Shown here piece after piece: positions 1 through 64,000 of a DNA stretch of 64,000 bases. Both the position numbers and the translations under genes were made by a program. The notes beneath the pieces are model-generated. The model was not told the DNA's origin. It ran no database searches and saw only the letters and a program-made list of their open reading frames with translations. Within the stretch, counting starts at the first letter, position 1, and each line of letters opens with the position of its first letter. The stretch is from Advenella incenata (GTDB lineage: Bacteria > Pseudomonadota > Gammaproteobacteria > Burkholderiales > Burkholderiaceae_B): the NCBI RefSeq assembly GCF_004217095.1, contig NZ_SHKO01000001.1, forward strand, positions 1,736,001 through 1,800,000, in the 5' to 3' direction.

Positions 1-50
1 GTAGACTCAGGGCTGTACGAATGTATATCACCTATCCATCGTACCCCTTG

Positions 51-80
51 CCCTGGTCAGAAATGGCCAGGGTTTTTTTT
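51..80 (+). terminator. Rho-independent terminator
   Basis: Arms CCCTGGTC (51-58) and GGCCAGGG (65-72) pair over 8 bp with one G-T wobble around a six-base loop, followed by eight T. This is a textbook intrinsic terminator for a plus-strand transcript whose gene lies left of the window. Confidence 0.85.
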
Positions 81-234
81 CGCCATTCGTATGGATCAGA
101 CGGCAATAGTGTGTAAATCATTCAGTCTTAATTCGCTCCAGTATAGTAGCAGACCGACCACAGGGGGGGGGCGCAGGCAGGGTGATCTGCTGGCGGGCAA
201 AACTGCTGCCAGCGGCAGCGCTTGATGCTGGCGT

Positions 235-266
235 AAAAAACCCCATTGGTCTGCAGACCAATGGGG
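235..266 (-). terminator. Terminator of the Hint-protein gene
   Basis: Positions 241-266 form a perfect 26-bp palindrome (half-site CCCCATTGGTCTG). Six A precede it on the plus strand, so on the minus strand the hairpin is followed by six T. It lies about 100 bp beyond the stop of the minus-strand Hint gene and most likely ends that transcript. Confidence 0.8.
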
Positions 267-361
267 AAAGACCACACGATTAGGTTACCCGTTAAATAGT
301 ACGGTTAAGTTGGCGCGGTTAACTCGCCTCAATCAATCGCATGGTTCATTCACTATTAGTA

Positions 362-1996
362 CTAGGCAGCGCGTACGGCTTTTTGAACTTCTGCATCAAC
401 CCAGTATGAGTAGGTGCGCAGTACAGTCAGCTCAAGGGTTGCCGCGCCCGTTGTGTTGATCAGGGCAGCAGGGATGACAGCGGCGCCGTTGGTCCAGCGC
501 ATGGCCGTACCCTTGACATCCTGAACCGCGTTCAGGCCAGTCAGCGCAGCATCTGTCAGGCTGATCTGTTGACGACCACTGGCCGTTGATACAGCGATTC
601 CAGACAGGCCAACACCGATCTGACGCACGTCACGACGCGCCAGAGGTGTAACGTCACGAACAACAGCAGAACGAGACAGAACGCGTACATCACCCGCATT
701 GGCCGGCAATTCGAAGCGATATACGCCTTCTTTGCCAAAGTCTGGAGTTGAGTGAATAATCTGGCCGTTCACTTCAATGCACAACGCAGCATCTGTGGTA
801 CGAACTGCACCGGTCAACGCTTGAGCGCGCGCCAGCAATTGCTTGCGAATGGCTTCGACAACAGGACCTTGCTGAACGACCTTGATGCCTTCTACTTCAG
901 GGCGACCTTCGGCAGGACCGAAATCAGGATTCATGGCTACGTCAGCCGCGTTCTGGAACATGGAGCGGTTGCCGGTATCAACATATGACTCGGCAGGTAC
1001 GCCTTCGGCCAGCATGATGTCAAACTGCTCGAGCTCAACGTGAAAGTATTCGAACACTTTGGTGTTGAACTGCTGAACAATGGTCTGACCGTTTACCAGC
1101 ATCATGGCAGGCACCAGCGTGCCGTCAAATGACACATGGTGGCCTGGAGACAATGTCAGGTCGCGATGCGGCACGTTGTTGGCAATGGAATCTTTCTTGA
1201 ACAGGATAGGGAAGGCGCGCACGGCGTCTTTGGCAGGAATACGGTTCTTGTACAGGGTGCGATGACCCAGCCATTTGACTGTGGCAACGCCGCCGGAAGC
1301 GGTCAGTACTTTATCGCCGGCTTTCAGTGTTTCAACCTGAACTTCGCCTTCTGGTGTCGCAATGTGTGTGCCTTTGAGGTAGCACGCATATACCATTGTG
1401 CCGCCTTCAAAAGTCACTTTCGACAAGTCCTGACCCTCGGCATTAAAACTGCCAACGACCCGACCGTTATCGTCGCGGAAAACCAGATTGCCGCCTTCGA
1501 CCGCGCCTTGCGTTGCGCCATTTACCTGGATCTGGTCGCCAGCGGAAAGTCCGGCGATTTTGGGTGAGCTGGACAAATCAAGCTGCAGGCCACCCGGATT
1601 GTAGATCAGGGTGGATGTGCCATCGCTGCCCAAATCAAATGTGGTCGAATTTGCAGCGCCGGTGCCAATAGTAGGAGGTGAATATTCGAGTGTTGAACCT
1701 TCACCGAGATTGTAATTACTGGTTTGTCCTGCACTCAGGTCGAAAAATTCGGAGATCTTTACATGCGCATTTTCGCCCAGGTTCAACGTTGAAGTGCCGC
1801 CAATCGGGACCAGACGCGTCTGTGTCAGATCCAGAACGTCATCGGAATTTGTCGCGTTATTGATTGTCAGTGTGGTGTTGCCCGCCACGCTATCGACGGT
1901 CAGTTTTTGATCGTCAGGGTAGGAATTCTGATCAATCGTTTTGTTCGAAGAATTAAACAAACCGCCAAGTGTGATATTTGCCATGGTATTACTCAT
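362..1996 (-). CDS. Hint (hedgehog/intein) domain protein
   Basis: 544 residues. The first ~200 are low-complexity, rich in Asn, Thr, Ser, Gly and Leu, with a beta-solenoid look. A Hint domain follows, starting at ACYLKGTHIATPEG (Cys205) and including a HRDLTLSPGHHVSF block at about 277-290 where autoprocessing families carry catalytic His. Proteins of this Hint_2 type occur in many Proteobacteria; some are thought to be secreted and self-cleaving. No classical N-terminal signal peptide is visible, so any export would need another route. No ribosome-binding site is clear before the ATG at 1996; an alternative ATG lies at 1984. The gene stands alone with its own terminator. The Hint assignment is firm, the biological role unknown. 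Confidence 0.85.
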   Translation of the reverse strand: MSNTMANITLGGLFNSSNKTIDQNSYPDDQKLTVDSVAGNTTLTINNATNSDDVLDLTQTRLVPIGGTSTLNLGENAHVKISEFFDLSAGQTSNYNLGEGSTLEYSPPTIGTGAANSTTFDLGSDGTSTLIYNPGGLQLDLSSSPKIAGLSAGDQIQVNGATQGAVEGGNLVFRDDNGRVVGSFNAEGQDLSKVTFEGGTMVYACYLKGTHIATPEGEVQVETLKAGDKVLTASGGVATVKWLGHRTLYKNRIPAKDAVRAFPILFKKDSIANNVPHRDLTLSPGHHVSFDGTLVPAMMLVNGQTIVQQFNTKVFEYFHVELEQFDIMLAEGVPAESYVDTGNRSMFQNAADVAMNPDFGPAEGRPEVEGIKVVQQGPVVEAIRKQLLARAQALTGAVRTTDAALCIEVNGQIIHSTPDFGKEGVYRFELPANAGDVRVLSRSAVVRDVTPLARRDVRQIGVGLSGIAVSTASGRQQISLTDAALTGLNAVQDVKGTAMRWTNGAAVIPAALINTTGAATLELTVLRTYSYWVDAEVQKAVRAA

Positions 1997-2273
1997 CCAT
2001 ATAAGTAAAAAGCGTTAATTTGAAAATCAGTGGCTTTAATAATCTTTACAATTGGCATGGAATTAATGTATTCAATTGTAATATTGCTTAAGGCATCGCT
2101 AGTCTAGCCAGCGCGGATGAGAGCTACAACGACACAATCATAAGAAATGTCATGGCGTAACATTCCTTGACGATGTTCCCATAGGGGTCGATATTTTTAA
2201 ATGTATGTTATCCGCACATTGGGCGCTGATATTGCTTTTAAAGGAAAGAATAAATTTTTAAAAAATATATTTT

Positions 2274-2648
2274 TCATTCTGAATCTGAGGAATCTACCTT
2301 CTGGCCGGATGTGTAATATCGACGTAGCGACTTTTCCCAGTGAATGACCGAAGGGTCACCATAAGCGACCAATTGGAATTTAAATTGTTTGAAAATGTAC
2401 CAAAGTCGGCTATTGGTCTGGGGCTTGGTTTCCCATGCAAAGATTTTTCCGTCCTTGTTCATGGTCAGAAATTTAGTCCATTGCGGGACGATGATGAGTG
2501 TGTCGTAGTACTTTACGATTTTGACCGATTGCGTTATCAGCATAGCTGGGTACTCACTGTCCTGGGCCGTTTTTGATTGTTGCGCGAGAAGGCCAGGATT
2601 TACATTGAAAGGCGTAATGTAACGCTTTGTGTGCAATTCGACTGTCAA
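2274..2648 (-). CDS. Hypothetical protein
   Basis: Up to 124 residues from a TTG at 2648; no Shine-Dalgarno sequence is seen, and an internal ATG (MLITQSVKIVKYY) is an alternative start. The core FLTMNKDGKIFAWETKP looks like the DKDG..YA.E.KP pattern found in small phage-type proteins of unknown function. The C-terminus is charged and Ser/Asp-rich. It lies in AT-rich DNA next to the Hint gene on the same strand. No function can be assigned. Confidence 0.4.
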   Translation of the reverse strand: MTVELHTKRYITPFNVNPGLLAQQSKTAQDSEYPAMLITQSVKIVKYYDTLIIVPQWTKFLTMNKDGKIFAWETKPQTNSRLWYIFKQFKFQLVAYGDPSVIHWEKSLRRYYTSGQKVDSSDSE

Positions 2649-2731
2649 TAAGTGAAAAGCAGGATTGCCCTGACGCGTAAATTAACAGGGCAAAAAAAAA
2701 GTCTTTTTGGAGTAAAACGTAGAATATATTC

Positions 2732-2899
2732 ATGGAAAAATTTGCTGTTCAAACGCCTAATGCAGCTGATTTTTTTCACTGTACCATCCTTATTGATGGC
2801 ACCAATAGAGCTCGTCGTAAACCCGCACTGAGCGCAGCTATGCGCATGAAATCACGTTTTCATGTCACCACAAAGAGCAGTGATTATGATGAAGAATAA
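2732..2899 (+). CDS. Possible 55-residue small protein
   Basis: A short ORF starting MEKFAVQTPNAADFF, with a basic middle (RARRKP) and an acidic end (DYDEE). It is followed 36 bp later by a good hairpin terminator, which supports a transcribed unit. GGAG at 2709-2712 is too far from the ATG to act as a normal ribosome-binding site, so translation is uncertain. An 8-bp inverted repeat (TTGCCCTG/CAGGGCAA, 2665-2693) lies just upstream. No family recognised. Confidence 0.3.
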   Translation: MEKFAVQTPNAADFFHCTILIDGTNRARRKPALSAAMRMKSRFHVTTKSSDYDEE

Positions 2900-2935
2900 T
2901 GCTAAAGTTCGCTTAAATTTAGATTGAATTTTTAT

Positions 2936-2972
2936 AAAAAAAACCTCACACAATAATTGGCGAGGTTATTTT
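2936..2972. terminator. Bidirectional terminator-like hairpin
   Basis: Arms AACCTC (2942-2947) and GAGGTT (2962-2967) are flanked by a run of A on the left and ATTTTT on the right, so the structure can end transcription from either side. It would terminate the small plus-strand ORF ending at 2899. Confidence 0.55.
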
Positions 2973-4134
2973 TGAAAATATCACTGGGTGCATTGTTAGA
3001 ATTTCTTTGCCCAGAACGAACAGCGCTTATTTTTAAAATATTGTGGTCAGTTCGCGATTCGAATATTACACCTGTATCTAAAAATTTCAACATAACGTTT
3101 TCCCGAATGCCTGGCAACACGCTAAAGATGCATGCGGTCGTATTTGGCGCCCAGTGCAAGCGCAGGATAAGTATAAATGAAAGGAGGGAAGCGAAAAATG
3201 GTGGGTGGATATTTCCGATCCACGCTGTTACGGCTTTCGGTATTGATCTAGGCTCAAATTATCCATGCCTTAATGTATTCAACAGATGATTATCAACTTG
3301 TTAGCGTTATTTTGAGACTCGATATGATACGAATTAGCAACAACTTCGCATGGTATTTCGCAAACAACAAAATAGCCATTTCATGTTGATGTTCAATGTA
3401 TCTGTTTTTCTATTGCAAATGCAAAAAATGAGAACAAAAAATTAAGGACCAAAAGTAACGCGTGGATTGTTATGTTTATGGATTAGCTACGCACATTATC
3501 TGGCGTTCTCGCGCCTTTGGTTTTACATGTAGTTGCAACCATATTGCTGCACAAGCATATGGAATTTCCACTATTTTTTTTGTAGCAACATTATTAATAT
3601 TTTATATTAAGTTACAAATAGCAATATTATTTTTTAAAATATATTGCATATGTAAAAGAATACGCGCACACTCTGCATCGTAGTTCAATTAATAATTATT
3701 ATGAAATATAAAAATTGAGACTTAACGGCAACAGCGTTCAGAATGAATTGTTTAAAGAATAAATATTTATAGTAAGTTGATATTAAACAATAAATTATAT
3801 TGTGCGCTTTGCAGATCGATTATCTCGCGATCCAATATTTCCGATAATACAAGGACGCGCTGGTCTTATCAAACAGGTTTGCGTCTATAAAACAATTAAA
3901 ACCAGGTAACTAATTAATTCTTATATATTACTAAAATTAATTATCGTAAATAAATATTTGTAACATAATTGGTTGTCTGGTCGCAGATTTCGGACCGGAT
4001 AAATCGGCGGTCTCTATCAATCTTCAATACGCTTTCTGCGTGGATCAACAGAGAAATTGCTGCTTTATTTGACCTGAAAAACCGGGCATAAGGTCCGGGA
4101 ATTTAATGCTATCAATCCTTCAAGGAGCAGCAAA
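2973..4134. other. AT-rich stretch without convincing genes
   Basis: About 1.1 kb of markedly AT-rich DNA, especially 3540-3980. Open frames exist (for example about 2957-3289 plus and 2932-3159 minus) but they start with non-ATG codons or lack ribosome-binding sites, overlap each other, and show no recognisable domain. The last 100 bp must contain the promoter and leader of the secreted-protein gene at 4135. No tRNA or repeat array was seen. Confidence 0.5.
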
Positions 4135-4536
4135 ATGAAAAAACTACTATTAATCTCTGCATCTGCTTTGGTAATGGCTTCAAGCGGCGTATACGCTGCA
4201 ACTCTGACCGGTGGTTTCTATGGTGTGGGCGGCACGGCAGGCAGTACCGCCGGCGGCGGTTCCACTGCGACCGGTAGTCAGGGTTCAATTCTGGCAGGCG
4301 CAGCGACCAACTCGTCGGCAGCCCAGAACCAGACTATGTCAGGTGCACAGGTCACAGGCAGTTTTGGTGGTGTCACGACAATTACAGAAGGCAATTCGCT
4401 GTCAACACAAACCAATACCGGCGGTGCGCTGGGCCTGGCTGGCCAGACATCTAATGCGGGGGCAGGGGGCACATTCGGATCAGGAGCCACTGGTAATTTT
4501 GGCACCATTGGCGGTTTCCTTAGCTTCGTACCGTAA
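4135..4536 (+). CDS. Secreted Gly/Ser/Thr-rich small protein A
   Basis: 133 residues. A clear Sec signal peptide (MKKLLLISASALVMASSGVYA) is followed by a mature region built almost entirely of Gly, Ser, Thr, Ala, Asn and Gln, with no Cys and almost no charge. It ends in GNFGTIGGFLSFVP. Composition and pseudo-repeats (GSTAGGGSTATGSQGS, AGQTSNAGAGGTFGSG) suggest a beta-rich structural or fibre-forming exported protein. A strong ribosome-binding site (AAGGAG) precedes the ATG. A paralogue follows at 4687 and a third secreted protein at 5164, all on one strand. No named family recognised; an amyloid-like or surface-matrix role is inference only. Confidence 0.75.
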   Translation: MKKLLLISASALVMASSGVYAATLTGGFYGVGGTAGSTAGGGSTATGSQGSILAGAATNSSAAQNQTMSGAQVTGSFGGVTTITEGNSLSTQTNTGGALGLAGQTSNAGAGGTFGSGATGNFGTIGGFLSFVP

Positions 4537-4563
4537 TCTTTCTTGATTCGGCAATAACTCAAA

Positions 4564-4640
4564 GTAACCGGGTCTTGTTCAAATAAATGCCGACGCGTCG
4601 AATTTATTTAGCGGGTTGGAGTAGACATTGACCTGGTTAC
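4564..4640. repeat. Nested inverted repeats between paralogues
   Basis: The gap between the two secreted-protein genes holds nested symmetry. Outer arms are GTAACCGGGTC (4564-4574) and GACCTGGTTAC (4630-4640), with one G-T or A-C mismatch. Inner arms are AAATAAAT (4581-4588) and ATTTATTT (4602-4609), around a perfect palindrome CGACGCGTCG (4591-4600). In RNA this would fold into a long interrupted hairpin. No T-run follows, so it may be an mRNA processing or attenuation element rather than a plain terminator. Confidence 0.6.
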
Positions 4641-4686
4641 CCAACAGGAAATATGCCAGTTAAGGCCTCAACTCAAGGAGTTGAAA

Positions 4687-5082
4687 ATGAAAAAACTATT
4701 ATTGTTATCAGCGCTGGTAATTGCGTCGACAGCCGTGTCGGCGCAAACCATTACGATTGGCGCATTTGCCACCAGCGGTGGCGCTGGTAGTACAGCCAGT
4801 GGTGGCTCATCGGTAGCCGGCAGCCAGGGTTCGCTTGGCACTTCGTCCGCAGGCAATACATCTGCTGCATCCAATCAAACGGGGTCTGCTGCGCAGGTAG
4901 TGGGCGGGCCCGGCGGCGTTACAACGCAAACCGCCGGACAATCTCTTTCTTCCCAAACCAATTCCGGGTTCTCGCTCGGATTTGCAGGGCAGACATCCAA
5001 TGCAACTGCCGGTGGGGTATTTACATCTGGAGCAGGCGGGAACTTTGGAACGATCGGTTCCTTCGTTCACTGGACACCATAA
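4687..5082 (+). CDS. Secreted Gly/Ser-rich small protein B (paralogue of A)
   Basis: 131 residues from the ATG at 4687, which has AAGGAG at 4675-4680; an in-frame TTG at 4681 is too close to that site. The signal peptide is MKKLLLLSALVIASTAVSA. The mature part aligns along its length with the preceding protein: GSQGS near the start, GGVTTQTAGQSLSSQTNSG, the shared AGQTSNA block, and the end GNFGTIGSFVHWTP. Conservation of the GNFGTIG-x-F tail suggests a functional C-terminus for secretion or assembly. A tandem duplication is evident. Function unknown. Confidence 0.75.
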   Translation: MKKLLLLSALVIASTAVSAQTITIGAFATSGGAGSTASGGSSVAGSQGSLGTSSAGNTSAASNQTGSAAQVVGGPGGVTTQTAGQSLSSQTNSGFSLGFAGQTSNATAGGVFTSGAGGNFGTIGSFVHWTP

Positions 5083-5163
5083 GGCGGGTGCAGACTGCAC
5101 AAACACGTCATAAAAGAAACCATCTTCTCGGAGGGAGTGCGCTCTCTCCGTAAAGGAATTGCC

Positions 5164-5826
5164 ATGAAAATGATACTTGTCGTTACCCTTGGGCTGCTGC
5201 TGTCACCCCCGGTGTTTGCCCAATCGGCGGGCGCAATCTCGGGTTCAAATTCGAACGCCAACAGCGGATCAAATTCCAACTCAAATCAGTCCGCCGATTC
5301 CGGTGCCGCTGCGGTCGTTGATCTGACCTTTGGCGGTTCCGAGCAAAGACGTACGCAGACGGTCCACACAACCCCAAATGTATATGCACCGCCCAGTATG
5401 TTTGGCGGCGTGAACAACTGCGGTCAGTCGAGCACATTTGGTATTGGTGCGACCGGCTTTGGTATCGGTGGTTCGCTGGCCGGTGAGTCCGAAGCGTGTA
5501 ATGCGCGTGAAGATACCAGTATTGCGTACAAGCTGGGATACAAAGATGTGGCGGACATGCGTTTTTTCTGTTTCGGTGAAGACGTGAACCGCAAAGCCTA
5601 TGAGTCTACAGGTCGAAGTTGCCCGAACTATGCAACTGCTAAGGGTCTGCCTGAGCGTCCGGTTGCCGCTGCTGATAACAGCGGGATCAATAACAGCCAA
5701 CGTCAGCGTAATACCAACCGGGTGGTTGCTACGACTCCAGTCAGAAGTCCGGAAGTGTATGTGGATAGGCCAAGAGTGCAACCCCAGGCTGCGCAGGATC
5801 TTCGTGCATTTTACGGCTCGAATTGA
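5164..5826 (+). CDS. Secreted protein with Asn/Ser repeats
   Basis: 220 residues from the ATG at 5164, preceded by AAAGGA; an upstream in-frame start would spoil the signal peptide MKMILVVTLGLLLSPPVFAQS. The mature N-terminus is an Asn/Ser tract (GSNSNANSGSNSNSNQS). A Gly/Phe-rich middle (STFGIGATGFGIGGSLAG) follows, and then a more ordinary C-terminal half with several Cys residues. It lies 81 bp downstream of the second secreted paralogue on the same strand, so the three are probably expressed together. It may be a partner, assembly factor or anchor for the two small proteins; this is inference from order and composition. Confidence 0.7.
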   Translation: MKMILVVTLGLLLSPPVFAQSAGAISGSNSNANSGSNSNSNQSADSGAAAVVDLTFGGSEQRRTQTVHTTPNVYAPPSMFGGVNNCGQSSTFGIGATGFGIGGSLAGESEACNAREDTSIAYKLGYKDVADMRFFCFGEDVNRKAYESTGRSCPNYATAKGLPERPVAAADNSGINNSQRQRNTNRVVATTPVRSPEVYVDRPRVQPQAAQDLRAFYGSN

Positions 5827-5949
5827 CCGTGCCGCTTTGGTACTGCCAAAAGAATTGTCGAACCAACTGCTAGTGAGGCTGAAATATGTTCGTTATCCCA
5901 AGGCCAGGTTGCTTTGATCTGTGGGTTGGGCAGCCAGGGGAAAAACCAA

Positions 5950-5986
5950 GGCGCCGTCGCCATTGATAATGGCACATGACGGCGCC
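5950..5986. terminator. Strong hairpin after the secreted-protein genes
   Basis: Arms GGCGCCGTC (5950-5958) and GACGGCGCC (5978-5986) enclose a second stem, GCCATT/AATGGC (5959-5964 and 5968-5973). A T-rich run appears only about 25 bp later (6010-6020), so it is an imperfect terminator on the plus strand. It plausibly closes the 4135-5826 unit. Confidence 0.5.
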
Positions 5987-6091
5987 CTGTAGACTACCGG
6001 GCGGGCACTTTTTTATTTTGGGGATCGGGAGTTGCCACGGCATGTAAAGACCCAGTGAAAAACTGCTCATGTGATAACAGGATAATCACAA

Positions 6092-6406
6092 ATGAGTATG
6101 ATGATGGAAGACGAAATCAAACGCTGGACAGCCAAGCGTAAAAGTGCGCTGGTGCTGGACATTATTCAAGGTAAATCGACGGTTTCTGAAGCCTGTCGCA
6201 CTTATAACCTGCCTGCATCCGAGGTGGAGAACTGGGTCGTTGATGGCAAACGTGGGATGGAAAATGCCTTGCGGGCAAACCCGCTGGACATCAAAGAGCA
6301 GTATGAGCGTCAGCTCAAGCAGTTACAGGAAGCGTACGGAGAGGCGATGCTGGAGCTGCGTGCACAAAAAAAGCTGCAACCTCTGCTGGATGAGGACGGC
6401 AAATGA
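6092..6406 (+). CDS. DUF1153-like helix-turn-helix protein
   Basis: 104 residues. The N-terminal half (RWTAKRKSALVLDIIQGKSTVSEACR) is the HTH fold shared by DUF1153 proteins and the OrfA proteins of IS3-type elements; the C-terminal half (EQYERQLKQLQEAYGEAMLE) is a predicted coiled coil. Complete proteins of this size occur as stand-alone chromosomal genes and are often labelled transposase. No OrfB, terminal inverted repeats or target duplication are visible here, so I favour a DNA-binding protein over an active element. Confidence 0.6.
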   Translation: MSMMMEDEIKRWTAKRKSALVLDIIQGKSTVSEACRTYNLPASEVENWVVDGKRGMENALRANPLDIKEQYERQLKQLQEAYGEAMLELRAQKKLQPLLDEDGK

Positions 6407-7031
6407 TTGAGTAGAGCTGCCAGGAATTGAATGGGGATGGGTATGTCGTTTCAATTGCCAGGCTGCGCCATAGGAATGGCTTAGGGTGCCAGGGTATACG
6501 TATTTGCTCTAGCTGTTGGAGTTAAGCTGAACTCCCTGAGTTATTATTATTTACTTTGCTATCAATTTCTCTTGTGCTTTTGATGCCGATCGTTTCCACC
6601 AGCCGATCGTCGTCTTAAAAGAATATCACCGTGTCGTGTCAATGTCTGCATTGGCCGGTAGAGAGCATTCTGCCAGATTACGATTCATGAATTGCCCTGC
6701 ATGCTGATCCTGCATATTGTGCACGTAAACACCCTTGCTGATACTCCATACGGTATCTCCTGATCTGATTTGCCGCAGTCTCGGCGGTTAGGGCTTTTCA
6801 GAAAGATCCAGAAAACTAATCATAATTTGGCGCAAAATCCCTAAAGCGTCAGGCAAGTATACGTCTCGTAACAGACTGCCGGTTCCTGTCACGCATGTAT
6901 CCGGCACGCGCACAAGTTGCATGTAGAATAACAGTGTGAGCTTGCCGGGCTGGACGGCACAGGGCGTGGACGGTAAAGGGCGGGCTCATCGCAATTGAAC
7001 TACATAAAAATTTAATGATAAAGGAGTTGCC
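6407..7031. other. 625-bp gap, no firm gene
   Basis: Nothing well supported on the plus strand. A minus-strand open frame (6787 down to 6626) reads SISKGVYVHNMQDQHAGQF, followed by MNRNLAECSLPANADIDTTR before a stop. It looks protein-like but has no usable start near its 5' end, so it may be a decayed gene. A GGAGTT/AACTCC hairpin lies at about 6518-6535. The ribosome-binding site AAAGGAG of the next gene is at about 7020-7026. Confidence 0.4.
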
Positions 7032-7442
7032 ATGGACCATCTATTTGCAAAATTTGCGACAGTCATTTCGCATGCAACGGGCAATCCGATCACATTCATT
7101 ATTTGTGTGGCTGCAGTCCTGCTCTGGGCCATTTCTGGTCCCTACTTTGGTTTTTCAGAGACATGGCAATTAGTGATTAATACCGGCACAACGATTATCA
7201 CGTTTCTGATGGTTTTCCTTATTCAGAATACTCAGAACCGCGACAGCGCTGCTCTGCAAACCAAGCTGGATGAAATCATTCGTTCCTCGGATGCGCAAGA
7301 CCAGTTTATGGGTATTGAAACCATGACCGACAAGGAACTTGAGGAGTTGCACGAAAAATGCGAGCGCCAGGCCAAGCACTCGCAGATGATGCTTGAAAAA
7401 ACTCATGCGGAGCGACGCACACGCAAGAGCCGAAAGACCTAG
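7032..7442 (+). CDS. Low-affinity iron permease family protein
   Basis: 136 residues with the layout of the Iron_permease (PF04120) family: two transmembrane helices (about 16-36, CVAAVLLWAISGPYFGF, and 47-65, INTGTTIITFLMVFLIQ), then the conserved QNTQNRDSAALQTKLDEIIR block, and a charged cytoplasmic tail with Lys/Arg-rich end. The family is named after a yeast transporter, but the bacterial members are much shorter and their transport activity is unproven. AAAGGAG precedes the ATG. It stands alone and is convergent with the nitronate monooxygenase gene. Confidence 0.85.
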   Translation: MDHLFAKFATVISHATGNPITFIICVAAVLLWAISGPYFGFSETWQLVINTGTTIITFLMVFLIQNTQNRDSAALQTKLDEIIRSSDAQDQFMGIETMTDKELEELHEKCERQAKHSQMMLEKTHAERRTRKSRKT

Positions 7443-7590
7443 CGGCGTGCCGCCGGTCATGTCGTTGGCACCACCGGTGCAGTGGACATGGCTTAAACCA
7501 AGCAAAAACACGGAAACTATTGATTATTTTCTGGTGGTCAAAAATCCAACGACTGCTCACATACAGATTGACCGTGCGGGCGCCGGCAGT

Positions 7591-8646
7591 TCAGGTATTG
7601 TGCATATATTGAAATCGGCGCCTGGCATCCATCAATTGCTGCTGTAATCGGCTAACAATACAGGCCACGGACTCGACCGAGCGCGCAAAACCCACTGCCG
7701 GCCCCATTGACAGCATGCCTTCTTCGTGGTCTCCCCGTTCGTACGCCAGCGCTCTTGTGCGCGCACCACTGATTAATTCCCCGAATTCAGCATACTCACG
7801 TGCTCCGGCCTGTTCCTTGGCTGCGACCTTACGGGCATTGTTATTGTTAATGACTCGCCAGGTGTCGCCCAAGGACCCAAGAACCGTACAAGTGCCGTGC
7901 TGGTCGGTGGCGGCCACACGTTGCTTATATGCGTGGTGTGCCGGTGTTTCGTGCGCGAGCGTGAAAATACTGCCCATGACTACAGCATCGGCGCCCAAGG
8001 CAAGTGCAGCTGCAATTTGCCGTCCGTGGCCAATACCCCCGCCCAAGGCTAGTGGAACGTGCAATTGCTCAAGTGCATATGCACCGTTTAAAAATGTTGG
8101 CAACTGATTGCTGCCGGGATGGCCGCCTTCCTCCATGCCAACCAGGGTTACTGCGTCTACACCGAGATTCTGCGCGGCAACAGCGTGGCGTACATGAGCG
8201 CATTTATGAATCACGATTGAATTGGTTTGTCGCAATTGCGGCAATAACGATGTTGGCGGTAGCCCCGCCGTTTCGAAAATGCGCACGCCTTCTTCAATAG
8301 CGATGCTTAAACGTTCAAGCACAATGTCATTGTTCTGCATGCGGCGCGATAGCGTCAGATTGACGCCGAAGGACATGCCGCCAGTCAGACGACGGCATGT
8401 CTGCAGTTCCTGCCGGAATTGCGCATTGGAATTTGAACTGCGCGCCGTGATGAAACCCATGCCGCCTGCTCTGACCATTGCGGCGACCAGATTTGCATCA
8501 GAAAGCCACATCATGCCACCCAGAAGCAAGGGCCACCGGATCCCGAGCAATGAGGTCATGCGTGTCGGGTATTGATCCGGAATAGGCGCACTGCAATGAG
8601 AAATGCCCGTATCTATTGCGCTATCAGCTTCTGCGTCCATGTTCAT
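7591..8646 (-). CDS. Nitronate monooxygenase family flavoprotein
   Basis: 351 residues of the FMN-dependent nitronate monooxygenase (2-nitropropane dioxygenase) TIM-barrel family. Visible signatures are LLGIRWPLLLGGMMWLSDANLVAAM near the N-terminus, GGMGFITA, VTLVGMEEGGHPG in the middle, and the phosphate-binding GGGIGHGRQIAAALALGADAVVMGSIF. Members oxidise nitronates or act as enoyl reductase-like enzymes; the substrate is not known here. The ATG overlaps the stop of the upstream IclR gene by 4 bp, so the two are translationally coupled and this is probably a target or partner of that regulator. Confidence 0.85.
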   Translation of the reverse strand: MNMDAEADSAIDTGISHCSAPIPDQYPTRMTSLLGIRWPLLLGGMMWLSDANLVAAMVRAGGMGFITARSSNSNAQFRQELQTCRRLTGGMSFGVNLTLSRRMQNNDIVLERLSIAIEEGVRIFETAGLPPTSLLPQLRQTNSIVIHKCAHVRHAVAAQNLGVDAVTLVGMEEGGHPGSNQLPTFLNGAYALEQLHVPLALGGGIGHGRQIAAALALGADAVVMGSIFTLAHETPAHHAYKQRVAATDQHGTCTVLGSLGDTWRVINNNNARKVAAKEQAGAREYAEFGELISGARTRALAYERGDHEEGMLSMGPAVGFARSVESVACIVSRLQQQLMDARRRFQYMHNT

Positions 8647-9461
8647 ATATCTTTTCCCAATAGCAGGACAGGGTGCAACTCACGGGCCAGTTGGCTGATC
8701 AGAGGGCCGACTTCTTCAAGCATGAGTGGGGTGGGCAGCAGGGAACTGGGTCCGCCGCAACTGACCACAAGTCGTTCGCCATCGGGAAGTTTGATCCCCG
8801 AAGCTACGGTATTGATCTGGTACTTGGGCCGCTCGTGAAAGACAAAGCCTCGCTCAGGATAGCGCGCCAGCGCCTGTTTCATTGTCTTGAGTTCGGCGGT
8901 ATCTGCCAACTTGCCACTACTTTGGGCTTCTGCCAGCAGTTGGTCGCGCAGCTCAGGAGTGCAGTTTGCCAGATATGCCCAGCCAATCGCGCTGTGAAAC
9001 AGCGGGATCCGCGAGCCTACACGCAGATTCATCAACAACGGTGAATTACCCTGGCAGCGCAGCAGATAGACAATACTACTGCCCTCCCGTCGGCCGAGAG
9101 CAACGGCCACCTGATAGCGGTCGGCAATCGCCTGCAGCATGGGGCGCACGACCTCCAGGGCATCCTGGCCTGCCAACGCTGCTGCCCCTAACGCAATTGC
9201 CGCTGTTCCCAATTGCAATTTGTCCTTGCCGGGGACGTTTGCCAGAAAGCCGGATTTCTGCAACGTATAGCAGAGTCGCCATACGGTGGGCTGCGCTAAT
9301 CCGGTCATTTGGGCGATGTCTGTTGTCCCCAGCATCCTTTGTTCAGCATCAAAGCATTGCAATATTTCCAGGCCTCGTGCCAGCGCAGTGACGAACTGCC
9401 TGTCCGTTGTGTCGGATGTCATCGCGTTTTCATCGTCTTTTGGATTGGGGCGTCTTGACAT
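8643..9461 (-). CDS. IclR family transcriptional regulator
   Basis: 272 residues: N-terminal winged helix (RQFVTALARGLEILQCF..LGTTDIAQMTGLAQPTVWRLCYTL, about 21-68), then the IclR effector-binding domain, including GSRIPLFHSAIGWAYLA and the conserved C-terminal region with SCGGPSS. GAGGA is spaced 6 bp from the ATG. It is divergent from the alcohol dehydrogenase gene, with a 62-bp gap carrying repeated motifs, and co-transcribed with the nitronate monooxygenase gene. It most likely controls the 9.5-17.5 kb catabolic genes. Confidence 0.9.
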   Translation of the reverse strand: MSRRPNPKDDENAMTSDTTDRQFVTALARGLEILQCFDAEQRMLGTTDIAQMTGLAQPTVWRLCYTLQKSGFLANVPGKDKLQLGTAAIALGAAALAGQDALEVVRPMLQAIADRYQVAVALGRREGSSIVYLLRCQGNSPLLMNLRVGSRIPLFHSAIGWAYLANCTPELRDQLLAEAQSSGKLADTAELKTMKQALARYPERGFVFHERPKYQINTVASGIKLPDGERLVVSCGGPSSLLPTPLMLEEVGPLISQLARELHPVLLLGKDI

Positions 9462-9483
9462 AAATATCCTCTTTCATTATGAT

Positions 9484-9521
9484 AATTCAAATAGCAAATT
9501 AACAATTCGCACTGCAAATTA
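9484..9521. promoter_or_regulatory. Putative IclR operator
   Basis: In the 62-bp gap between divergent genes, GCAAATTA occurs twice exactly 20 bp apart (9494-9501 and 9514-9521), and AATTCAAATA lies at 9484-9493. The same ten bases recur in the operator-like repeat before the other IclR-linked gene (61779-61788). Two-turn spacing is typical of dimer pairs. Assignment to IclR is inference. Confidence 0.45.
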
Positions 9522-9523
9522 TA

Positions 9524-10732
9524 ATGGAAATCAAGGAAGACATCAACACCCGCTCTGCGGTTCGGCAAATCAGCGGGGCCGTTTCGTGGCCGGGCAGCTG
9601 TTATTGGGGACCGTCTGCGGTGGGGCAGATAATGGAGGCTGCCGGATCCAGGCTGTGCCGTCCGCTTGTCATTACAGACCCCGGTGCATGGCGTGCCAGC
9701 TGCGGTGTTGTGCAAGCGGCGCTTGCCGCAAGGTCGATTCAGGACTGGGCGGTATTCGACGGGGTGGTGGCCAACCCCTCACTGGCTGAGGTGCGGGAAG
9801 CGTTGCAGATGGCGCGACATGCCGGTTGTGTCAGTATTATCGCCGTGGGTGGAGGCAGCGTTATTGACGTGGCCAAAGTCGTGTTCGGATGTCTTTGCAG
9901 CGGCCTGGAACCGGAAGAGTTGGCCGAACCTCACGGCCAGGTATGGCTTGATGGCCCTGTCCGGCCTGATGCGCCGTTATTGCTTGCCATTCCCACCACA
10001 TCGGGCACGGGTAGCGAGAGCAGCTCAGCGGCGCTGATTCAGGGCGATGACGGGCGCAAGCATTTGTACCGTTCTTTGCGAACCCGTCCCGCGTTGGTCG
10101 CGTTGCAACCTGACCTTACTTTAAACCTGCCAATACGTCCGACTGCGCAAGGCGGATTTGACGCATTGCTGCATGCACTGGGAGCGTTGGTCAATACCGA
10201 TTGCAACCCGATTGGTAAAGCCATCGCCTTGCAGGCCCTGCGTGCCTGTATGCAAGCGCTGCCGTTGGTGCTCGGCGAACCGGACAATCTGGCTGCCCGT
10301 ACCCAGATGCAGATGGGGGCATATCTTGCGGGTGTAGCAATCGGTATCAGCAAAGTAGACGCCGTGCATGCCATGTGTACACCACTGGAGTCGGTCGTAG
10401 ACATGACGCACGCTGAAGTGCTAGCCCCTGTCTTTGCCATTGTGTCGCGTTACACCATACAGACGCACGCCAGCGTTTATGCCAATACTGCCAGACATTT
10501 GAATATCGCCACTACGGGTGATGATCATCGGGATGCTATGACGCTGATCGAGCGAGTCGAAACGTTGGCAAGGCAGGCAAATATTGCACTGTATTTCACT
10601 CATTTTCAATTGACCGAACAGCAAGCCGGTCAACTGGCGACCCAGGCTCTGCAAAGTGCTTCCATGCCGCTTAACCCGCGCAGTCTCACGCACGAAGAAA
10701 TCAGCTCACTGTACCTGCAAATGGTCAATTAA
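9524..10732 (+). CDS. Iron-containing alcohol dehydrogenase
   Basis: 402 residues of the group III Fe-dependent alcohol dehydrogenase/maleylacetate reductase superfamily. The dinucleotide motif GGGSVIDVAK is near residue 110; metal-ligand regions are QGGFDALLHALGA and VHAMCTPLESVVDMTHAE. It would oxidise an alcohol to an aldehyde, or reduce a keto acid, with NAD(P). No strong ribosome-binding site precedes the ATG. The aldehyde dehydrogenase gene starts 10 bp after its stop, so alcohol to aldehyde to acid is the likely sequence. Confidence 0.88.
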   Translation: MEIKEDINTRSAVRQISGAVSWPGSCYWGPSAVGQIMEAAGSRLCRPLVITDPGAWRASCGVVQAALAARSIQDWAVFDGVVANPSLAEVREALQMARHAGCVSIIAVGGGSVIDVAKVVFGCLCSGLEPEELAEPHGQVWLDGPVRPDAPLLLAIPTTSGTGSESSSAALIQGDDGRKHLYRSLRTRPALVALQPDLTLNLPIRPTAQGGFDALLHALGALVNTDCNPIGKAIALQALRACMQALPLVLGEPDNLAARTQMQMGAYLAGVAIGISKVDAVHAMCTPLESVVDMTHAEVLAPVFAIVSRYTIQTHASVYANTARHLNIATTGDDHRDAMTLIERVETLARQANIALYFTHFQLTEQQAGQLATQALQSASMPLNPRSLTHEEISSLYLQMVN

Positions 10733-10742
10733 GGATCCAGTC

Positions 10743-12206
10743 ATGAATGTTATTGATTCCAAACCATACGAAATGCTCATCGACGGGCGCTGGCAAGCCG
10801 GCCGGGAGGGCTTGGTCTTTGACACACTCAATCCATCCACGGCAAAACTCCTTGCCCAGGTACATCAGGCGGACGCGGCTGACGTGGATGCTGCCGTACA
10901 GGCAGCCCACAGCGCATTCGAAAATGGCTGGGGCAGGACCACACCGGCCGAACGTGGCCGACTGCTAAGACGCCTGGCGGTGCTTTTTGAGCGTGATCGG
11001 GAAAAGCTCGCGTGGATAGAGACACTGAATGTTGGCAAGCCCATTACGCATTCGCTCGAATCGCTCAAGACCATGCCGTCTTCGTTGGAATATTTTGCGG
11101 GCATGATTCCTGCCGTGCGAGGGGAAACGATTGCCGTGGGAAACAGTGATGTTCTCAATTACACCATTCGGGAGCCGTTGGGTGTTTGTGCACTGATTAT
11201 GCCGTGGAACTACCCCATGACGCTGACGATCAACAAACTGGGGCCTGCGCTGGCGGCTGGCAATACCATCGTGCTCAAACCGTCCGAGGTCACGCCGCTG
11301 TCGACGCTGGCGCTGGCACGGCTGTTCGAGGAGGCCGGCTTTCCCCCTGGCGTTGTCAATGTGGTCAATGGCCCGGGCGCCACGGTAGGCGAGCAATTGG
11401 TCACGCATCCGCTCGTGTCCAGGGTGTCTTTCACGGGCGGATCCGTAACCGGTGCCCGCATTCTTGCTTCCACCGCCAACGACTTGAAGCGGGTCACGCT
11501 GGAACTGGGCGGCAAGTCGCCGCTCATTGTGTTTGACGATGCCGCGCTGGACAAGGCCGTCGCTGTTGCAGCGGGAGACATAATCAAGAATTCCGGGCAG
11601 GTATGTATTGCCTGCACACGCATTCTTGTGCAGGAAACGATACTTGATGATTTTCTTGAACGCCTGCAACGGCGCTTGCGGGCGGTGCGGGTTGGCACGC
11701 CTGAAGCTACCGATACTGACATGGGACCGCTGGTCAGTGCGGAGCAAAAGCAGCGTGTCGAACATTACATTCGGCTTGCGACAGAAGAGGGGGCCAAGCC
11801 TGTTTCTTTCGGTGACGTTGTTCTGGACGACAACACGGCACCCGGCTTTTTTATGCCGCCCACATTGCTGCTGCGTTCTAGCGCGCAAATGCAATCGGCA
11901 CAGGATGAAATCTTCGGGCCGGTGCAATCGGTCATCAGTTTCAAGGACGAAGATGACGCCTTGGGCATTGCCAATCACTCCCGCTATGGGCTGGCTGCTG
12001 TGGTCTTCACGCGGGATGGTGGACTCGCCTTGAGAATGGCCAGGGGCCTGCAATCGGGAAGTGTTGCCATTAATACTGGCGTGCGCACGTCTTTCGATGC
12101 GCCCTTTGGCGGCTACAAGCTTTCTGGCATCGGCAAGGAGCGAGGTTTAGAAGCCATTTATGAAAACACGCAGTTAAAGAACATCAAATATGACATGAGT
12201 GTCTGA
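10743..12206 (+). CDS. NAD(P)-dependent aldehyde dehydrogenase
   Basis: 487 residues from the ATG at 10743; an upstream in-frame start would overlap the preceding gene by 77 bp. Family signatures are MPWNYPMTL, KPSEVTPLSTLAL, SFTGGSVTGARI, the catalytic-Glu block VTLELGGKSP, the catalytic Cys in NSGQVCIACTR, and EIFGPVQSVISF near the C-terminus. It oxidises an aldehyde to the carboxylate. Position directly after the alcohol dehydrogenase supports a two-step oxidation. Confidence 0.92.
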   Translation: MNVIDSKPYEMLIDGRWQAGREGLVFDTLNPSTAKLLAQVHQADAADVDAAVQAAHSAFENGWGRTTPAERGRLLRRLAVLFERDREKLAWIETLNVGKPITHSLESLKTMPSSLEYFAGMIPAVRGETIAVGNSDVLNYTIREPLGVCALIMPWNYPMTLTINKLGPALAAGNTIVLKPSEVTPLSTLALARLFEEAGFPPGVVNVVNGPGATVGEQLVTHPLVSRVSFTGGSVTGARILASTANDLKRVTLELGGKSPLIVFDDAALDKAVAVAAGDIIKNSGQVCIACTRILVQETILDDFLERLQRRLRAVRVGTPEATDTDMGPLVSAEQKQRVEHYIRLATEEGAKPVSFGDVVLDDNTAPGFFMPPTLLLRSSAQMQSAQDEIFGPVQSVISFKDEDDALGIANHSRYGLAAVVFTRDGGLALRMARGLQSGSVAINTGVRTSFDAPFGGYKLSGIGKERGLEAIYENTQLKNIKYDMSV

Positions 12207-12232
12207 ACAGTTAAGAGTCCAAGGAGGAAGTG

Positions 12233-13198
12233 ATGAAAATTTTTATGAAAGCGGTATTAGGCGTGGCAGCATGCTCGCTGGCACCCAGCGCGATGGCAGA
12301 GTGGCCTGAAAGGCCCGTTCGCATGGTCATCGGGTTTGCTCCGGGAGGTGCATCGGATATTGCATTTAAAATGGTGCAGGATGTGCTGGCAGAAAAGCTG
12401 GGTCAGCCTGTGGTGCCCGATTATAAGGCAGGTGCCAACGGTAATATCGCCAACAACGCAGTCGCTGCAGCTGCGCCCGATGGATACACCGCCCTCTGGG
12501 CCAATGTCGGCCCGCTTGCAGTCAATACCTATTTGTACAAGAACGTCAAAACCGATCCGGGCGACGTTTTTGCGCCAGTAACACAATTGACAGACTCGCC
12601 GCTGATTGTTGTGGTTCCCAAAAATTCCCCTTATAAGACCATGCCCGATTTGATTGCCGGTATCAGGAAGGAACAGGAAAAGCTGACATTCGGCTCGGCC
12701 GGCCAGGGCAGTTCCATGCATATCGCAGGAACATCATTAGCGCTTGCGTTGAATGCGAAACTGACCCATGTTCCGTACAAAGGTAGTGCACCTGCACTTC
12801 AGGATTTGATCGCCGGCCGGCTGACGTTCATGGTCGACAGCCGTTCAACCACCGCACCCTTTATCGAGAATGGGTCCTTGCGCGCACTGGCCATCAGCAG
12901 CAGCAAGCGTGCGCCGGATGTACCTGATATACCGACCGTGGCAGAGTCCGGCGTACCCGGTTTTAACGTGACAACGTGGCAAGCCGTAGTGATGCCCAAA
13001 GGCACGCCACAGCCCATTATCGACAAATTTTCCAAGGCACTGCGTGAGGCGCTGCAAACCCCCGTGGTGCGCGAGCGGTTTGCCCGCGTGTATACGCCGT
13101 TAGTCGGCAGTACGCCGCAGGAATTCGGCCGATTCTGGGCCAGCGAACGGGCCGAGGCTAAAGCGCTTGTTGAAAAAGCCAAGCTTCAAATTGAATGA
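12233..13198 (+). CDS. Bug/TctC-type tripartite tricarboxylate receptor
   Basis: Periplasmic solute-binding protein, 321 residues from the ATG at 12233; AGGAGG lies 5 bp upstream, which argues against the GTG at 12230. The signal peptide ends near SAMAEWP. Family blocks WPERPVRMVIGFAPGGASDI, YKAGANGNIANNAVAAAAPDGYT, HVPYKGSAPALQDLIAGRLTFMV and GTPQPIIDKFSKAL are all present. Bug proteins bind carboxylates or aromatic acids; many are orphans without adjacent membrane subunits, as here. It probably delivers the cluster's acid substrate or an inducer signal. Confidence 0.92.
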   Translation: MKIFMKAVLGVAACSLAPSAMAEWPERPVRMVIGFAPGGASDIAFKMVQDVLAEKLGQPVVPDYKAGANGNIANNAVAAAAPDGYTALWANVGPLAVNTYLYKNVKTDPGDVFAPVTQLTDSPLIVVVPKNSPYKTMPDLIAGIRKEQEKLTFGSAGQGSSMHIAGTSLALALNAKLTHVPYKGSAPALQDLIAGRLTFMVDSRSTTAPFIENGSLRALAISSSKRAPDVPDIPTVAESGVPGFNVTTWQAVVMPKGTPQPIIDKFSKALREALQTPVVRERFARVYTPLVGSTPQEFGRFWASERAEAKALVEKAKLQIE

Positions 13199-13246
13199 GA
13201 GTGATATGACCGAAATTGAAATCAGACTTTGGATGGGAAATTGAAT

Positions 13247-13996
13247 ATGGATCTGGGATTGAAAGACAGCACCGCTTTGATAACAGGCGGCGCCGGCACA
13301 CTGGGCCTGGCAATGGCAACGCGTTTTCTTCAGGAGGATTGCAATGTCGTAATATGTGATGCCAGCCAGCCATCAATTGACAACGCTTGCCAACAACTTG
13401 CTGCCTTTGAGGGACGTGTGCTTGGCGTCCTTGCTGATGTTACGGACAAGAATGCGGTGGCACAGGCCGTACAACAGGCTACCGATAAGTGGAAAAAAAT
13501 TGATGTACTGGTCAATAACGCCGGTTTTGCGCGCGATCGCTATTTAACTAAAATGTCTGAAGAGGACTGGCATGCGGTTCTGGATGTGACCTTGCAAGGC
13601 GCCTTTCATTGCACCCGTGCCGTATTGCCGATGATGATGGAAAACCGATATGGCCGGGTTATTAACATCGCATCGCGTGCGCACCTTGGCAATCCCGGGC
13701 AGACTAATTATTCAGCTGCAAAAGCCGGCTTGATCGGCTTCACCCGTTCGCTGGCGCTGGAATCTGGCAAATTCGGTATCACGGCCAACGCCGTGGCGCC
13801 GGGGGTCATCTGCACCCCTCGCATGCAACAACGCCCCGACTATCACGAGTTGACCGAACGCGCCAAATCCAATACGCCGGTCGCCCGTCTGGGCGATCCG
13901 GCCGATGTGGCCGCCACAGTCGCATTCCTGGCTTCTCGTCTGGCCGGATTTACCACCGGCGAAACCGTCCATGTGACAGGAGGACGTTACGCATGA
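13247..13996 (+). CDS. Short-chain dehydrogenase/reductase (FabG-like)
   Basis: 249 residues from the ATG at 13247; an in-frame TTG at 13229 is possible. It has the cofactor motif TGGAGTLG, the NNAG motif (VNNAGFA), catalytic Ser in NIASRAHLG, YSAAK (Tyr/Lys pair) and the C-terminal GETVHVTGG. Probably a 3-hydroxyacyl-CoA or hydroxy-acid dehydrogenase. Its stop overlaps the MaoC gene start by 4 bp, consistent with a coupled hydration-oxidation pair. Confidence 0.9.
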   Translation: MDLGLKDSTALITGGAGTLGLAMATRFLQEDCNVVICDASQPSIDNACQQLAAFEGRVLGVLADVTDKNAVAQAVQQATDKWKKIDVLVNNAGFARDRYLTKMSEEDWHAVLDVTLQGAFHCTRAVLPMMMENRYGRVINIASRAHLGNPGQTNYSAAKAGLIGFTRSLALESGKFGITANAVAPGVICTPRMQQRPDYHELTERAKSNTPVARLGDPADVAATVAFLASRLAGFTTGETVHVTGGRYA

Positions 13997-14490
13997 CCTC
14001 GCCATTTGATCTGAACGAGCATTTGAGTCGTCGCCTGTATTTTGATGATATTGATGAGGGGCAGAGCTGGATCAGTCCGCGTCGCACCGTGACCGAGGCG
14101 GATGTGATTCAGTTCGCTGGTCTCTCGGGCGATTTCAACGCCCTGCACACGGATGCGGTTTATGCACAAGGGCATCCTTTCGGTCAGCGCGCTGCCCACG
14201 GGATGCTGACGCTGGCCATCGCCTCCGGGCTTACCACGCGAATGCCGGTTTATCGGTTGATGGATGGCGCCCGGTATGCGTTGGTCGAATTGCGATGTCA
14301 ATGGCGCAAACCGGTGTTTATTGGCGACACGATTCATGTGGAGCTGCGCATCGGTAAAAAAACCAAATCGCAGAAACGGCCGGGAACGGGTCGGATCTTG
14401 ATGCATCGTATTATCAAAAATCAGCATGATGAGGTCGTAGCCGACACCGAATGGACGACGCTGATGACCTGCAGAAAGGAGGGTGCATGA
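13993..14490 (+). CDS. MaoC-like hot-dog dehydratase
   Basis: 165 residues. The hydratase-2 motif is intact: AGLSGDFNALHTDAVYA followed by GQRAAHGMLTLAIASG, giving the Asp/His active-site pair. MaoC proteins hydrate or dehydrate enoyl-CoA/3-hydroxyacyl-CoA thioesters. It overlaps both its neighbours by 4 bp (ATGA type), a strong sign of an operon with the SDR and the acyl-CoA synthetase. Confidence 0.9.
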   Translation: MTSPFDLNEHLSRRLYFDDIDEGQSWISPRRTVTEADVIQFAGLSGDFNALHTDAVYAQGHPFGQRAAHGMLTLAIASGLTTRMPVYRLMDGARYALVELRCQWRKPVFIGDTIHVELRIGKKTKSQKRPGTGRILMHRIIKNQHDEVVADTEWTTLMTCRKEGA

Positions 14491-16640
14491 ACGTGGGAGT
14501 GTCACAGTTGAAAGCTGACCAATTGAAACAGAATGCCGCTTTTGACGACCTGGCCAGGCTGGTTCAGCCTCGTTCCGTGATGGTTGTCGGTGCATCCACT
14601 AGCATAGGCACGCTGGGCCACACCACAGTGCAGAATCTGATTGAACACTCAGACTTCGATGGCGACGTGTTGCTGGTGAACCCCCGAGGCGGACAGTGGC
14701 AGAATAGGCCCTTGTACAGATCAATCGGTGACGTACCAGCACCGCAAATTGATGTGGCGCTTTTGCTGGTCCCGGCAGATTCGGCTCTTGCTGCATTGGA
14801 GGCGTGCGCTGCAAAACATGTGCGCTATGCCATTGTGTTTACAGGAGGATTTGCAGAACTGGGGGAAACGGGACGTCAGGCCGAACAGCAGATGCTGGCG
14901 CTTGCCGCGCGTACCGGAATGCGGTTGTATGGACCCAATTGCGCCGGCATGACCATATTGTCGCCACGTCTTGGGTTGACCTTTTCGACCGAGTTCCGCA
15001 ATGACGGTCGCGATAATAGACTCTCGCGTATCGGCCTTGTCACGCAAGGCGGCGGTCTTGGACGATCATTGATGCAGGGTAATGAGCGTGGGGTGTGCTT
15101 TTCCCGCTGGTTTTCGACCGGTAACGAGCTTGACCTGGATAATGCCGACTTTATCCAATGGCTGGCACAGGATCCAGGGACGGATATCATTTGCACGGTC
15201 ATCGAAGGCATCAAGGACGGAGAGCGCTTTGTTGCTGCCGCGCAGGCGGCGAGCCGGGCGGGCAAACCGCTAATTGCCCTGAAGGTTGGCCGTTCTGACT
15301 TTGGCAAGAAGGCGGCGCAATCGCATACGGCCTCGCTTGCGGGCGATGATGTCGTTAATGATGCGGTGTTCTCCCAATATGGCGTCATCCGGGTTGACGA
15401 TTTGGATGAAATGCTTGATGTGGCAAGCCTGCTGTCGCGCGTAGGTGTGCAGCGCCTCAAGCGTCTTTGCGTGTATTCATCGTCAGGCGGAGCCGGCGTG
15501 CTCTCCGCAGACAAAGTGGGCGAAGCCGGACTAACCATGGCGTCTCTGGACGAATCGACAGTGGCGGAGATGACAAAACACGCGCCATCATATGCCGCCT
15601 TGACGAATCCGGTTGATTTGACGACCAAGGCGCTGGTTGATCCACAGCTTGCCAGCAAATGCCTGTTGCCGCTTTTCAATGATTCTGGCGTGGATGCGGT
15701 GTTGTACCCGATCACGTCCAACTATGCAGCCAGTACGGAAGGCATGGTGCGCAATATGCTTGAGGTGGCAAGACAGGGAAGCAAAGCGTTTGTACCCGTC
15801 TGGATGAGCAGCCGTCGCGGGCAGGCCCACGATTTATTGGTCGCAGAAGGCTTTGCGCCCATCTATAGCCTGCGCAATGCCATGCAGGCGCTCAAGCGCA
15901 TCAGTTGGTATGCCGAATGGACAGAGCGCAACGACGGTCAGGACGACACACCAGTGCAACCGCATGAAAACGCGAGTGTCGTCTCATTGCCGTGCAACGA
16001 GACCCAGGCCAAATCGTTGATCATGCAATCCGGAGTACGTTCACCGAAAGAATTGCAGGTTCATACAGCAACCGAGGCAGCCATGCGGGCCACAGCTATT
16101 GGTTTTCCGGTAGCGCTGAAATTGGTGGCCGATGGTGTGCTGCACAAAAGCGAAATTGGCGGTGTGCAATTGAACCTGCAGGATGAGGCGCAGGTGCGTC
16201 AGGCGTTTGAGCAGATTATGACTGCGGCGCGTACTCATAATGTACCAGACAACAATATTCGTGGCGTTCTTGTTTCCGAGATGATCACCGATGGCGTTGA
16301 AATGCTGGTTGGCATCCACCGCGATGCGGTCTTCGGGCCGATCCTGAGCATTGGTGCGGGCGGTGTATGGGTGGAGATAGAGGCCGATGTTGCGCGCTGT
16401 CGTCTGCCGGTAGATCGTGCTCTGCTGGAATATATCCTGGATTCCACACGGGTAGCCAGACGTCTGGCCAGCCACCGTGGTTTGCCTGCGCGTGATCGAT
16501 CAGCGCTGCTTGACGCCATGCAGCGTCTTGCTGTGTTATTTCTAAGCCTGGGAGACCGGGTACAGTCGCTTGAAGTCAATCCATTGGTGGTATTGGACAA
16601 CGGTCATGGGGTCGTCGCGCTGGATGCGGTGATTGAATAA
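14487..16640 (+). CDS. ADP-forming acyl-CoA synthetase
   Basis: 717 residues from the ATG at 14487, which overlaps the MaoC stop and has AAAGGAGGG just upstream. The order is CoA-binding domain (VQPRSVMVVGASTSIGTLGHT), succinyl-CoA-synthetase-like domains with GPNCAGMTILSP and SSGGAGVLSADKVGEAGL, and a C-terminal ATP-grasp domain (FPVALKLVADGVLHKSEIGGV; EVNPLVVLDNG). It belongs to the acetate/acyl-CoA ligase (ADP-forming) family and probably activates the cluster's carboxylic acid with CoA at the cost of one ATP. Confidence 0.9.
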   Translation: MNVGVSQLKADQLKQNAAFDDLARLVQPRSVMVVGASTSIGTLGHTTVQNLIEHSDFDGDVLLVNPRGGQWQNRPLYRSIGDVPAPQIDVALLLVPADSALAALEACAAKHVRYAIVFTGGFAELGETGRQAEQQMLALAARTGMRLYGPNCAGMTILSPRLGLTFSTEFRNDGRDNRLSRIGLVTQGGGLGRSLMQGNERGVCFSRWFSTGNELDLDNADFIQWLAQDPGTDIICTVIEGIKDGERFVAAAQAASRAGKPLIALKVGRSDFGKKAAQSHTASLAGDDVVNDAVFSQYGVIRVDDLDEMLDVASLLSRVGVQRLKRLCVYSSSGGAGVLSADKVGEAGLTMASLDESTVAEMTKHAPSYAALTNPVDLTTKALVDPQLASKCLLPLFNDSGVDAVLYPITSNYAASTEGMVRNMLEVARQGSKAFVPVWMSSRRGQAHDLLVAEGFAPIYSLRNAMQALKRISWYAEWTERNDGQDDTPVQPHENASVVSLPCNETQAKSLIMQSGVRSPKELQVHTATEAAMRATAIGFPVALKLVADGVLHKSEIGGVQLNLQDEAQVRQAFEQIMTAARTHNVPDNNIRGVLVSEMITDGVEMLVGIHRDAVFGPILSIGAGGVWVEIEADVARCRLPVDRALLEYILDSTRVARRLASHRGLPARDRSALLDAMQRLAVLFLSLGDRVQSLEVNPLVVLDNGHGVVALDAVIE

Positions 16641-16647
16641 TACTTTG

Positions 16648-16690
16648 CCTGCCTGTAAATGCTTTGGTTTGCGAAGCGTTTACAGGCGGG
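16648..16690 (+). other. Long intercistronic hairpin
   Basis: Two 17-base arms (16648-16664 and 16674-16690) pair with 15 Watson-Crick matches plus two G-T wobbles around a nine-base loop, between the acyl-CoA synthetase and citryl-CoA lyase genes. No T-run follows, so it is more likely an RNA stability or processing element within the operon than a terminator. Confidence 0.55.
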
Positions 16691-16720
16691 AACACAATTG
16701 CTTAACGAGGGAGCTTCTCG

Positions 16721-17464
16721 ATGTTTAACAGTCAAATTGGCGGCGGCGACGCCCATTCTATTTCAGTCCGTGGTCATGACCTGGTCAATGATCTTTTCAA
16801 TCGTGATTTTGTCGATGTCCTTGCGCTGGAGTTGCTGGGGCAGTTTCCAACCCCTGAGCTAAAGCGCATGCTCAACCTTTTTTTGGTTAGTGCCACGGAT
16901 CACGGCCTGACCCCCAGCGCACTGTCGGCACGCCTGACCTTGCACGGTGCACCCGAATCTATGCAAGGGGCGCTGGCAGCCGGGCTTCTGGGCGCCGGTT
17001 CACGCTTTCTGGGCGTCATTGAATATTCAGCACGCTTTTTGCGCGACGCGCTGCCGCAGCAAGACAGTTACACAGATGAGGAGCTGCGGCATTTTGCCGA
17101 GGAATGTGTCAAGGTTAATAAGGCAGCCAAACGCAAAATTCCCGGCGTGGGACATCCCATCCACGTAGATGGCGACCCCAGATGCGAGAGGATGTTTGAG
17201 ATCGCCAGGGACTGCGGCTTTTATGGCAGCTATTCGCGCTTTGCCGTAGAACTGGCCGCTGCTGCCGCGCGCCAGTCTGGACGTAAAATTCCCCTGAACG
17301 CCACGGGCGCAAAAGGTGCGATTGTGCTTGACATGGGGTTGACACCCGAGTTGGGCAAGGCACTTACGATGATCGGGCGCTCTGTCGGCCTGATGGCTCA
17401 CATTATAGAGGAGCAGCAAAATCCTATCGGACAAAAGGTTTGGGACATGGCTTCTGGCACATAG
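16721..17464 (+). CDS. Citryl-CoA lyase / citrate-synthase-like protein
   Basis: 247 residues, about the size of a citrate-synthase C-terminal core rather than a full ~430-residue synthase. Recognisable parts are LHGAPESMQGALAAGLLGAGSRFLG, KRKIPGVGHPIHVDGDPR (the His-containing GHP motif) and LNATGAKGAIVLDMGLTPELGKAL. Proteins of this type are annotated as citryl-CoA lyase and act on C-C bonds of CoA thioesters. Next to an acyl-CoA synthetase, a hydratase and an SDR, it may do the final cleavage releasing acetyl-CoA from an activated hydroxyacid. The exact substrate is inference. Confidence 0.82.
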   Translation: MFNSQIGGGDAHSISVRGHDLVNDLFNRDFVDVLALELLGQFPTPELKRMLNLFLVSATDHGLTPSALSARLTLHGAPESMQGALAAGLLGAGSRFLGVIEYSARFLRDALPQQDSYTDEELRHFAEECVKVNKAAKRKIPGVGHPIHVDGDPRCERMFEIARDCGFYGSYSRFAVELAAAAARQSGRKIPLNATGAKGAIVLDMGLTPELGKALTMIGRSVGLMAHIIEEQQNPIGQKVWDMASGT

Positions 17465-17473
17465 GACCGGAGA

Positions 17474-17495
17474 GTACAGGGCGATCGCCCTGTAC
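17474..17495. terminator. Bidirectional terminator between convergent genes
   Basis: A perfect 22-bp palindrome (half-site GTACAGGGCGA) sits between the convergent citryl-CoA lyase and ABC-receptor genes, followed on the plus strand by GTTTCATTTT. It probably ends both transcripts. Confidence 0.65.
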
Positions 17496-17521
17496 CGTTT
17501 CATTTTAAGAACTGCGCTGGC

Positions 17522-18733
17522 TCAGCTTTTCTTGACGCGCGGGCACGCGCTGTCAGCAAGGGATACGAACGCTTCCTCTCCAGGTATCGTGGAGAGTACT
17601 TTATAGTAGTCATAGGGGGCCTTTGACTCCTGCGGTGTTTTGACTTGCACCAGCGACAGATCCATAATGACACGGCCGTCTTCGGGTCGGACCCTGGCGT
17701 TTTTGATTAGCTTTGAGCCAATCGGCAAGTCGCTCATTGCTTTGGTAGCCTTGTCGCCATCAAAGCTGCCTGCCGCCTTGACGGCATTCAGATAGTGACT
17801 CACGCTCACATAGGTTAATGCCTGCACAACCGAGGGAGCACGTTTAAAGCCACTTTTCTGTTGCCAGCGGCGAGTCCAGGCGCGCGTATCTTCATTGGTA
17901 TCCCAGTAAAAGGCCGTCGGGAAGACCAAGCCTTTGGCCACCTCCAATCCCATGCCATCGACATCGTTGATAAAAGTGAGAAAGGTGGCCAGTTTTTGTT
18001 TTCCCGCTGTCAGGCCAAACTCCTGCGACTGCTTGGCCAGATTCACCAGGTCTCCTCCTGCGCTGGCAAGGCCGATCATATCTGCACCGGACGATTGTGC
18101 TTGCAGCAAAAAGGAAGAAAAATCCAGCGCCCCTAGTGGATGCCGGACACTACCCAGAACCTTGCCGCCTTCCTGGCTGATAAACTCGCTGGCATTTTTT
18201 TCCAGCGTTTTGCCAAAAATATAGTCGGTGGTGACGAAATACCATGTTTTTGCGCCCGCCTGGGCATTGCTGCGAACCACGGCTTTGGCCAGCGCATAGG
18301 TGTCGGGTGCCCATTGCGTGGTGGTTGCAGCGCATTGTGCGCCGGCGAAATCTGCGGCAAAGCCGCCGCTGATCAGTGCCGCTTTATTCTTTTCCCGGGC
18401 AATGGCAGCCGCAGCCAACCCGGTAGAGCTGGCGCCACCGTCGACCACCGCAACCAGATTCTTGGTATCAAACCAGCTGCGCACGAGTTGTCCGGCAATG
18501 TCGACCTTGTTTTGGGTATCGCCACCAATCACTTCGATTTTCTTGCCCAATACTTCACCGCCGAAATCCTCGACGGCCATCCTGGCGGCCACTTCGGAGC
18601 CCAGGCCGCCCAGATCGGCATAAATGCCTGATCGGTCGTTGGAGACACCAATCCGCACAACGGAATTGTCTGCTGCTGCGGCACTCATGACACATGAACC
18701 GAATAACGCTGTTAATAGAATGTTGAATTTCAC
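17522..18733 (-). CDS. Branched-chain-type ABC transporter substrate-binding protein
   Basis: 403 residues from a GTG at 18733 with GGAG six bases upstream; this start puts the signal peptide VKFNILLTALFGSCVMSAAAA at the N-terminus, whereas farther upstream starts would bury it. The mature protein has the Peripla_BP_6 fold: VRIGVSNDRSGIYADLGGLGSEVAARMAVEDFGG, VDGGASSTGLAAAAIAREKNKA, TWYFVTTDYIFGK. Substrates of the family are amino acids, amides or aromatic acids. No permease or ATPase genes are adjacent, so it must work with a distant transporter. Confidence 0.9.
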   Translation of the reverse strand: MKFNILLTALFGSCVMSAAAADNSVVRIGVSNDRSGIYADLGGLGSEVAARMAVEDFGGEVLGKKIEVIGGDTQNKVDIAGQLVRSWFDTKNLVAVVDGGASSTGLAAAAIAREKNKAALISGGFAADFAGAQCAATTTQWAPDTYALAKAVVRSNAQAGAKTWYFVTTDYIFGKTLEKNASEFISQEGGKVLGSVRHPLGALDFSSFLLQAQSSGADMIGLASAGGDLVNLAKQSQEFGLTAGKQKLATFLTFINDVDGMGLEVAKGLVFPTAFYWDTNEDTRAWTRRWQQKSGFKRAPSVVQALTYVSVSHYLNAVKAAGSFDGDKATKAMSDLPIGSKLIKNARVRPEDGRVIMDLSLVQVKTPQESKAPYDYYKVLSTIPGEEAFVSLADSACPRVKKS

Positions 18734-18974
18734 TGCAGTCTCCGTCACCAATGTTGTTAGATTTGAATCGGCCATTATTCCCACTCGCTTGAGCGAGTGT
18801 CAATCGGGGTTTTTCTCGGCTATCGGGTATTTTCAAATCATGGATCGGGTGAGCGGTATGGCCGACGCAGATCACCGCTTCTGGTTGGCACGGCGTTTTG
18901 TCCCATATTGTGCTTTGATTGGAGTGGCTTTATTTCAAGCTTGATAACGTCTCTGGAAGTGTCTTTCCAATCGC

Positions 18975-19619
18975 TTATCGGTTTTCCTTGGTGTTGTCGC
19001 TTCTAACGGCGTAGATTGTTTGCTGCATGTTCTGCCGGGCAACGGGCTCCAGTGGAGCGAAATCCGGTAAAAGGAAGATCTGCGCTCGTTTACACAGCGC
19101 TTCAAAGAAAGCGGCGCGCTTTTCGTAATAATCCTGGGTATCGCGTACCAGGTGTTGAACTTCCCGGAAAACCGCTTCGCTATCGGCGTGAAACTGCTCC
19201 CAGTGGGCACCAAGGCCAGACAAATCCAGATCAAGCACCAGGCGGGATGAATGATGGCTGGCGGTGTGACTGATCGTGTCGTGAATAATGGTCACCGCCT
19301 CGTCGACAACTTGGGCCGGTACAAGCCCACCATGGGCATGCTGGCGCAACAGGAGCGCCGACAGCATTTCGTTTTGCCCATTGGTCGAGCCTGGGATATA
19401 AACGACGTCATGGTACAGGATAGCCAGTGCCTGCGCGCGGCTGGGCGTGATGTTTTTTGCTGCTGCCATCTTGAACATGCGCTGGATGTGCTCGAGCCCA
19501 TGGTAATGGCGTTCGGGTTCCATGTAGCGATCTATTACACGATCCAGTATCTCGCTGCTAAGCCCGGTAAGTTCGCGTATGGCGCTTATGATGTCAGATT
19601 TCATTGAGTGAGCGTGCAT
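18975..19619 (-). CDS. HD-superfamily metal-dependent phosphohydrolase
   Basis: About 214 residues (ATG at 19619, or MKSDI at 19604; neither has a clear ribosome-binding site). Metal-binding signatures of the COG4339 group are visible: RHYHGLEHIQRMF, ILYHDVVYIP (HD pair) and NGQNEMLSALL, with HDTISHTASH later. The family is predicted to cleave phosphate esters; substrates are unknown. It stands alone between the ABC receptor and the two-component system. Confidence 0.82.
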   Translation of the reverse strand: MHAHSMKSDIISAIRELTGLSSEILDRVIDRYMEPERHYHGLEHIQRMFKMAAAKNITPSRAQALAILYHDVVYIPGSTNGQNEMLSALLLRQHAHGGLVPAQVVDEAVTIIHDTISHTASHHSSRLVLDLDLSGLGAHWEQFHADSEAVFREVQHLVRDTQDYYEKRAAFFEALCKRAQIFLLPDFAPLEPVARQNMQQTIYAVRSDNTKENR

Positions 19620-19877
19620 AAATAATATTCCAATCATAATAGTACTCGCGTCACGCGCATCCGGGTAACATTGTCTATAGCATATATCGAATAGACTAGG
19701 CAATAGTCACCCCTGTCAGTTTCACCAACGCGTTCATTTTTCTATCTCACCGTGATGGTAATCCTTGGGGGCTGGTCACTTCCTCCGGCATGGGCTGTCA
19801 CAAAGATGGCGGACAGGTTTGGTCGCCAGTAGGGATCAATTAACTAAGTTTTGAGTAAGGTAATGCTTGGCTACCAC

Positions 19878-20576
19878 TCAACCGTCTTTCTCCTGGGCAT
19901 TAATCATATAGCCAAAGCCTCTTGCGGTGTGCAGCAGGGCTGGTTCACCCTCATGCTCTATTTTTGATCGCAGATAGCGAATATATACATCGACCACTTT
20001 GGTGCCCGGGTCAAAATCCATGCGCCAAACGTCACGCAGCAACTGGGCTCTGCTCACGACAATCCCGGCATGTTCCATCAGGTATGCGAGCAAGGCGAAC
20101 TCCTTGGCTGTGAGTTCGATCCGCCGCTGGCCGCGATGCGCCGTCTTTGTGCGGAAATCGAGTTGCAGGTTGCCTACTTGCAGCTGCATTGTCGAGCGAC
20201 GCAATTGCAGACCGCGACGCAGCAGCGCCTGCATACGCGCAACCAATTCGTCAAAGGCAAACGGTTTTGTCAGATAGTCATCAGCGCCCCGGTTTAAGCC
20301 GGTGATGCGATCGTGCAGCTCAGCCTTGGCAGTCAACATCAGGATCATGCTTTGGCATCCATCTGCCCGTAATCGCGAGCAAACTTCGATCCCTTCCAGT
20401 TTCGGCAGCATGACGTCCAAAACGATCAAATCGAAATCTCCATCGCGTGCTGTCTCGTAACCATGCAGACCGTCGCGCGAAACGCCAACATCGTAACCTT
20501 CGGCCCTCAGGCCTTTTTCCAGAAACGAGATAATCCGTGGATCGTCTTCAATCAGCAGGACCTTGGCGATATTCAT
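19878..20576 (-). CDS. OmpR/PhoB-type response regulator
   Basis: 232 residues. The receiver domain has acidic residues in LLIEDDPRI, the phospho-acceptor Asp in LIVLDVMLPK, and Lys in DYLTKPFAF. The C-terminal winged helix (IELTAKEFALLAYLMEHAGIVVSRAQLL...DVYIRYLRSKIE) marks the OmpR class. Its ATG overlaps the stop of the histidine kinase by 4 bp, so kinase and regulator form a coupled pair. Signal and regulon are unknown. Confidence 0.93.
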   Translation of the reverse strand: MNIAKVLLIEDDPRIISFLEKGLRAEGYDVGVSRDGLHGYETARDGDFDLIVLDVMLPKLEGIEVCSRLRADGCQSMILMLTAKAELHDRITGLNRGADDYLTKPFAFDELVARMQALLRRGLQLRRSTMQLQVGNLQLDFRTKTAHRGQRRIELTAKEFALLAYLMEHAGIVVSRAQLLRDVWRMDFDPGTKVVDVYIRYLRSKIEHEGEPALLHTARGFGYMINAQEKDG

Positions 20577-22183
20577 GTTTTTTTCCCCAGAGGCAAGCGA
20601 ATGGTGAGCGTTGAACCTTTACCGACTGTGCTGCTGAAATTGATGCTGCCATTATGCTTGTCCACAATCCAGCGAGCGATGGGCAAACCCAGACCAGTTC
20701 CGACTTTCCAGCGTTTCTGCGCCAGCGTGCCACGATAAAAACGATGGAAAATATAAGGTACGTCGTCGGATGGGCAACCCACACCCTGATCCTTGATCGA
20801 CAGTTCTGCCATCTGGCCATCGGACCGAATATAAATGCAAATTGTGGTGTCGGACAGGGAGTATTTGATAGCATTGTCCAGCGCGATCATGATTGCTTGT
20901 TTCAGGCGTACTATGTCACAAAAAATGCTGACGATTTGCTTGGGATCATCACAACATATGACAAGTTTGATGTCGCGGCTTTGCGCCAGCACATGGATGT
21001 CATCCATAGCTGCCTGGGCAATCTCATGCAAGTCAATCAGTTTCTTCTCGAAATGTATGTCGTCGCCTTCGGAACGAGCAACAAATAGCAGATCTTCTAT
21101 GAGCTGAGTCATCTCCTCGGCACGGGCAACAATCGCCGTCAACGATTCACGGTACAGGGATTCCGATTGCGTTTTTCCTCGAAGTGCAATTTCCGCTTCA
21201 CCACGCACGGCGGTCAGGGAAGTGCGCAGTTCGTGGCTGATATCGCCAAGGAACCGCACGCGTTGCTGGTCAACCTGGGTCAGGCGCTGGTTGGCTTGCG
21301 CCAGATCCTGCGTGCGCTGTGCAACTTCTTCTTCAAGTTTGTTTTTGGCGCTGGTCAGCATGGCATGTTGCATCTGTAGCTGCGTAGCCATTGCATCAAA
21401 ACTGTGCGATAGTTCACCGAACTCGTCGCGGGCCTGGCTACCGATGCGATACTGGAGCGAGCCATGTTCAATTGCGCGGGTTCCGGCGGTCAAAGCACGA
21501 ATCGGACGATTGATGGACCGTGTTAGAAAATGGCTGGACACAAACGTCAATGATAGCAGGATTGCCAGTAACGTCAGCATCGTTGCGGTCACATTGCGTT
21601 GCAGTTGTCCGGCAGCGGCTTCCAGTTTGGCGACCTCGCGACGTTTGGCTTGCGCGCTCTTGGCCACGAGTTGTTCAAACTCCCGGTCCAGGCGGTTTTC
21701 GATCTCGATGCGGAACAGGACGATGGCATCGTCACGTTTGCCGGCTGAGTATAAGGCAAGAAGTCGTTCAACCGAGTCGTTGATGTCGTCCATCAATAAG
21801 CCCATGCGGGTATAGCGCGACGGCGCGGCGCGATCGTCAGCACGAGGGCCATTTTTAAGGTCTATGGCTTGCAGGCGCTGAAAAGAATTGTGCACGTCGT
21901 TGCGGGCACTTTGAAAGTCGGAAAGCTCCGACGGGCCCATCAATATGAGTTCGGCTATTTGTTCAGAGTAGCGGTTTGCGTCAACAGCAAGGCGTGCCGT
22001 CGCGGACAATTCCTTGCGGGCATCGGTTACCTGGTCCGCATAGCGCTTTGTCATATGCAAGGCGACGATCGAAGTGGCAGCCATGGCAATGACGGCAAAG
22101 GCCACAATGCACTGGAAAATCCAGATTCGGGTCTTGATGGTCAAATGGTTCTCGTCAATAAGATGGCGCGCATTGCGTCGCAC
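20573..22183 (-). CDS. Membrane sensor histidine kinase
   Basis: 536 residues from a GTG at 22183 with no clear ribosome-binding site. Transmembrane helices lie near 23-45 and 205-225, enclosing a ~160-residue helical periplasmic sensor. They are followed by HAMP, a dimerisation helix with the phospho-acceptor His in ISHELRTSLTAVRGE, and an ATPase domain with N-box LDNAIKYS, DQGVG and GTGLGLPIAR. The usual Pro of SHELRTPLT is Ser here. Transcribed with the response regulator that follows. Confidence 0.92.
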   Translation of the reverse strand: MRRNARHLIDENHLTIKTRIWIFQCIVAFAVIAMAATSIVALHMTKRYADQVTDARKELSATARLAVDANRYSEQIAELILMGPSELSDFQSARNDVHNSFQRLQAIDLKNGPRADDRAAPSRYTRMGLLMDDINDSVERLLALYSAGKRDDAIVLFRIEIENRLDREFEQLVAKSAQAKRREVAKLEAAAGQLQRNVTATMLTLLAILLSLTFVSSHFLTRSINRPIRALTAGTRAIEHGSLQYRIGSQARDEFGELSHSFDAMATQLQMQHAMLTSAKNKLEEEVAQRTQDLAQANQRLTQVDQQRVRFLGDISHELRTSLTAVRGEAEIALRGKTQSESLYRESLTAIVARAEEMTQLIEDLLFVARSEGDDIHFEKKLIDLHEIAQAAMDDIHVLAQSRDIKLVICCDDPKQIVSIFCDIVRLKQAIMIALDNAIKYSLSDTTICIYIRSDGQMAELSIKDQGVGCPSDDVPYIFHRFYRGTLAQKRWKVGTGLGLPIARWIVDKHNGSINFSSTVGKGSTLTIRLPLGKKT

Positions 22184-22255
22184 CCGATAGGTAATCGTGC
22201 TGGATGATTACCAATTCATGGCAGACGCAATAGCGGCAAACTTATAAGCGTACAG

Positions 22256-23914
22256 TCATTTCTTGCAACACTCTGTTGTGTTGTTTTTATATATATGAAG
22301 ACCTGTAACATCCATATGCCAAATGGCATCCGCAGCAGCCAGCCATCGTGGATCGCTTGTAACCAATAAAACGGTTGCACTGTTGTTTTGCAGCACAGGA
22401 GCCAGGGTCTCGGTTCGTACGGTATCGAGCAAGGCATCGGCATCGTCAATCAGTAGCAAACGCGGTGCGCCCATAATGGCCCTGGCAATGATTAAACGTT
22501 GCCGCGTGGCCGCGGGAATATCCGTAGCATGTTCTGCGATCCGGGTGGCCAGGCCCCGGGGCAAGGCGTCGATCGCTTGGGTCAATCCGCATAATTGCAG
22601 GGTCTGATCTATTTCGGCTTCGGTCGCCGAACGGGCACGATATGTGAGATTGCGACGGATTGAGCCGCGTAGCAAGGGCAGGCTGGGTGAAATGGTTCCC
22701 ACCGCTTGTCTGATGGAGTTAAGATCATGTTCGCTCAGATTCTGACCATCCAGGCATACCGTGCCCTGGGCGGGATCGAACATACGTGTGGCCAGGGCCA
22801 GTAGCGTAGACTTTCCGGTGCCACTGGCGCCGGTGATCGCGATAAGCGTGCCGGCCTGAGCTTGCGCATTGATCTGTTCAAATACGCCCTCTACCGAGAC
22901 ATCCTTGAGTACAAGTTGGCCAGGGCCGGCAGACAGCGGTGGTAATGGCTGGCCGGAATCCAGGCTGGGCAATTGCAGGAATCTGCCCAGAACATCCCGT
23001 GCTGCCCGGAAATTTTGCAAAAATACAAATACTCGGCTCAAATCGCGTATCGGTGAGTCCAGAAGATTGACAATAAGGACGGAAGCCAGCAGTGTGCCCC
23101 AGTCAATGCGTTCGGCTTGTAGCATGCTGGTAGCCAATACCAGTGCTGTTAATATGGGTGAGATTGCATCGGGCAAAGCGCGTAGCAGGCTTGCCAGGTG
23201 AATTTGCGAGACTGCCGCATCGGCGAGTCGCTTGCTCTGTTTTTTCAATCGCGCGCGTTCGCCGCGCGCACGTCCGAACACGCGAACAGGGGACGACGCG
23301 CCCAGCCGTTCGCCCAGGTTGGCGGCCAATCGACCGCGTTCGCTACGCAGTTTGCGCACGCGTTTATATAGTGGCGTGCCGGCAACGGCGAGCAATGCCA
23401 GGGCGATGGCAATCACGATGGCGACGCATGCCGCAATGAGTGGGCTTAGCCAGGCCAGGACCGTGATCGCAGCCGTGATGGTGATCGCCGAGACAAGCAA
23501 ACCGGCAAGCCCGCGACCGACCCAGTCATTGAGCGCGTTCAGGTCCGCTACAAAACGAACCATCATCACCCCTTGCGTGCGTTTCTGCAAAACACGGCTT
23601 GGCAGATTATTGACATGATCGAACAGCAATAGCCGGGTTGCCATCAGATAGCTTTGTCCCATTTTTTCTGCTGTCGCCCGTTCGATCACGCGCAGCCACA
23701 TCAACATAAGACCGAATAGGGCAACGGCCATCGCATTTGCCATTATCCAGTGTGGCGCGACAGGGGCGTGGTGCAGGCCATCGAAACCTTGTCGCGTGGC
23801 TAGGGCAATGCCGCTCATGAGCGCTGCCTGCGCCAGGCCATTGGCAAGAAGCCAGGCCATCAGCTTGCGTCGGGAGTCGGCCAAAATGGGCGGTAGCGGC
23901 CCATGTCCCTTCAT
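22256..23914 (-). CDS. ABC exporter-type subunit with degenerate ATPase motifs
   Basis: 552 residues: six-helix ABC transmembrane domain (about 20-310) fused to an ATPase domain (335-540). Walker A GASGTGKST (362-370) is intact, but other motifs are not: the signature is DIPAATRQR instead of LSGGQ-QR (465-473), Walker B ends LLLIDDAD with Asp for the catalytic Glu (491), the H-loop is VTSDP with Ser for His (520), and the Q-loop Gln is absent (ISPSLPL, 408-414). It may bind ATP but is unlikely to hydrolyse it normally, as in degenerate halves of asymmetric ABC dimers. Its ATG overlaps the stop of the P-loop protein gene upstream by 4 bp. Confidence 0.85.
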   Translation of the reverse strand: MKGHGPLPPILADSRRKLMAWLLANGLAQAALMSGIALATRQGFDGLHHAPVAPHWIMANAMAVALFGLMLMWLRVIERATAEKMGQSYLMATRLLLFDHVNNLPSRVLQKRTQGVMMVRFVADLNALNDWVGRGLAGLLVSAITITAAITVLAWLSPLIAACVAIVIAIALALLAVAGTPLYKRVRKLRSERGRLAANLGERLGASSPVRVFGRARGERARLKKQSKRLADAAVSQIHLASLLRALPDAISPILTALVLATSMLQAERIDWGTLLASVLIVNLLDSPIRDLSRVFVFLQNFRAARDVLGRFLQLPSLDSGQPLPPLSAGPGQLVLKDVSVEGVFEQINAQAQAGTLIAITGASGTGKSTLLALATRMFDPAQGTVCLDGQNLSEHDLNSIRQAVGTISPSLPLLRGSIRRNLTYRARSATEAEIDQTLQLCGLTQAIDALPRGLATRIAEHATDIPAATRQRLIIARAIMGAPRLLLIDDADALLDTVRTETLAPVLQNNSATVLLVTSDPRWLAAADAIWHMDVTGLHIYKNNTTECCKK

Positions 23915-24960
23915 AGGCTTGCAGCCAGCGCGAATTGACTGCTTGTCAAGTCTTCCAAAATTGCAGGATCCATGAGTTGATCAGGGCTGAGCACCATCAA
24001 TCCGACCGCTTCGGTGGCTTCCTGGATCGCCAGTGGTGCCATGGTGACCACACCGCTGAGTGCGATAACTCTCAATTGTTGCTGTATTAACCAGTCTACG
24101 CCTGCTTTGGCGCCTACTGCATCGCGAGCTGCATAGAAAACGCCGTCAACCAGATTTCGAAACTCATGCGACTGCAACAACAGACCGGTTTCTTGTTGAT
24201 ATATGCCATCGGCCACTTCGATGATTAGAATATCAATGTCGGAATTCATGGCATGGGACGTCAGTGTAGAGAATGCGCGCAATAGCTGGTTGCGCTCCAC
24301 CTTGTAGGTCGACACCATGCCGACTGATGTGAAATCAAGGGCTGGACGCGCACCGGCATCCATCATGCGCCACATATCTCCACCCGCACCCGTTCCGGTC
24401 ACCTTGACAGATCCGACGCGATAACCCGCAGCGATGAAACCACGGATAAGACTGACGGCCGTCGTGGTTTTGCCGGCGTTCATCGAAGAGCCGATCACTG
24501 CATATACGCGCGCAGTTTTGGCAGCATTGATGGGCGGCAGCGCTACGTCAGCGACATTGATTACTTGTCCATGTCGATTTGCCAGCAGTCCGATTGGGGC
24601 AATACGGGTTGCGATGCCAGTTTTTACGCTGCGCGACAGCACATTCGAGGCGATACCACCTGCAGCGACGAGGTCGCACGGATCAAGGTCATTGCGGATT
24701 TCCGCCTCAAACTGATCGGGCGCATAACGATGGCCATAGGCCACCACAATTTCATCACCGATAAATAAGCTGGAACGCCGACCGTCGCGCAACTCCAGTG
24801 CTTTGTGATGGCCTATCTTACGTACTTCTGCAAGCACCAGATCGCCAGGCCGGGGCTCAGCAGTGGTGATCAAGCCAGCAGCTTCCGATAGATTAATGTG
24901 TCGGGTTGTGTAAGCTGCTTTGCTGTGTAACAGCCGCTGATGCAAATTCAAATGATTCAT
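23911..24960 (-). CDS. P-loop NTPase of unknown function
   Basis: 349 residues from the ATG at 24960, with AGGAAA five bases upstream. The N-terminal ~100 residues look beta-rich (GDLVLAEVRKIGHHKALELRDGRR, then YGHRYAPDQFEAE and LVAAGGIAS). A P-loop domain follows with Walker A GSSMNAGKTTTA (157-168), of the simibi class used by MobB, dethiobiotin synthetase and cobyrinate amidase relatives. IDILIIEVADG could be a Walker-B-like acidic strand. Coupled by a 4-bp overlap to the degenerate ABC protein, so the two probably act together. I do not recognise a characterised homologue. Confidence 0.7.
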   Translation of the reverse strand: MNHLNLHQRLLHSKAAYTTRHINLSEAAGLITTAEPRPGDLVLAEVRKIGHHKALELRDGRRSSLFIGDEIVVAYGHRYAPDQFEAEIRNDLDPCDLVAAGGIASNVLSRSVKTGIATRIAPIGLLANRHGQVINVADVALPPINAAKTARVYAVIGSSMNAGKTTTAVSLIRGFIAAGYRVGSVKVTGTGAGGDMWRMMDAGARPALDFTSVGMVSTYKVERNQLLRAFSTLTSHAMNSDIDILIIEVADGIYQQETGLLLQSHEFRNLVDGVFYAARDAVGAKAGVDWLIQQQLRVIALSGVVTMAPLAIQEATEAVGLMVLSPDQLMDPAILEDLTSSQFALAASL

Positions 24961-25150
24961 GGAATTTCCTGGATGATTGCTTGTGAGATTCCAAGATAGC
25001 AATATGAGCAATGGCCAAGTTGAGAATTAGACAAGGGCTGGATTAAAAATTGGTAAGAATGGCCATATTGTCTTAATGAAATGCTACAACTTGATGGAGC
25101 TTGCCGGCTGACGCAAGTTGTTATGTCAATTTATTACTTGGAAATATGAT

Positions 25151-26155
25151 TTGAACCTGTCGCACGCTTTGGATTTGACGTATTTGCGTTACTTATGGTT
25201 AAACAATGATAGAGCCTGCACCTATATCAGCGATCATTCCCTGAATGAAACTTTGCCAAATATTCGCCGCGCCGTCCTGGTTGTGCATGGCATTGAACGG
25301 GATGGCTATCGATATTGGAAAGCGCTGGCGCGGGCTGCGCGTCGGGCAGGACCGTCTGTGGAGGAACAGACACTGCTGCTGGCACCACAATTTTTCGTGC
25401 GCAAGCAGGCCTTTCAGTGGGGGCTTGAGGCGAACACGCTTACCTGGCGCTCGCAAGCCTGGAAACAGGGTGATTTATCACGCAAGGGCGGGGTGAGCTC
25501 GTTTTCGACCATTGATGCTTTAATCCAGCAGCTTTTGTGCGCAGAGCGCTTTCCAGCCTTGGCGCAAATCGTCATTGTGGGGCATTCTGCAGGGGCGCAG
25601 TTTGTGCAGCGGTATGCCGCAGCCGGTCGCGGCGCCGGTTTGGCACGGATGCGCGGCATTGGTCTGCGCCATATTGTGGTTGGCCCATCCTCGTATCTGT
25701 ATTTGAATAATGCGCGTCGCGGTTTCGGGCCAGCCGAAGGTTTCGGCGAGCCTTGCGGGCAAACCGTTATGCATTGTCCTGATTATGACAATTATAAGTA
25801 TGGATTGCAGCATGCCAATGCCTACGTCAGGGCAATGGGCCCGGAGCGCATCCGGCGCGATTATGCCAGCAAAGAGGTGGTGTATCTGGTTGGAGAACAC
25901 GATGACCAGACGGATAACCAGCACCTGGACTGCAGCCAGGCGGCCATGTTGCAAGGGCATAATCGCGTGGACCGCTGTCTGGCCTATCGTGACCATCTTG
26001 TGGATTTGTACGGCGCGTTGCCGGTTTCGCATGCCTTCGAAGTTGTGCCGGGTTTAGGGCACGAAGGCCCACGCATCTTGCGCTCGCCTGCCGGACTGCG
26101 TTGGATTTTCGACGTTAGTAAGGCGGCGCGTGAAGCCAGGCGCGCGTCGGTTTAA
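25151..26155 (+). CDS. Alpha/beta hydrolase
   Basis: About 334 residues. No ATG exists in frame before the fold begins; TTG at 25151 (GGAAA about 7 bases upstream) or TTG at 25118 are the candidate starts. Core features are the strand IRRAVLVVHGIERDGYRYW, the nucleophile elbow VGHSAGAQFVQRYAAAGRG with catalytic Ser, a late Asp region (YLVGEHDDQTDNQ) and the catalytic-His region LGHEGPRIL. Substrate unknown. It converges with and overlaps by 4 bp the enolase-superfamily gene. Confidence 0.78.
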   Translation: MNLSHALDLTYLRYLWLNNDRACTYISDHSLNETLPNIRRAVLVVHGIERDGYRYWKALARAARRAGPSVEEQTLLLAPQFFVRKQAFQWGLEANTLTWRSQAWKQGDLSRKGGVSSFSTIDALIQQLLCAERFPALAQIVIVGHSAGAQFVQRYAAAGRGAGLARMRGIGLRHIVVGPSSYLYLNNARRGFGPAEGFGEPCGQTVMHCPDYDNYKYGLQHANAYVRAMGPERIRRDYASKEVVYLVGEHDDQTDNQHLDCSQAAMLQGHNRVDRCLAYRDHLVDLYGALPVSHAFEVVPGLGHEGPRILRSPAGLRWIFDVSKAAREARRASV

Positions 26156-27243
26156 TCGAGTTTGAACGCGATGCCCGTCAGGTCCAATGCGTTGTCCGTC
26201 AGAGGCTGATCCGGCAGATGGATTGCGCCGCCTTCAAGCGACAGTGCAAGCTTTAGCGGGCTGGCCGTCAGGCCGAGATAAAAGGTTTGTTCGGCAGGGA
26301 AAGCATTGAGTCCGTTGGGACAGCTGGCGGCCCATTGCAGATTGATCAGCGTGCCCAGCGCGCTTTCCGCATAAATGCCGACTGTGGTTTTTGCGTCGTG
26401 TTGAGCAGCGCGCTGGCGGATGCGTTGTGCTTCACCCATCCCGATTCGGCCAGGTTTGGTGCTCAGCGCCAGCGCGCCTGCCTGTAAAAACCGTTCCGCA
26501 TCCTGTTCAGTGGTACAGGCGCGATCGACCAAAATCGGCAGTGGCGACTGCCGTTGCAACGATTCAAATAAGGATAGTGATTCGAGCGGGCAGGGGTCTT
26601 CGGCGTATTCAACGCCGCAAGCTGCTAATTGTTCCAGATAGTGCGGCGCCTGGGCAGGCGTGTAATGGCTGTTGGCATCCACCACATAACGGCAATGAGC
26701 TGGCAGGGCGTCGCGCAAGGCGCGCAGCACCGCAAGATCGGTCTTGACACCCTGTCCTCCCTTGACTTTAAAGCTGCAGATGCCGTGGCGCGTGTAGTGC
26801 TCCAGGGCCTGTGCCACCATTTGCGCCGGGGGTTGCCGGGTCAGTGTCCAGGCAACGTCAACCTGGGCTTGCCCCTGCGTAAAGCGCCAGCACGGCTGTT
26901 GATGGGCCGCCGCGCGCAACAGTTGGGCGGCGGTTTCGATCATGCCCTTGCCCAGCCGGTTTTCTGGAATGGGCGCAAGCGCACGGGCCACGGCCTGAGC
27001 ATCACTCATGTCAGTGTTGCTCAGTTGCGGTATCAGTATGTCGTCAAAGGCGGCTTGCAGCATGGCGGGCGACACCCCAGACCAGGTTGCCTTGAGTGTG
27101 CCTTCGGCATGACCGGCCTGGCCGTGTTCGTTGCGCAATGTCAGCAAGGCGTAAACGCCTTCTTTTTCCACTGCGTTGGCCCAATGGATGGTGTGAACGT
27201 ATGGGATGCGATAAAAGCGCAGCGACCAATCGGCTAACTTCAT
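26152..27243 (-). CDS. Enolase-superfamily enzyme (muconate cycloisomerase/dipeptide epimerase type)
   Basis: 363 residues with the MLE-subgroup architecture: N-terminal capping domain, then a barrel with KxK (FKVKGG), metal ligands in VDANS, AEDPC and LVDRAC, and the C-terminal Lys in STKPGRIG. The active site therefore looks complete; the third metal motif is DR rather than the common DE. Such enzymes abstract an alpha-proton in racemisation or cycloisomerisation. Its start abuts the stop of the Bug receptor gene (TAATG), so that receptor probably imports its carboxylate substrate. Confidence 0.85.
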   Translation of the reverse strand: MKLADWSLRFYRIPYVHTIHWANAVEKEGVYALLTLRNEHGQAGHAEGTLKATWSGVSPAMLQAAFDDILIPQLSNTDMSDAQAVARALAPIPENRLGKGMIETAAQLLRAAAHQQPCWRFTQGQAQVDVAWTLTRQPPAQMVAQALEHYTRHGICSFKVKGGQGVKTDLAVLRALRDALPAHCRYVVDANSHYTPAQAPHYLEQLAACGVEYAEDPCPLESLSLFESLQRQSPLPILVDRACTTEQDAERFLQAGALALSTKPGRIGMGEAQRIRQRAAQHDAKTTVGIYAESALGTLINLQWAASCPNGLNAFPAEQTFYLGLTASPLKLALSLEGGAIHLPDQPLTDNALDLTGIAFKLD

Positions 27244-28214
27244 TAGTTGGTCCGGATCTGGGCGGACTTGATGAGTTTTCCCCAGACCTGCATTTCCTGC
27301 TCTACATGGGTCTTGAAGGCATCTCCCGTGGTGCCAAGCATTTGGACGCCTTCGGAAGTGAACGTGTCGGCAAATGTCTTATTGCGAATGATTTTATTGA
27401 ACGCGGCGTTCAGTTTCTGAACAATTTCCTTGGGCGTTCCTGCGGGCGCCAGATACCCCCACCAGCCTTGCGCATGATAGCCGGGTACGGTTTCCTGGAC
27501 CGTGGGCACTTCAGGCAACGATGACATGCGGCTCTTGCCGGTGGTGGCAAGCGCCTTGACGCGGCCAGGTTTCAGATAAGTCATCGTGCCGGGATAGGTG
27601 CCGAAGGTTACATGAACCTGTCCGCTGGCAACATCATTCAAGCCTTGCGCCAGACCCTTGTATGGGATATGCATAATGTCGGCGCCAGTGAGTTCTTTGA
27701 GCATTTCACCCATCAGGTGCGCCGAGCTGCCGTTGCCGGTGGAGGCGTAGACGTACTTGCCTGGCTCTTTTTTGGCAAGTGCAATAAATTCGGCCACGTT
27801 ATTTGCCGGCAGTTTTGGCGTAGCGATCATTACATAGGGAGATGTGGCAGCCAGTGTGATGTACTCAAAGCTCTTGAGCGGGTCAAACGGGAGCTTCTTG
27901 ACCAACGAAGGAAGAATCGAGTGAGCGGCTGCGGCTTGCAGTAATGTGTAGCCATCCGGATTGGCCCGCGCGACGAACTCGGTGCCAATTGCCGTGCCGG
28001 CGCCGGGCTTGTTTTCCACAATAACGGTCTGTTTGAGTTCTTCACCAAGGTATTGCGCCATGCGCCGGGCCAGAATGTCATTGATGGCACCAGGCGTATA
28101 CGGCACGATAATGCGAATGGTGCGATTCGGGTAATTGTCGGCGGTTTGCGCCTGGGCTGAAAAAACCGCGCCGATGGTCAGGGCAAACAAGGCGAATGGA
28201 CGAATTTTTTTCAT
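27243..28214 (-). CDS. Bug/TctC-type solute receptor
   Basis: 323 residues with a signal peptide ending near FSAQAQT. Family blocks are YPNRTIRIIVPYTPGAINDILARRMAQ, ENKPGAGTAIGTEFVARANPDGYTLL, HIPYKGLAQGLNDVASGQVHVTFG and GTPKEIVQKLNAAFNKI. Transcribed with the enolase-superfamily gene that follows without a gap. It is divergent from an alpha/beta hydrolase gene, with a repeat-rich control region in between. Confidence 0.92.
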   Translation of the reverse strand: MKKIRPFALFALTIGAVFSAQAQTADNYPNRTIRIIVPYTPGAINDILARRMAQYLGEELKQTVIVENKPGAGTAIGTEFVARANPDGYTLLQAAAAHSILPSLVKKLPFDPLKSFEYITLAATSPYVMIATPKLPANNVAEFIALAKKEPGKYVYASTGNGSSAHLMGEMLKELTGADIMHIPYKGLAQGLNDVASGQVHVTFGTYPGTMTYLKPGRVKALATTGKSRMSSLPEVPTVQETVPGYHAQGWWGYLAPAGTPKEIVQKLNAAFNKIIRNKTFADTFTSEGVQMLGTTGDAFKTHVEQEMQVWGKLIKSAQIRTN

Positions 28215-28276
28215 ATTTTGTCTCCTCTTCAGAGGTTTTTGTGGTTCTTGTGAACCGGTTGGTTTGGTTTCAATAA

Positions 28277-28405
28277 GAAACTATATGTTTTGCTCATTGT
28301 TTATATAGTTTCTTTTTTCAACTATAATTCAGTTGTTGTTAACTTTCAACTGCTATTTATATGGTTTCATACGGAAACTATAGATAGATGTATAAAGAAA
28401 CTAAT
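28277..28405. promoter_or_regulatory. Repeated GAAACTATA operator array
   Basis: The AT-rich gap between the Bug gene and the divergent hydrolase gene carries GAAACTATA at 28277-28285, TATAGTTTC at 28304-28312, TATGGTTTC at 28360-28368, GAAACTATA at 28374-28382 and GAAACTAAT at 28397-28405. The third and fourth copies form a palindrome with a 5-bp spacer. Five half-sites in 130 bp point to cooperative binding of a dimeric regulator serving both promoters; the regulator is not identified. Confidence 0.65.
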
Positions 28406-28443
28406 AGTTGGGAACACCCGATCTTAATCACAAGTGACTATTT

Positions 28444-29274
28444 ATGAATATTTCGAATGCCAGTACATACCCGGTTGTCCATAAAACCGTGGCGCGTGTC
28501 GAAGAAAACAATGGTCTGCGACAAGCGATCTCCATTGCCTATTGGGTACAGGGAGAAGGGCCGCTTATTGTCATGCTGCCGTCCCTGGGGCGTGACGTGG
28601 AAGACTTCGAGTCTGTCTCAACCCAGCTAGCTGAGGCTGGCTATCGTGTAGCCTGTCCAAGCCCGCGGGGCATTGGAGCTAGTGCCGGGTGCATGGATAA
28701 TCTGACATTGCATGATTTCGGTCGTGATATCGTATCTGTCATTGAGGCCGAAGGCGGGAAGCCGGCCTTTGTAGCGGGGCATGCTTTCGGCAATTGGACG
28801 GCCCGTACTGTTGCCGTTGACCGTCCTGATCTTGTCCGCGCCGTGATTATTCTGGCTGCCGGGCCACGCGTGGTAGCGCAAGGGCCAGGCGCTGGCCTGC
28901 CGCATTGTATGGATAAAAGCCTGGACGCCGCTGTGCGACTGCAGTGGATCAAAAAGGTGTTTTTTGCCGAAGCAAGCGATGCGTCGGTGTGGCTGGAGGG
29001 ATGGCATCCTGACGTGGCCAACGTACAGCGTGCCGCCAAGGCGGCTACACCGATCGACCGTTGGTGGGGAGCAGGCCACGCCAGAATCCTGGATGTCCGG
29101 GCGCTGGAAGATGCTTTCGCGCCGCTGGATGCCGGCTGGCAATTAAGCCAGGATCTGGGAGCGCAACGGGTGACGACAGTTGAGATCGCCAATGCGGGTC
29201 ACGCCCTGCTGCCCGAACAGCCGATTGCGGTCGCCGAAGCGATTAAAGCGTATCTCAATAATTTCCAAGACTAA
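28444..29274 (+). CDS. Alpha/beta hydrolase-fold protein lacking the usual Ser
   Basis: 276 residues, alpha/beta hydrolase fold: GPLIVMLPSLGRDVEDF, the oxyanion-type strand, and a C-terminal His in NAGHALLPEQP. The nucleophile elbow reads AGHAFGN (111-117), with Ala (GCT, 28783-28785) where Ser normally sits, so classic ester hydrolysis is doubtful. A related elbow seems to occur in other proteobacterial proteins, suggesting a subfamily and not a random mutation. Divergent from the Bug/enolase operon and likely sharing its regulator. Confidence 0.8.
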   Translation: MNISNASTYPVVHKTVARVEENNGLRQAISIAYWVQGEGPLIVMLPSLGRDVEDFESVSTQLAEAGYRVACPSPRGIGASAGCMDNLTLHDFGRDIVSVIEAEGGKPAFVAGHAFGNWTARTVAVDRPDLVRAVIILAAGPRVVAQGPGAGLPHCMDKSLDAAVRLQWIKKVFFAEASDASVWLEGWHPDVANVQRAAKAATPIDRWWGAGHARILDVRALEDAFAPLDAGWQLSQDLGAQRVTTVEIANAGHALLPEQPIAVAEAIKAYLNNFQD

Positions 29275-29362
29275 ATATAGTCGTTGCAGCGTCATTCGCA
29301 CTGACGACGCTTTGCTCCCAAACACTCGTGTTCTCTGCTTTTTTGAGACGAGCGCGGCGGCA

Positions 29363-30307
29363 CTAACCCGCTTTCGCCTTGTGCGCTAGCAGCCATGTTT
29401 TGACGTCGGTTGTCGGGATGCCTTTTTGGGCGTTATAGGTCGTGGTCTTGTCCCACCACATCCCGTCGCCGAGCGCGAACGCCGCTCTATATCGCGCCAT
29501 GACGTTCTCAGGACACCGTACAAGATCCATGCTGAGTTTTTCTTTTGTCAACAGCTCGCGCTTGAAAGTGCGCTCCATAACTTCTTCCACGATCGTCGCT
29601 AGCTGGCTATACGAAATTGTGTCGCTGGCTACAAAGATTACCTGGTTTCTAATCCTGGGTTGCTCAAGCAAGATTTCGGTGGTTAGACGGCCAATATCCT
29701 CAGGCGTTGTCACGGTCACTTTTGTTTCCCAGCTACCCAGACCGCGTACGATGCCAGCTTCAAAATCAATCAGACCCGTTGTTGGCTCAAACAGGAAACT
29801 TGTGAACATACCGGTCGAAACAATCACCCATTCAGTTTTTGATTGGGACCGCAGTATGGTTCTAACGTCGTATTGTTCATCGAATACTGGCTGGCCGCTG
29901 CCTTTGCCGATGACGTCATAGTCCACGCCAAACTGCCATGGAAAATAGCGACGGACGCCGGCGGCAAGAACGGCTTTGGTCAGCTTGACTTGGGTGCCCG
30001 GTCCGGCGACAAATCCGGTGCAATTGACCACGGTATGAAATTGACCGAACATCTGGATGAGATCTTCAGTGGCGCTGTGAATAAGATCGAACGGCAGCAA
30101 ACGTACGCCCAGGAGGCGCAGTTCTTCGTACGTCTGTACTTGTCTCTGTGTAGGGCGTTCCAATGACTGCGCAGATACCAGCACAGTAAGCGGGCATCCG
30201 GCAGTTTTCTGGCGCGGAGCAAGATAGCGCAAAACAGCCATTCCCAGTTCGCCTGCGCCCAGGACCAAGACATTGTCCAGGTTAACGTGATTAGATAGTT
30301 CGTTCAT
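29363..30307 (-). CDS. NmrA-like NAD(P)-binding reductase
   Basis: 314 residues from the ATG at 30307, which has AAAGGAAA eight bases upstream. The N-terminal Rossmann motif is VLVLGAGELGMAVLRYL; the body (GVRLLPFDLIHSATEDLIQMF, TVVNCTGFVAGPG, PWQFGVDYDVIGKG) matches the NmrA/isoflavone-reductase group, annotated aromatic alcohol reductase in bacteria. No catalytic YxxxK is evident, as usual in this group. A LysR gene is divergent and 211 bp away, a natural regulator candidate. Confidence 0.83.
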   Translation of the reverse strand: MNELSNHVNLDNVLVLGAGELGMAVLRYLAPRQKTAGCPLTVLVSAQSLERPTQRQVQTYEELRLLGVRLLPFDLIHSATEDLIQMFGQFHTVVNCTGFVAGPGTQVKLTKAVLAAGVRRYFPWQFGVDYDVIGKGSGQPVFDEQYDVRTILRSQSKTEWVIVSTGMFTSFLFEPTTGLIDFEAGIVRGLGSWETKVTVTTPEDIGRLTTEILLEQPRIRNQVIFVASDTISYSQLATIVEEVMERTFKRELLTKEKLSMDLVRCPENVMARYRAAFALGDGMWWDKTTTYNAQKGIPTTDVKTWLLAHKAKAG

Positions 30308-30518
30308 AAGATAGATTTCCTTTGATGATTTAGGATGATTGTTCCAATTTCTATACATAATCTGCTGTAGTGCAGTCAGCATGACGCAAGGGCGAGTGGC
30401 AGAGTAATAAGCCGGAGTATAGGTGGGGTGTGCGCGATTGGTAAGCCCCATTTAATTGTTTTTAAAGTTGCAAAAAATGGGATAATGAACCACTTTGTAA
30501 ACTCAGCGGAGGACGCCG

Positions 30519-31439
30519 GTGGATAGAACTCGGGCCATGCAGATATTTTGTCGCGTTGTTGAATCCCACAGTTTTGCGGGTGCGGCTATGAGCCTGTCAA
30601 TGCCTCGTTCTACAGTCAGCAGGGCAATTCAAGACCTGGAAGCCTTTCTCGGCGTCAAACTATTGCAACGCACTACACGAACGCTCAGCCTTACACCCGA
30701 TGGCAGTCTTTACTACGATCACTGCCAGTATGTACTGGACGAGGTTCAGCGGATGGAAGCGGTGTTATCGGGTAACACCCGCAAGCCTCGGGGGCGGTTA
30801 CGAATTGGCATGACCTCGTCCTTTGCACGATCAATTGTGTTACCCGCTATAAAGACGTTTCAGGCAGGCTATCCCGAGATTGATGTCGTGCTGACACTTG
30901 GCGATCGGCCGGTAGAGTTGATACAGGAGGGCGTCGATTGTGTGGTGCGGGCTGGCATACCAAAGTCTTCGGCGTTGCTGGTGGCGCGTAAGATAGGTAG
31001 TTTTGAATGGTTGATTTGCGCCTCCCCTGACTATCTACAACAATACGGCGCCCCGCGCTCGCTGGAGGATTTGGCGCAGCACCAAGTGATCGAATTTCAT
31101 TCCGGGCTCACAGGCAGGGCGCAGGATTGGCGCTTTGTCGTGGATGAAGAAGAGCGCGAAGTCGGTGTCAAAGGAAGTCTCGCGGTGAACGATACCGATG
31201 CCTATGTGACTTGCGGTATTGAGGGGCTTGGGTTGATACGCATTGCCAACTTTCTTGCTGTACAGCACTTGCGTGCCGGCCGCCTGGTCCAGGTCCTCGA
31301 GCAATACAAGGCCCCGCCAGTTCCTTTGTCCATCATTTATCCTCAAAACCGGCATCTGTCTTCGGCGGTGCGCGCTTTCGTGCATTGGATTGGCGAACGC
31401 GTGCAAAACGTGGCCACCGACTGGGATTGGCGCCCGTGA
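30519..31439 (+). CDS. LysR family transcriptional regulator
   Basis: 306 residues from a GTG with GGAGGA upstream. The N-terminal HTH (RTRAMQIFCRVVESHSFAGAAMSLSMPRSTVSRAIQDLEAFLGVKLLQRTTR) and the substrate-binding domain (GRLRIGMTSSFARSIVLPAI) are typical of the CrgA-like LysR subgroup. Likely controls the divergent NmrA-type reductase. Confidence 0.9.
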   Translation: MDRTRAMQIFCRVVESHSFAGAAMSLSMPRSTVSRAIQDLEAFLGVKLLQRTTRTLSLTPDGSLYYDHCQYVLDEVQRMEAVLSGNTRKPRGRLRIGMTSSFARSIVLPAIKTFQAGYPEIDVVLTLGDRPVELIQEGVDCVVRAGIPKSSALLVARKIGSFEWLICASPDYLQQYGAPRSLEDLAQHQVIEFHSGLTGRAQDWRFVVDEEEREVGVKGSLAVNDTDAYVTCGIEGLGLIRIANFLAVQHLRAGRLVQVLEQYKAPPVPLSIIYPQNRHLSSAVRAFVHWIGERVQNVATDWDWRP

Positions 31440-31713
31440 TTCATTCTCGCAAATGAGCATGTTTATCCGCGCAATTTGACCGTCTGCACGCAGACGACGA
31501 GCTACTTGCGCTTGTGCTACCAGGACCAAATATAGCCTGGAACCTATTCGCCGGGAATCACTTGCCGAGTGCTGCGGCGTTGTGCATTTGGCAGGCATCA
31601 GACAAAAATAAATATTTTCCAGGTGCTGCATCCAAAGACGGTGCCGGCGTGTATTCAGTAAAGCAGGGCAGAACACTGCCGCTGTCCAACAGTCTTTCCA
31701 TTGGAGAATGTTT

Positions 31714-32274
31714 ATGACTTTACAATCGATCGCCCGCCTGTCTCAACCTGTGTGCCTCGCGCTATTGCTGGCCGGAGCTGGCACAATGGCCTACGCCGCC
31801 AGCAGCAGCTTTTCGCAGGACAGCCTGCCCAGCGCCATTAAGGTGCCGGAAGGTAACAAGGTGGCTTGGGAAACCGTAGGTACCGGGGAAATCACCTATG
31901 AGTGCCGCGAAAAGGTCAACGCCGCTGGCCAGACTGAATGGGTGTTTGCTGGTCCCAAGGCTCAGCTTAAAGATCGCACAGGCAAGCAAGTCGGTAATTA
32001 TTACGGTCCTCCTGCCACCTGGGAAGCGATGGACGGCTCCAAAGTGACTGCAACCCAGTTGGCGGTGGCGCCTGCCGGCGATGGCAATCTGCCTTATCAA
32101 CTGGTGAAGGCCAATCCGGCGATGGGGGATGGTAGTATGACTGGCGTCACCTATATCCAGCGCGTGGCGCTCAAGGGTGGTGTGGCTCCCAAAACGGGTT
32201 GCACCGCTGCCAGCAAGGGTGAGAGGATGAAGGTAGCCTACCAGGCCGACTATATCTTCTGGAAAGCGCAATAA
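31714..32274 (+). CDS. DUF3455 secreted protein
   Basis: 186 residues from the ATG at 31714 (GGAG spaced 7 bases; the ATG at 31708 is too close to that site). The signal peptide ends near MAYAAS. The mature part (PEGNKVAWETVGTGEITYECR, GNYYGPPATWEAMDGSKVTA, LPYQLVKANPAMGDGSMTGVTYIQRV, ending with two Cys-flanked segments) is the DUF3455 family, of unknown function. It lies 69 bp before an ECF sigma factor gene and may belong to that regulon. Confidence 0.88.
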   Translation: MTLQSIARLSQPVCLALLLAGAGTMAYAASSSFSQDSLPSAIKVPEGNKVAWETVGTGEITYECREKVNAAGQTEWVFAGPKAQLKDRTGKQVGNYYGPPATWEAMDGSKVTATQLAVAPAGDGNLPYQLVKANPAMGDGSMTGVTYIQRVALKGGVAPKTGCTAASKGERMKVAYQADYIFWKAQ

Positions 32275-32343
32275 ACCAGTGCGGACGAGGCCACCTTGTG
32301 AGCCTGTCCGCAAACCAGAAACCAACCCGGGAATCGAGCGACG

Positions 32344-32910
32344 GTGACGCCTTCTTCTGACAGCTTTGATTACGAGGCCGCGCTGGCTGCATGTGCTGCA
32401 GATCAGCGCGACGCCTTGCTACAGATTTATAATCACGAGGGTGGGCGTCTTTTGGGCGTGGTGTTACGGATTGTTCGCGACAAGGCCATGGCCGAAGATA
32501 TTGTGCATGACACTTGCATAAAGATATGGACCGGCGCGTCGGGCTTTGATCCTGCAAAAGGGACGGCACGTGGCTGGATCTACAGCATAGCGCGCCATCT
32601 GGCGCTCAATGCCGTGCGTGACGGCCGTCGCAATGTCGATCTGGATGATGATGCGGTTGGCGCACTGGATGACAAGGCTTCGCTCGAGGCCTGGAATGAC
32701 ATGACAGACAGTTTCGCCTGGGAAACCAGCCATGGCCGCATCACCTTTTGCCTGGAACAACTTGAGCCAGCGCGACGCAACTGTATCCTGCATGCATATG
32801 TGGATGGCTTCTCCCATCGGGAAATCGCCGAACGCCTAAATGCGCCGCTGGGTACCATCAAGGCCTGGATCAAGCGCAGCCTGGCCGCGCTACGGGAGTG
32901 TATGGCGTGA
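32344..32910 (+). CDS. ECF sigma-70 factor
   Basis: 188 residues from a GTG. Region 2 is RLLGVVLRIVRDKAMAEDIVHDTCIKIW...ARGWIYSIARHLALNAVR; region 4 is LEPARRNCILHAYVDGFSHREIAERLNAPLGTIKAWIKRSL. Sequence style fits the SigK-like ECF group. The stop overlaps the anti-sigma gene (GTGA), so the pair is coupled. Ribosome-binding site is weak. Confidence 0.9.
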   Translation: MTPSSDSFDYEAALAACAADQRDALLQIYNHEGGRLLGVVLRIVRDKAMAEDIVHDTCIKIWTGASGFDPAKGTARGWIYSIARHLALNAVRDGRRNVDLDDDAVGALDDKASLEAWNDMTDSFAWETSHGRITFCLEQLEPARRNCILHAYVDGFSHREIAERLNAPLGTIKAWIKRSLAALRECMA

Positions 32911-33644
32911 GCCCTGTATCTTCGAGCCCATCAGCCGCTGATGTATCCGATTTGGCAGGAGAATATGTGCTGGGCACCTTGTCCGCCCGGCAGCGCCGAG
33001 ATGTGGAGCAACGCCTGGCGCAGGAGCCTGCGTTGCAGGCGGCGGTAGAGGAATGGGAAGCCCGTCTTCTGCCATTGATAACGCTTGTGCCGGCGGTGTC
33101 TCCTTCGCCACGGCTCTGGCCGCGCGTTATCCGCAGCCTGGATGCAATGGAACCTGTCGCCACCTCAGCGCCGCGCGCCAGCCGGTATGGAGTACGGGAT
33201 TCGTTGTGGCGCTCACTGGCATTTTGGCGAGGACTGACTGTTGCCGGCTTTACTGCTGCGGCAATCGCCATGATGATACTGCCAGCCCAGTTCGGCACGC
33301 CCGAAACGCGATTTATGGTGGTGCTGGTTGCACCGGGCGACAAATCGCCCGGCTGGGTTGTGCAGGCGCGTACCGACCAGCGGGTCGAGTTAATTCCACT
33401 GGGCATGCTGCAAGTGCCTGCCGACAAGTCCCTGCAGTTCTGGACTAAAGCCGATGACTGGAAAGTGCCAGTATCGCTGGGTATTGTTCAACCGGGTGAG
33501 CGTGTAACCGTACCGCTTGATAATTTGCCCGGCTTACAGAAAAACCAACTGTTCGAGCTGACGCTGGAGCCACGCACAGGTTCGCCGACAGGGCGGCCTA
33601 CCGGACCGATCCAATTTATCGGCCGGGCGGTGCAAGTGTACTGA
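32907..33644 (+). CDS. Anti-sigma factor, RskA-like
   Basis: 245 residues from the GTG at 32907, with GGGAG eight bases upstream. The N-terminal cytoplasmic zinc-less anti-sigma domain (DLAGEYVLGTLSARQRRDVEQRL) is followed by one transmembrane helix (about 100-120, LTVAGFTAAAIAMMILP) and a periplasmic RskA domain (KSLQFWTKADDWKVPVSLGIVQPGE). It would hold the upstream ECF sigma factor inactive until a periplasmic signal triggers release. Confidence 0.88.
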   Translation: MSPVSSSPSAADVSDLAGEYVLGTLSARQRRDVEQRLAQEPALQAAVEEWEARLLPLITLVPAVSPSPRLWPRVIRSLDAMEPVATSAPRASRYGVRDSLWRSLAFWRGLTVAGFTAAAIAMMILPAQFGTPETRFMVVLVAPGDKSPGWVVQARTDQRVELIPLGMLQVPADKSLQFWTKADDWKVPVSLGIVQPGERVTVPLDNLPGLQKNQLFELTLEPRTGSPTGRPTGPIQFIGRAVQVY

Positions 33645-33704
33645 CGGCCGCTGTTTATTTTCTACATTGGCCTTATTCAATTGAAATGATTCTGGCTCTT
33701 TTTT

Positions 33705-33726
33705 ATGTAATGTTATAACATATCAT
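33705..33726. promoter_or_regulatory. Palindrome upstream of the TonB receptor
   Basis: A perfect 12-bp palindrome, ATGTTATAACAT (33710-33721), extends with 18 of 22 matching positions over 33705-33726. AT-rich palindromes of this kind are typical of Fur-superfamily (Fur, Zur) operators. It lies 60 bp before the receptor gene. The 136-bp gap is too short for a cobalamin riboswitch and shows none of its conserved boxes. Assignment to a metal regulator is inference. Confidence 0.5.
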
Positions 33727-33780
33727 CTTTTTGCAACTGCAATAACGATTCACGAGGCTGCATGTGAATCAGAAAACGAA

Positions 33781-35796
33781 ATGCAAACCGGATATGGTAT
33801 GAGTGAAAGAAGTAGAGCGGTGTCGAGCCTGATTGTGCTGGCAGTCTGGAGCATTGGAGCACAGGCTCAAACCCAGTCTACGGGAGAAGGACGACAAAGA
33901 ACGGGACAATCAGTCGCATCGCCGCAGGATGGTTATGTGACAACTTTGCCAAGCGTTGTTGTCACGGCGACTGCCAGCGAGCGAGCTTCCAGCGATGTGC
34001 CTGCCAGTATTACGGTTGTGTCGGGCGAAGACATCCGCCGGCGTCCCGTGAATGATCTGGCAGATGCACTGAAAGGTACGGTCGGGGTCAGCCTGGAGGA
34101 CGTCGGCCAGGGGCGCAGAGGTATTTCGATTCGCGGCATGAGCGCGGAGCATACCCTGATGCTGGTCGATGGACAGCGTGTCAGCTCGTCTGCCTCGGCG
34201 ATCGCGCACTCGGATATGGAACTGGGCTGGGTGCCAGCCGAGGCCATCGAACGACTGGAAGTTGTACGTGGGCCAATGTCTTCGCTGTATGGGTCGGAGG
34301 CCCTTGGCGGCGTTGTGAACGTCATTACCCGTTCGGCTACCGACCGTTGGATCGGCTCTTTGAGCAGCTATGCATTGGCCACCGATCACGGCCTGGGCGG
34401 TAATCAGTATAAAAACGGATTCTATATTGCCGGTCCCCTCATCGCAGGACGCCTGGGCCTGACAGCCTGGGGGGAGTTCAGGCAGCGTCACATGTTGCGC
34501 GATGCTGCCAATACGGCGTTAAGTGCACTGGACCGACAGCGCGCCACGACAGGGCATCTTGGATTGAGTTGGACGCCGGACGCGCGTCAGCGTATCGACC
34601 TGTCTGTCGATGCAGTCAACGAAAACCAGGCTGGTGTGTACGGCGGGGCTCGCGGTATTGCCTATCGTTCCGAAAATGAAATTCAGCGCCGCCGTTATGC
34701 CTTATCTCACACCGGGGAGTGGGACTGGGGAAGTACCCGGACCAGGTTGTATCGCAGCACACTTGATCGGCAAATATGGCGCAGCGATGGCGATAAGGCC
34801 AGTGGTCCCAACCGTTTCGTCGATACTGTCTTTGATACTCAAGCAAGTTTTCCGCTCAATTCCATTCATCGACTGACCATAGGCGGTCAGTTCAGGCGGG
34901 AAAGCCTGGAAGATCCCAATGTGAATCGCGTCGGCAAAAAAGTACAAAATCATTATGCGCTTTTCATGCAGGATGAGATAACGCTTGGCGACCGCTGGGA
35001 ACTGGTGCTGGGCGCTCGTTTTGACCGACACGAGCAATTCGGGTGGGAGATCAGCCCTCGTGCGTATTTGCTTTATCATCCTGTGCAAGGCCTGACTCTG
35101 AAGGCCGGCGTGGGGCGCGGCTTCAAAGCGCCTACGCTCAAGCAGTTGTCGGCCGAGTTCGAATCTTGGGCAGCGATGGGTGGGCGGGGCGTTATCCGGG
35201 GCAATCCCGATTTGCAACCGGAAACCAATCTTTCCTACGAACTGGGAGCGGCCTATGAAGCAGATACCTGGTCGGCCGGAGCCACTTTTTTCCATAACAA
35301 CGTGCGCAATCTGATTGATACCGTCAGGCAGTCCACTTGTTTTGCTCCCGGCCGCGTTTGTCTGGCATACGAAAATGTTGCCAGGGTTCGCCTGCAAGGG
35401 GTGGAATTGACGGCTGGTGCGGATCTTTCCGCGCGCTGGCGACTGGATGGCAACTATACCTATCTGGATGCTCGCGATCAAATCACAGGGGAACCGATGA
35501 CAGATCGTTCCCGACATCGCGCCAATGCCACATTGGCCTGGAAACCGCTGGCGTCTTTGTCTACACGCATGCAACTCGAGTATATCGGCGCACAATTTCG
35601 TTCAGACAAACAAGGCAAGCGTCCCGGCTATACGCTGTTGCACTGGTATATGGATTACGCCTTGAGCAGCAACCTCACTGTGCAGGTTGGTGTGGAGAAC
35701 CTGACGGATAAGCGTCTGGCCAACGAAGATATCGGCCTTTTCAGTCGGGCGGACGAGGGGCGGCGCTACTTTGTCGGAATGCGGGTGCAGTTTTGA
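33781..35796 (+). CDS. TonB-dependent outer-membrane receptor
   Basis: 671 residues. The signal peptide (SLIVLAVWSIGAQAQT) is followed by a TonB-box-like VVVTATASERAS, a plug domain (DLADALKGTVGVSLEDVGQGRRGISIRGM...ERLEVVRGPMSSLYGSEALGGVVNVIT) and a 22-strand barrel ending in the outer-membrane signature with terminal Phe (MRVQF). Size and motifs resemble BtuB/CirA-class receptors for cobalamin, haem or metallophores. It is the first gene of a four-gene unit; its TGA overlaps the CobN-like ATG. Start is tentative as no ribosome-binding site is seen. Confidence 0.92.
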   Translation: MQTGYGMSERSRAVSSLIVLAVWSIGAQAQTQSTGEGRQRTGQSVASPQDGYVTTLPSVVVTATASERASSDVPASITVVSGEDIRRRPVNDLADALKGTVGVSLEDVGQGRRGISIRGMSAEHTLMLVDGQRVSSSASAIAHSDMELGWVPAEAIERLEVVRGPMSSLYGSEALGGVVNVITRSATDRWIGSLSSYALATDHGLGGNQYKNGFYIAGPLIAGRLGLTAWGEFRQRHMLRDAANTALSALDRQRATTGHLGLSWTPDARQRIDLSVDAVNENQAGVYGGARGIAYRSENEIQRRRYALSHTGEWDWGSTRTRLYRSTLDRQIWRSDGDKASGPNRFVDTVFDTQASFPLNSIHRLTIGGQFRRESLEDPNVNRVGKKVQNHYALFMQDEITLGDRWELVLGARFDRHEQFGWEISPRAYLLYHPVQGLTLKAGVGRGFKAPTLKQLSAEFESWAAMGGRGVIRGNPDLQPETNLSYELGAAYEADTWSAGATFFHNNVRNLIDTVRQSTCFAPGRVCLAYENVARVRLQGVELTAGADLSARWRLDGNYTYLDARDQITGEPMTDRSRHRANATLAWKPLASLSTRMQLEYIGAQFRSDKQGKRPGYTLLHWYMDYALSSNLTVQVGVENLTDKRLANEDIGLFSRADEGRRYFVGMRVQF

Positions 35797-38700
35797 TGCG
35801 ATTGTCACGATTGATCTGGCGCATTTGCTATTACCTGCTCATTGGGGTGGCTGGCATGGCGCCTGTCTACGTATCCGCCGCTCCCGTGGTGCAAGTGCTG
35901 CACAATGGTTTTGTTTCGGCAGAAAAATTTCGGCATTTGCAGACTGTCGCCGAACGCCAAGCAATGGGGCTGCGGCATCTGAATGTTGAGACCGCGTCGC
36001 CGCAGGCGATAAGCGCGGCCGTTGCGGCTGGGGTACTTACCGTGCTGGACGTACCCAGGCCGGGTGACCGATCGATGGTCGAGCAGCGGCTGGAACAAGC
36101 ACTACAGCAACAGAAGATCCGTGGTGCTATCCGCTTGACCGTAGGTGGCGGCCGACCCGCCTGGCACGGCCTGGAGGCACCCGTGGGTGGCCTATTGGCC
36201 GAGCTCTATGCAGCGGGTGGTGAAGCGAATTACGGACGTTTTTTTGCGCTGGCCAGGTCAATTCATGAAGGCGTTGCGCCGTCCCCTGACTTGCTGGCGC
36301 CGCCTGAAAAGCTGCCTGCTGCTGGCTTTTATCATCCGCAAGCCTCTCGCGTCTTCGATAATGTACAGTCCTATCTGAATTGGCACGCATCAGCAGCCTC
36401 TCCCTCGAGGCCGGATTCCATTGGCCGGGTGGCGTTTTTGATATCCCGGCATATAGTGACAGATTTTGTGACCGGTGAAGTGGATGAATTGATTCGTCGC
36501 AGTGAGACCGCCGGCTTATTGCCTATTGTTTTCTGGGCCGATGCAGATGATCCGGAGGGATTGCAGGGGGCGCTGAAAAGTGCTGCGGTGGATGTGCTGG
36601 TCAACCTGACGCATATGCGAGGCGGTGCACAGCGCACCCGCGATTTCAAAGCGTTGAATGTTCCGGTAATCCAGACGCTGAGTTTTCGCGAAGGCGAAGC
36701 ACGCGACTGGCCCGCTGCGCCTAGCGGTGTCAATGCGCGTACTGCCGCTGTTTTCCTGGCCGGACCGGAAGGATGGGGTGTCAGCGACCCCCTGGTGCTG
36801 TCTGCCGTCACAGCAGGGGTAGACGAGCTCCTGCCGCAACAAGCGCAGGCATTGATCGGTAAACTACGAAGCCTGGTCGCCTTGCGACATACCCGTGCAG
36901 CGGACAAGCGGCTCGCCTTGATGTTCTGGAATTACCCGGCGGGCGAGAAAAACCTGGGCGCATCCAATCTGAATCTGCCGCGCAGTATTGTTTCCATTCA
37001 GGGGGCATTGGCGGGGCAAGGTTATGATGTGGGCGAGCCCGTGAGCGAAAAAGAGGTCATCGATAAAGGCCAGCGTATGCTGGGTGCCCTTTACGGTAGC
37101 GTATCGCTGGACGACCTACTGGCAGAGGATCTGGCAGCACTGTATCCGCTGTCTGCTTATGAAAGCTGGCTTGCTGGTCTGCCGGATGAGCGGCAGAGAC
37201 AATTACGTCGTCATGGCTCGCCTGACGGGCATCGGGCGATACGAAAGATTAATGGTCAGCTTCACTTCGTGATTCCCCGGTGGAAGATCGGACATTTGCT
37301 GGTAATGCCGCAGATGCCGCGCCATGCCGACGCGGCTAAGCACTATCATGACACCGCCAGTGTACCGGATCATCTTTATATGGCGGCCTATCTGTATTTG
37401 CAGCAACAATACGCTGCCCATGCACTGATTCACCTGGGCACACATGGTTCCCAGGAATGGCTTCCTGGCAAAGATCGCGGGCTGGCTGCCAGCGATTATT
37501 CCTGGCTGGCAGTGGGCAGCATGCCGGTGTTCTATCCCTATATTCAGGATAACGTAGGCGAAGCCATCCAGGCCAAGCGGCGGGGGCGGGCTGTGATTAT
37601 CAGTCACCAGACGCCTCCCTTTGCGCCTGCCGGGTTATACGACCAGTTGCGCGATCTGCACCATCTGATTCATGAATATCAGCAGCTTGACGAGGGAATA
37701 GTCCGCAAGCAAGTGTCATTGCGCATCCGGGAGGCAGCATTCGCGGCGAACCTGCATCGTGACCTGGGTTGGAGTGATCTGCAGGCCGAACGTGATTTTC
37801 CCGGCTTTCTTCAGGTCGTCCATAACCAGTTGCATGAACTGGCGCGTACGGCTACGCCACTGGGATTACACACCTTTGGGCAACCCGCGAGCGATGAGCA
37901 CCGGGCCGGCACCATCGTGCAGCAGCTCGGAGAGCCCTTCTATGCAGCGCTGGGGATCGATAGGGAAGAGCTGTTTGTCGACGATCACAAACAGCTGAAA
38001 AATAATCCAGCCTATCTCGCCTTACATGAACTACTGAAGCCAACCATTAAAAGTGCGCTGCCTGGGCGTATTGCCGGTTTTGCCGATCGTGCCAGGGCGA
38101 ATGATCTGCGTTTACGTGACACCCAGGAAAATGAGGCGTTACTTGCCGGACTGGCCGGTGGTTTCGTTGCGCCGGGCGCCGGTGGCGACCCCATCCGCAA
38201 CCCAGATGTAATGAGCGGTCGCAATTTATACGCCTTTGAGGCCGACAAAATTCCCACCAGAGCAGCATATGACTCAGCTGCGATGGCTTACGAACAGCTT
38301 GTTCAGGCATTCCGATCCGAACATGATGGCCAGTGGCCTCGCAAGCTTGCGTTTAGCTTATGGTCATCCGAGGCGATTCGCCACTTGGGAATGACTGAGG
38401 CGCAGATTCTGCATGCGCTTGGCCTGCGTCCGGTCTGGGATGCAGGAGGTCGCATCACTGCGCTGGAAATTATCCCGACCACGGAACTGGGGCGGCCACG
38501 CACGGACGTCGTGATTCAAGTTACCGGTGTGTACCGCGACCAGTTCGACAGTTTCATGCGCCTGCTTGATGACGCGCTGGTCCGCCTTGCCGCACTGGAA
38601 GAGCCGGATAATCCGATTGTGGCCAACAACCTACGTATCGCCACTCTATTGCGCCAACAGGGTATGCCATCGGATCAGGCCGCGGCCGCAGCCCGATATC

Positions 38701-39731
38701 GAATTTTTGGCAACGCTCCCGGGCAGTATGGTACGGGCGTGCCCGATCTGGCCCTGCGTTCTACCGAATGGAACGATGATGGCGAACTGGCACAGCATTT
38801 TCTTGCGAGCAGCAGGCACGTATACGGCAGGGGACAATGGGGTGCCCGCTTATCAAAAACGAATCTGCTGGCCGAACAACTGCGCGGTACACAGGCGGCG
38901 ATTATGTCTCGGTCTTCGAATCTGCATGGTGTGCTCTCAACGGACCACCCATTTGAGTTTCTGGGAGGTTTATCGGCGGCGGTACGACACCTTGATGGCC
39001 AGGCTCCGCAAATGCTGATTTCCGATTTGCGTGACGGCCGGGTAAGCACCACCGGGCTGGCGCGATTTCTGGCCAATGAGCTGCGCGCACGTTACCTGAA
39101 CCCGCAATGGATTGATTCCATGCAGCAGGAAGGATATGCCGGCACGTTGCAGGTGCTCAATGTCACTAACAATTTGTTCGGCTGGCAGGTCATGGACCCG
39201 ACATCCGTACGTGACGATCAATGGCAGGCCATGTTTGACACCTATGTGAACGACACGCGAGAACTGGGTACGCGCGAGTGGTTCGAGCAGCACAATCCTA
39301 CGGCGCAGGCGCAGATACTTGAACGGATGGCCGAAGCCATGCGCAAGGGCTACTGGAATGCATCCGAGCAAACGCGGCGCGACCTGGTCCAGCGCTGGCA
39401 GCAACTGGCCGAACAATTCGATGTACACACCGGCGCCGAGGCGACGCGTCGTTACATCGCTGATATTGCCAAGGGTTTTGGTTTGGCTTCAGGGGCGGCG
39501 CCCGACACGGACGCAGGATCCGCCCATGCCCAAACGGCGGATACTCAAGGTTCAACAGAGCAGGAGCTACAAGCCGTGCATGGGCAGATTCTGGAGCGCG
39601 TGGAAGTTTCTGCCGAACCGTCGCCGGAAACGCCACTGGCTTTACTCTTGTTGCTGTTTGTCGCGGTCACTGGCGGAGTGCGCCAGTGGTGGGTCGACCG
39701 CCAATTGACACAGCGCACAGATTTGACCTGA
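35796..39731 (+). CDS. CobN-like chelatase, predicted periplasmic and membrane-anchored
   Basis: 1311 residues from the ATG overlapping the receptor stop (TGATG). The body is a CobN/magnesium-chelatase H-type subunit, with the conserved HLGTHGSQEWLPGK block near residue 546 and later NPDVMSGRNLYAFEADKIP. Unlike cytoplasmic CobN it begins with a signal sequence (LSRLIWRICYYLLIGVAGMAPVYVSAAP) and ends with a transmembrane helix (PLALLLLLFVAVTGGVRQWW) before a short basic tail, so the catalytic body should face the periplasm. No CobS, CobT or ChlI/D partner is present. A role in inserting or removing metal in an imported tetrapyrrole or metallophore is inference. Confidence 0.88.
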   Translation: MRLSRLIWRICYYLLIGVAGMAPVYVSAAPVVQVLHNGFVSAEKFRHLQTVAERQAMGLRHLNVETASPQAISAAVAAGVLTVLDVPRPGDRSMVEQRLEQALQQQKIRGAIRLTVGGGRPAWHGLEAPVGGLLAELYAAGGEANYGRFFALARSIHEGVAPSPDLLAPPEKLPAAGFYHPQASRVFDNVQSYLNWHASAASPSRPDSIGRVAFLISRHIVTDFVTGEVDELIRRSETAGLLPIVFWADADDPEGLQGALKSAAVDVLVNLTHMRGGAQRTRDFKALNVPVIQTLSFREGEARDWPAAPSGVNARTAAVFLAGPEGWGVSDPLVLSAVTAGVDELLPQQAQALIGKLRSLVALRHTRAADKRLALMFWNYPAGEKNLGASNLNLPRSIVSIQGALAGQGYDVGEPVSEKEVIDKGQRMLGALYGSVSLDDLLAEDLAALYPLSAYESWLAGLPDERQRQLRRHGSPDGHRAIRKINGQLHFVIPRWKIGHLLVMPQMPRHADAAKHYHDTASVPDHLYMAAYLYLQQQYAAHALIHLGTHGSQEWLPGKDRGLAASDYSWLAVGSMPVFYPYIQDNVGEAIQAKRRGRAVIISHQTPPFAPAGLYDQLRDLHHLIHEYQQLDEGIVRKQVSLRIREAAFAANLHRDLGWSDLQAERDFPGFLQVVHNQLHELARTATPLGLHTFGQPASDEHRAGTIVQQLGEPFYAALGIDREELFVDDHKQLKNNPAYLALHELLKPTIKSALPGRIAGFADRARANDLRLRDTQENEALLAGLAGGFVAPGAGGDPIRNPDVMSGRNLYAFEADKIPTRAAYDSAAMAYEQLVQAFRSEHDGQWPRKLAFSLWSSEAIRHLGMTEAQILHALGLRPVWDAGGRITALEIIPTTELGRPRTDVVIQVTGVYRDQFDSFMRLLDDALVRLAALEEPDNPIVANNLRIATLLRQQGMPSDQAAAAARYRIFGNAPGQYGTGVPDLALRSTEWNDDGELAQHFLASSRHVYGRGQWGARLSKTNLLAEQLRGTQAAIMSRSSNLHGVLSTDHPFEFLGGLSAAVRHLDGQAPQMLISDLRDGRVSTTGLARFLANELRARYLNPQWIDSMQQEGYAGTLQVLNVTNNLFGWQVMDPTSVRDDQWQAMFDTYVNDTRELGTREWFEQHNPTAQAQILERMAEAMRKGYWNASEQTRRDLVQRWQQLAEQFDVHTGAEATRRYIADIAKGFGLASGAAPDTDAGSAHAQTADTQGSTEQELQAVHGQILERVEVSAEPSPETPLALLLLLFVAVTGGVRQWWVDRQLTQRTDLT

Positions 39732-39778
39732 ACCCATTTTCATTTTTCCGATTGATCCCTATAACCCGAGACAACCTA

Positions 39779-40288
39779 ATGGACTTTTTTTCCGATATCG
39801 AACACTTGTTATACGCAGTCTCCCGCGTTTTTCTTATGCCGGTCCTGCTTCTCATTGTTTTGTCTCTATTGTATGCAGTAGGGATGCTGGGGGCGTTTTT
39901 GGTTGAAGGCTGGCAACGGCGTCGGCAGGCAAGCGTCGATAGGCTGCTGAAACAGGCCAGGAATTATTTACAGCGTCAGGCAATATCTTCTGGTGATCTG
40001 GAACTGTATATCCTGAAACAGCTGGAATGGCTGCGGATTGTGTCACGCACTGCACCGATGCTGGGCCTTATCGCCACCATGATTCCCATGGGGCCGGCTT
40101 TGCTGGCGCTGGGCAATGGTGATGCGACAGAAGTAGGTAAAAACATGGTGGCCGCGTTCTCGGCTGTTATTCTCGCACTGCTGGCTGCCAGCCTTTGTTT
40201 TTTCATCCTCACTATACGACGCCGCTGGCTGCTGCAGGATTTGCATCGGGCTGAACGTACCCTGTTATTGCAAGAGGAGTCGGCATAA
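39779..40288 (+). CDS. ExbB/TolQ/MotA-family proton channel subunit
   Basis: 169 residues from the ATG at 39779. It has an N-terminal helix (LMPVLLLIVLSLLYAVGMLGAFLVEG), a cytoplasmic loop, and two helices, the first with the ExbB hallmark RTAPMLGLIATMIPMGPALLAL and the second AFSAVILALLAASLCFFIL. ExbB-type proteins carry proton flow that powers outer-membrane receptors. It lies 47 bp after the CobN-like gene and its stop overlaps the DUF2149 start, so it is most likely dedicated to this system. Confidence 0.88.
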   Translation: MDFFSDIEHLLYAVSRVFLMPVLLLIVLSLLYAVGMLGAFLVEGWQRRRQASVDRLLKQARNYLQRQAISSGDLELYILKQLEWLRIVSRTAPMLGLIATMIPMGPALLALGNGDATEVGKNMVAAFSAVILALLAASLCFFILTIRRRWLLQDLHRAERTLLLQEESA

Positions 40289-40614
40289 TGCGTTTCCTTG
40301 AGGACGATGACACCGATCCCATGCTGTCGGTCGTCAATCTCATCGACCTGTTTCTGGTCATCATTGGGCTGCTGATGGTTGTGATCGCACAGAATCCGCT
40401 AGGCCCATTAGCCGGGGAAAACGTGGTTGTGGTAGAGAATCCGGGCCAAGCCGAAATGCGCATTACTGTCAAAGAGGGCAAAGAACTGACGCGCTACGAA
40501 TCCAGTGGCAAGGTTGGTGAAGGGCAGGGGGCACGCGCGGGCGTGACCTATCGATTGGATGATGGCCGGATGATTTACGTGCCTGAGAGTGGGGCTAAAG
40601 AACTAATTCAGTAG
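40288..40614 (+). CDS. DUF2149 protein, ExbD-like
   Basis: 108 residues, start overlapping the ExbB-type stop (TAATG) with AGAGGAG upstream. A short acidic cytoplasmic N-terminus (EDDDTDPM) is followed by one transmembrane helix, LSVVNLIDLFLVIIGLLMVV, with Asp20 at the helix start, and a ~75-residue periplasmic domain. This is the topology of ExbD/TolR, including the single membrane Asp. DUF2149 is the family I recognise; the ExbD analogy is my inference. Confidence 0.85.
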   Translation: MRFLEDDDTDPMLSVVNLIDLFLVIIGLLMVVIAQNPLGPLAGENVVVVENPGQAEMRITVKEGKELTRYESSGKVGEGQGARAGVTYRLDDGRMIYVPESGAKELIQ

Positions 40615-40651
40615 TATCCAAAGTGTCAAATGGCTCAGGGTATACCCCTAT

Positions 40652-40667
40652 TTGCATACCTATGCAA
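40652..40667. promoter_or_regulatory. LacI-type operator
   Basis: A perfect inverted repeat, TTGCATA-CC-TATGCAA, lies 60 bp before the first gene of a cassette that encodes its own LacI regulator. Size, symmetry and central position fit LacI-family operators, which usually have a central CG; here the centre is CC. Confidence 0.6.
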
Positions 40668-40727
40668 GAAATTGAAGATAGCACAACTTCAATTTTATCC
40701 ACAGCTAACGCCTGAGACGACACTACT

Positions 40728-42047
40728 ATGATCCACTATCTGAAGCGAGGCCGCTCGGCCGAGGTCAAAACCGACGATGACGCCAAAGTGCGCGCCACGG
40801 TCGAAGAAATTATCCGTCGTATTGAAAAGGACGGTGATGAAGCCGTCCGTGAGTACAGTCGTAAGTTCGATAACTGGGATCCGGCCGACTTTCGGCTGTC
40901 TCGTGACCAGATCACTGCAGCACGCAAGCAACTGTCTGCACGCGAAATCGAAGATATTGCGTTTGCCCAGAAACAGGTTCGCAATTTCGCGCAGATCCAG
41001 CGAGATTCCATGAAAGATGTGGAAGTAGAGACTTATCCGGGCGTCGTTTTAGGCCATAAGCACATTCCGATGAATGCGGTGGGCTGTTATATTCCCGGCG
41101 GCAAGTACCCGTTGCTCGCATCGGCCCACATGAGCGTGCTGACCGCAAAGGTGGCAGGCGTCAAGCGCATCGTTTCTACAGCGCCGCCGTATCAGGGCAA
41201 GCCGCATCCTGCCATTGTTACTGCGATGGACATGGCCGGTGCCGACGAAATTCTGGTGCTCGGCGGCGTGCAGGCCGTTGTGGCCATGGCGGTCGGTACG
41301 CCCAGTGTCGCTCCTGTGGATATGCTGGTCGGTCCTGGCAACATGTTCGTTGCCGAAGCCAAGCGCCAGTTGTATGGTCGCGTAGGCATTGACCTTTTTG
41401 CCGGACCAACCGAAACGCTGGTGATCGCCGATGACAGTGTGGACGGCCAGTTGTGCGCCGTCGATCTGCTGGGTCAGGCTGAACATGGTCCCACCTCGCC
41501 CGCCATATTGTTGACGACCAGCGAAAAACTGGCGCGCGACACGATGGCCGAGATCGAGCGCCAACTTAAGATATTGCCCACCGCAGCGATTGCCAAGAAA
41601 AGCTGGGACGATTGTGGTGAAGTCATCGTCTGTGATACCGATGAAGAAATGCTTCGCGTTGCCGATGAGCTGGCTTTTGAACATGTGCAGGTCATGACGC
41701 ATGATCCTGATTATTTCCTGAATAACATGACAAATTACGGGGCGCTGTTTTTGGGTCCGCGTACAAATGTGAGTTTCGGCGACAAGGTCATCGGCACCAA
41801 CCATACCTTGCCTACCAATCGCAACGCACGTTATACAGGAGGGTTGTGGGTTGGCAAGTTTTTGAAGACCTGCACGTATCAACGCGTGCTCACTGACGCG
41901 GCCAGCGTCACCATGGGTGAATACTGCTCCCGGTTATGCCATATGGAAAACTTCGCAGGTCATGGCGAGCAGGCCAATATTCGGGTACGTCGTTATGGCA
42001 ACCGTCCCGATTTGCCCTGGTATGAACCGGTAAAGGATCAGGCATGA
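40728..42047 (+). CDS. Histidinol-dehydrogenase-family oxidoreductase
   Basis: 439 residues of the HisD family, with [65 protein letters not shown], and metal-site residues Gln/His in [13 protein letters not shown] and His in [17 protein letters not shown]. The organism's biosynthetic HisD would lie in a his operon; this copy heads a LacI-controlled catabolic cassette, like the paralogues that oxidise sulfopropanediol or other polyols (HpsN type). It probably takes an alcohol to the acid by a two-step NAD-dependent oxidation; substrate unknown. Confidence 0.85.
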
Positions 42048-42811
42048 TGCAATTGCCTCAAAGCCCGGATTTTCGGCTGGACGGCAAACGTGCACTGGTA
42101 ACAGGCGCTAGCAGCGGCATCGGGCTGGCCGCGGCCACCGCGTTAGGCCGAGCCGGCGCCCATGTAACACTGGCGGCGCGCCGGGCAGCCGAACTCGAAA
42201 GCGCGTGCGCAGCCTTACGTGACAGCCAGATCTCGTGTGATTTTGTGGTGCTGGACGTGACATGCTCGGCAGATGTTGATGCTGCCGTTGCGGATGCATC
42301 GCCATACGACATTCTGGTAAACAACGCGGGAATGAACCGGCCTGTGCCTCTGGTCGAACAGAGCGATAGCGACATCGACGAGGTATTCGACCTGAACGTA
42401 AAGGCAGCGTTCTATACCAGCCGGGCAGTGGCACGAAAACTGCTGGCGGCCAAGCGCCCCGGCTCCATGATCAACATTTCATCACAGATGGGTCATGTAG
42501 GAAGTGCGCGACGGGTATTGTATTGTGCGAGCAAGCACGCCATGGAAGGCATGACCAAGGCCCTGGCCTGGGAATTGGGGGCAAATGGTATCCGGGTAAA
42601 TACGATCTGCCCCACCTTTATTGAAACGCCTATGACTGCAGCGATGTTTGACAAGCCTGGCTTTAGGCAGTGGGTTTGCGAACGAATTGCGCTGGGACGT
42701 CTGGGTCGCGTCGATGAGGTTATGGGGGCAGTGGTGTTTCTGGCCAGCAGTGCGTCCAGCCTGATGACAGGCAGTGCCCTGATGCTGGATGGAGGCTGGA
42801 CCGCAGCATGA
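42044..42811 (+). CDS. Short-chain dehydrogenase/reductase
   Basis: 255 residues; the start overlaps the upstream stop by 4 bp. Motifs are [15 protein letters not shown], catalytic Ser in [15 protein letters not shown] (Tyr/Lys) and the C-terminal LMLDGGWTA. An NAD(P)-dependent sugar, polyol or hydroxyacid dehydrogenase is likely. Its stop overlaps the LacI start, so it is in the same transcript as the HisD-like gene and the regulator. Confidence 0.9.
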
Positions 42812-43824
42812 AAACAGCACCACGCGCGCAAGATGTGGCTGATCTGGCGCAAGTATCGCAATCGGCAGTCAGCCGCACTTTCACACCAGGTGCCAGCGTA
42901 TCCGAAAGCACGCGCAACAAGGTGCTGGCCGCTGCACAGCGCCTGGGTTACCGGCCAAATGCCCTGGCCCGAAGTCTGATCACGCGGCAAAGCCGCATCG
43001 TGGCATTGGTGATGAGCTATCTGGAGAACCAGTTTTATCCATTGGTGATTGAAAAGCTGTCCCAGAAACTGCAAAAGCAGGGCTATCACGTACTGATGTT
43101 CATTGCGGATATAGACGAAGGCGCAGATGGGGTGTTGGCCGATATCCTGCAATACCAGGTCGAGGGCATCGTCATGGCCTCAACCATGTTGTCACCGACG
43201 TTGGCCAAAAGTTGCTCTGACGTGGGGGTGCCTGTTGTCCAGTTCAATCGCATCTCGGATTTGGGCGGACTGACACGCTATGCGACCAGTTCCGTGACGT
43301 CCGACAATGCAGCTGGTGGACGTCTGGCTGCTGAACTGTTAGTGGCCAGGGGCTACAAACGAATCGCGTTTCTGGCTGGATTGGAGGATTCCTCAACCAG
43401 CCTGGAGCGTGAGCGAGGCTTTAAGGAGGCGCTGTCCGAGTTGGGGACAAGCGTGTCTTATCGTGATACGGGCCATTACAGTTTTGATGGGGCGAAAGAT
43501 GCAGCACGACGTCTGTTTGGCCATGCCGATCGTCCTGACGCGGTGTTTGTCGCGAACGATCACATGGCAATCGCGGTCATGGACGTGTTGCGCCAGGAAT
43601 TTTGCTTGCGCGTACCCGAAGAGGTGGGCGTAATCGGTTTTGACGATGTTCCCCAGGCGGCCTGGGGAGCGTACCAATTGACCACTGTCTATCAACGGGT
43701 GGAACCCATGGTAGACGCTACGGTTGAACTTTTGCTTGAACAGATGCGTGGTGAAGTGCGCGCACGCGAGATCGTGGTTCCGTGCATGTTGGTGGAAAGA
43801 AAAACAGTCAGACCCGCAGCGTAG
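42808..43824 (+). CDS. LacI family transcriptional regulator
   Basis: 338 residues: HTH (AQDVADLAQVSQSAVSRTFTPGASVSESTRNKVLAAAQRLGYRPNALARSL) and a periplasmic-binding-protein-like effector domain (VEGIVMASTMLSP; AVFVANDHMAIAVMDVL; VGVIGFDDVPQAAW). Encoded inside the cassette it probably controls, with the palindrome at 40652 as candidate operator. Overlaps the SDR gene by 4 bp. Confidence 0.92.
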   Translation: MKTAPRAQDVADLAQVSQSAVSRTFTPGASVSESTRNKVLAAAQRLGYRPNALARSLITRQSRIVALVMSYLENQFYPLVIEKLSQKLQKQGYHVLMFIADIDEGADGVLADILQYQVEGIVMASTMLSPTLAKSCSDVGVPVVQFNRISDLGGLTRYATSSVTSDNAAGGRLAAELLVARGYKRIAFLAGLEDSSTSLERERGFKEALSELGTSVSYRDTGHYSFDGAKDAARRLFGHADRPDAVFVANDHMAIAVMDVLRQEFCLRVPEEVGVIGFDDVPQAAWGAYQLTTVYQRVEPMVDATVELLLEQMRGEVRAREIVVPCMLVERKTVRPAA

Positions 43825-43891
43825 CGGACAACTATTTAGATTTTAAGTTGCGGGCGACTTAGCCCGTGGCCAGGAAAATGGAGATTTTAAT

Positions 43892-44878
43892 ATGAAAAAA
43901 CGCAACCTGCTCTCAGGTGCATTCTGCGCTGCAGCGCTGCTGGCTATTGGCCCAATCGTGCACGCGCAAAGCGCCACCAAATGGCCAGAAAAACCCGTGA
44001 GATATATCGTGCCTTTTTCACCAGGCGGCGTATCCGATGGGGTGGCGCGATTGCTGGCTGAGCAATTGTCCAAACAGCTCGGACAGAGCATGATCATTGA
44101 GAATAAGCCCGGTGTATCCGGCATCCTGGGCACGCAGACCGTAGCGCGATCTGCGCCAGACGGCTACACGATTATGGGCGGCACAATTACCACTCACGCA
44201 GTCAATCCCTTTTTCGTGAAATCCTTAAGTTACGACCCGGTCAAGGACTTTACACCCGTAGCCCTTGTTGGAATGGTCAGCAACGCACTGGTTGTGCGTG
44301 CCGATAGCCCCTTCAATAGTGTGCAAGATGTGATCGATGCTGCGCGCAAGAAACCCGGCGCATTAAACTATGGGACGGCAGGACCGGGAACGTCGCAACA
44401 CCTTTCTGGTCAGTTATTTCAGTCCATCACCAAGACTTCATTGCAACAGATTTCTTACAAGGGCGGATCGCAAGCCATGGTGGATCTGATAGGTGGCCAG
44501 ATCGACCTGATTTTCGAAACAGTGGCGGCGGCCCGGCCGATGATAGATTCCAAGCGCGTCAAGGTATTGGGCGTGACTTCGGCCAAGGCACTGGCCGATC
44601 TGCCAGGCGTCAAACCGCTAGCTGAGCTTGGCGTGCCCGGTTTTGAAATGCAGTCGTGGCAGGGTGTTTTTGCGCCGGCGGGTACGCCGCAAGCGGTGGT
44701 TGACAAGTTGGCACATGAAATTGCGATCGCAGTCAAGATGCCGGAATTTGGCGCAAAGCTGCGGCAGTTGGGCGTCGAGCCCGATGGTCGTGGCAGCAAG
44801 GAATTTGGTGCTTTTCAGGCAGCTGAAGTTCAGAAGTGGCACAAGGTCGTGCAAGAAGCAGGTATAAAGGCCAACTGA
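43892..44878 (+). CDS. Bug/TctC-type solute receptor
   Basis: 328 residues with signal peptide ending at VHAQS. Family blocks are WPEKPVRYIVPFSPGGVSDGVARLLAEQLSK, ENKPGVSGILGTQTVARSAPDGYTI, ISYKGGSQAMVDLIGGQIDLIF and GTPQAVVDKLAHEI. GGAG nine bases before the ATG. Lies between the LacI gene and an aldolase gene, so it probably binds the substrate of this cassette. Confidence 0.92.
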   Translation: MKKRNLLSGAFCAAALLAIGPIVHAQSATKWPEKPVRYIVPFSPGGVSDGVARLLAEQLSKQLGQSMIIENKPGVSGILGTQTVARSAPDGYTIMGGTITTHAVNPFFVKSLSYDPVKDFTPVALVGMVSNALVVRADSPFNSVQDVIDAARKKPGALNYGTAGPGTSQHLSGQLFQSITKTSLQQISYKGGSQAMVDLIGGQIDLIFETVAAARPMIDSKRVKVLGVTSAKALADLPGVKPLAELGVPGFEMQSWQGVFAPAGTPQAVVDKLAHEIAIAVKMPEFGAKLRQLGVEPDGRGSKEFGAFQAAEVQKWHKVVQEAGIKAN

Positions 44879-44902
44879 TAAGACAGAGAAAGGGAAACAG
44901 CA

Positions 44903-45688
44903 ATGACAGAATCTCATTATCCACTGGACGGCCGATTGCCGGCGTTGCTGCATGGACAGCAGCGTGTGCGCGGTTTATTTAACGGGCTGCCCAGCCCAGC
45001 GATCGTTGAGATGTGCGGTTACGCCGGCTTTGATTTTATTATCATCGACAATGAACACGGCAGCGCCGATCTGGGCGTTACCGAGAATATGCTGCGGGCC
45101 GCACGCGCCAGCGGCATTATCCCGGTTGTGCGGTGTTTCGCCCACGACTTGCCACGTGTATTGGACATGGGAGTCAGTGCGGTGCAAATCCCCATGGTGG
45201 AATCGGTCGAGCAGGCGCGCGAGTTGGCCGCGCGCGTGTTTTATCCGCCCAAGGGCGTACGGGGCAGTGCATTCAGTACACGAGCGGCAGGATACGGCGC
45301 GTTTAGCGGTGCCGGTCACACGCAGCGCAGTAACGAGGGCATCAGTCTGATCGTGATGTTAGAGACGCCACAGGCGATCGCGCAAGCGTACGATATTGCA
45401 AGTGTAGAAGGCGTCGATGCCGTGTTTATCGGTCCGAATGATCTGGCACATGCCATGGGGCATGGCAGCGACTGGAATGCGCCGCCAGTGCAGCAAGCAA
45501 TCGGGCAGGGGCTGGCAGCCATCGCGAACGCCGGCAAGTGTCCGGGAATCATTGCGCTGACCCCTGAAGATGAGGAGAAGTATGCCGCACTGGGCGCCAG
45601 GTATTTTGCCAACGTGAGCACTGCCTTGATCACTCGCGCGTTAAAACAGGCGGCCAGCAGGACAGGCGAAGCGGTACTGCGTTATTGA
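44903..45688 (+). CDS. HpcH/HpaI family class II aldolase
   Basis: 261 residues. Motifs are VRGLFNGLPSPAIVEMCGYAGFDFIIIDNEHG, VQIPMVESVEQARELAARVFYPPKGVRGSA, VMLETPQAIA (metal Glu) and DAVFIGPNDLAHAMG (metal Asp). The family reversibly cleaves 2-keto-4-hydroxy acids to pyruvate and an aldehyde using a divalent metal. As last gene of the cassette it probably performs the carbon-carbon cleavage after oxidation by the HisD-like and SDR enzymes. Confidence 0.9.
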   Translation: MTESHYPLDGRLPALLHGQQRVRGLFNGLPSPAIVEMCGYAGFDFIIIDNEHGSADLGVTENMLRAARASGIIPVVRCFAHDLPRVLDMGVSAVQIPMVESVEQARELAARVFYPPKGVRGSAFSTRAAGYGAFSGAGHTQRSNEGISLIVMLETPQAIAQAYDIASVEGVDAVFIGPNDLAHAMGHGSDWNAPPVQQAIGQGLAAIANAGKCPGIIALTPEDEEKYAALGARYFANVSTALITRALKQAASRTGEAVLRY

Positions 45689-45915
45689 GTTGCACATTCC
45701 TGTTCTTAACGAGAGTCGGCATTATCCCAAGGTAGCTTGATACTCAATAGACGCCCACTGCGGGGTTGGGAACGCCGAACGTGGGTCGACTGGCGCGCAT
45801 AGTGCGGGCTCGGTGAGGGCAGTGTGTGCTGACAATGCAAAAGGGCACTGTCATCCCGATATAAGCATCGCATGTGATGGCGCGCCACGCATCCATTTGT
45901 GCATTAAATACCCCT

Positions 45916-46416
45916 TTAATCGGGCTGTGCACCGCCGATCGGCGGCCCTGCGTCCAGTGCATCGGCAAACTTTCGCATGGATTTGACGAATGCATCGAGT
46001 TCATCTTTGCTCCAGTCCTTGAAGATCGCATTGGCCATGCGTTCTCGCGCAGCATCGATCTGATCTGTCATTGCCTTGCCCTTTGGCGCGATGACTGCCT
46101 CGCGCACCCGGCGATCCGTGGGGTTGGCCCGGCGCTTGATCAGCTCCAGGCTTTCGAGCTTGGCGACCTGGCGGCTGATCGTGGTGTAGTCTCGCCCCGA
46201 ACGATCGGCCAGCTCCACCACCCCAATCGGCCCCAGCCGCTCGATCATCACGAGCGCGGAAAACAATGCCCGATCAAGCCGGATTCCGGCATCCTCAATC
46301 ATCTTCTCGTCGTTCCGTGGGCGATTCAGCGCGCTAAGGATGCTGATCAATGACCCATGAAGAGATTTCATTTGCGCCGATATATGTGTATCTTGCACAT
46401 TTTTCCTAAATGTCAT
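45916..46416 (-). CDS. MarR family transcriptional regulator
   Basis: 166 residues from the ATG at 46416 (AGGAG spaced 8 bases). Winged-helix core: RALFSALVMIERLGPIGVVELADRSGRDYTTISRQVAKLESLELIKRRANPTDRRVREAVI. Divergent from the flavin monooxygenase gene with a 44-bp gap, so it very likely controls that gene and itself. One candidate operator lies inside its own first codons. Confidence 0.92.
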   Translation of the reverse strand: MTFRKNVQDTHISAQMKSLHGSLISILSALNRPRNDEKMIEDAGIRLDRALFSALVMIERLGPIGVVELADRSGRDYTTISRQVAKLESLELIKRRANPTDRRVREAVIAPKGKAMTDQIDAARERMANAIFKDWSKDELDAFVKSMRKFADALDAGPPIGGAQPD

Positions 46417-46450
46417 AATATAACTCCTGTTGAGTGCATATTACACATAT
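46382..46450. promoter_or_regulatory. Paired MarR operators
   Basis: ATATGTGTA-TCT-TGCACA (46382-46399, plus strand) is matched by ATATGTGTA-ATA-TGCACT read on the minus strand from 46450 to 46433. The two oppositely oriented copies flank the start of the MarR gene and reach the ribosome-binding site of the monooxygenase gene, as expected for autoregulation plus control of the divergent gene. Confidence 0.65.
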
Positions 46451-46460
46451 TGGAGCAATC

Positions 46461-47987
46461 ATGACAAGTCAATCGACTACAGATGTATTAATTTGCGGAG
46501 CAGGTACTGCAGGGCTAACATTGGCTATCGACCTTGCACGTCGCGGGGTTTCGTTCCGGTTGATCGAAAAGGGAGCGACGCCGTTTACCGGATCACGCGG
46601 CAAAGGTATACAGCCCAGAACCCAAGAGCTGTTCGAGGATCTGGGCATTCTGGACAAAGTCGTGGCCCGCGGCGGCTATTATCCCCGCCAGCGCCTGCAT
46701 CGTGACGATGGCAGCTATGTTGAATCTGATCTGTCAGGACGTGATGAGGCCTCGCCGGCCGAACCGTATCAGTTGCCGCTTATGCTCCCGCAGTTTCTGA
46801 CAGAGCAAATCATGCGCGAGCGCTTGCATGAGCTTGGCTACCAGGTGCAATTCGGTTGCGAGCTGCTTGGCTTCGAGCAAGATGCCGACGGCGTCACGGC
46901 AACCCTGTCAGGGCCAGCGGGCCCGCAGATTGTTCGTGCTCGCTACCTCGTGGGCGCCGACGGCGGGCGCAGCTTCGTGAGAAAAACGCTTGGTATAGGC
47001 TTTCCGGGCAAGACGCTGGACGTGCGTGCAATCGTGGCTGACGTGACGCTGACCGGCCTGGATCGAGATGCCTGGCACATTTTTAATGACGGCGATATGC
47101 CGCGGATGGTTGCCATCTGCCCATTGGCCGGTACCGATCTATTTCAGATCCAGGCGCCGATCCAGCCGGATGAGCAGGCAGACCTGTCGGCTCAGGGGTT
47201 GACCACATTGGTCGCAGGGCGAACCGGACTTGCGAATATAAACGTGCATACCGTGTCGTGGGCCTCGGATTACCAGATGAGTGCGCGGCTGGCCGAGCGC
47301 TATCGTGTGGACCGGGTATGTCTGGTCGGCGACGCCGCTCACGTCCACCCGCCCACGGGCGGACAAGGGCTGAACACCAGTGTGCAGGATGCCTACAACC
47401 TGGGCTGGAAGCTGGCGGCCGTGCTGCGGGGTGCGCCAGACAGCCTGCTGGATAGCTACGAGGCAGAACGCCGTCCGGTGGCTGAATCCGTGCTTGGCCT
47501 GTCCACCCGGCTCCTGAAGGATCAGAAGCCGGGTGGCATGCGCCGCGGACGCGAGACGCGCCAGCTGGACATCGGTTACATGGACTCGCCGCTTGCAATC
47601 GAGCTGCCGCAACGTAAAAACGGTATTCGGGCTGGGCATCGCGCGCCCGATGCACAGATCCGTGGTGCAGCAGGTCAACCATCGCGACTGTTTCAATTGT
47701 TCAAAGGCGGGCATTGGACGCTACTTGTTCATGCAGAGCGACTGGAGAAGGTCGAGCCAAGGCCCGGGCTGCATGTGCACTACATCGGCCCGAAGGGTGA
47801 TGTCATCGACGCATGGGGAAACATCCACGACGCTTATGGACTGGCACCAGAAGAGAGTGTGCTTATCCGTCCGGACGGGTATGTAGGTGCGATCGTTGAT
47901 GCAGATAGTGTCGCTGAGCTTGACGTCTATCTGGATCGCATGGGCGTGGAGCAACGCGCTGCAGCGACAGCATCAGTGTCGCCTTGA
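46461..47987 (+). CDS. FAD-dependent aromatic monooxygenase
   Basis: 508 residues from the ATG at 46461 (GGAG spaced 5-6 bases; the in-frame ATG at 46434 lies in the operator). Class A flavin hydroxylase: GAGTAGLTLAIDLARRG dinucleotide motif, YLVGADGGRSFVRKTLGI (DG motif), and GDAAHVHPPTGGQGLNTSVQDAYNLGWKLA (GD motif). The C-terminal thioredoxin-like extension (RLFQLFKGGHWTLLVHA) matches PheA/TfdB-type phenol hydroxylases. Substrate unknown; MarR control by an aromatic compound is likely. Confidence 0.9.
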   Translation: MTSQSTTDVLICGAGTAGLTLAIDLARRGVSFRLIEKGATPFTGSRGKGIQPRTQELFEDLGILDKVVARGGYYPRQRLHRDDGSYVESDLSGRDEASPAEPYQLPLMLPQFLTEQIMRERLHELGYQVQFGCELLGFEQDADGVTATLSGPAGPQIVRARYLVGADGGRSFVRKTLGIGFPGKTLDVRAIVADVTLTGLDRDAWHIFNDGDMPRMVAICPLAGTDLFQIQAPIQPDEQADLSAQGLTTLVAGRTGLANINVHTVSWASDYQMSARLAERYRVDRVCLVGDAAHVHPPTGGQGLNTSVQDAYNLGWKLAAVLRGAPDSLLDSYEAERRPVAESVLGLSTRLLKDQKPGGMRRGRETRQLDIGYMDSPLAIELPQRKNGIRAGHRAPDAQIRGAAGQPSRLFQLFKGGHWTLLVHAERLEKVEPRPGLHVHYIGPKGDVIDAWGNIHDAYGLAPEESVLIRPDGYVGAIVDADSVAELDVYLDRMGVEQRAAATASVSP

Positions 47988-48060
47988 TTACGATTGTGGC
48001 AGGGCCGGAGCGAGGTTGATCATTTGCCGAAGGGCGCTCCGCCCTAAGTTGTATAAATTA

Positions 48061-49704
48061 TTATGAATGTGATGCAGGGGTGTCACGAATCCGGCTTTCG
48101 AGCAAGCGGGCAATATGCAACTGATCGTTCAGCAGAAAATCAATGTCGTCATTGGTCGTCAGCGGATTGAGCAACACGGCTCGCAGCAACGTGAGACCCT
48201 GATTGTTATATTGGCCGATTGCACGGAAGGTTCTGGAGACAAAACTGTCTCCCTTCTGTCTTTGCCATTTTTGTAGAGAAATATTGAAGCGATTGATCTG
48301 AATATTATCCAGATCGTCAATTTTTTTATTGCGGTATTTTTCAGGGATATATCTGTACGTGAGAATATTCATGACTGGCGCGGCAATCAATTCAAATTCA
48401 GGACGCGTCTCGATTGTCTGAGCCATGTAGCGTGCCCGCTGCATGCTCTTTGAGAAAATATCGTCGTAGCCGTTTTTTCCGATAATATGTAATGCCGCGT
48501 GCAAATACAGGGCGGTAGCGGGACGCGTACCTTCCAGGGTAAACCGTCCCTGGTCAAACGATGTGGCACGAACAGCATAGGGCGCATGATGCATGGTCAG
48601 TTGGGAGAGGGCAGGATCACGGAAAAAGAGCATGCCGCAACCCAAGGGCAGCATCAGCTGTTTATGGCCATCGATAGTAACGGTGTCTGCCTGCGCGATC
48701 CCGTCCAGCAGATGCCGATTGCTTTCGCTCAGTATTAAGCCACCGCCCCAGGCAGCGTCTACATGCACATGCGCACCAATTTTCTTGCCAATGTCACATA
48801 TTTTTGCGATTGCATCGATACTGCCGTAATCAGTTGTTCCTGCAATGGCAACCAGGCAGACAATTTTTCTGCCTGCCTGTCGGTATTTTTCAACGGCATC
48901 GTTCAACGCGTCCAGGTCAATCTGAAAGAGATTGTTCACAGGCACTTTATGCAGCTGCGCGCCTAGCAACTGCGCGCCTTTGTCAAACGAATAGTGCATC
49001 AACTCCGAACCGATAATGACCGGTCGTTCGTCGGGCGACAATGCCTTTGTGGATTCGGATGCTTGCGCTGTATCCGCCAGGCGCAATGCAGTCCAGAGCG
49101 CGCAAATATTTGCGAGTGTTCCACCGCTGGTAAAGATGCCAAGTGCTGAGGAAGTGGCTTGTAAATTCTCTTCGTAGAATTGTCTGTCTGCACGAAAGAT
49201 TTCCCGGTGAAGCATGCCAATGACCTGGCGCTCCAGGAATGCCATCCCGCGACTCGTTTCCATTTTGACAACGTTCTGATTCAGCGTTTGGACCAGTCGT
49301 CCGATTTCAGGCAGAAACTGTGGAATCGGCGAAGTCATGTGTCCCAGATATCTTGGCGACGCCAGATGCGAGCAATGCGGCAATACTTCGCTGTCAAGCA
49401 GATCAATATAAGCCTCGGCGGACTTTCCCTGCGCTGGTGCATCAAATTGCATGAACTTGCTACGAATGTCGTCGATGTGCAGGTCAGTGGAGGCATCGGT
49501 TGATGTGAAGAATTTCCTGCAACTGTCGTCGACTCTATTGCGCAGGGTCGCTGTATTGGAGTTGAAAAGAGCGTCGATCAGCGTGTGCGAGGTATTTGCC
49601 TCTTGGACGCCATCAATTGGGCTATCGACGTCGTCGTTCAAAATTAGATCCATCTTGATTTTCTCGATATTCATTGTCTTTGGCGTGGATTTTAATGTAC
49701 TCAT
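48061..49704 (-). CDS. PLP-dependent group II decarboxylase
   Basis: About 547 residues; start uncertain, as ATG 49704 and ATG 49674 (MNIEKIKMD) both lack a good ribosome-binding site. The fold and motifs fit glutamate/aromatic-amino-acid decarboxylases: SPRYLGHMTSPIPQFLP, TSGGTLANICALW, HVDAAWGGGLILSE and the PLP lysine in TIDGHKQLMLPLGC. It would release CO2 and an amine from an amino acid. An MFS transporter gene ends 117 bp upstream on the same strand and may export the amine or import the substrate. Confidence 0.85.
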   Translation of the reverse strand: MSTLKSTPKTMNIEKIKMDLILNDDVDSPIDGVQEANTSHTLIDALFNSNTATLRNRVDDSCRKFFTSTDASTDLHIDDIRSKFMQFDAPAQGKSAEAYIDLLDSEVLPHCSHLASPRYLGHMTSPIPQFLPEIGRLVQTLNQNVVKMETSRGMAFLERQVIGMLHREIFRADRQFYEENLQATSSALGIFTSGGTLANICALWTALRLADTAQASESTKALSPDERPVIIGSELMHYSFDKGAQLLGAQLHKVPVNNLFQIDLDALNDAVEKYRQAGRKIVCLVAIAGTTDYGSIDAIAKICDIGKKIGAHVHVDAAWGGGLILSESNRHLLDGIAQADTVTIDGHKQLMLPLGCGMLFFRDPALSQLTMHHAPYAVRATSFDQGRFTLEGTRPATALYLHAALHIIGKNGYDDIFSKSMQRARYMAQTIETRPEFELIAAPVMNILTYRYIPEKYRNKKIDDLDNIQINRFNISLQKWQRQKGDSFVSRTFRAIGQYNNQGLTLLRAVLLNPLTTNDDIDFLLNDQLHIARLLESRIRDTPASHS

Positions 49705-49820
49705 TCGGCCACGTGAATGATTTGAGCGGTTTTTGCGTTTATTTCGTGTCGTACCAGCGCTACCACTGCATAGCACGGGAACGACGGCGTAGCGGATTAC
49801 CGCAGCATGCGAGAGCGCAG

Positions 49821-51107
49821 TTATGATCGTTGAATATTGAGCAATGCGCGAGGCCCGCGATACGCCAGATATGCCGCAGCAGCCAGCACCTGTATACCAA
49901 TGGCGGCAGCAAAAAACATGTCGTGCATGGCATTTGGCTGGCCATCAGCATGACTTTGCAGCACGCCAAAGAAGGCAGGTGCGAAAGCATAGGTCCCCTG
50001 CGCAATGGCAACAGTCAGGGCTACAACTCTGGGCACATCCTCAGGGGCAAAATCTGATTGTGCAATCAGCGGTGGAATAGAGGTGGCATTTCCGATACCG
50101 GAGCCAAACAGCATGACGCCAAGGGTAAGAAGCAAGACATTGTCCGCGCCAAAAAGAAGCAACGTTGCCGTGCCGAGCGTCTGGATCAAATAACCCCCCG
50201 CGGCAACGGTACGTCGGTTTCCAAATCGTTGAACTGCCCGTGCGGCTATGGCGCGGCCACCAATCGCGCAAGCGGTTCCCAGTCCCATGAGCCAGCCCAT
50301 TTGCTGGGCTCCGATTACAGGGGAAAAAATATTGAACAAATGAGCCAGCAAACCGATCTGTGCAAAAAGGCCGATTGCCATACCCGCAGACAGTGTGATG
50401 AAGGCCCAATTGCGCCAAAGCGCGGCGCCAGGCAGCATTACGTTGCTGCTTTGTTGGCGGCGCTGAACTGGAGCCGTGTCCGAAACGTTGCCATCTGGCG
50501 CCTGCCCGGTGTTTTCTGGTGTTTTAGTGAACACATAGCGGGCCAGCAGCCATACGATAATAATGACCATCACGCCTACGATACTTGCAGCGCCGGTAAA
50601 ACCCAGCCAGCCGATCAATGCCACCCACAAGGGCGAGAATATAACCCCGCCGACGCTGGCGCCGTTATACGCCTTGCTTAACGCGATAGGACGATTCTTG
50701 TGATACCAGGCAGCAACAATAGTATTGACCGCAACAGCCCCCATCGTGACCCATCCGAGGCCGGTGAGGCTGGCCGCCAAGAACAATTGCCACGGCTCGT
50801 AGGCAGTGGCCCAGCCAACGACGCCAATAGCGGTAAGGACGGCGCCGCATACTGTCGTTGCGGGTAACCCAACCCTGGCATATAGACGAGGCAGGCTGAG
50901 GATCACCAATGTACCGACCAGAAAGTGCAAGGTGACAGCCAGTGAAATAAGGCTCAAGGGCCAGTTCGTGCGCTGTGCTACCTCGGCCAGGTAGATCGGC
51001 GGTCCATAGAACCCGACGCCCCAGCCAAAAATTGCCAGAAGGAAGGCGGCACGTACAACCCAAACGCCAAAAAATGCCGGTGTTTGTTTAGTCAGAGAAG
51101 AGCCCAT
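49821..51107 (-). CDS. MFS transporter
   Basis: 428 residues, 12 predicted transmembrane helices with a central cytoplasmic loop rich in Gln/Arg (SDTAPVQRRQQSSN). AAAGGA spaced 8 bases from the ATG. Typical MFS features include GWGVGFYGPPIYLAEV at helix 1, the loop 2-3 segment PRLYARVGLPATTVCG, and GLGTACAIGGRAIAARAVQRFG. It is divergent from an HTH regulator gene and upstream of the decarboxylase gene. Substrate not identifiable. Confidence 0.87.
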   Translation of the reverse strand: MGSSLTKQTPAFFGVWVVRAAFLLAIFGWGVGFYGPPIYLAEVAQRTNWPLSLISLAVTLHFLVGTLVILSLPRLYARVGLPATTVCGAVLTAIGVVGWATAYEPWQLFLAASLTGLGWVTMGAVAVNTIVAAWYHKNRPIALSKAYNGASVGGVIFSPLWVALIGWLGFTGAASIVGVMVIIIVWLLARYVFTKTPENTGQAPDGNVSDTAPVQRRQQSSNVMLPGAALWRNWAFITLSAGMAIGLFAQIGLLAHLFNIFSPVIGAQQMGWLMGLGTACAIGGRAIAARAVQRFGNRRTVAAGGYLIQTLGTATLLLFGADNVLLLTLGVMLFGSGIGNATSIPPLIAQSDFAPEDVPRVVALTVAIAQGTYAFAPAFFGVLQSHADGQPNAMHDMFFAAAIGIQVLAAAAYLAYRGPRALLNIQRS

Positions 51108-51259
51108 GTAGATCGTCCTTTGATTGCGGAAAATGCCGACTTTGTGTTGAGAGAATATAAGTGCATTATGACGATGAGGGGCGCCAATTGCTACGGCGCA
51201 GACCGTACCATGGGGCGAGATAACTTTGTTAAAATCATAATATGTTCCAGGAGTAAACC

Positions 51260-51997
51260 ATGGTCAGTATTGCTTACATTGCCCAAACAGCATCGTTGCT
51301 TGGTGATCTTGCCCGCGCCAGCATGCTTACCGCGCTGATGGATGGGCGCGCTCTGACCGCAACCGAGCTGTCCCGTATTGCCGGTATTGCGCCGCAAACT
51401 GCAAGCGGACACCTCACGCGCCTGGTCGAGGCCGGCCTGCTTGTCAGGGAACACCAAGGCAGGCATCGTTATCACCGGCTGGCTTCGCCGGCGGTTGCTC
51501 ACATGATCGAAAGCATCATGGCCTTGTCGGCTGATCCGGATGCGCAAGATAGCCGGCCGCGATCTGCCGGCCCTGTGACTGGCCCGCGCGACAAGGCCCT
51601 GCGCTATGCACGCACATGCTACGACCACCTGGCCGGACAATTGGCGGTCGAAATGACTGACCACCTCATTGAGTCCGGGTGCATTGAGCTATCTGGTGAT
51701 GGGGGCCTATTGACCGATGAGGGCGACCGATTTCTGCGATCCCTGGGTGTTGACCTGGATGCTGCCCGTCACCGTGCGTCAAGTCGCGGAACCGGGCGCA
51801 TGTTCTGCCGTCCTTGCCTGGACTGGAGTGCGAGACGCTTTCATATTGGGGGTGCGCTCGGGGCTGCACTATGCCAATGTTATCTGGACAAGGGTTGGAT
51901 TCGGCGTGCGGCAGGCACTCGCGCTGTTACGGTGACTCCCCATGGGCAACAAGCGATGGGCAAGGCATTTTCCCTGAAGACAGTCGATCTTTTCTAG
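51260..51997 (+). CDS. ArsR-type winged-helix regulator with extended C-terminus
   Basis: 245 residues from the ATG with CAGGAG upstream. The N-terminal HTH (LGDLARASMLTALMDGRALTATELSRIAGIAPQTASGHLTRLVEAGLLVREHQGRHRYHRL) is ArsR-like; the ~150-residue C-terminal part (YDHLAGQLAVEMTDHLIE; RPCLDWSARRFHIGGALGAALCQ) is the effector region of a common proteobacterial subgroup. Divergent from the MFS gene, which it probably represses. Confidence 0.87.
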   Translation: MVSIAYIAQTASLLGDLARASMLTALMDGRALTATELSRIAGIAPQTASGHLTRLVEAGLLVREHQGRHRYHRLASPAVAHMIESIMALSADPDAQDSRPRSAGPVTGPRDKALRYARTCYDHLAGQLAVEMTDHLIESGCIELSGDGGLLTDEGDRFLRSLGVDLDAARHRASSRGTGRMFCRPCLDWSARRFHIGGALGAALCQCYLDKGWIRRAAGTRAVTVTPHGQQAMGKAFSLKTVDLF

Positions 51998-52244
51998 AAA
52001 AATCAAGCGCATAGTCGCAACGGGACGTAAAGGCGCGGCGATCCGGTGTGCCGCTTGCCTTTGCGTTACTTGAAATTAGTAGTATGAGTATGTAAGTATT
52101 GTGATGCAATTGCCAACAAAGAGCCCGAAAGCCATCGTTTGAAGCGGGCGGTGTCGGAAAACGTTGATATAGCGTCGCGATTCCAGCCGGAATTTTCCCA
52201 GGCAATATCGGTTTTGGACTTCGCTGTTAGTTGGCACCGTGACT

Positions 52245-52838
52245 TCAATTTTTCAAGCGGAAGCTGGATACATAGTTGTCGCACTTCTGTCGGGCCGTTT
52301 GTGCTGCCTTGACCGGATAATCGCACATGACATTGAATACGCTGCCAGCTGTTTTCGATAGCCGCATGACAATGGCGCGCGACGTGCCCTCGAAAGCCGC
52401 ACGGGCCACTTCTTCAGGGCCTTCCTGCTTCACGACAATTGCAGGCGCCATCGCTCCCAGGTTGGCTGCCGTGCGCGTAATAAAATCACGCAAATTCAGG
52501 TCTTTTTGTCTTGCGGTCCGCACGGTTTCTATCGTGCCAAATTCCATGCCATCGACGCTTTTGCTGCCAATGCCATGCATCGTCAACGTGCCGATGTTTG
52601 GATCTTCTGTCGTTATTGTGTAGTCGTTAAATGGAATCGGCGATATTACCGAAAAGTGACCTTTGGTCGATTGCGCGGGGTACAGGCCATTCGCATCTTT
52701 TTGTTGCACCATTTGCCGGTGCATTTGCAGTTTGGGTGCAGCGGCAACGGCCCAGGCCGGGTATCCGCCTATGGAAAAGCAGACCAATACGGCAGTCAAT
52801 CGCCTGGTTTCGATCTCAAGGGTAGCGCTGGGGATCAT
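52245..52838 (-). CDS. Hypothetical exported protein
   Basis: 197 residues from the ATG at 52838, giving a signal peptide TRRLTAVLVCFSIGGYPAWAVAAA. A TTG at 52883 with AGGAG seven bases upstream is an alternative start that would overlap the preceding Bug gene. The mature part (FSVISPIPFNDYTITTEDPNIGTLTMHGIGSK; FITRTAANLGAMAPAIVVKQEG; CDYPVKAAQTARQKCDNYVSSFRL) has two Cys and no recognised domain. Transcribed with the Bug gene. Confidence 0.7.
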   Translation of the reverse strand: MIPSATLEIETRRLTAVLVCFSIGGYPAWAVAAAPKLQMHRQMVQQKDANGLYPAQSTKGHFSVISPIPFNDYTITTEDPNIGTLTMHGIGSKSVDGMEFGTIETVRTARQKDLNLRDFITRTAANLGAMAPAIVVKQEGPEEVARAAFEGTSRAIVMRLSKTAGSVFNVMCDYPVKAAQTARQKCDNYVSSFRLKN

Positions 52839-52875
52839 CTTGCGGTTTGCATCTGCATGCTGGCCTGCGATAGTC

Positions 52876-53877
52876 TTATCCAAGTTTGGCTCCTGATTGC
52901 TCCACCAGGGATTTCCAGATGGGCATATCACGCTCGTAATTGTTGCGAAACGCTTCCGGCGTATTGATGAGCGGCTCAAAACCTGCGGCCAGAATTTTCT
53001 GACGGATAACGGGATCCTTCGCAATCTCGGCCAAATGTGATTGTAGCTTGTCAATAATTTTGCGCGGCGTATCCGTGGGCGCCGCCATTGCCACCCAGCC
53101 TGCAATGGAATAGGCCTCGTCTGCCACACCTTGCTCCTTGATGGTGGCCACCGCCGGAAGGATTTCCATGCGCGCAGTTCCGGTAACGCCGAGAATTTTG
53201 ATGCGGCCGGCATCGATAAAGGGCTTGGTATTGAGTGCGCTGGCAAAGCACATCTGGATTTGTCCACCAATCAGATCCTGAAGCATTGGCGACTCACCTT
53301 TATACGCGACGTGTACCATCCCGGCATCCATACTTTTGCTCATGTAGGCACCAGCCAGATGTGCGTATGACCCGACACCCCAGGATCCATACGTCAACTT
53401 ACCCTTATTCGCCTTGCTATAGGCCAGCAGGGCATTCATATCATCGACAGGCAGTGATGGATGCGCAACGAGCGTAACAGGGGCAATGGCGATCTGAGAA
53501 AGCATCAACAGGTCTTTCTGTGGACTGTAAGGCAATTTTTCATATAAGAACTGGTTGATCAGCATTGATGTGCTGAGCGATAGCAACAGTGTGTAGCCAT
53601 CCGCACGCGATTTTGCGACGGCATTGGTGCCAATAATGCCTGATGCGCCGGGCTGATTTTCCACGACCACAGGTTGATCCATGCGCTTGGCTAGCGCCTC
53701 GGCGATCGTGCGCGCAATAATGTCCGTGGCGCCGCCCGCATTGAATGGAACGATCAGTCTAATAGCCTTGGTCGGCCATTGCGCAGTTTCCGGTTGAGCC
53801 CTGACGTTCAGCGCTGCTGCGCCACTGATGGCGATCAACGATTGCACCAACCTGCGGCGCCGGGTGGATATAGCCAT
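52876..53877 (-). CDS. Bug/TctC-type solute receptor
   Basis: 333 residues. The N-terminus ISTRRRRLVQSLIAISGAAALNVRA has a run of Arg that may signal Tat export. Family blocks are WPTKAIRLIVPFNAGGATDIIARTIAEALAKR, ENQPGASGIIGTNAVAKSRADGYTLL, HVAYKGESPMLQDLIGGQIQMCFA and DTPRKIIDKLQSHL. AAGGAG spaced 8 bases from the ATG. No catabolic enzyme is adjacent; only a small exported protein follows. Confidence 0.92.
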   Translation of the reverse strand: MAISTRRRRLVQSLIAISGAAALNVRAQPETAQWPTKAIRLIVPFNAGGATDIIARTIAEALAKRMDQPVVVENQPGASGIIGTNAVAKSRADGYTLLLSLSTSMLINQFLYEKLPYSPQKDLLMLSQIAIAPVTLVAHPSLPVDDMNALLAYSKANKGKLTYGSWGVGSYAHLAGAYMSKSMDAGMVHVAYKGESPMLQDLIGGQIQMCFASALNTKPFIDAGRIKILGVTGTARMEILPAVATIKEQGVADEAYSIAGWVAMAAPTDTPRKIIDKLQSHLAEIAKDPVIRQKILAAGFEPLINTPEAFRNNYERDMPIWKSLVEQSGAKLG

Positions 53878-54072
53878 ACTGTTGTCTCCTTATACCGATG
53901 TCGTTTTTTTTGCCAGTATAGCTTCAACATCGATCAAGTGCACTCACTTATTCTGCGCCCCCATGGGGGCTTAAGTACGAGCGGACACTATGGGAATAGT
54001 GCCGGGGACGCACAATGCTGGCCAGCAGCGTTTTTCGGGATTTCGTCTTCTATCGTAAAAAGGATATAGGGA

Positions 54073-54687
54073 CTAAAGTACGTAGAATCTAATGGAAAGG
54101 AAGTGGCATATGGCGCCGCCCAGGACAAACAAATGCCAGGCGCCATGAGCATGGCGAAATTGCCGTTTATTAGAATAGAAAATCGTCCCGATCGTGTAAA
54201 GTATCGCGCCGATTAAAAGAAATGACACTGAGATGGTGCTAAAAAATCGCCATTCACGTAGAACTGCAAGGACGCCTATCCAGCCGAGAATAAGATAAAT
54301 CCATATTGACGGCGCACTGTCATTTTTTGCACGGATTTGTTGATAAATACCCAAAATGGATAGACCCCATATTAGGGCGAGTAAAAACCAGGACACATAG
54401 CCCATACCCGCTCTCAGGACAAATGGCGTGACCGTGCCTGCAATAAGAAGGTAAATAGAGCAGTGGTCGAAGCGTTGCCAGAATTTCTTAAGAGGCTCCC
54501 GTGTGCCATGGTAAATCGTCGATGTTATGAACAGTAACGTTACAGTTATTGAAAAAACGAAAACGCCAGAGATTCTAAATAAATCTCCTGCATGGATTAC
54601 GTTGGTCAACAAGTAAACTGATCCACACAACATGACGACAAGTCCGGCAAGATGGCTCAGACAATTGAATCGTTCACCCGGATACAT
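54073..54687 (-). CDS. Hemolysin III / PAQR-family membrane protein
   Basis: 204 residues, seven predicted transmembrane helices. It has the family's metal-site residues: E and H near the N-terminus (GERFNCLSHLAG), STIYHG, FDHCSIYLLIAGTVTPF, and the C-terminal GAWHLFVLGGAICHFLSI. Bacterial members (YqfA/TrhA group) influence membrane energetics and fatty-acid composition; a haemolytic role is doubtful. Stands alone. Confidence 0.9.
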   Translation of the reverse strand: MYPGERFNCLSHLAGLVVMLCGSVYLLTNVIHAGDLFRISGVFVFSITVTLLFITSTIYHGTREPLKKFWQRFDHCSIYLLIAGTVTPFVLRAGMGYVSWFLLALIWGLSILGIYQQIRAKNDSAPSIWIYLILGWIGVLAVLREWRFFSTISVSFLLIGAILYTIGTIFYSNKRQFRHAHGAWHLFVLGGAICHFLSIRFYVL

Positions 54688-54920
54688 AATAGACTTTTTT
54701 TGTGAAGGTGGTTTTGGACTGAAAATCGATAAATAGAGGTGATTCTCAGGGAATTTTTACTGCCACTTAACGCTGCAAGTGCAATATTCTGGCTGGCTAT
54801 GGTCAGTCATGTATCGAAGGGATATTCTAATCCTCTTTTGATGTTATATTTTGCTAAGTTTGCAAGTCGCGCAACACGCACGGGTTACCAAAATCTTACA
54901 AATAGAAGGACATCTGGCGC

Positions 54921-55580
54921 ATGAATGATCAACTCAAATACGGGCTTGGCATATGTTTGCTTTTGGTTCCCTGCCTGGCAAGCGCTCAGGAAGCGCCAAG
55001 TTTTGACTGCGCCAAAGCAAAGACGCAAGTTGAAAAAGTTCTTTGTTCTGGCGGCAACTCGGGTATGGGGTGGATCGACCAGACGATGGCTAACCTGTAC
55101 AAGGCGATCCGCAAAGTGCCTGATACAAATCTTGCTGCGCTTGAGTCCAGCCAGCGTGCCTGGCTGGCAAAGCGTAACCAGTGCAAAGGCTCAGATGAGA
55201 AAGTCATGAACTGCCTGGTCGACAGTTATCGCGCCCGCTATATTGAACTGAGTTCATCCTATGATAAACAACAGTACACAGGTCAGTTTAGCAACAATAA
55301 GGGGGTTCTTGACAGTGTTCTGTTTCCAGACGGAAACCTGTCGGTCAATATCTCGACTGATGTGGGGGCTCCTTCCTATGATTCGTGTTCGGTAACCTTT
55401 CTTGCACCGCTGGCAGGCACCGCGGTTCACCATGTTTTCACAGAAGAGGAGACCGGAACAACTGATCAATGCATAGTAGATTTAAACGTGTCCGGCTCAC
55501 AATTTTCGGTCAAGCCCAAGAGCTGCCAGTCCTTTTGTGGGAATGCGGCGTCGTTTGATGGGATCTACAAGAAGAAATGA
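54921..55580 (+). CDS. LprI-type exported protein
   Basis: 219 residues with signal peptide ending LASAQ. Residues 25-110 are the lysozyme-inhibitor LprI N-terminal domain (FDCAKAKTQVEKVLCSG, DQTMANLYKAIRKV, LESSQRAWLAKRNQCKG, CLVDSYRARYIEL), with paired Cys residues. The C-terminal ~100 residues, also with Cys pairs, are not recognised. LprI domains can inhibit host lysozyme, but many bacterial members are untested. Confidence 0.82.
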   Translation: MNDQLKYGLGICLLLVPCLASAQEAPSFDCAKAKTQVEKVLCSGGNSGMGWIDQTMANLYKAIRKVPDTNLAALESSQRAWLAKRNQCKGSDEKVMNCLVDSYRARYIELSSSYDKQQYTGQFSNNKGVLDSVLFPDGNLSVNISTDVGAPSYDSCSVTFLAPLAGTAVHHVFTEEETGTTDQCIVDLNVSGSQFSVKPKSCQSFCGNAASFDGIYKKK

Positions 55581-56020
55581 AGCCAGGGCCGATTGCGGCG
55601 TCATGTTCTGCGAAAATTACGTTATTAATATAAAAAATTAAATGACTGGTTTCATTATCCACCGGATAAGCCAAAAGAGCAGAAAATGCCAATAGCGCAA
55701 ATTAAGAAAAACTTTCCATGATAGAGCCTTATAATGTTGAATTGATTGAACATTATTTAGAAAACCGCGCTGCCAGACAGCCATTCAGACCATTCATCAC
55801 GGTTGTCTGGGCCGGATCGTCCTGGATAGGCGCCCGTTGAAGGTTTGTTGCGCTTCAAGCTGTATTGACAATTGTTCGCCCCCCAAAGCAACATCTCAGT
55901 CATTTTTTATGCGATGGCAAGGTATGCAATTTACCGGTGCCCGCAGTTGACTTCTGTTACTCCGCCCTGTACACAAGATATCCGGACAGGCTCTTTTTAG
56001 CTCCAATTTTAGAATTCCCC
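55581..56020. other. 440-bp gap before the OsmC-YcaO gene
   Basis: No gene is supported. The reading frame of the downstream gene stays open through 55865-56020 but begins with a non-ATG codon and shows no domain, so I treat it as 5' leader. A TTGACA hexamer at about 55864-55869 and TTGACT at 55947-55952 are promoter -35 candidates without convincing -10 partners. Confidence 0.4.
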
Positions 56021-58222
56021 ATGGAAATTAAAGTCAACTTTCTCGACAAGCTACGCCTTGAGGCCAAATTTGATGACTTCACGGTTGTGGCCGATCAGCC
56101 GATCCGTTATAAGGGCGATGGCTCGGCGCCGGGTCCTTTCGATTATTTTCTGGCTTCCTCGGCCCTATGTGCAGCATACTTTGTGAAGTTGTACTGCGTT
56201 ACCCGCAACATTCCTACGGAAAATATCCGCCTGTCGCAGAACAATATTGTGGACCCGGAGAACAGGTACAAGCAGATTTTCAAGATTCAGGTCGAGTTGC
56301 CTTCGGATATTTCCGAGGCGGACCGCCGGGGTATTTTGCGCTCTATCGAGCGCTGTACGGTGAAAAAAGTCGTACAAACCGGACCCGAGTTCGTCATTGA
56401 AGAGGTAGAGAACCTGGATGCCGATGCTCAGTCCTTGCTGACATTGAATCCCGCTTCCGACGCCAGTACCTATATAACGGGCAAAGATCTGCCGCTGGAG
56501 CAGACCATCGCCAATATGTCCGGCATTCTGGCTAACCTGGGTATCAAAATTGAAATTGCCTCATGGCGCAATATTGTTCCCAATGTCTGGTCGCTGCATA
56601 TTCGCGATGCGCATTCGCCCATGTGTTTTACCAATGGCAAGGGATCGACCAAGGAAAGCGCGCTGGCCTCAGCGTTGGGGGAGTATATCGAGCGCCTCAA
56701 TTGCAACCATTTTTACGCCGGTTCCTTTTGGGGCGAAGACATCGCCAATGCGCCGTTTGTGCATTACCCGAATGAGCGCTGGTTCCAGCCGGGCACCGCG
56801 GATACGCTGCCCGCTGACATTCTGGATGCATACTGCCTGCAAATTTATAATCCGGATGATGAGCTGCGCAGCTCGCATCTGTGCGATACCAACTCGGGCA
56901 ATATGTCGCGCGGCATCTGTTCGCTGCCGTTTGTACGGCAGTCCGACGGCAATGTAGTGTATTTTCCGTCAAACCTGGTCGAGAACCTGTACGTTAGCAA
57001 CGGCATGAGTGCCGGCAATACGCTGGTAGAAGCACAAGTGCAATGCTTGTCCGAAATTTTCGAACGGGCGGTAAAACGTGAAATTCTGGAGGGAGAAATT
57101 GCATTGCCGGATGTGCCGCAAGAAGTGCTGGCGAAATACCCTGGCATTTTGGCCGGCATTCAGGCATTGGAAGAGCAGGGCTTTCCGGTGCTGGTAAAGG
57201 ATGCGTCGCTGGGGGGGATCTACCCGGTCATGTGCGTGACCTTGATGAACCCGCGCACAGGAGGTGTGTTTGCCTCATTCGGCGCGCATCCAAGTTTTGA
57301 GGTGGCGCTGGAACGTAGCCTCACAGAATTGCTGCAGGGACGCAGTATCGAAGGGCTGAACGATTTGCCCAAGCCCACCTTTGTCAGCGAAGTGGTGACC
57401 GAATCAAATAATTTTGTCGAGCATTTCATTGATTCCAGTGGTGTTGTGTCGTGGCGCTTTTTCAGCGCCAAGGCAGATTTTGAGTTTGTCGAATGGGATT
57501 TTTCCGGCCAGGGTGAAAACGCTAATGCCCAGGAAGCAGCAACCTTGTTCGGTATTCTCCAAGACATGGGCAAAGAGGCCTATATGGCGGTGTATGACCA
57601 ACTGGGCGCCATCGCCTGCCGGATTCTGGTGCCCGGTTATTCGGAAGTTTACCCGGTAGATGATGTGATCTGGGATAACACAAACAAAGCGCTCCTGTTC
57701 CGCACCGATATTTTGAACCTGCATCGCCTGGACAATGCCGCGCTGGCAGCGCTGCTTGAACGCTTGGAGAACAACGATCTGGATGAATATGCCGATATTG
57801 CTACGTTGATCGGTATTGAGTTTGATGAGAATACGGACTGGGGACAGCTCACTGTCCTGGAGTTGAAGCTGCTTATTAACCTGGCCTTACAGCAGTTTGA
57901 GGCGGCGCAAGAACTGACTGGCGCGTTTCTGCAGTACAACGACAACACGGTCGAGCGCGGATTGTTTTATCAGGCCGTGAATGTGGTGCTGGAAGTGCTG
58001 CTTGATGACGAACTGGAACTGGACGACTACGAAGTCAACTTCCGCAAGATGTTCGGCAACACCCGCATGGACGCCGTCATGGGGTCGGTGGACGGCAGTG
58101 TGCGCTTCTTCGGACTCACGCCAACCAGTATGAAACTGGAGGGGCTGGATCGGCATCACCGGCTGATCGATAGCTATAAGAAATTGCATTACGCGCGGGG
58201 GCAGGCTGCGGTTGTTGGTTAG
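56021..58222 (+). CDS. OsmC-YcaO fusion protein
   Basis: 733 residues from the ATG at 56021. Residues 1-140 are an OsmC domain with both peroxidatic-type Cys residues (Cys50 in SSALCAAYF, Cys112 in IERCTVKK). Residues ~190-730 are a YcaO domain (SPMCFTNGKGSTKESALASALGEYIERL, VEAQVQCLSEIFERAV, FASFGAHPSFEVALERSLTELLQGR). YcaO proteins use ATP to activate amide backbones; E. coli YcaO is linked to RimO-dependent methylthiolation of ribosomal protein S12. The fused OsmC domain suggests a thiol or sulfur-handling link. Monocistronic. Confidence 0.88.
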   Translation: MEIKVNFLDKLRLEAKFDDFTVVADQPIRYKGDGSAPGPFDYFLASSALCAAYFVKLYCVTRNIPTENIRLSQNNIVDPENRYKQIFKIQVELPSDISEADRRGILRSIERCTVKKVVQTGPEFVIEEVENLDADAQSLLTLNPASDASTYITGKDLPLEQTIANMSGILANLGIKIEIASWRNIVPNVWSLHIRDAHSPMCFTNGKGSTKESALASALGEYIERLNCNHFYAGSFWGEDIANAPFVHYPNERWFQPGTADTLPADILDAYCLQIYNPDDELRSSHLCDTNSGNMSRGICSLPFVRQSDGNVVYFPSNLVENLYVSNGMSAGNTLVEAQVQCLSEIFERAVKREILEGEIALPDVPQEVLAKYPGILAGIQALEEQGFPVLVKDASLGGIYPVMCVTLMNPRTGGVFASFGAHPSFEVALERSLTELLQGRSIEGLNDLPKPTFVSEVVTESNNFVEHFIDSSGVVSWRFFSAKADFEFVEWDFSGQGENANAQEAATLFGILQDMGKEAYMAVYDQLGAIACRILVPGYSEVYPVDDVIWDNTNKALLFRTDILNLHRLDNAALAALLERLENNDLDEYADIATLIGIEFDENTDWGQLTVLELKLLINLALQQFEAAQELTGAFLQYNDNTVERGLFYQAVNVVLEVLLDDELELDDYEVNFRKMFGNTRMDAVMGSVDGSVRFFGLTPTSMKLEGLDRHHRLIDSYKKLHYARGQAAVVG

Positions 58223-58394
58223 GGGAGGGGGCAGGCCGGGTGCTGCTCAGCCGCTTTTGACCGGAGAATGAGTGATTGGTGGACGCACAACCCGGTAGGA
58301 TTGGCTATGTACCTATTGCCTCGGGGTTCCGGGGCAATTCGGTGCAGGCGACGTGCAAGTTGACGTGTTACGACAGGTTCATGGGTGCGACGTC

Positions 58395-59303
58395 TTATGC
58401 GACACAGTCCAGCGCAGCAAGAAAACGTTCAACAATCAGATTGTGCCTTCTTCCGGTGCGCATTGCGATCGCAATCGGGACGGTAAAGTGCATGCGGTCT
58501 GGTGCAATGGCAGTCATCTGTCCTTTCTCTACCCAGGTGGCCGCGTAATGGTCGGGAAGAAAGCCGATATATTGGTCGGTTAATATCAGAAAAGCAATGG
58601 CTTCCCTGTCTGTTGCCGTCGCCGCGCAATTCATGCGATGGTGCAGTTCAACGGCTTCGGCATTCAGGCGATAGCTGGGTGCGACTGCCGGCACATCACG
58701 CAAATCAGCATCGCAGACGGCACCGGCATTCTTGCCTAAAGGGTGCGTACTGCTGCAGTACAGTAAAGAGTGCTCTTCATACAAAGTGTGATAATCCAAT
58801 CCCGTCAAGGTATTGATCAGCGGTAATGCGCCAATATGAAGACGGCCGTCCAGCAGGCCTCGTTCAATCTCGCCGGGCGTACTCATGCTGATATTGATCC
58901 GTATATCGTTGCTTTGCTGGCGCAGTGTCTTCAGGGCAGAGGTAATGCGCATCTGCGGCTGCGTGACCAGATTATTCATAAGTCCGATATTGATTTCACC
59001 GCGAAGACTGTGATGCAGTTGATTGACCTCCCTGCGAAAATCTTCGATTGAGGCCAGTACGGTATCGCTTGCCCGCAGCACCTCTCTTCCCTGGTCGGTC
59101 AGAGAAAATCCGGCACGGCCTCGTTGGCATAGCCGCATGCCAAGACGCTTTTCAAGGTCGCTCATATGCAGGCTGATTGCGGAACGGGTGATGCCCAGTG
59201 CGCTTTCGGCCGCAGTAAAGCTGCCCATTTTTGCAACGGTTCTGAATACCCGCAGCAACCGGAGATCGAAGTCCGTCACCTGGGCAAGGGGTTGGCTTTT
59301 CAT
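58395..59303 (-). CDS. LysR family transcriptional regulator
   Basis: 302 residues. HTH: DFDLRLLRVFRTVAKMGSFTAAESALGITRSAISLHMSDLEKRLGMRLCQRGRAGFSLTDQG; effector domain: GEINIGLMNNLVTQPQMRITSAL. Divergent from the class III aminotransferase gene with a 102-bp gap, so it is the probable regulator of that gene. Confidence 0.92.
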   Translation of the reverse strand: MKSQPLAQVTDFDLRLLRVFRTVAKMGSFTAAESALGITRSAISLHMSDLEKRLGMRLCQRGRAGFSLTDQGREVLRASDTVLASIEDFRREVNQLHHSLRGEINIGLMNNLVTQPQMRITSALKTLRQQSNDIRINISMSTPGEIERGLLDGRLHIGALPLINTLTGLDYHTLYEEHSLLYCSSTHPLGKNAGAVCDADLRDVPAVAPSYRLNAEAVELHHRMNCAATATDREAIAFLILTDQYIGFLPDHYAATWVEKGQMTAIAPDRMHFTVPIAIAMRTGRRHNLIVERFLAALDCVA

Positions 59304-59324
59304 TACGTGAGTATTTCCGTATTT

Positions 59325-59358
59325 ATTGGTAAATAAAGTTATATTTTACTAAACCAAT
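59325..59358. promoter_or_regulatory. Putative LysR binding site
   Basis: ATTGGT (59325-59330) and ACCAAT (59353-59358) form an interrupted inverted repeat around AT-rich DNA containing TATATTTTACTAAA, midway between the divergent LysR and aminotransferase genes. LysR sites are interrupted dyads of this sort; assignment is by position only. Confidence 0.35.
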
Positions 59359-59405
59359 TGAGTTCCTATAATCAAAGACACCAACTATTTGAATTAGGAC
59401 ACGCC

Positions 59406-60752
59406 ATGAACTATCCGGATCTGCAGACCACGGCAATGACAGATGCATTGAATTTAAGATCGCACTGGCTCCCTTTTAGTGCAAATCGCAATTTTCATAA
59501 GGACCCGCGGATTATCGTGGGCGCCGAAGGCAACTGGCTGGTCGACGCCAGAGGCAGGCGAATCTACGACAGTTTGTCGGGCCTGTGGACTTGCGGTGCG
59601 GGCCACACCCGGCAGGAAATTCAGCAGGCCGTATCCCGCCAGCTCGGAACGCTGGATTACTCTCCCGGGTTTCAATACGCGCATCCTTTGTCGTTTCAAT
59701 TGGCGGAAAAAATGATCGGGCTCACCCCCGAAGGGCTGGATCATGTATTTTTCACCAATTCCGGTTCCGAAGCGGCCGACACGGCAGTCAAAATGGCGCG
59801 CGCCTACTGGCGTGTGAAAGGCCAGGCGAACAAGACCAAGCTGATAGGCCGAGCCCGTGGCTATCACGGCGTCAATATCGGCGGCACCAGCCTTGGAGGC
59901 ATTGGGGCAAACCGCAAGGCGTTTGGATCATTTATGGACGTGGATCATCTTGCGCATACCTTGCAGCCCGGCCTTGCCTTTGGTCGGGGTGAACCCGAAA
60001 CCGGCGGGATTGCGCTTGCCGACGAACTGCTTAAGCTGATCGAGTTGCACGATGCATCGAATATTGCCGCTGTTATCGTCGAACCGGTGGCCGGTTCTGC
60101 CGGCGTGCTCGTTCCGCCAAAGGGGTATCTGCAACGCCTGCGTGAAATCTGCAACCAGTTCGGCATCTTGTTGATATTCGATGAAGTCATCACCGGCTTT
60201 GGACGGTTGGGGGCAGCCACCGGCGCCGAGTATTTCGGCGTCACCCCTGACCTGATGAACGTTGCCAAGCAACTTACCAACGGCGCCATTCCAATGGGTG
60301 CAGTCATCGCATCTTCTGAAATTTATAATACATTCATGCAACAGGATTTACCCGAGCATGTGACCGAGTTCGGCCACGGGTACACCTATTCTGCCCATCC
60401 GGTTGCATGTGCGGCAGGACTGGCGGCCCTGGATATCCTGCAGCGGGATCATTTGATTGAGCAGGTGCAGGTGCTGGCGCCGTATTTCGAGCAGGCGTTG
60501 CATGGTCTGCGAGAGGCATCGCACGTGGTTGATATCCGCAATTGCGGCCTGGCTGGGGCCATTCAGCTGGCGCCCCGAGACGGGGACGGTGCGATCCGGC
60601 CGTTCGAAGCCGGCCTCAAGCTGTGGGAGAAAGGCTTTTATGTCCGATTCGGGGGCGATACCTTGCAATTTGGCCCGCCGTTTACCACGACGCGTGAAGA
60701 GCTGGATTCCCTTTTTAATGCGGTGGGCGAAACGCTCAACTCTCTATCCTGA
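59406..60752 (+). CDS. Class III aminotransferase (beta-alanine/omega-amino acid:pyruvate type)
   Basis: 448 residues from the ATG at 59406 (AGGA spaced 6 bases). Class III PLP fold: GLWTCGAGHTRQEIQ, FFTNSGSEAADTAVKMARAYWR, RARGYHGVNIGG, LLIFDEVITGFGRLG and the PLP lysine in NVAKQLTNGAIPMGAV. Best match in style is omega-amino acid/beta-alanine:pyruvate transaminase. Divergent from its likely LysR regulator. Confidence 0.9.
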   Translation: MNYPDLQTTAMTDALNLRSHWLPFSANRNFHKDPRIIVGAEGNWLVDARGRRIYDSLSGLWTCGAGHTRQEIQQAVSRQLGTLDYSPGFQYAHPLSFQLAEKMIGLTPEGLDHVFFTNSGSEAADTAVKMARAYWRVKGQANKTKLIGRARGYHGVNIGGTSLGGIGANRKAFGSFMDVDHLAHTLQPGLAFGRGEPETGGIALADELLKLIELHDASNIAAVIVEPVAGSAGVLVPPKGYLQRLREICNQFGILLIFDEVITGFGRLGAATGAEYFGVTPDLMNVAKQLTNGAIPMGAVIASSEIYNTFMQQDLPEHVTEFGHGYTYSAHPVACAAGLAALDILQRDHLIEQVQVLAPYFEQALHGLREASHVVDIRNCGLAGAIQLAPRDGDGAIRPFEAGLKLWEKGFYVRFGGDTLQFGPPFTTTREELDSLFNAVGETLNSLS

Positions 60753-60908
60753 ATCGCCCGGGATCTGCCCCTGCCATGGCAGATCCTGGTTACCGACGGC
60801 CAAAACGGCCTGGGCAAATGAGAAAGGCAGGGCTGCGGGGGATGGTCCAACACTCACCATAATCAAGCGGGATGGCGGCAGAAGGATGCCGGCATGAACG
60901 ATGCGTCA

Positions 60909-61724
60909 TCACTCCCCCAGCATCGCCTGAATGCCTTGGACCAGCGCGAGCAGGCGCGGCCCGAGATCGTCGTACAGGTCTTGCGATGTCGTGCCATGGC
61001 TGGGCACGGTCAAATTGAAAGCCAGCGACATGCCGTTGATTGGTGTGCCAAGAGGAACGGCCACTGCCGCAAGCGACGATCGCCATGCACCGGCCACAGA
61101 GCAAAAGCCGTGTTTTTCGATGTCTTCGAATGCCTGTGTCACGCCTTCCCTGTGCTGCGCCCATTCCTGCGGCAAGTGGCGTTCAAGTTGCCTCAATACC
61201 GATTCTCTTTCCGCTTGCGGCAAGCCGTAAAGAATCGCGCGCCCCATCGCGGTACGCAACAAAGGGCGGGTAGAACCGATGCCAGGGCGCGTTTCGTTGG
61301 ATTCCCGACTATGGATGGTTTCAACGTATACCGCTTGCAGGCGGTCCCGGGTGCCCACTGACACCGGACCCTTGGCGTATTCCGCCAGCTTGAGCATTTC
61401 ATGCGCGCCTACCTGTCGGAGCATCAATTGCGAAAGCAAAGGATAGCCCAGAGAGAGCACGGCAGGGCCAAGCGCATATTTGCTCGTATGCGGATCGCGG
61501 CGCAAATAACCTAATCCGACCAGGGTAAAGGTCAGGCGCGAGACGGTGGGGCGAGCCATGCCAAGCCTGTCCGCAAAATCTTTATTTCCCAGGCTGGTTG
61601 TCGTTGCCGAAAAGCATCCCAATATCGACAGACCATTGGCCAGTGTCGACGCGTACTGGGGGTGGTTGAGCAGATCTGCAGGATCAAGTATTTCGGAGCT
61701 TGCTTTTGTTTTGGATGGACGCAT
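60909..61724 (-). CDS. IclR family transcriptional regulator
   Basis: 271 residues from the ATG at 61724 (the in-frame TTG at 61730 is less likely). HTH: YASTLANGLSILGCFSATTTSLGNKDFADRLGMARPTVSRLTFTLVGLGYL; effector domain includes GSTRPLLRTAMGRAILYG and GVAWRSSLAAVAVPLG-like segments. Divergent from the metallophosphoesterase gene, with a promoter and inverted repeat between them. Confidence 0.92.
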   Translation of the reverse strand: MRPSKTKASSEILDPADLLNHPQYASTLANGLSILGCFSATTTSLGNKDFADRLGMARPTVSRLTFTLVGLGYLRRDPHTSKYALGPAVLSLGYPLLSQLMLRQVGAHEMLKLAEYAKGPVSVGTRDRLQAVYVETIHSRESNETRPGIGSTRPLLRTAMGRAILYGLPQAERESVLRQLERHLPQEWAQHREGVTQAFEDIEKHGFCSVAGAWRSSLAAVAVPLGTPINGMSLAFNLTVPSHGTTSQDLYDDLGPRLLALVQGIQAMLGE

Positions 61725-61748
61725 ACGCAAAAAATGACCGGCGCAGCC

Positions 61749-61817
61749 TTGACAGCTAACGCCAATAAGTTAATAATAAATTCAAATAATTATATCATAA
61801 TTCCATTTATTTGAATT
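61749..61817. promoter_or_regulatory. Promoter and IclR operator of the metallophosphoesterase gene
   Basis: TTGACA (61749-61754) is followed after 16 bp by TAATAA (61771-61776), a plausible plus-strand sigma-70 promoter. Just downstream, AATTCAAATAA (61779-61789) and TTATTTGAATT (61807-61817) form a perfect 11-bp inverted repeat with a 17-bp spacer, placed to block that promoter. Confidence 0.6.
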
Positions 61818-61830
61818 AAAGGATTTGGTC

Positions 61831-63879
61831 ATGGATTTTGAATTGCGTCCCAAGGGTAAGAAATGCTTTTCTTTTGTAGTAGTGGCCGATACACATATCA
61901 ATCAGGATGAGCACACCTCCAGTTCACCCTATGCAACCAACGCATTGGCAAATGCGCGCGCTCGCCAGGTGTTTCTGGAAATCGCCGCCATGCCGGAGCA
62001 GCCGCAATTTGTGATTCATCTTGGCGACATCGTCAATCCCGTTCCCTCTTTGCCGACTTTTGATCAGGCCGTAAGGCATTTCAAAGATATTATCAAACCG
62101 GTCAAAGTGCCGGTGCACGTGCTGCCGGGCAACCATGATGTGGGAGACAAGCGCATCGAATGGATGCCGGCCGAACAGGTATGTGATTCTTTCCTGGAAA
62201 AATACCGCGCATCGTTTGGAGATGATTTCTTTTCTTTCGAGCAAGAGGGCTTACGGTTTATCCTGGTTAATTCCTTGCTCATCAATTCTGGCCTTGAAGA
62301 TGAGAAACGTCAGCAGCAATGGCTGGAACGGCAGTTGGAGGTCGCTGAGGCCAAAGCACAACGGGTCTTCATGTTCATGCATTACCCGCCCTACATCTAT
62401 TCGACCCAAGAGAAGGGCAACTACGACAACCTGGACGAGCCGGGCAGAGGCTGGCTGCTTGGCTTGATGGCCCGGCCCCAGGTCGAGGCCGTATTTGCCG
62501 GTCATGTTCACAATTTTTGGTACGACAGGGTAGGCACGTCGGAGTTTTATATGCTGCCTTCTACTGCATTCCTGCGTCACGATTTTTCCGAGTTCTTCCG
62601 TTGTGCGCCTGAAGCAGGTGACGAATTCGGCCGCGGCGACCTTCAGAAATTCGGCTATGCCATCGTTGACGTCTACGAGACTGGCCACGTGTGTTACTCG
62701 GTGCGCAGTAACGGTCGTAGCGCCGAACCGGGTCAGCCATGCTCCGACCAACCCATGTCTTACCGGGCTCATCCGAAAGTGTCCGGCCTTGCATCTATCG
62801 GCGTTGAACTGCGGCATCCATGGGCAGAGAGCGTGCAGATTACCTCCACAGGAGGGGTGCAGGAGTTCGGACGTAAATGGGCGCGTAACGACTACCCGTT
62901 GCAGGCGTTATGGGAGATGGGCGCGCGTCTGGCAAAAGTGCCCGATATTGACCTCATCGAAGACGAATCCCGGGAGCGGATGCAGAAACTGGCTGCAGTA
63001 GGTCACCACTTTGTTGTGACCTGTGTAGGCATGCCAAAAAAGAAAGCGCTGTCAGACGTCAATTTAAAAAATGCAGGTGTCAGCGCATTTGAAGTCAATC
63101 TCACAGCGCAGCGTTTTGAGCAAGCGGCAGAAAATCTGGCTGCTATTCGCCGTGAGCACGGCGTGAAAATTTATTACGCCAAGCTTCTGACCGCCGATCC
63201 CTCGCAATATGATGGCACGCATTTTTCCCATGTGGTGCGCGCCGGCTTTGAGCTTGATGAGCTTGATGGATACATTGAGGTCATCACCCAGGCAGTCAAA
63301 GATGGCGTGATCGACGGCATTACCGTACGCGTCGATTCAACGCAGTGTTTACGGGCGGCTTGCCGCCGTATGCAGGCCTTTCATGATCGCACCGGCGCGC
63401 AAATACTGGCGTCGTTAAAGCTTTCGGGGCCAGGCATCGCGACCGAGCGGGCAGATGACGCAGCCAATGTTGCCAGTGTCGCGCATGCGATGGTGTTTGC
63501 CGCCACCACGCGCGGGATTCAGTTCGTCTATGACACTTTTATGGATGTCGATCGAGGATATTTCCCGCGACATGCCTTTATCGACCGCCGATACAACCCG
63601 CGTCCCATGGCACGCGCTTTTACAACATTGATGGCAATTCTGGGTGGCGGGCAGGCAGTTCGTGTGGCGAAGGGCAGCGACGAGAAATGGGCGTTGAGAT
63701 TCTCGGTAGGGAGCGACCAGTACGGGTTGACAGCAGCTCAGGCGGGAGCGGCGACGCATCTTCATGTATTAGATGCGAGCACTGAAGACACGACCAGCGT
63801 ACTTGATCTGGCGACGGGCATGCCTGTTTCTTCCCAGGGTTTGCTGCACACCGAAACGACGCCGGTAACCGGGTCATGA
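61831..63879 (+). CDS. Metallophosphoesterase with C-terminal barrel-like domain
   Basis: 682 residues from the ATG at 61831 (AAAGGA spaced 7 bases; the TTG at 61825 is too close). N-terminal calcineurin-like domain with all metal motifs: VVADTHINQD, HLGDIVNP, LPGNHDVGDK, FMHYPPYI and GHVHNFWYD. From about residue 385 a second domain (VGMPKKKALSDVNLKNAGVSAFEVNL, IDGITVRVDSTQ, ASLKLSGPG, IQFVYDTFMDVDRGYFPRHAF) looks like a TIM barrel of unassigned family. Likely a phosphodiester or phosphonate-type hydrolase in a catabolic unit under IclR control; the following gene encodes an exported protein. Confidence 0.85.
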   Translation: MDFELRPKGKKCFSFVVVADTHINQDEHTSSSPYATNALANARARQVFLEIAAMPEQPQFVIHLGDIVNPVPSLPTFDQAVRHFKDIIKPVKVPVHVLPGNHDVGDKRIEWMPAEQVCDSFLEKYRASFGDDFFSFEQEGLRFILVNSLLINSGLEDEKRQQQWLERQLEVAEAKAQRVFMFMHYPPYIYSTQEKGNYDNLDEPGRGWLLGLMARPQVEAVFAGHVHNFWYDRVGTSEFYMLPSTAFLRHDFSEFFRCAPEAGDEFGRGDLQKFGYAIVDVYETGHVCYSVRSNGRSAEPGQPCSDQPMSYRAHPKVSGLASIGVELRHPWAESVQITSTGGVQEFGRKWARNDYPLQALWEMGARLAKVPDIDLIEDESRERMQKLAAVGHHFVVTCVGMPKKKALSDVNLKNAGVSAFEVNLTAQRFEQAAENLAAIRREHGVKIYYAKLLTADPSQYDGTHFSHVVRAGFELDELDGYIEVITQAVKDGVIDGITVRVDSTQCLRAACRRMQAFHDRTGAQILASLKLSGPGIATERADDAANVASVAHAMVFAATTRGIQFVYDTFMDVDRGYFPRHAFIDRRYNPRPMARAFTTLMAILGGGQAVRVAKGSDEKWALRFSVGSDQYGLTAAQAGAATHLHVLDASTEDTTSVLDLATGMPVSSQGLLHTETTPVTGS

Positions 63880-63944
63880 GGCGATTTTGATTTGATGGAC
63901 AACGCAAAAAAATGGTGTGGCGATCTTGCCACAGGAGGAGTCCT

Positions 63945-64000
63945 ATGAAAGCACGTATCTTGGTAGCAGTGTTATTTTCCCTGTCGGCACTTGGCACTTC
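63945..64000 (+). CDS. Exported protein, 5' end only
   Basis: The gene begins with AGGAGG-type ribosome-binding site (about 63932-63940) and an ATG at 63945, encoding the start of a signal peptide (MKARILVAVLFSLSALGT) before the window ends. It is 65 bp downstream of the metallophosphoesterase gene and probably co-transcribed. A solute-binding protein would fit the context but cannot be shown. Confidence 0.65.
   Translation, partial: MKARILVAVLFSLSALGT

Follow-up and report, generated by a model that had tools for sequence, protein, structure and literature searches.

Two described gene sets come closest to the operon analysed here. (i) In Pseudomonas aeruginosa, the genes PA1922–PA1925 form an operon under Zur control; they encode a TonB-dependent receptor, a CobN-like and an Exb-type product, and one small protein (PMC4542158, PMC8531726). 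Their expression rises 45–147 fold in a znuA mutant (PMC4542158) and the PA1922 promoter is bound by Zur (PMC8531726). PA1922 is frequent in Stutzerimonas stutzeri, and its control by Zur has been regarded as seemingly unique to P. aeruginosa (PMC10393844). (ii) In Bacteroidota, hmuYRSTUV encodes a receptor, the doubly anchored CobN-like protein HmuS, and ExbB-like and DUF2149 proteins (L103 and L104 in our set). HmuS of Bacteroides thetaiotaomicron takes iron out of heme; His538 is essential, the exchange H538A abolishing heme conversion, and His1209 and Glu1212 face it (PMC12583661). Two roles have been published for the ExbB/DUF2149 pair, energising of the receptor by HmuU/HmuV (PMC12583661) and heme transport across the inner membrane (PMC13227078). 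The large subunits of CobNST cobaltochelatase and of ChlHID/BchHID magnesium chelatase share family and fold with these CobN-like proteins, but belong to cytoplasmic systems driven by AAA+ ATPases.

We analysed a 64,000-nucleotide stretch of the Advenella incenata genome (the window), in which a four-gene operon combines a TonB-dependent receptor with CobN-like, ExbB-type and DUF2149 proteins. With PA1922–PA1925 and hmuYRSTUV as known relatives, this gene set is not new. The likeness to PA1922–PA1925 is judged from the gene descriptions in the papers and from Stutzerimonas stutzeri loci among the relatives (L035, L040, L048); a point of difference is that PA1924 is termed an ExbD homologue in the papers and PA1925 has no assigned function. 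In contrast to hmu, the operon lacks HmuY and HmuT and is under predicted control by zinc (Zur) rather than iron. In our preferred reading, to which we give a probability of about 50%, it is a Zur-controlled zinc-scavenging operon that would import a zinc complex, release the zinc in the periplasm by means of the CobN-like protein and use the ExbB–DUF2149 pair as energy source.

Gene organization and predicted zinc-responsive control

All four genes point in the same direction (Table 1). The end of the receptor gene and the start of the CobN-like gene overlap at TGATG, the ExbB TAA and the DUF2149 ATG overlap at 40288 (TAATG), and 47 bp (39732–39778) separate the CobN-like from the ExbB gene. 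Open reading frames, coordinates and Pfam matches agree with the original prediction of four genes joined by stop-start overlaps or a 47-bp gap. For the receptor, CirA and other siderophore receptors are the nearest NCBIfam models, every one far under its cut-off. The CobN-like and DUF2149 genes are each the sole copy of their kind in the 4.9-Mb genome, and the CobN-like protein is 89% identical to that of Advenella sp. FME57 (Alcaligenaceae). A survey of gene neighbourhoods, proposed together with the original prediction, found the set and its order (receptor, CobN-like, ExbB, DUF2149) kept across Alpha-, Beta- and Gammaproteobacteria, at nearly every one of 80 related loci; the few exceptions are short contigs or carry another receptor class.

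Table 1 Features of the operon (positions in the window)
Feature	Position	Strand	Evidence
Zur box GTAATGTTATAACATATC	33707..33724	+	2 mismatches to the znuA palindrome GTTATGTTATAACATAAC; best site in the window
TonB-dependent outer-membrane receptor, 671 aa	33781..35796	+	Pfam Plug 1.5e-27, TonB receptor barrel 1.1e-64
CobN-like class I chelatase-family protein, 1311 aa from ATG at 35796	35796..39731	+	Pfam CobN-Mg_chel over 138-1194, 1.2e-292
N-terminal hydrophobic signal sequence RLSRLIWRICYYLLIGVAGMAPVYVSAAP	35799..35885	+	Hydropathy 1.87; kept in relatives
His550 of HLGTHG, equivalent to HmuS His538	37443..37445	+	Alignment
His1051 and Glu1054 of LSTDHPFEFLGG, equivalent to HmuS His1209 and Glu1212	38946..38957	+	Alignment; His/Glu in 79/80 relatives
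C-terminal membrane segment TPLALLLLLFVAVTGGV	39630..39695	+	Hydropathy 2.24; kept in relatives
ExbB/MotA/TolQ-family protein, 169 aa	39779..40288	+	Pfam MotA_ExbB 4.9e-7
DUF2149 protein, 108 aa	40288..40614	+	Pfam DUF2149 2e-26

The flanking genes lie outside the conserved set: an anti-sigma gene stops 136 bp upstream and a histidinol-dehydrogenase-family gene begins 113 bp downstream. The upstream genes (31708–33644; a DUF3455 protein, an ECF sigma factor and an RskA-type anti-sigma factor) form an apparently separate unit. Those downstream (40728–43824; a histidinol-dehydrogenase-family protein, a short-chain dehydrogenase and a LacI-type regulator) probably form an unrelated catabolic operon.

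A scan of the 4.9-Mb genome for Zur sites with the pattern RTGTTATANNATAWCAY, allowing at most one mismatch, returned four distinct sites, all at zinc genes: at the operon itself, at a ZnuA-family gene, in the zur-COG0523/znuCB intergenic region and at zinT. The zur gene encodes a Fur-family protein whose best NCBIfam model is Zur, with a score under the cut-off, and adjoins the gene for the COG0523 GTPase. A first, strict pattern, TGTTATAACA, is by itself no evidence because its 6 sites were outnumbered by the 8 of the reversed control, and the longer pattern is the decisive one. Across the family, a Zur site (at most 5 mismatches of 18) precedes 56 of 74 related operons, while at the same loci 7 of 512 regions ahead of other genes have one. 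Since a Zur box precedes the genes, the other top sites lie at zinc genes and related operons carry the site so much more often than their neighbours, the operon is, as far as its sequence can tell, a zinc-starvation operon of the PA1922–PA1925 type. The original prediction of an uptake system holds as to uptake, but had missed the Zur box and the zinc regulon. The presence of Zur boxes in related operons elsewhere also makes it too narrow to say, as PMC10393844 does, that PA1922 seems to be under Zur only in P. aeruginosa.

As a separate observation, three Zur-box operons (L042, L046 and L054; 1 to 5 mismatches) combine the same chelatase core with a quite different receptor class, which suggests receptor exchange.

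Neighbourhoods of the ExbB–DUF2149 pair

The DUF2149 protein is predicted to consist of one membrane helix (residues 11–35, confidently predicted) and a small periplasmic domain. It is the best conserved product of the smaller genes: Asp10, Pro11, Ser14, Asn17 and Asp20 are invariant, the last of these (codon 40345–40347) lying inside the helix and invariant in 52 sequences. Its resemblance to ExbD is limited to a short helix, with a weak profile match of 18 columns at 26% probability, and the predicted model (mean pLDDT 65) is too poor for a structure search.

The plausible competing explanation, which we hold at somewhat less than even odds, is that ExbB and DUF2149 act as a dedicated ExbBD pair and, together with a TonB, drive the receptor encoded in their own operon, while the CobN-like protein works independently. 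Receptor and pair do share an operon in the window, they are co-transcribed in P. aeruginosa (PMC4542158), and the published hmu model assigns HmuU/HmuV precisely this receptor role (PMC12583661). The neighbourhoods of the family argue otherwise. DUF2149 was looked for in 398 Pseudomonadota genomes and in 369 of the same class; at each of the 35 loci that were sampled independently and scored above the Pfam cut-off, CobN-like and ExbB genes adjoin it, in varying gene order. Most DUF2149 loci do have a receptor nearby, but the receptor is the variable member: it belongs to a different class in L042, L046, L047 and L054, it is undetected in the flanks of L137, L139, L179 and L182 with an HMM that may miss distant receptors because it was built from the window's receptor family, and a plasmid (L105) carries the bare trio of CobN-like, ExbB and DUF2149 genes. 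The operon, moreover, includes no TonB, the Advenella genome has two ordinary ExbD/TolR genes, and the archaeon Methanosarcina acetivorans, which is without an outer membrane, has DUF2149 and CobN and no ExbD match. At ten control loci of ATP-type CobN or BchH, several with AAA+/VWA partners, no DUF2149 or ExbB neighbours were found. One weak DUF2149 match without a CobN neighbour (L185) fell under the cut-off and was taken as a chance match.

Because the link to CobN-like genes is constant and the link to receptors loose, we favour the view that the ExbB–DUF2149 pair would power the chelatase rather than the receptor; a constant neighbourhood does not prove motor function. A wider proposal is more tentative and on balance doubtful: exported class I chelatases might be driven by protons, with ExbB and DUF2149 as the motor that replaces the ATP-driven AAA+ partners CobST and ChlID, which cannot work in the periplasm. 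The same core would then serve zinc in Zur-controlled operons, cobalamin under riboswitches and heme iron in hmu operons, the version in the window being a zinc-porphyrin de-chelatase.

The cobalamin branch is represented by proteobacterial clusters with cobalamin riboswitches at or near them (L105, L125, L135–L138, L140, L141). They share with the window the CobN–ExbB–DUF2149 core and the exported CobN-like proteins, and differ in the riboswitch, in an Asn or Asp at the position of the second catalytic His and in their placement on separate tree branches. All sampled Zur-box members fall into one clade (100 SH-aLRT) with the riboswitch-type proteins and HmuS outside it, in what is a quick tree with long branches. 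Further variants of the core were observed: (i) a branch with LTTDDPFQY-type motifs and no clear Zur box or cobalamin riboswitch (L126–L131), and (ii) exported CobN-like proteins with HLGRHSTYEF and NNDxFDY motifs (L137–L141, L175–L184). Three clusters read in detail (L137, L138, L140) are of the cobalamin salvage type, with riboswitches and no CobST seen there.

Location and active site of the CobN-like protein

Hydropathy supports both the signal sequence and the C-terminal anchor that the original prediction had assigned to the CobN-like protein, and with them a periplasmic location. Nearly all relatives whose ends are complete have both segments. None of ten CobN/BchH controls has the C-terminal segment, and at the N-terminus most fall under the hydropathy threshold; in the two above it (L142, L145) the peak is the first strand of the head domain and not a signal sequence. 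The protein is thus most likely exported and anchored in the inner membrane, lying outside it; as a precedent, HmuS of Porphyromonas gingivalis expressed in E. coli localises to the inner membrane and is exposed to the periplasm (PMC13227078).

The best PDB relative is the HmuS heme dechelatase (9d26; 1.1e-129), with about 27% identity over the aligned protein. The catalytic His/His/Glu set of HmuS (Table 1; residues numbered from the ATG at 35796) and its neck ligand His254 (in NLTHM) are kept, but an xPR loop stands in place of the head ligand Met79, and the substrate must therefore be loaded differently. Since Met79 is not kept, and since the Met-rich insertion is missing from the alignment and HmuT and HmuY from the operon, the CobN-like protein is not HmuS, although its residues indicate that it would work in a similar way. 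At the second motif, corrin-type CobN controls have Asp or other residues, whereas His is found in the protoporphyrin enzymes BchH (L149) and ChlH. Within this small sample of ChlH and HmuS sequences, the His of the window protein suggests a ring of porphyrin-like rather than corrin type. The AlphaFold model (mean pLDDT 80.8) matches CobN, ChlH and HmuS structures; Foldseek ranks HmuS first and VIA-align ranks CobN first, and for this reason the fold identifies a class I chelatase only and assigns no substrate. NCBIfam model NF004644 (score 1658, cut-off 1248) names the protein cobaltochelatase subunit CobN, a name that is probably misleading for the Zur-type clade. On these data, the Zur-type CobN-like proteins probably stand beside HmuS as zinc de-chelatases.

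These residues also weigh against the view taken in reviews of PA1922–PA1925 (PMC8456098, PMC10393844), in which free zinc ions would be imported and the CobN-like protein would be a periplasmic zinc-binding or storage protein without catalysis. Zur control is consistent with such a role, but simple zinc binding would not need a complete tetrapyrrole de-chelatase active site and cavity motifs, and CobN homologues bind rings; we consider free zinc import unlikely.

A cobalt or corrinoid system is less probable still. Cobalt or zinc would be inserted into a ring, or cobalt salvaged to replace zinc in starvation; the P. aeruginosa znuA mutant indeed contains more cobalt (PMC4542158), cobalamin riboswitches govern sister loci and the NCBIfam name points to cobalt. 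The window, however, has no cobalamin riboswitch, the Advenella genome gave no match to CbiC/CobH, on which corrin rings depend (7 of 14 control genomes were positive), and the riboswitch-type relatives are those with the exchanged catalytic residue and the separate branches. The original prediction had left it open whether metal is inserted or stripped. The HmuS-type His/His/Glu set speaks for stripping, and insertion or a cobalamin role becomes less likely because CbiC and a window riboswitch are missing and the catalytic His is of the porphyrin type.

The statement that no CobS/CobT is present stands for the window but not for the genome, in which a search revealed no second CobN-like gene but a CobS/CobT-like AAA+/VWA pair far from the operon (L100:2721-5446; G000:C2, about 525720–528446). 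The pair stays under the NCBIfam cut-offs (CobS 491 bits against 559, CobT 285 against 759), has no adjoining CobN and lies beside acetolactate-synthase-like and phosphotransacetylase-like genes. That the CobN-like protein is an ordinary cytoplasmic cobaltochelatase subunit served by this pair in cobalamin synthesis is largely refuted, and very improbable, given the signal and membrane segments, the missing CbiC, the Zur control and the scores and neighbours of the pair.

Zinc scavenging and its meaning for the family

For the zinc-scavenging reading we infer the following course; what is transported, which way the reaction runs and what the motor does are all part of that inference. Upon zinc starvation, Zur would leave its box and the four genes would be transcribed. 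The receptor would carry zinc over the outer membrane as a complex, probably with a porphyrin or a similar ring; the anchored CobN-like protein would bind this complex in the periplasm and free the zinc through its HmuS-type apparatus, and the freed zinc would enter the cell via ZinT/ZnuA–ZnuBC. ExbB and DUF2149 would act as a proton-driven membrane pair that energises the chelatase, which is more likely than energising the receptor only. Of the earlier suggestion that a metal complex or tetrapyrrole is imported, uptake is retained, with the metal probably removed from a tetrapyrrole-like complex. A search of the literature for cases in which such an operon draws its zinc from zinc porphyrin or coproporphyrin returned nothing useful.

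CobN-like genes in zinc regulons are annotated as cobaltochelatase and have so far been explained as cobalt or free-zinc systems. Zur control of CobN-like operons is widespread rather than confined to P. aeruginosa, and DUF2149 with its ExbB partner is tied to exported CobN-like proteins at every sampled locus. For HmuU/HmuV and PA1924/PA1925, so far unexplained, the question becomes whether the receptor or the chelatase is energised, and this can be tested via the neighbourhoods of the family.
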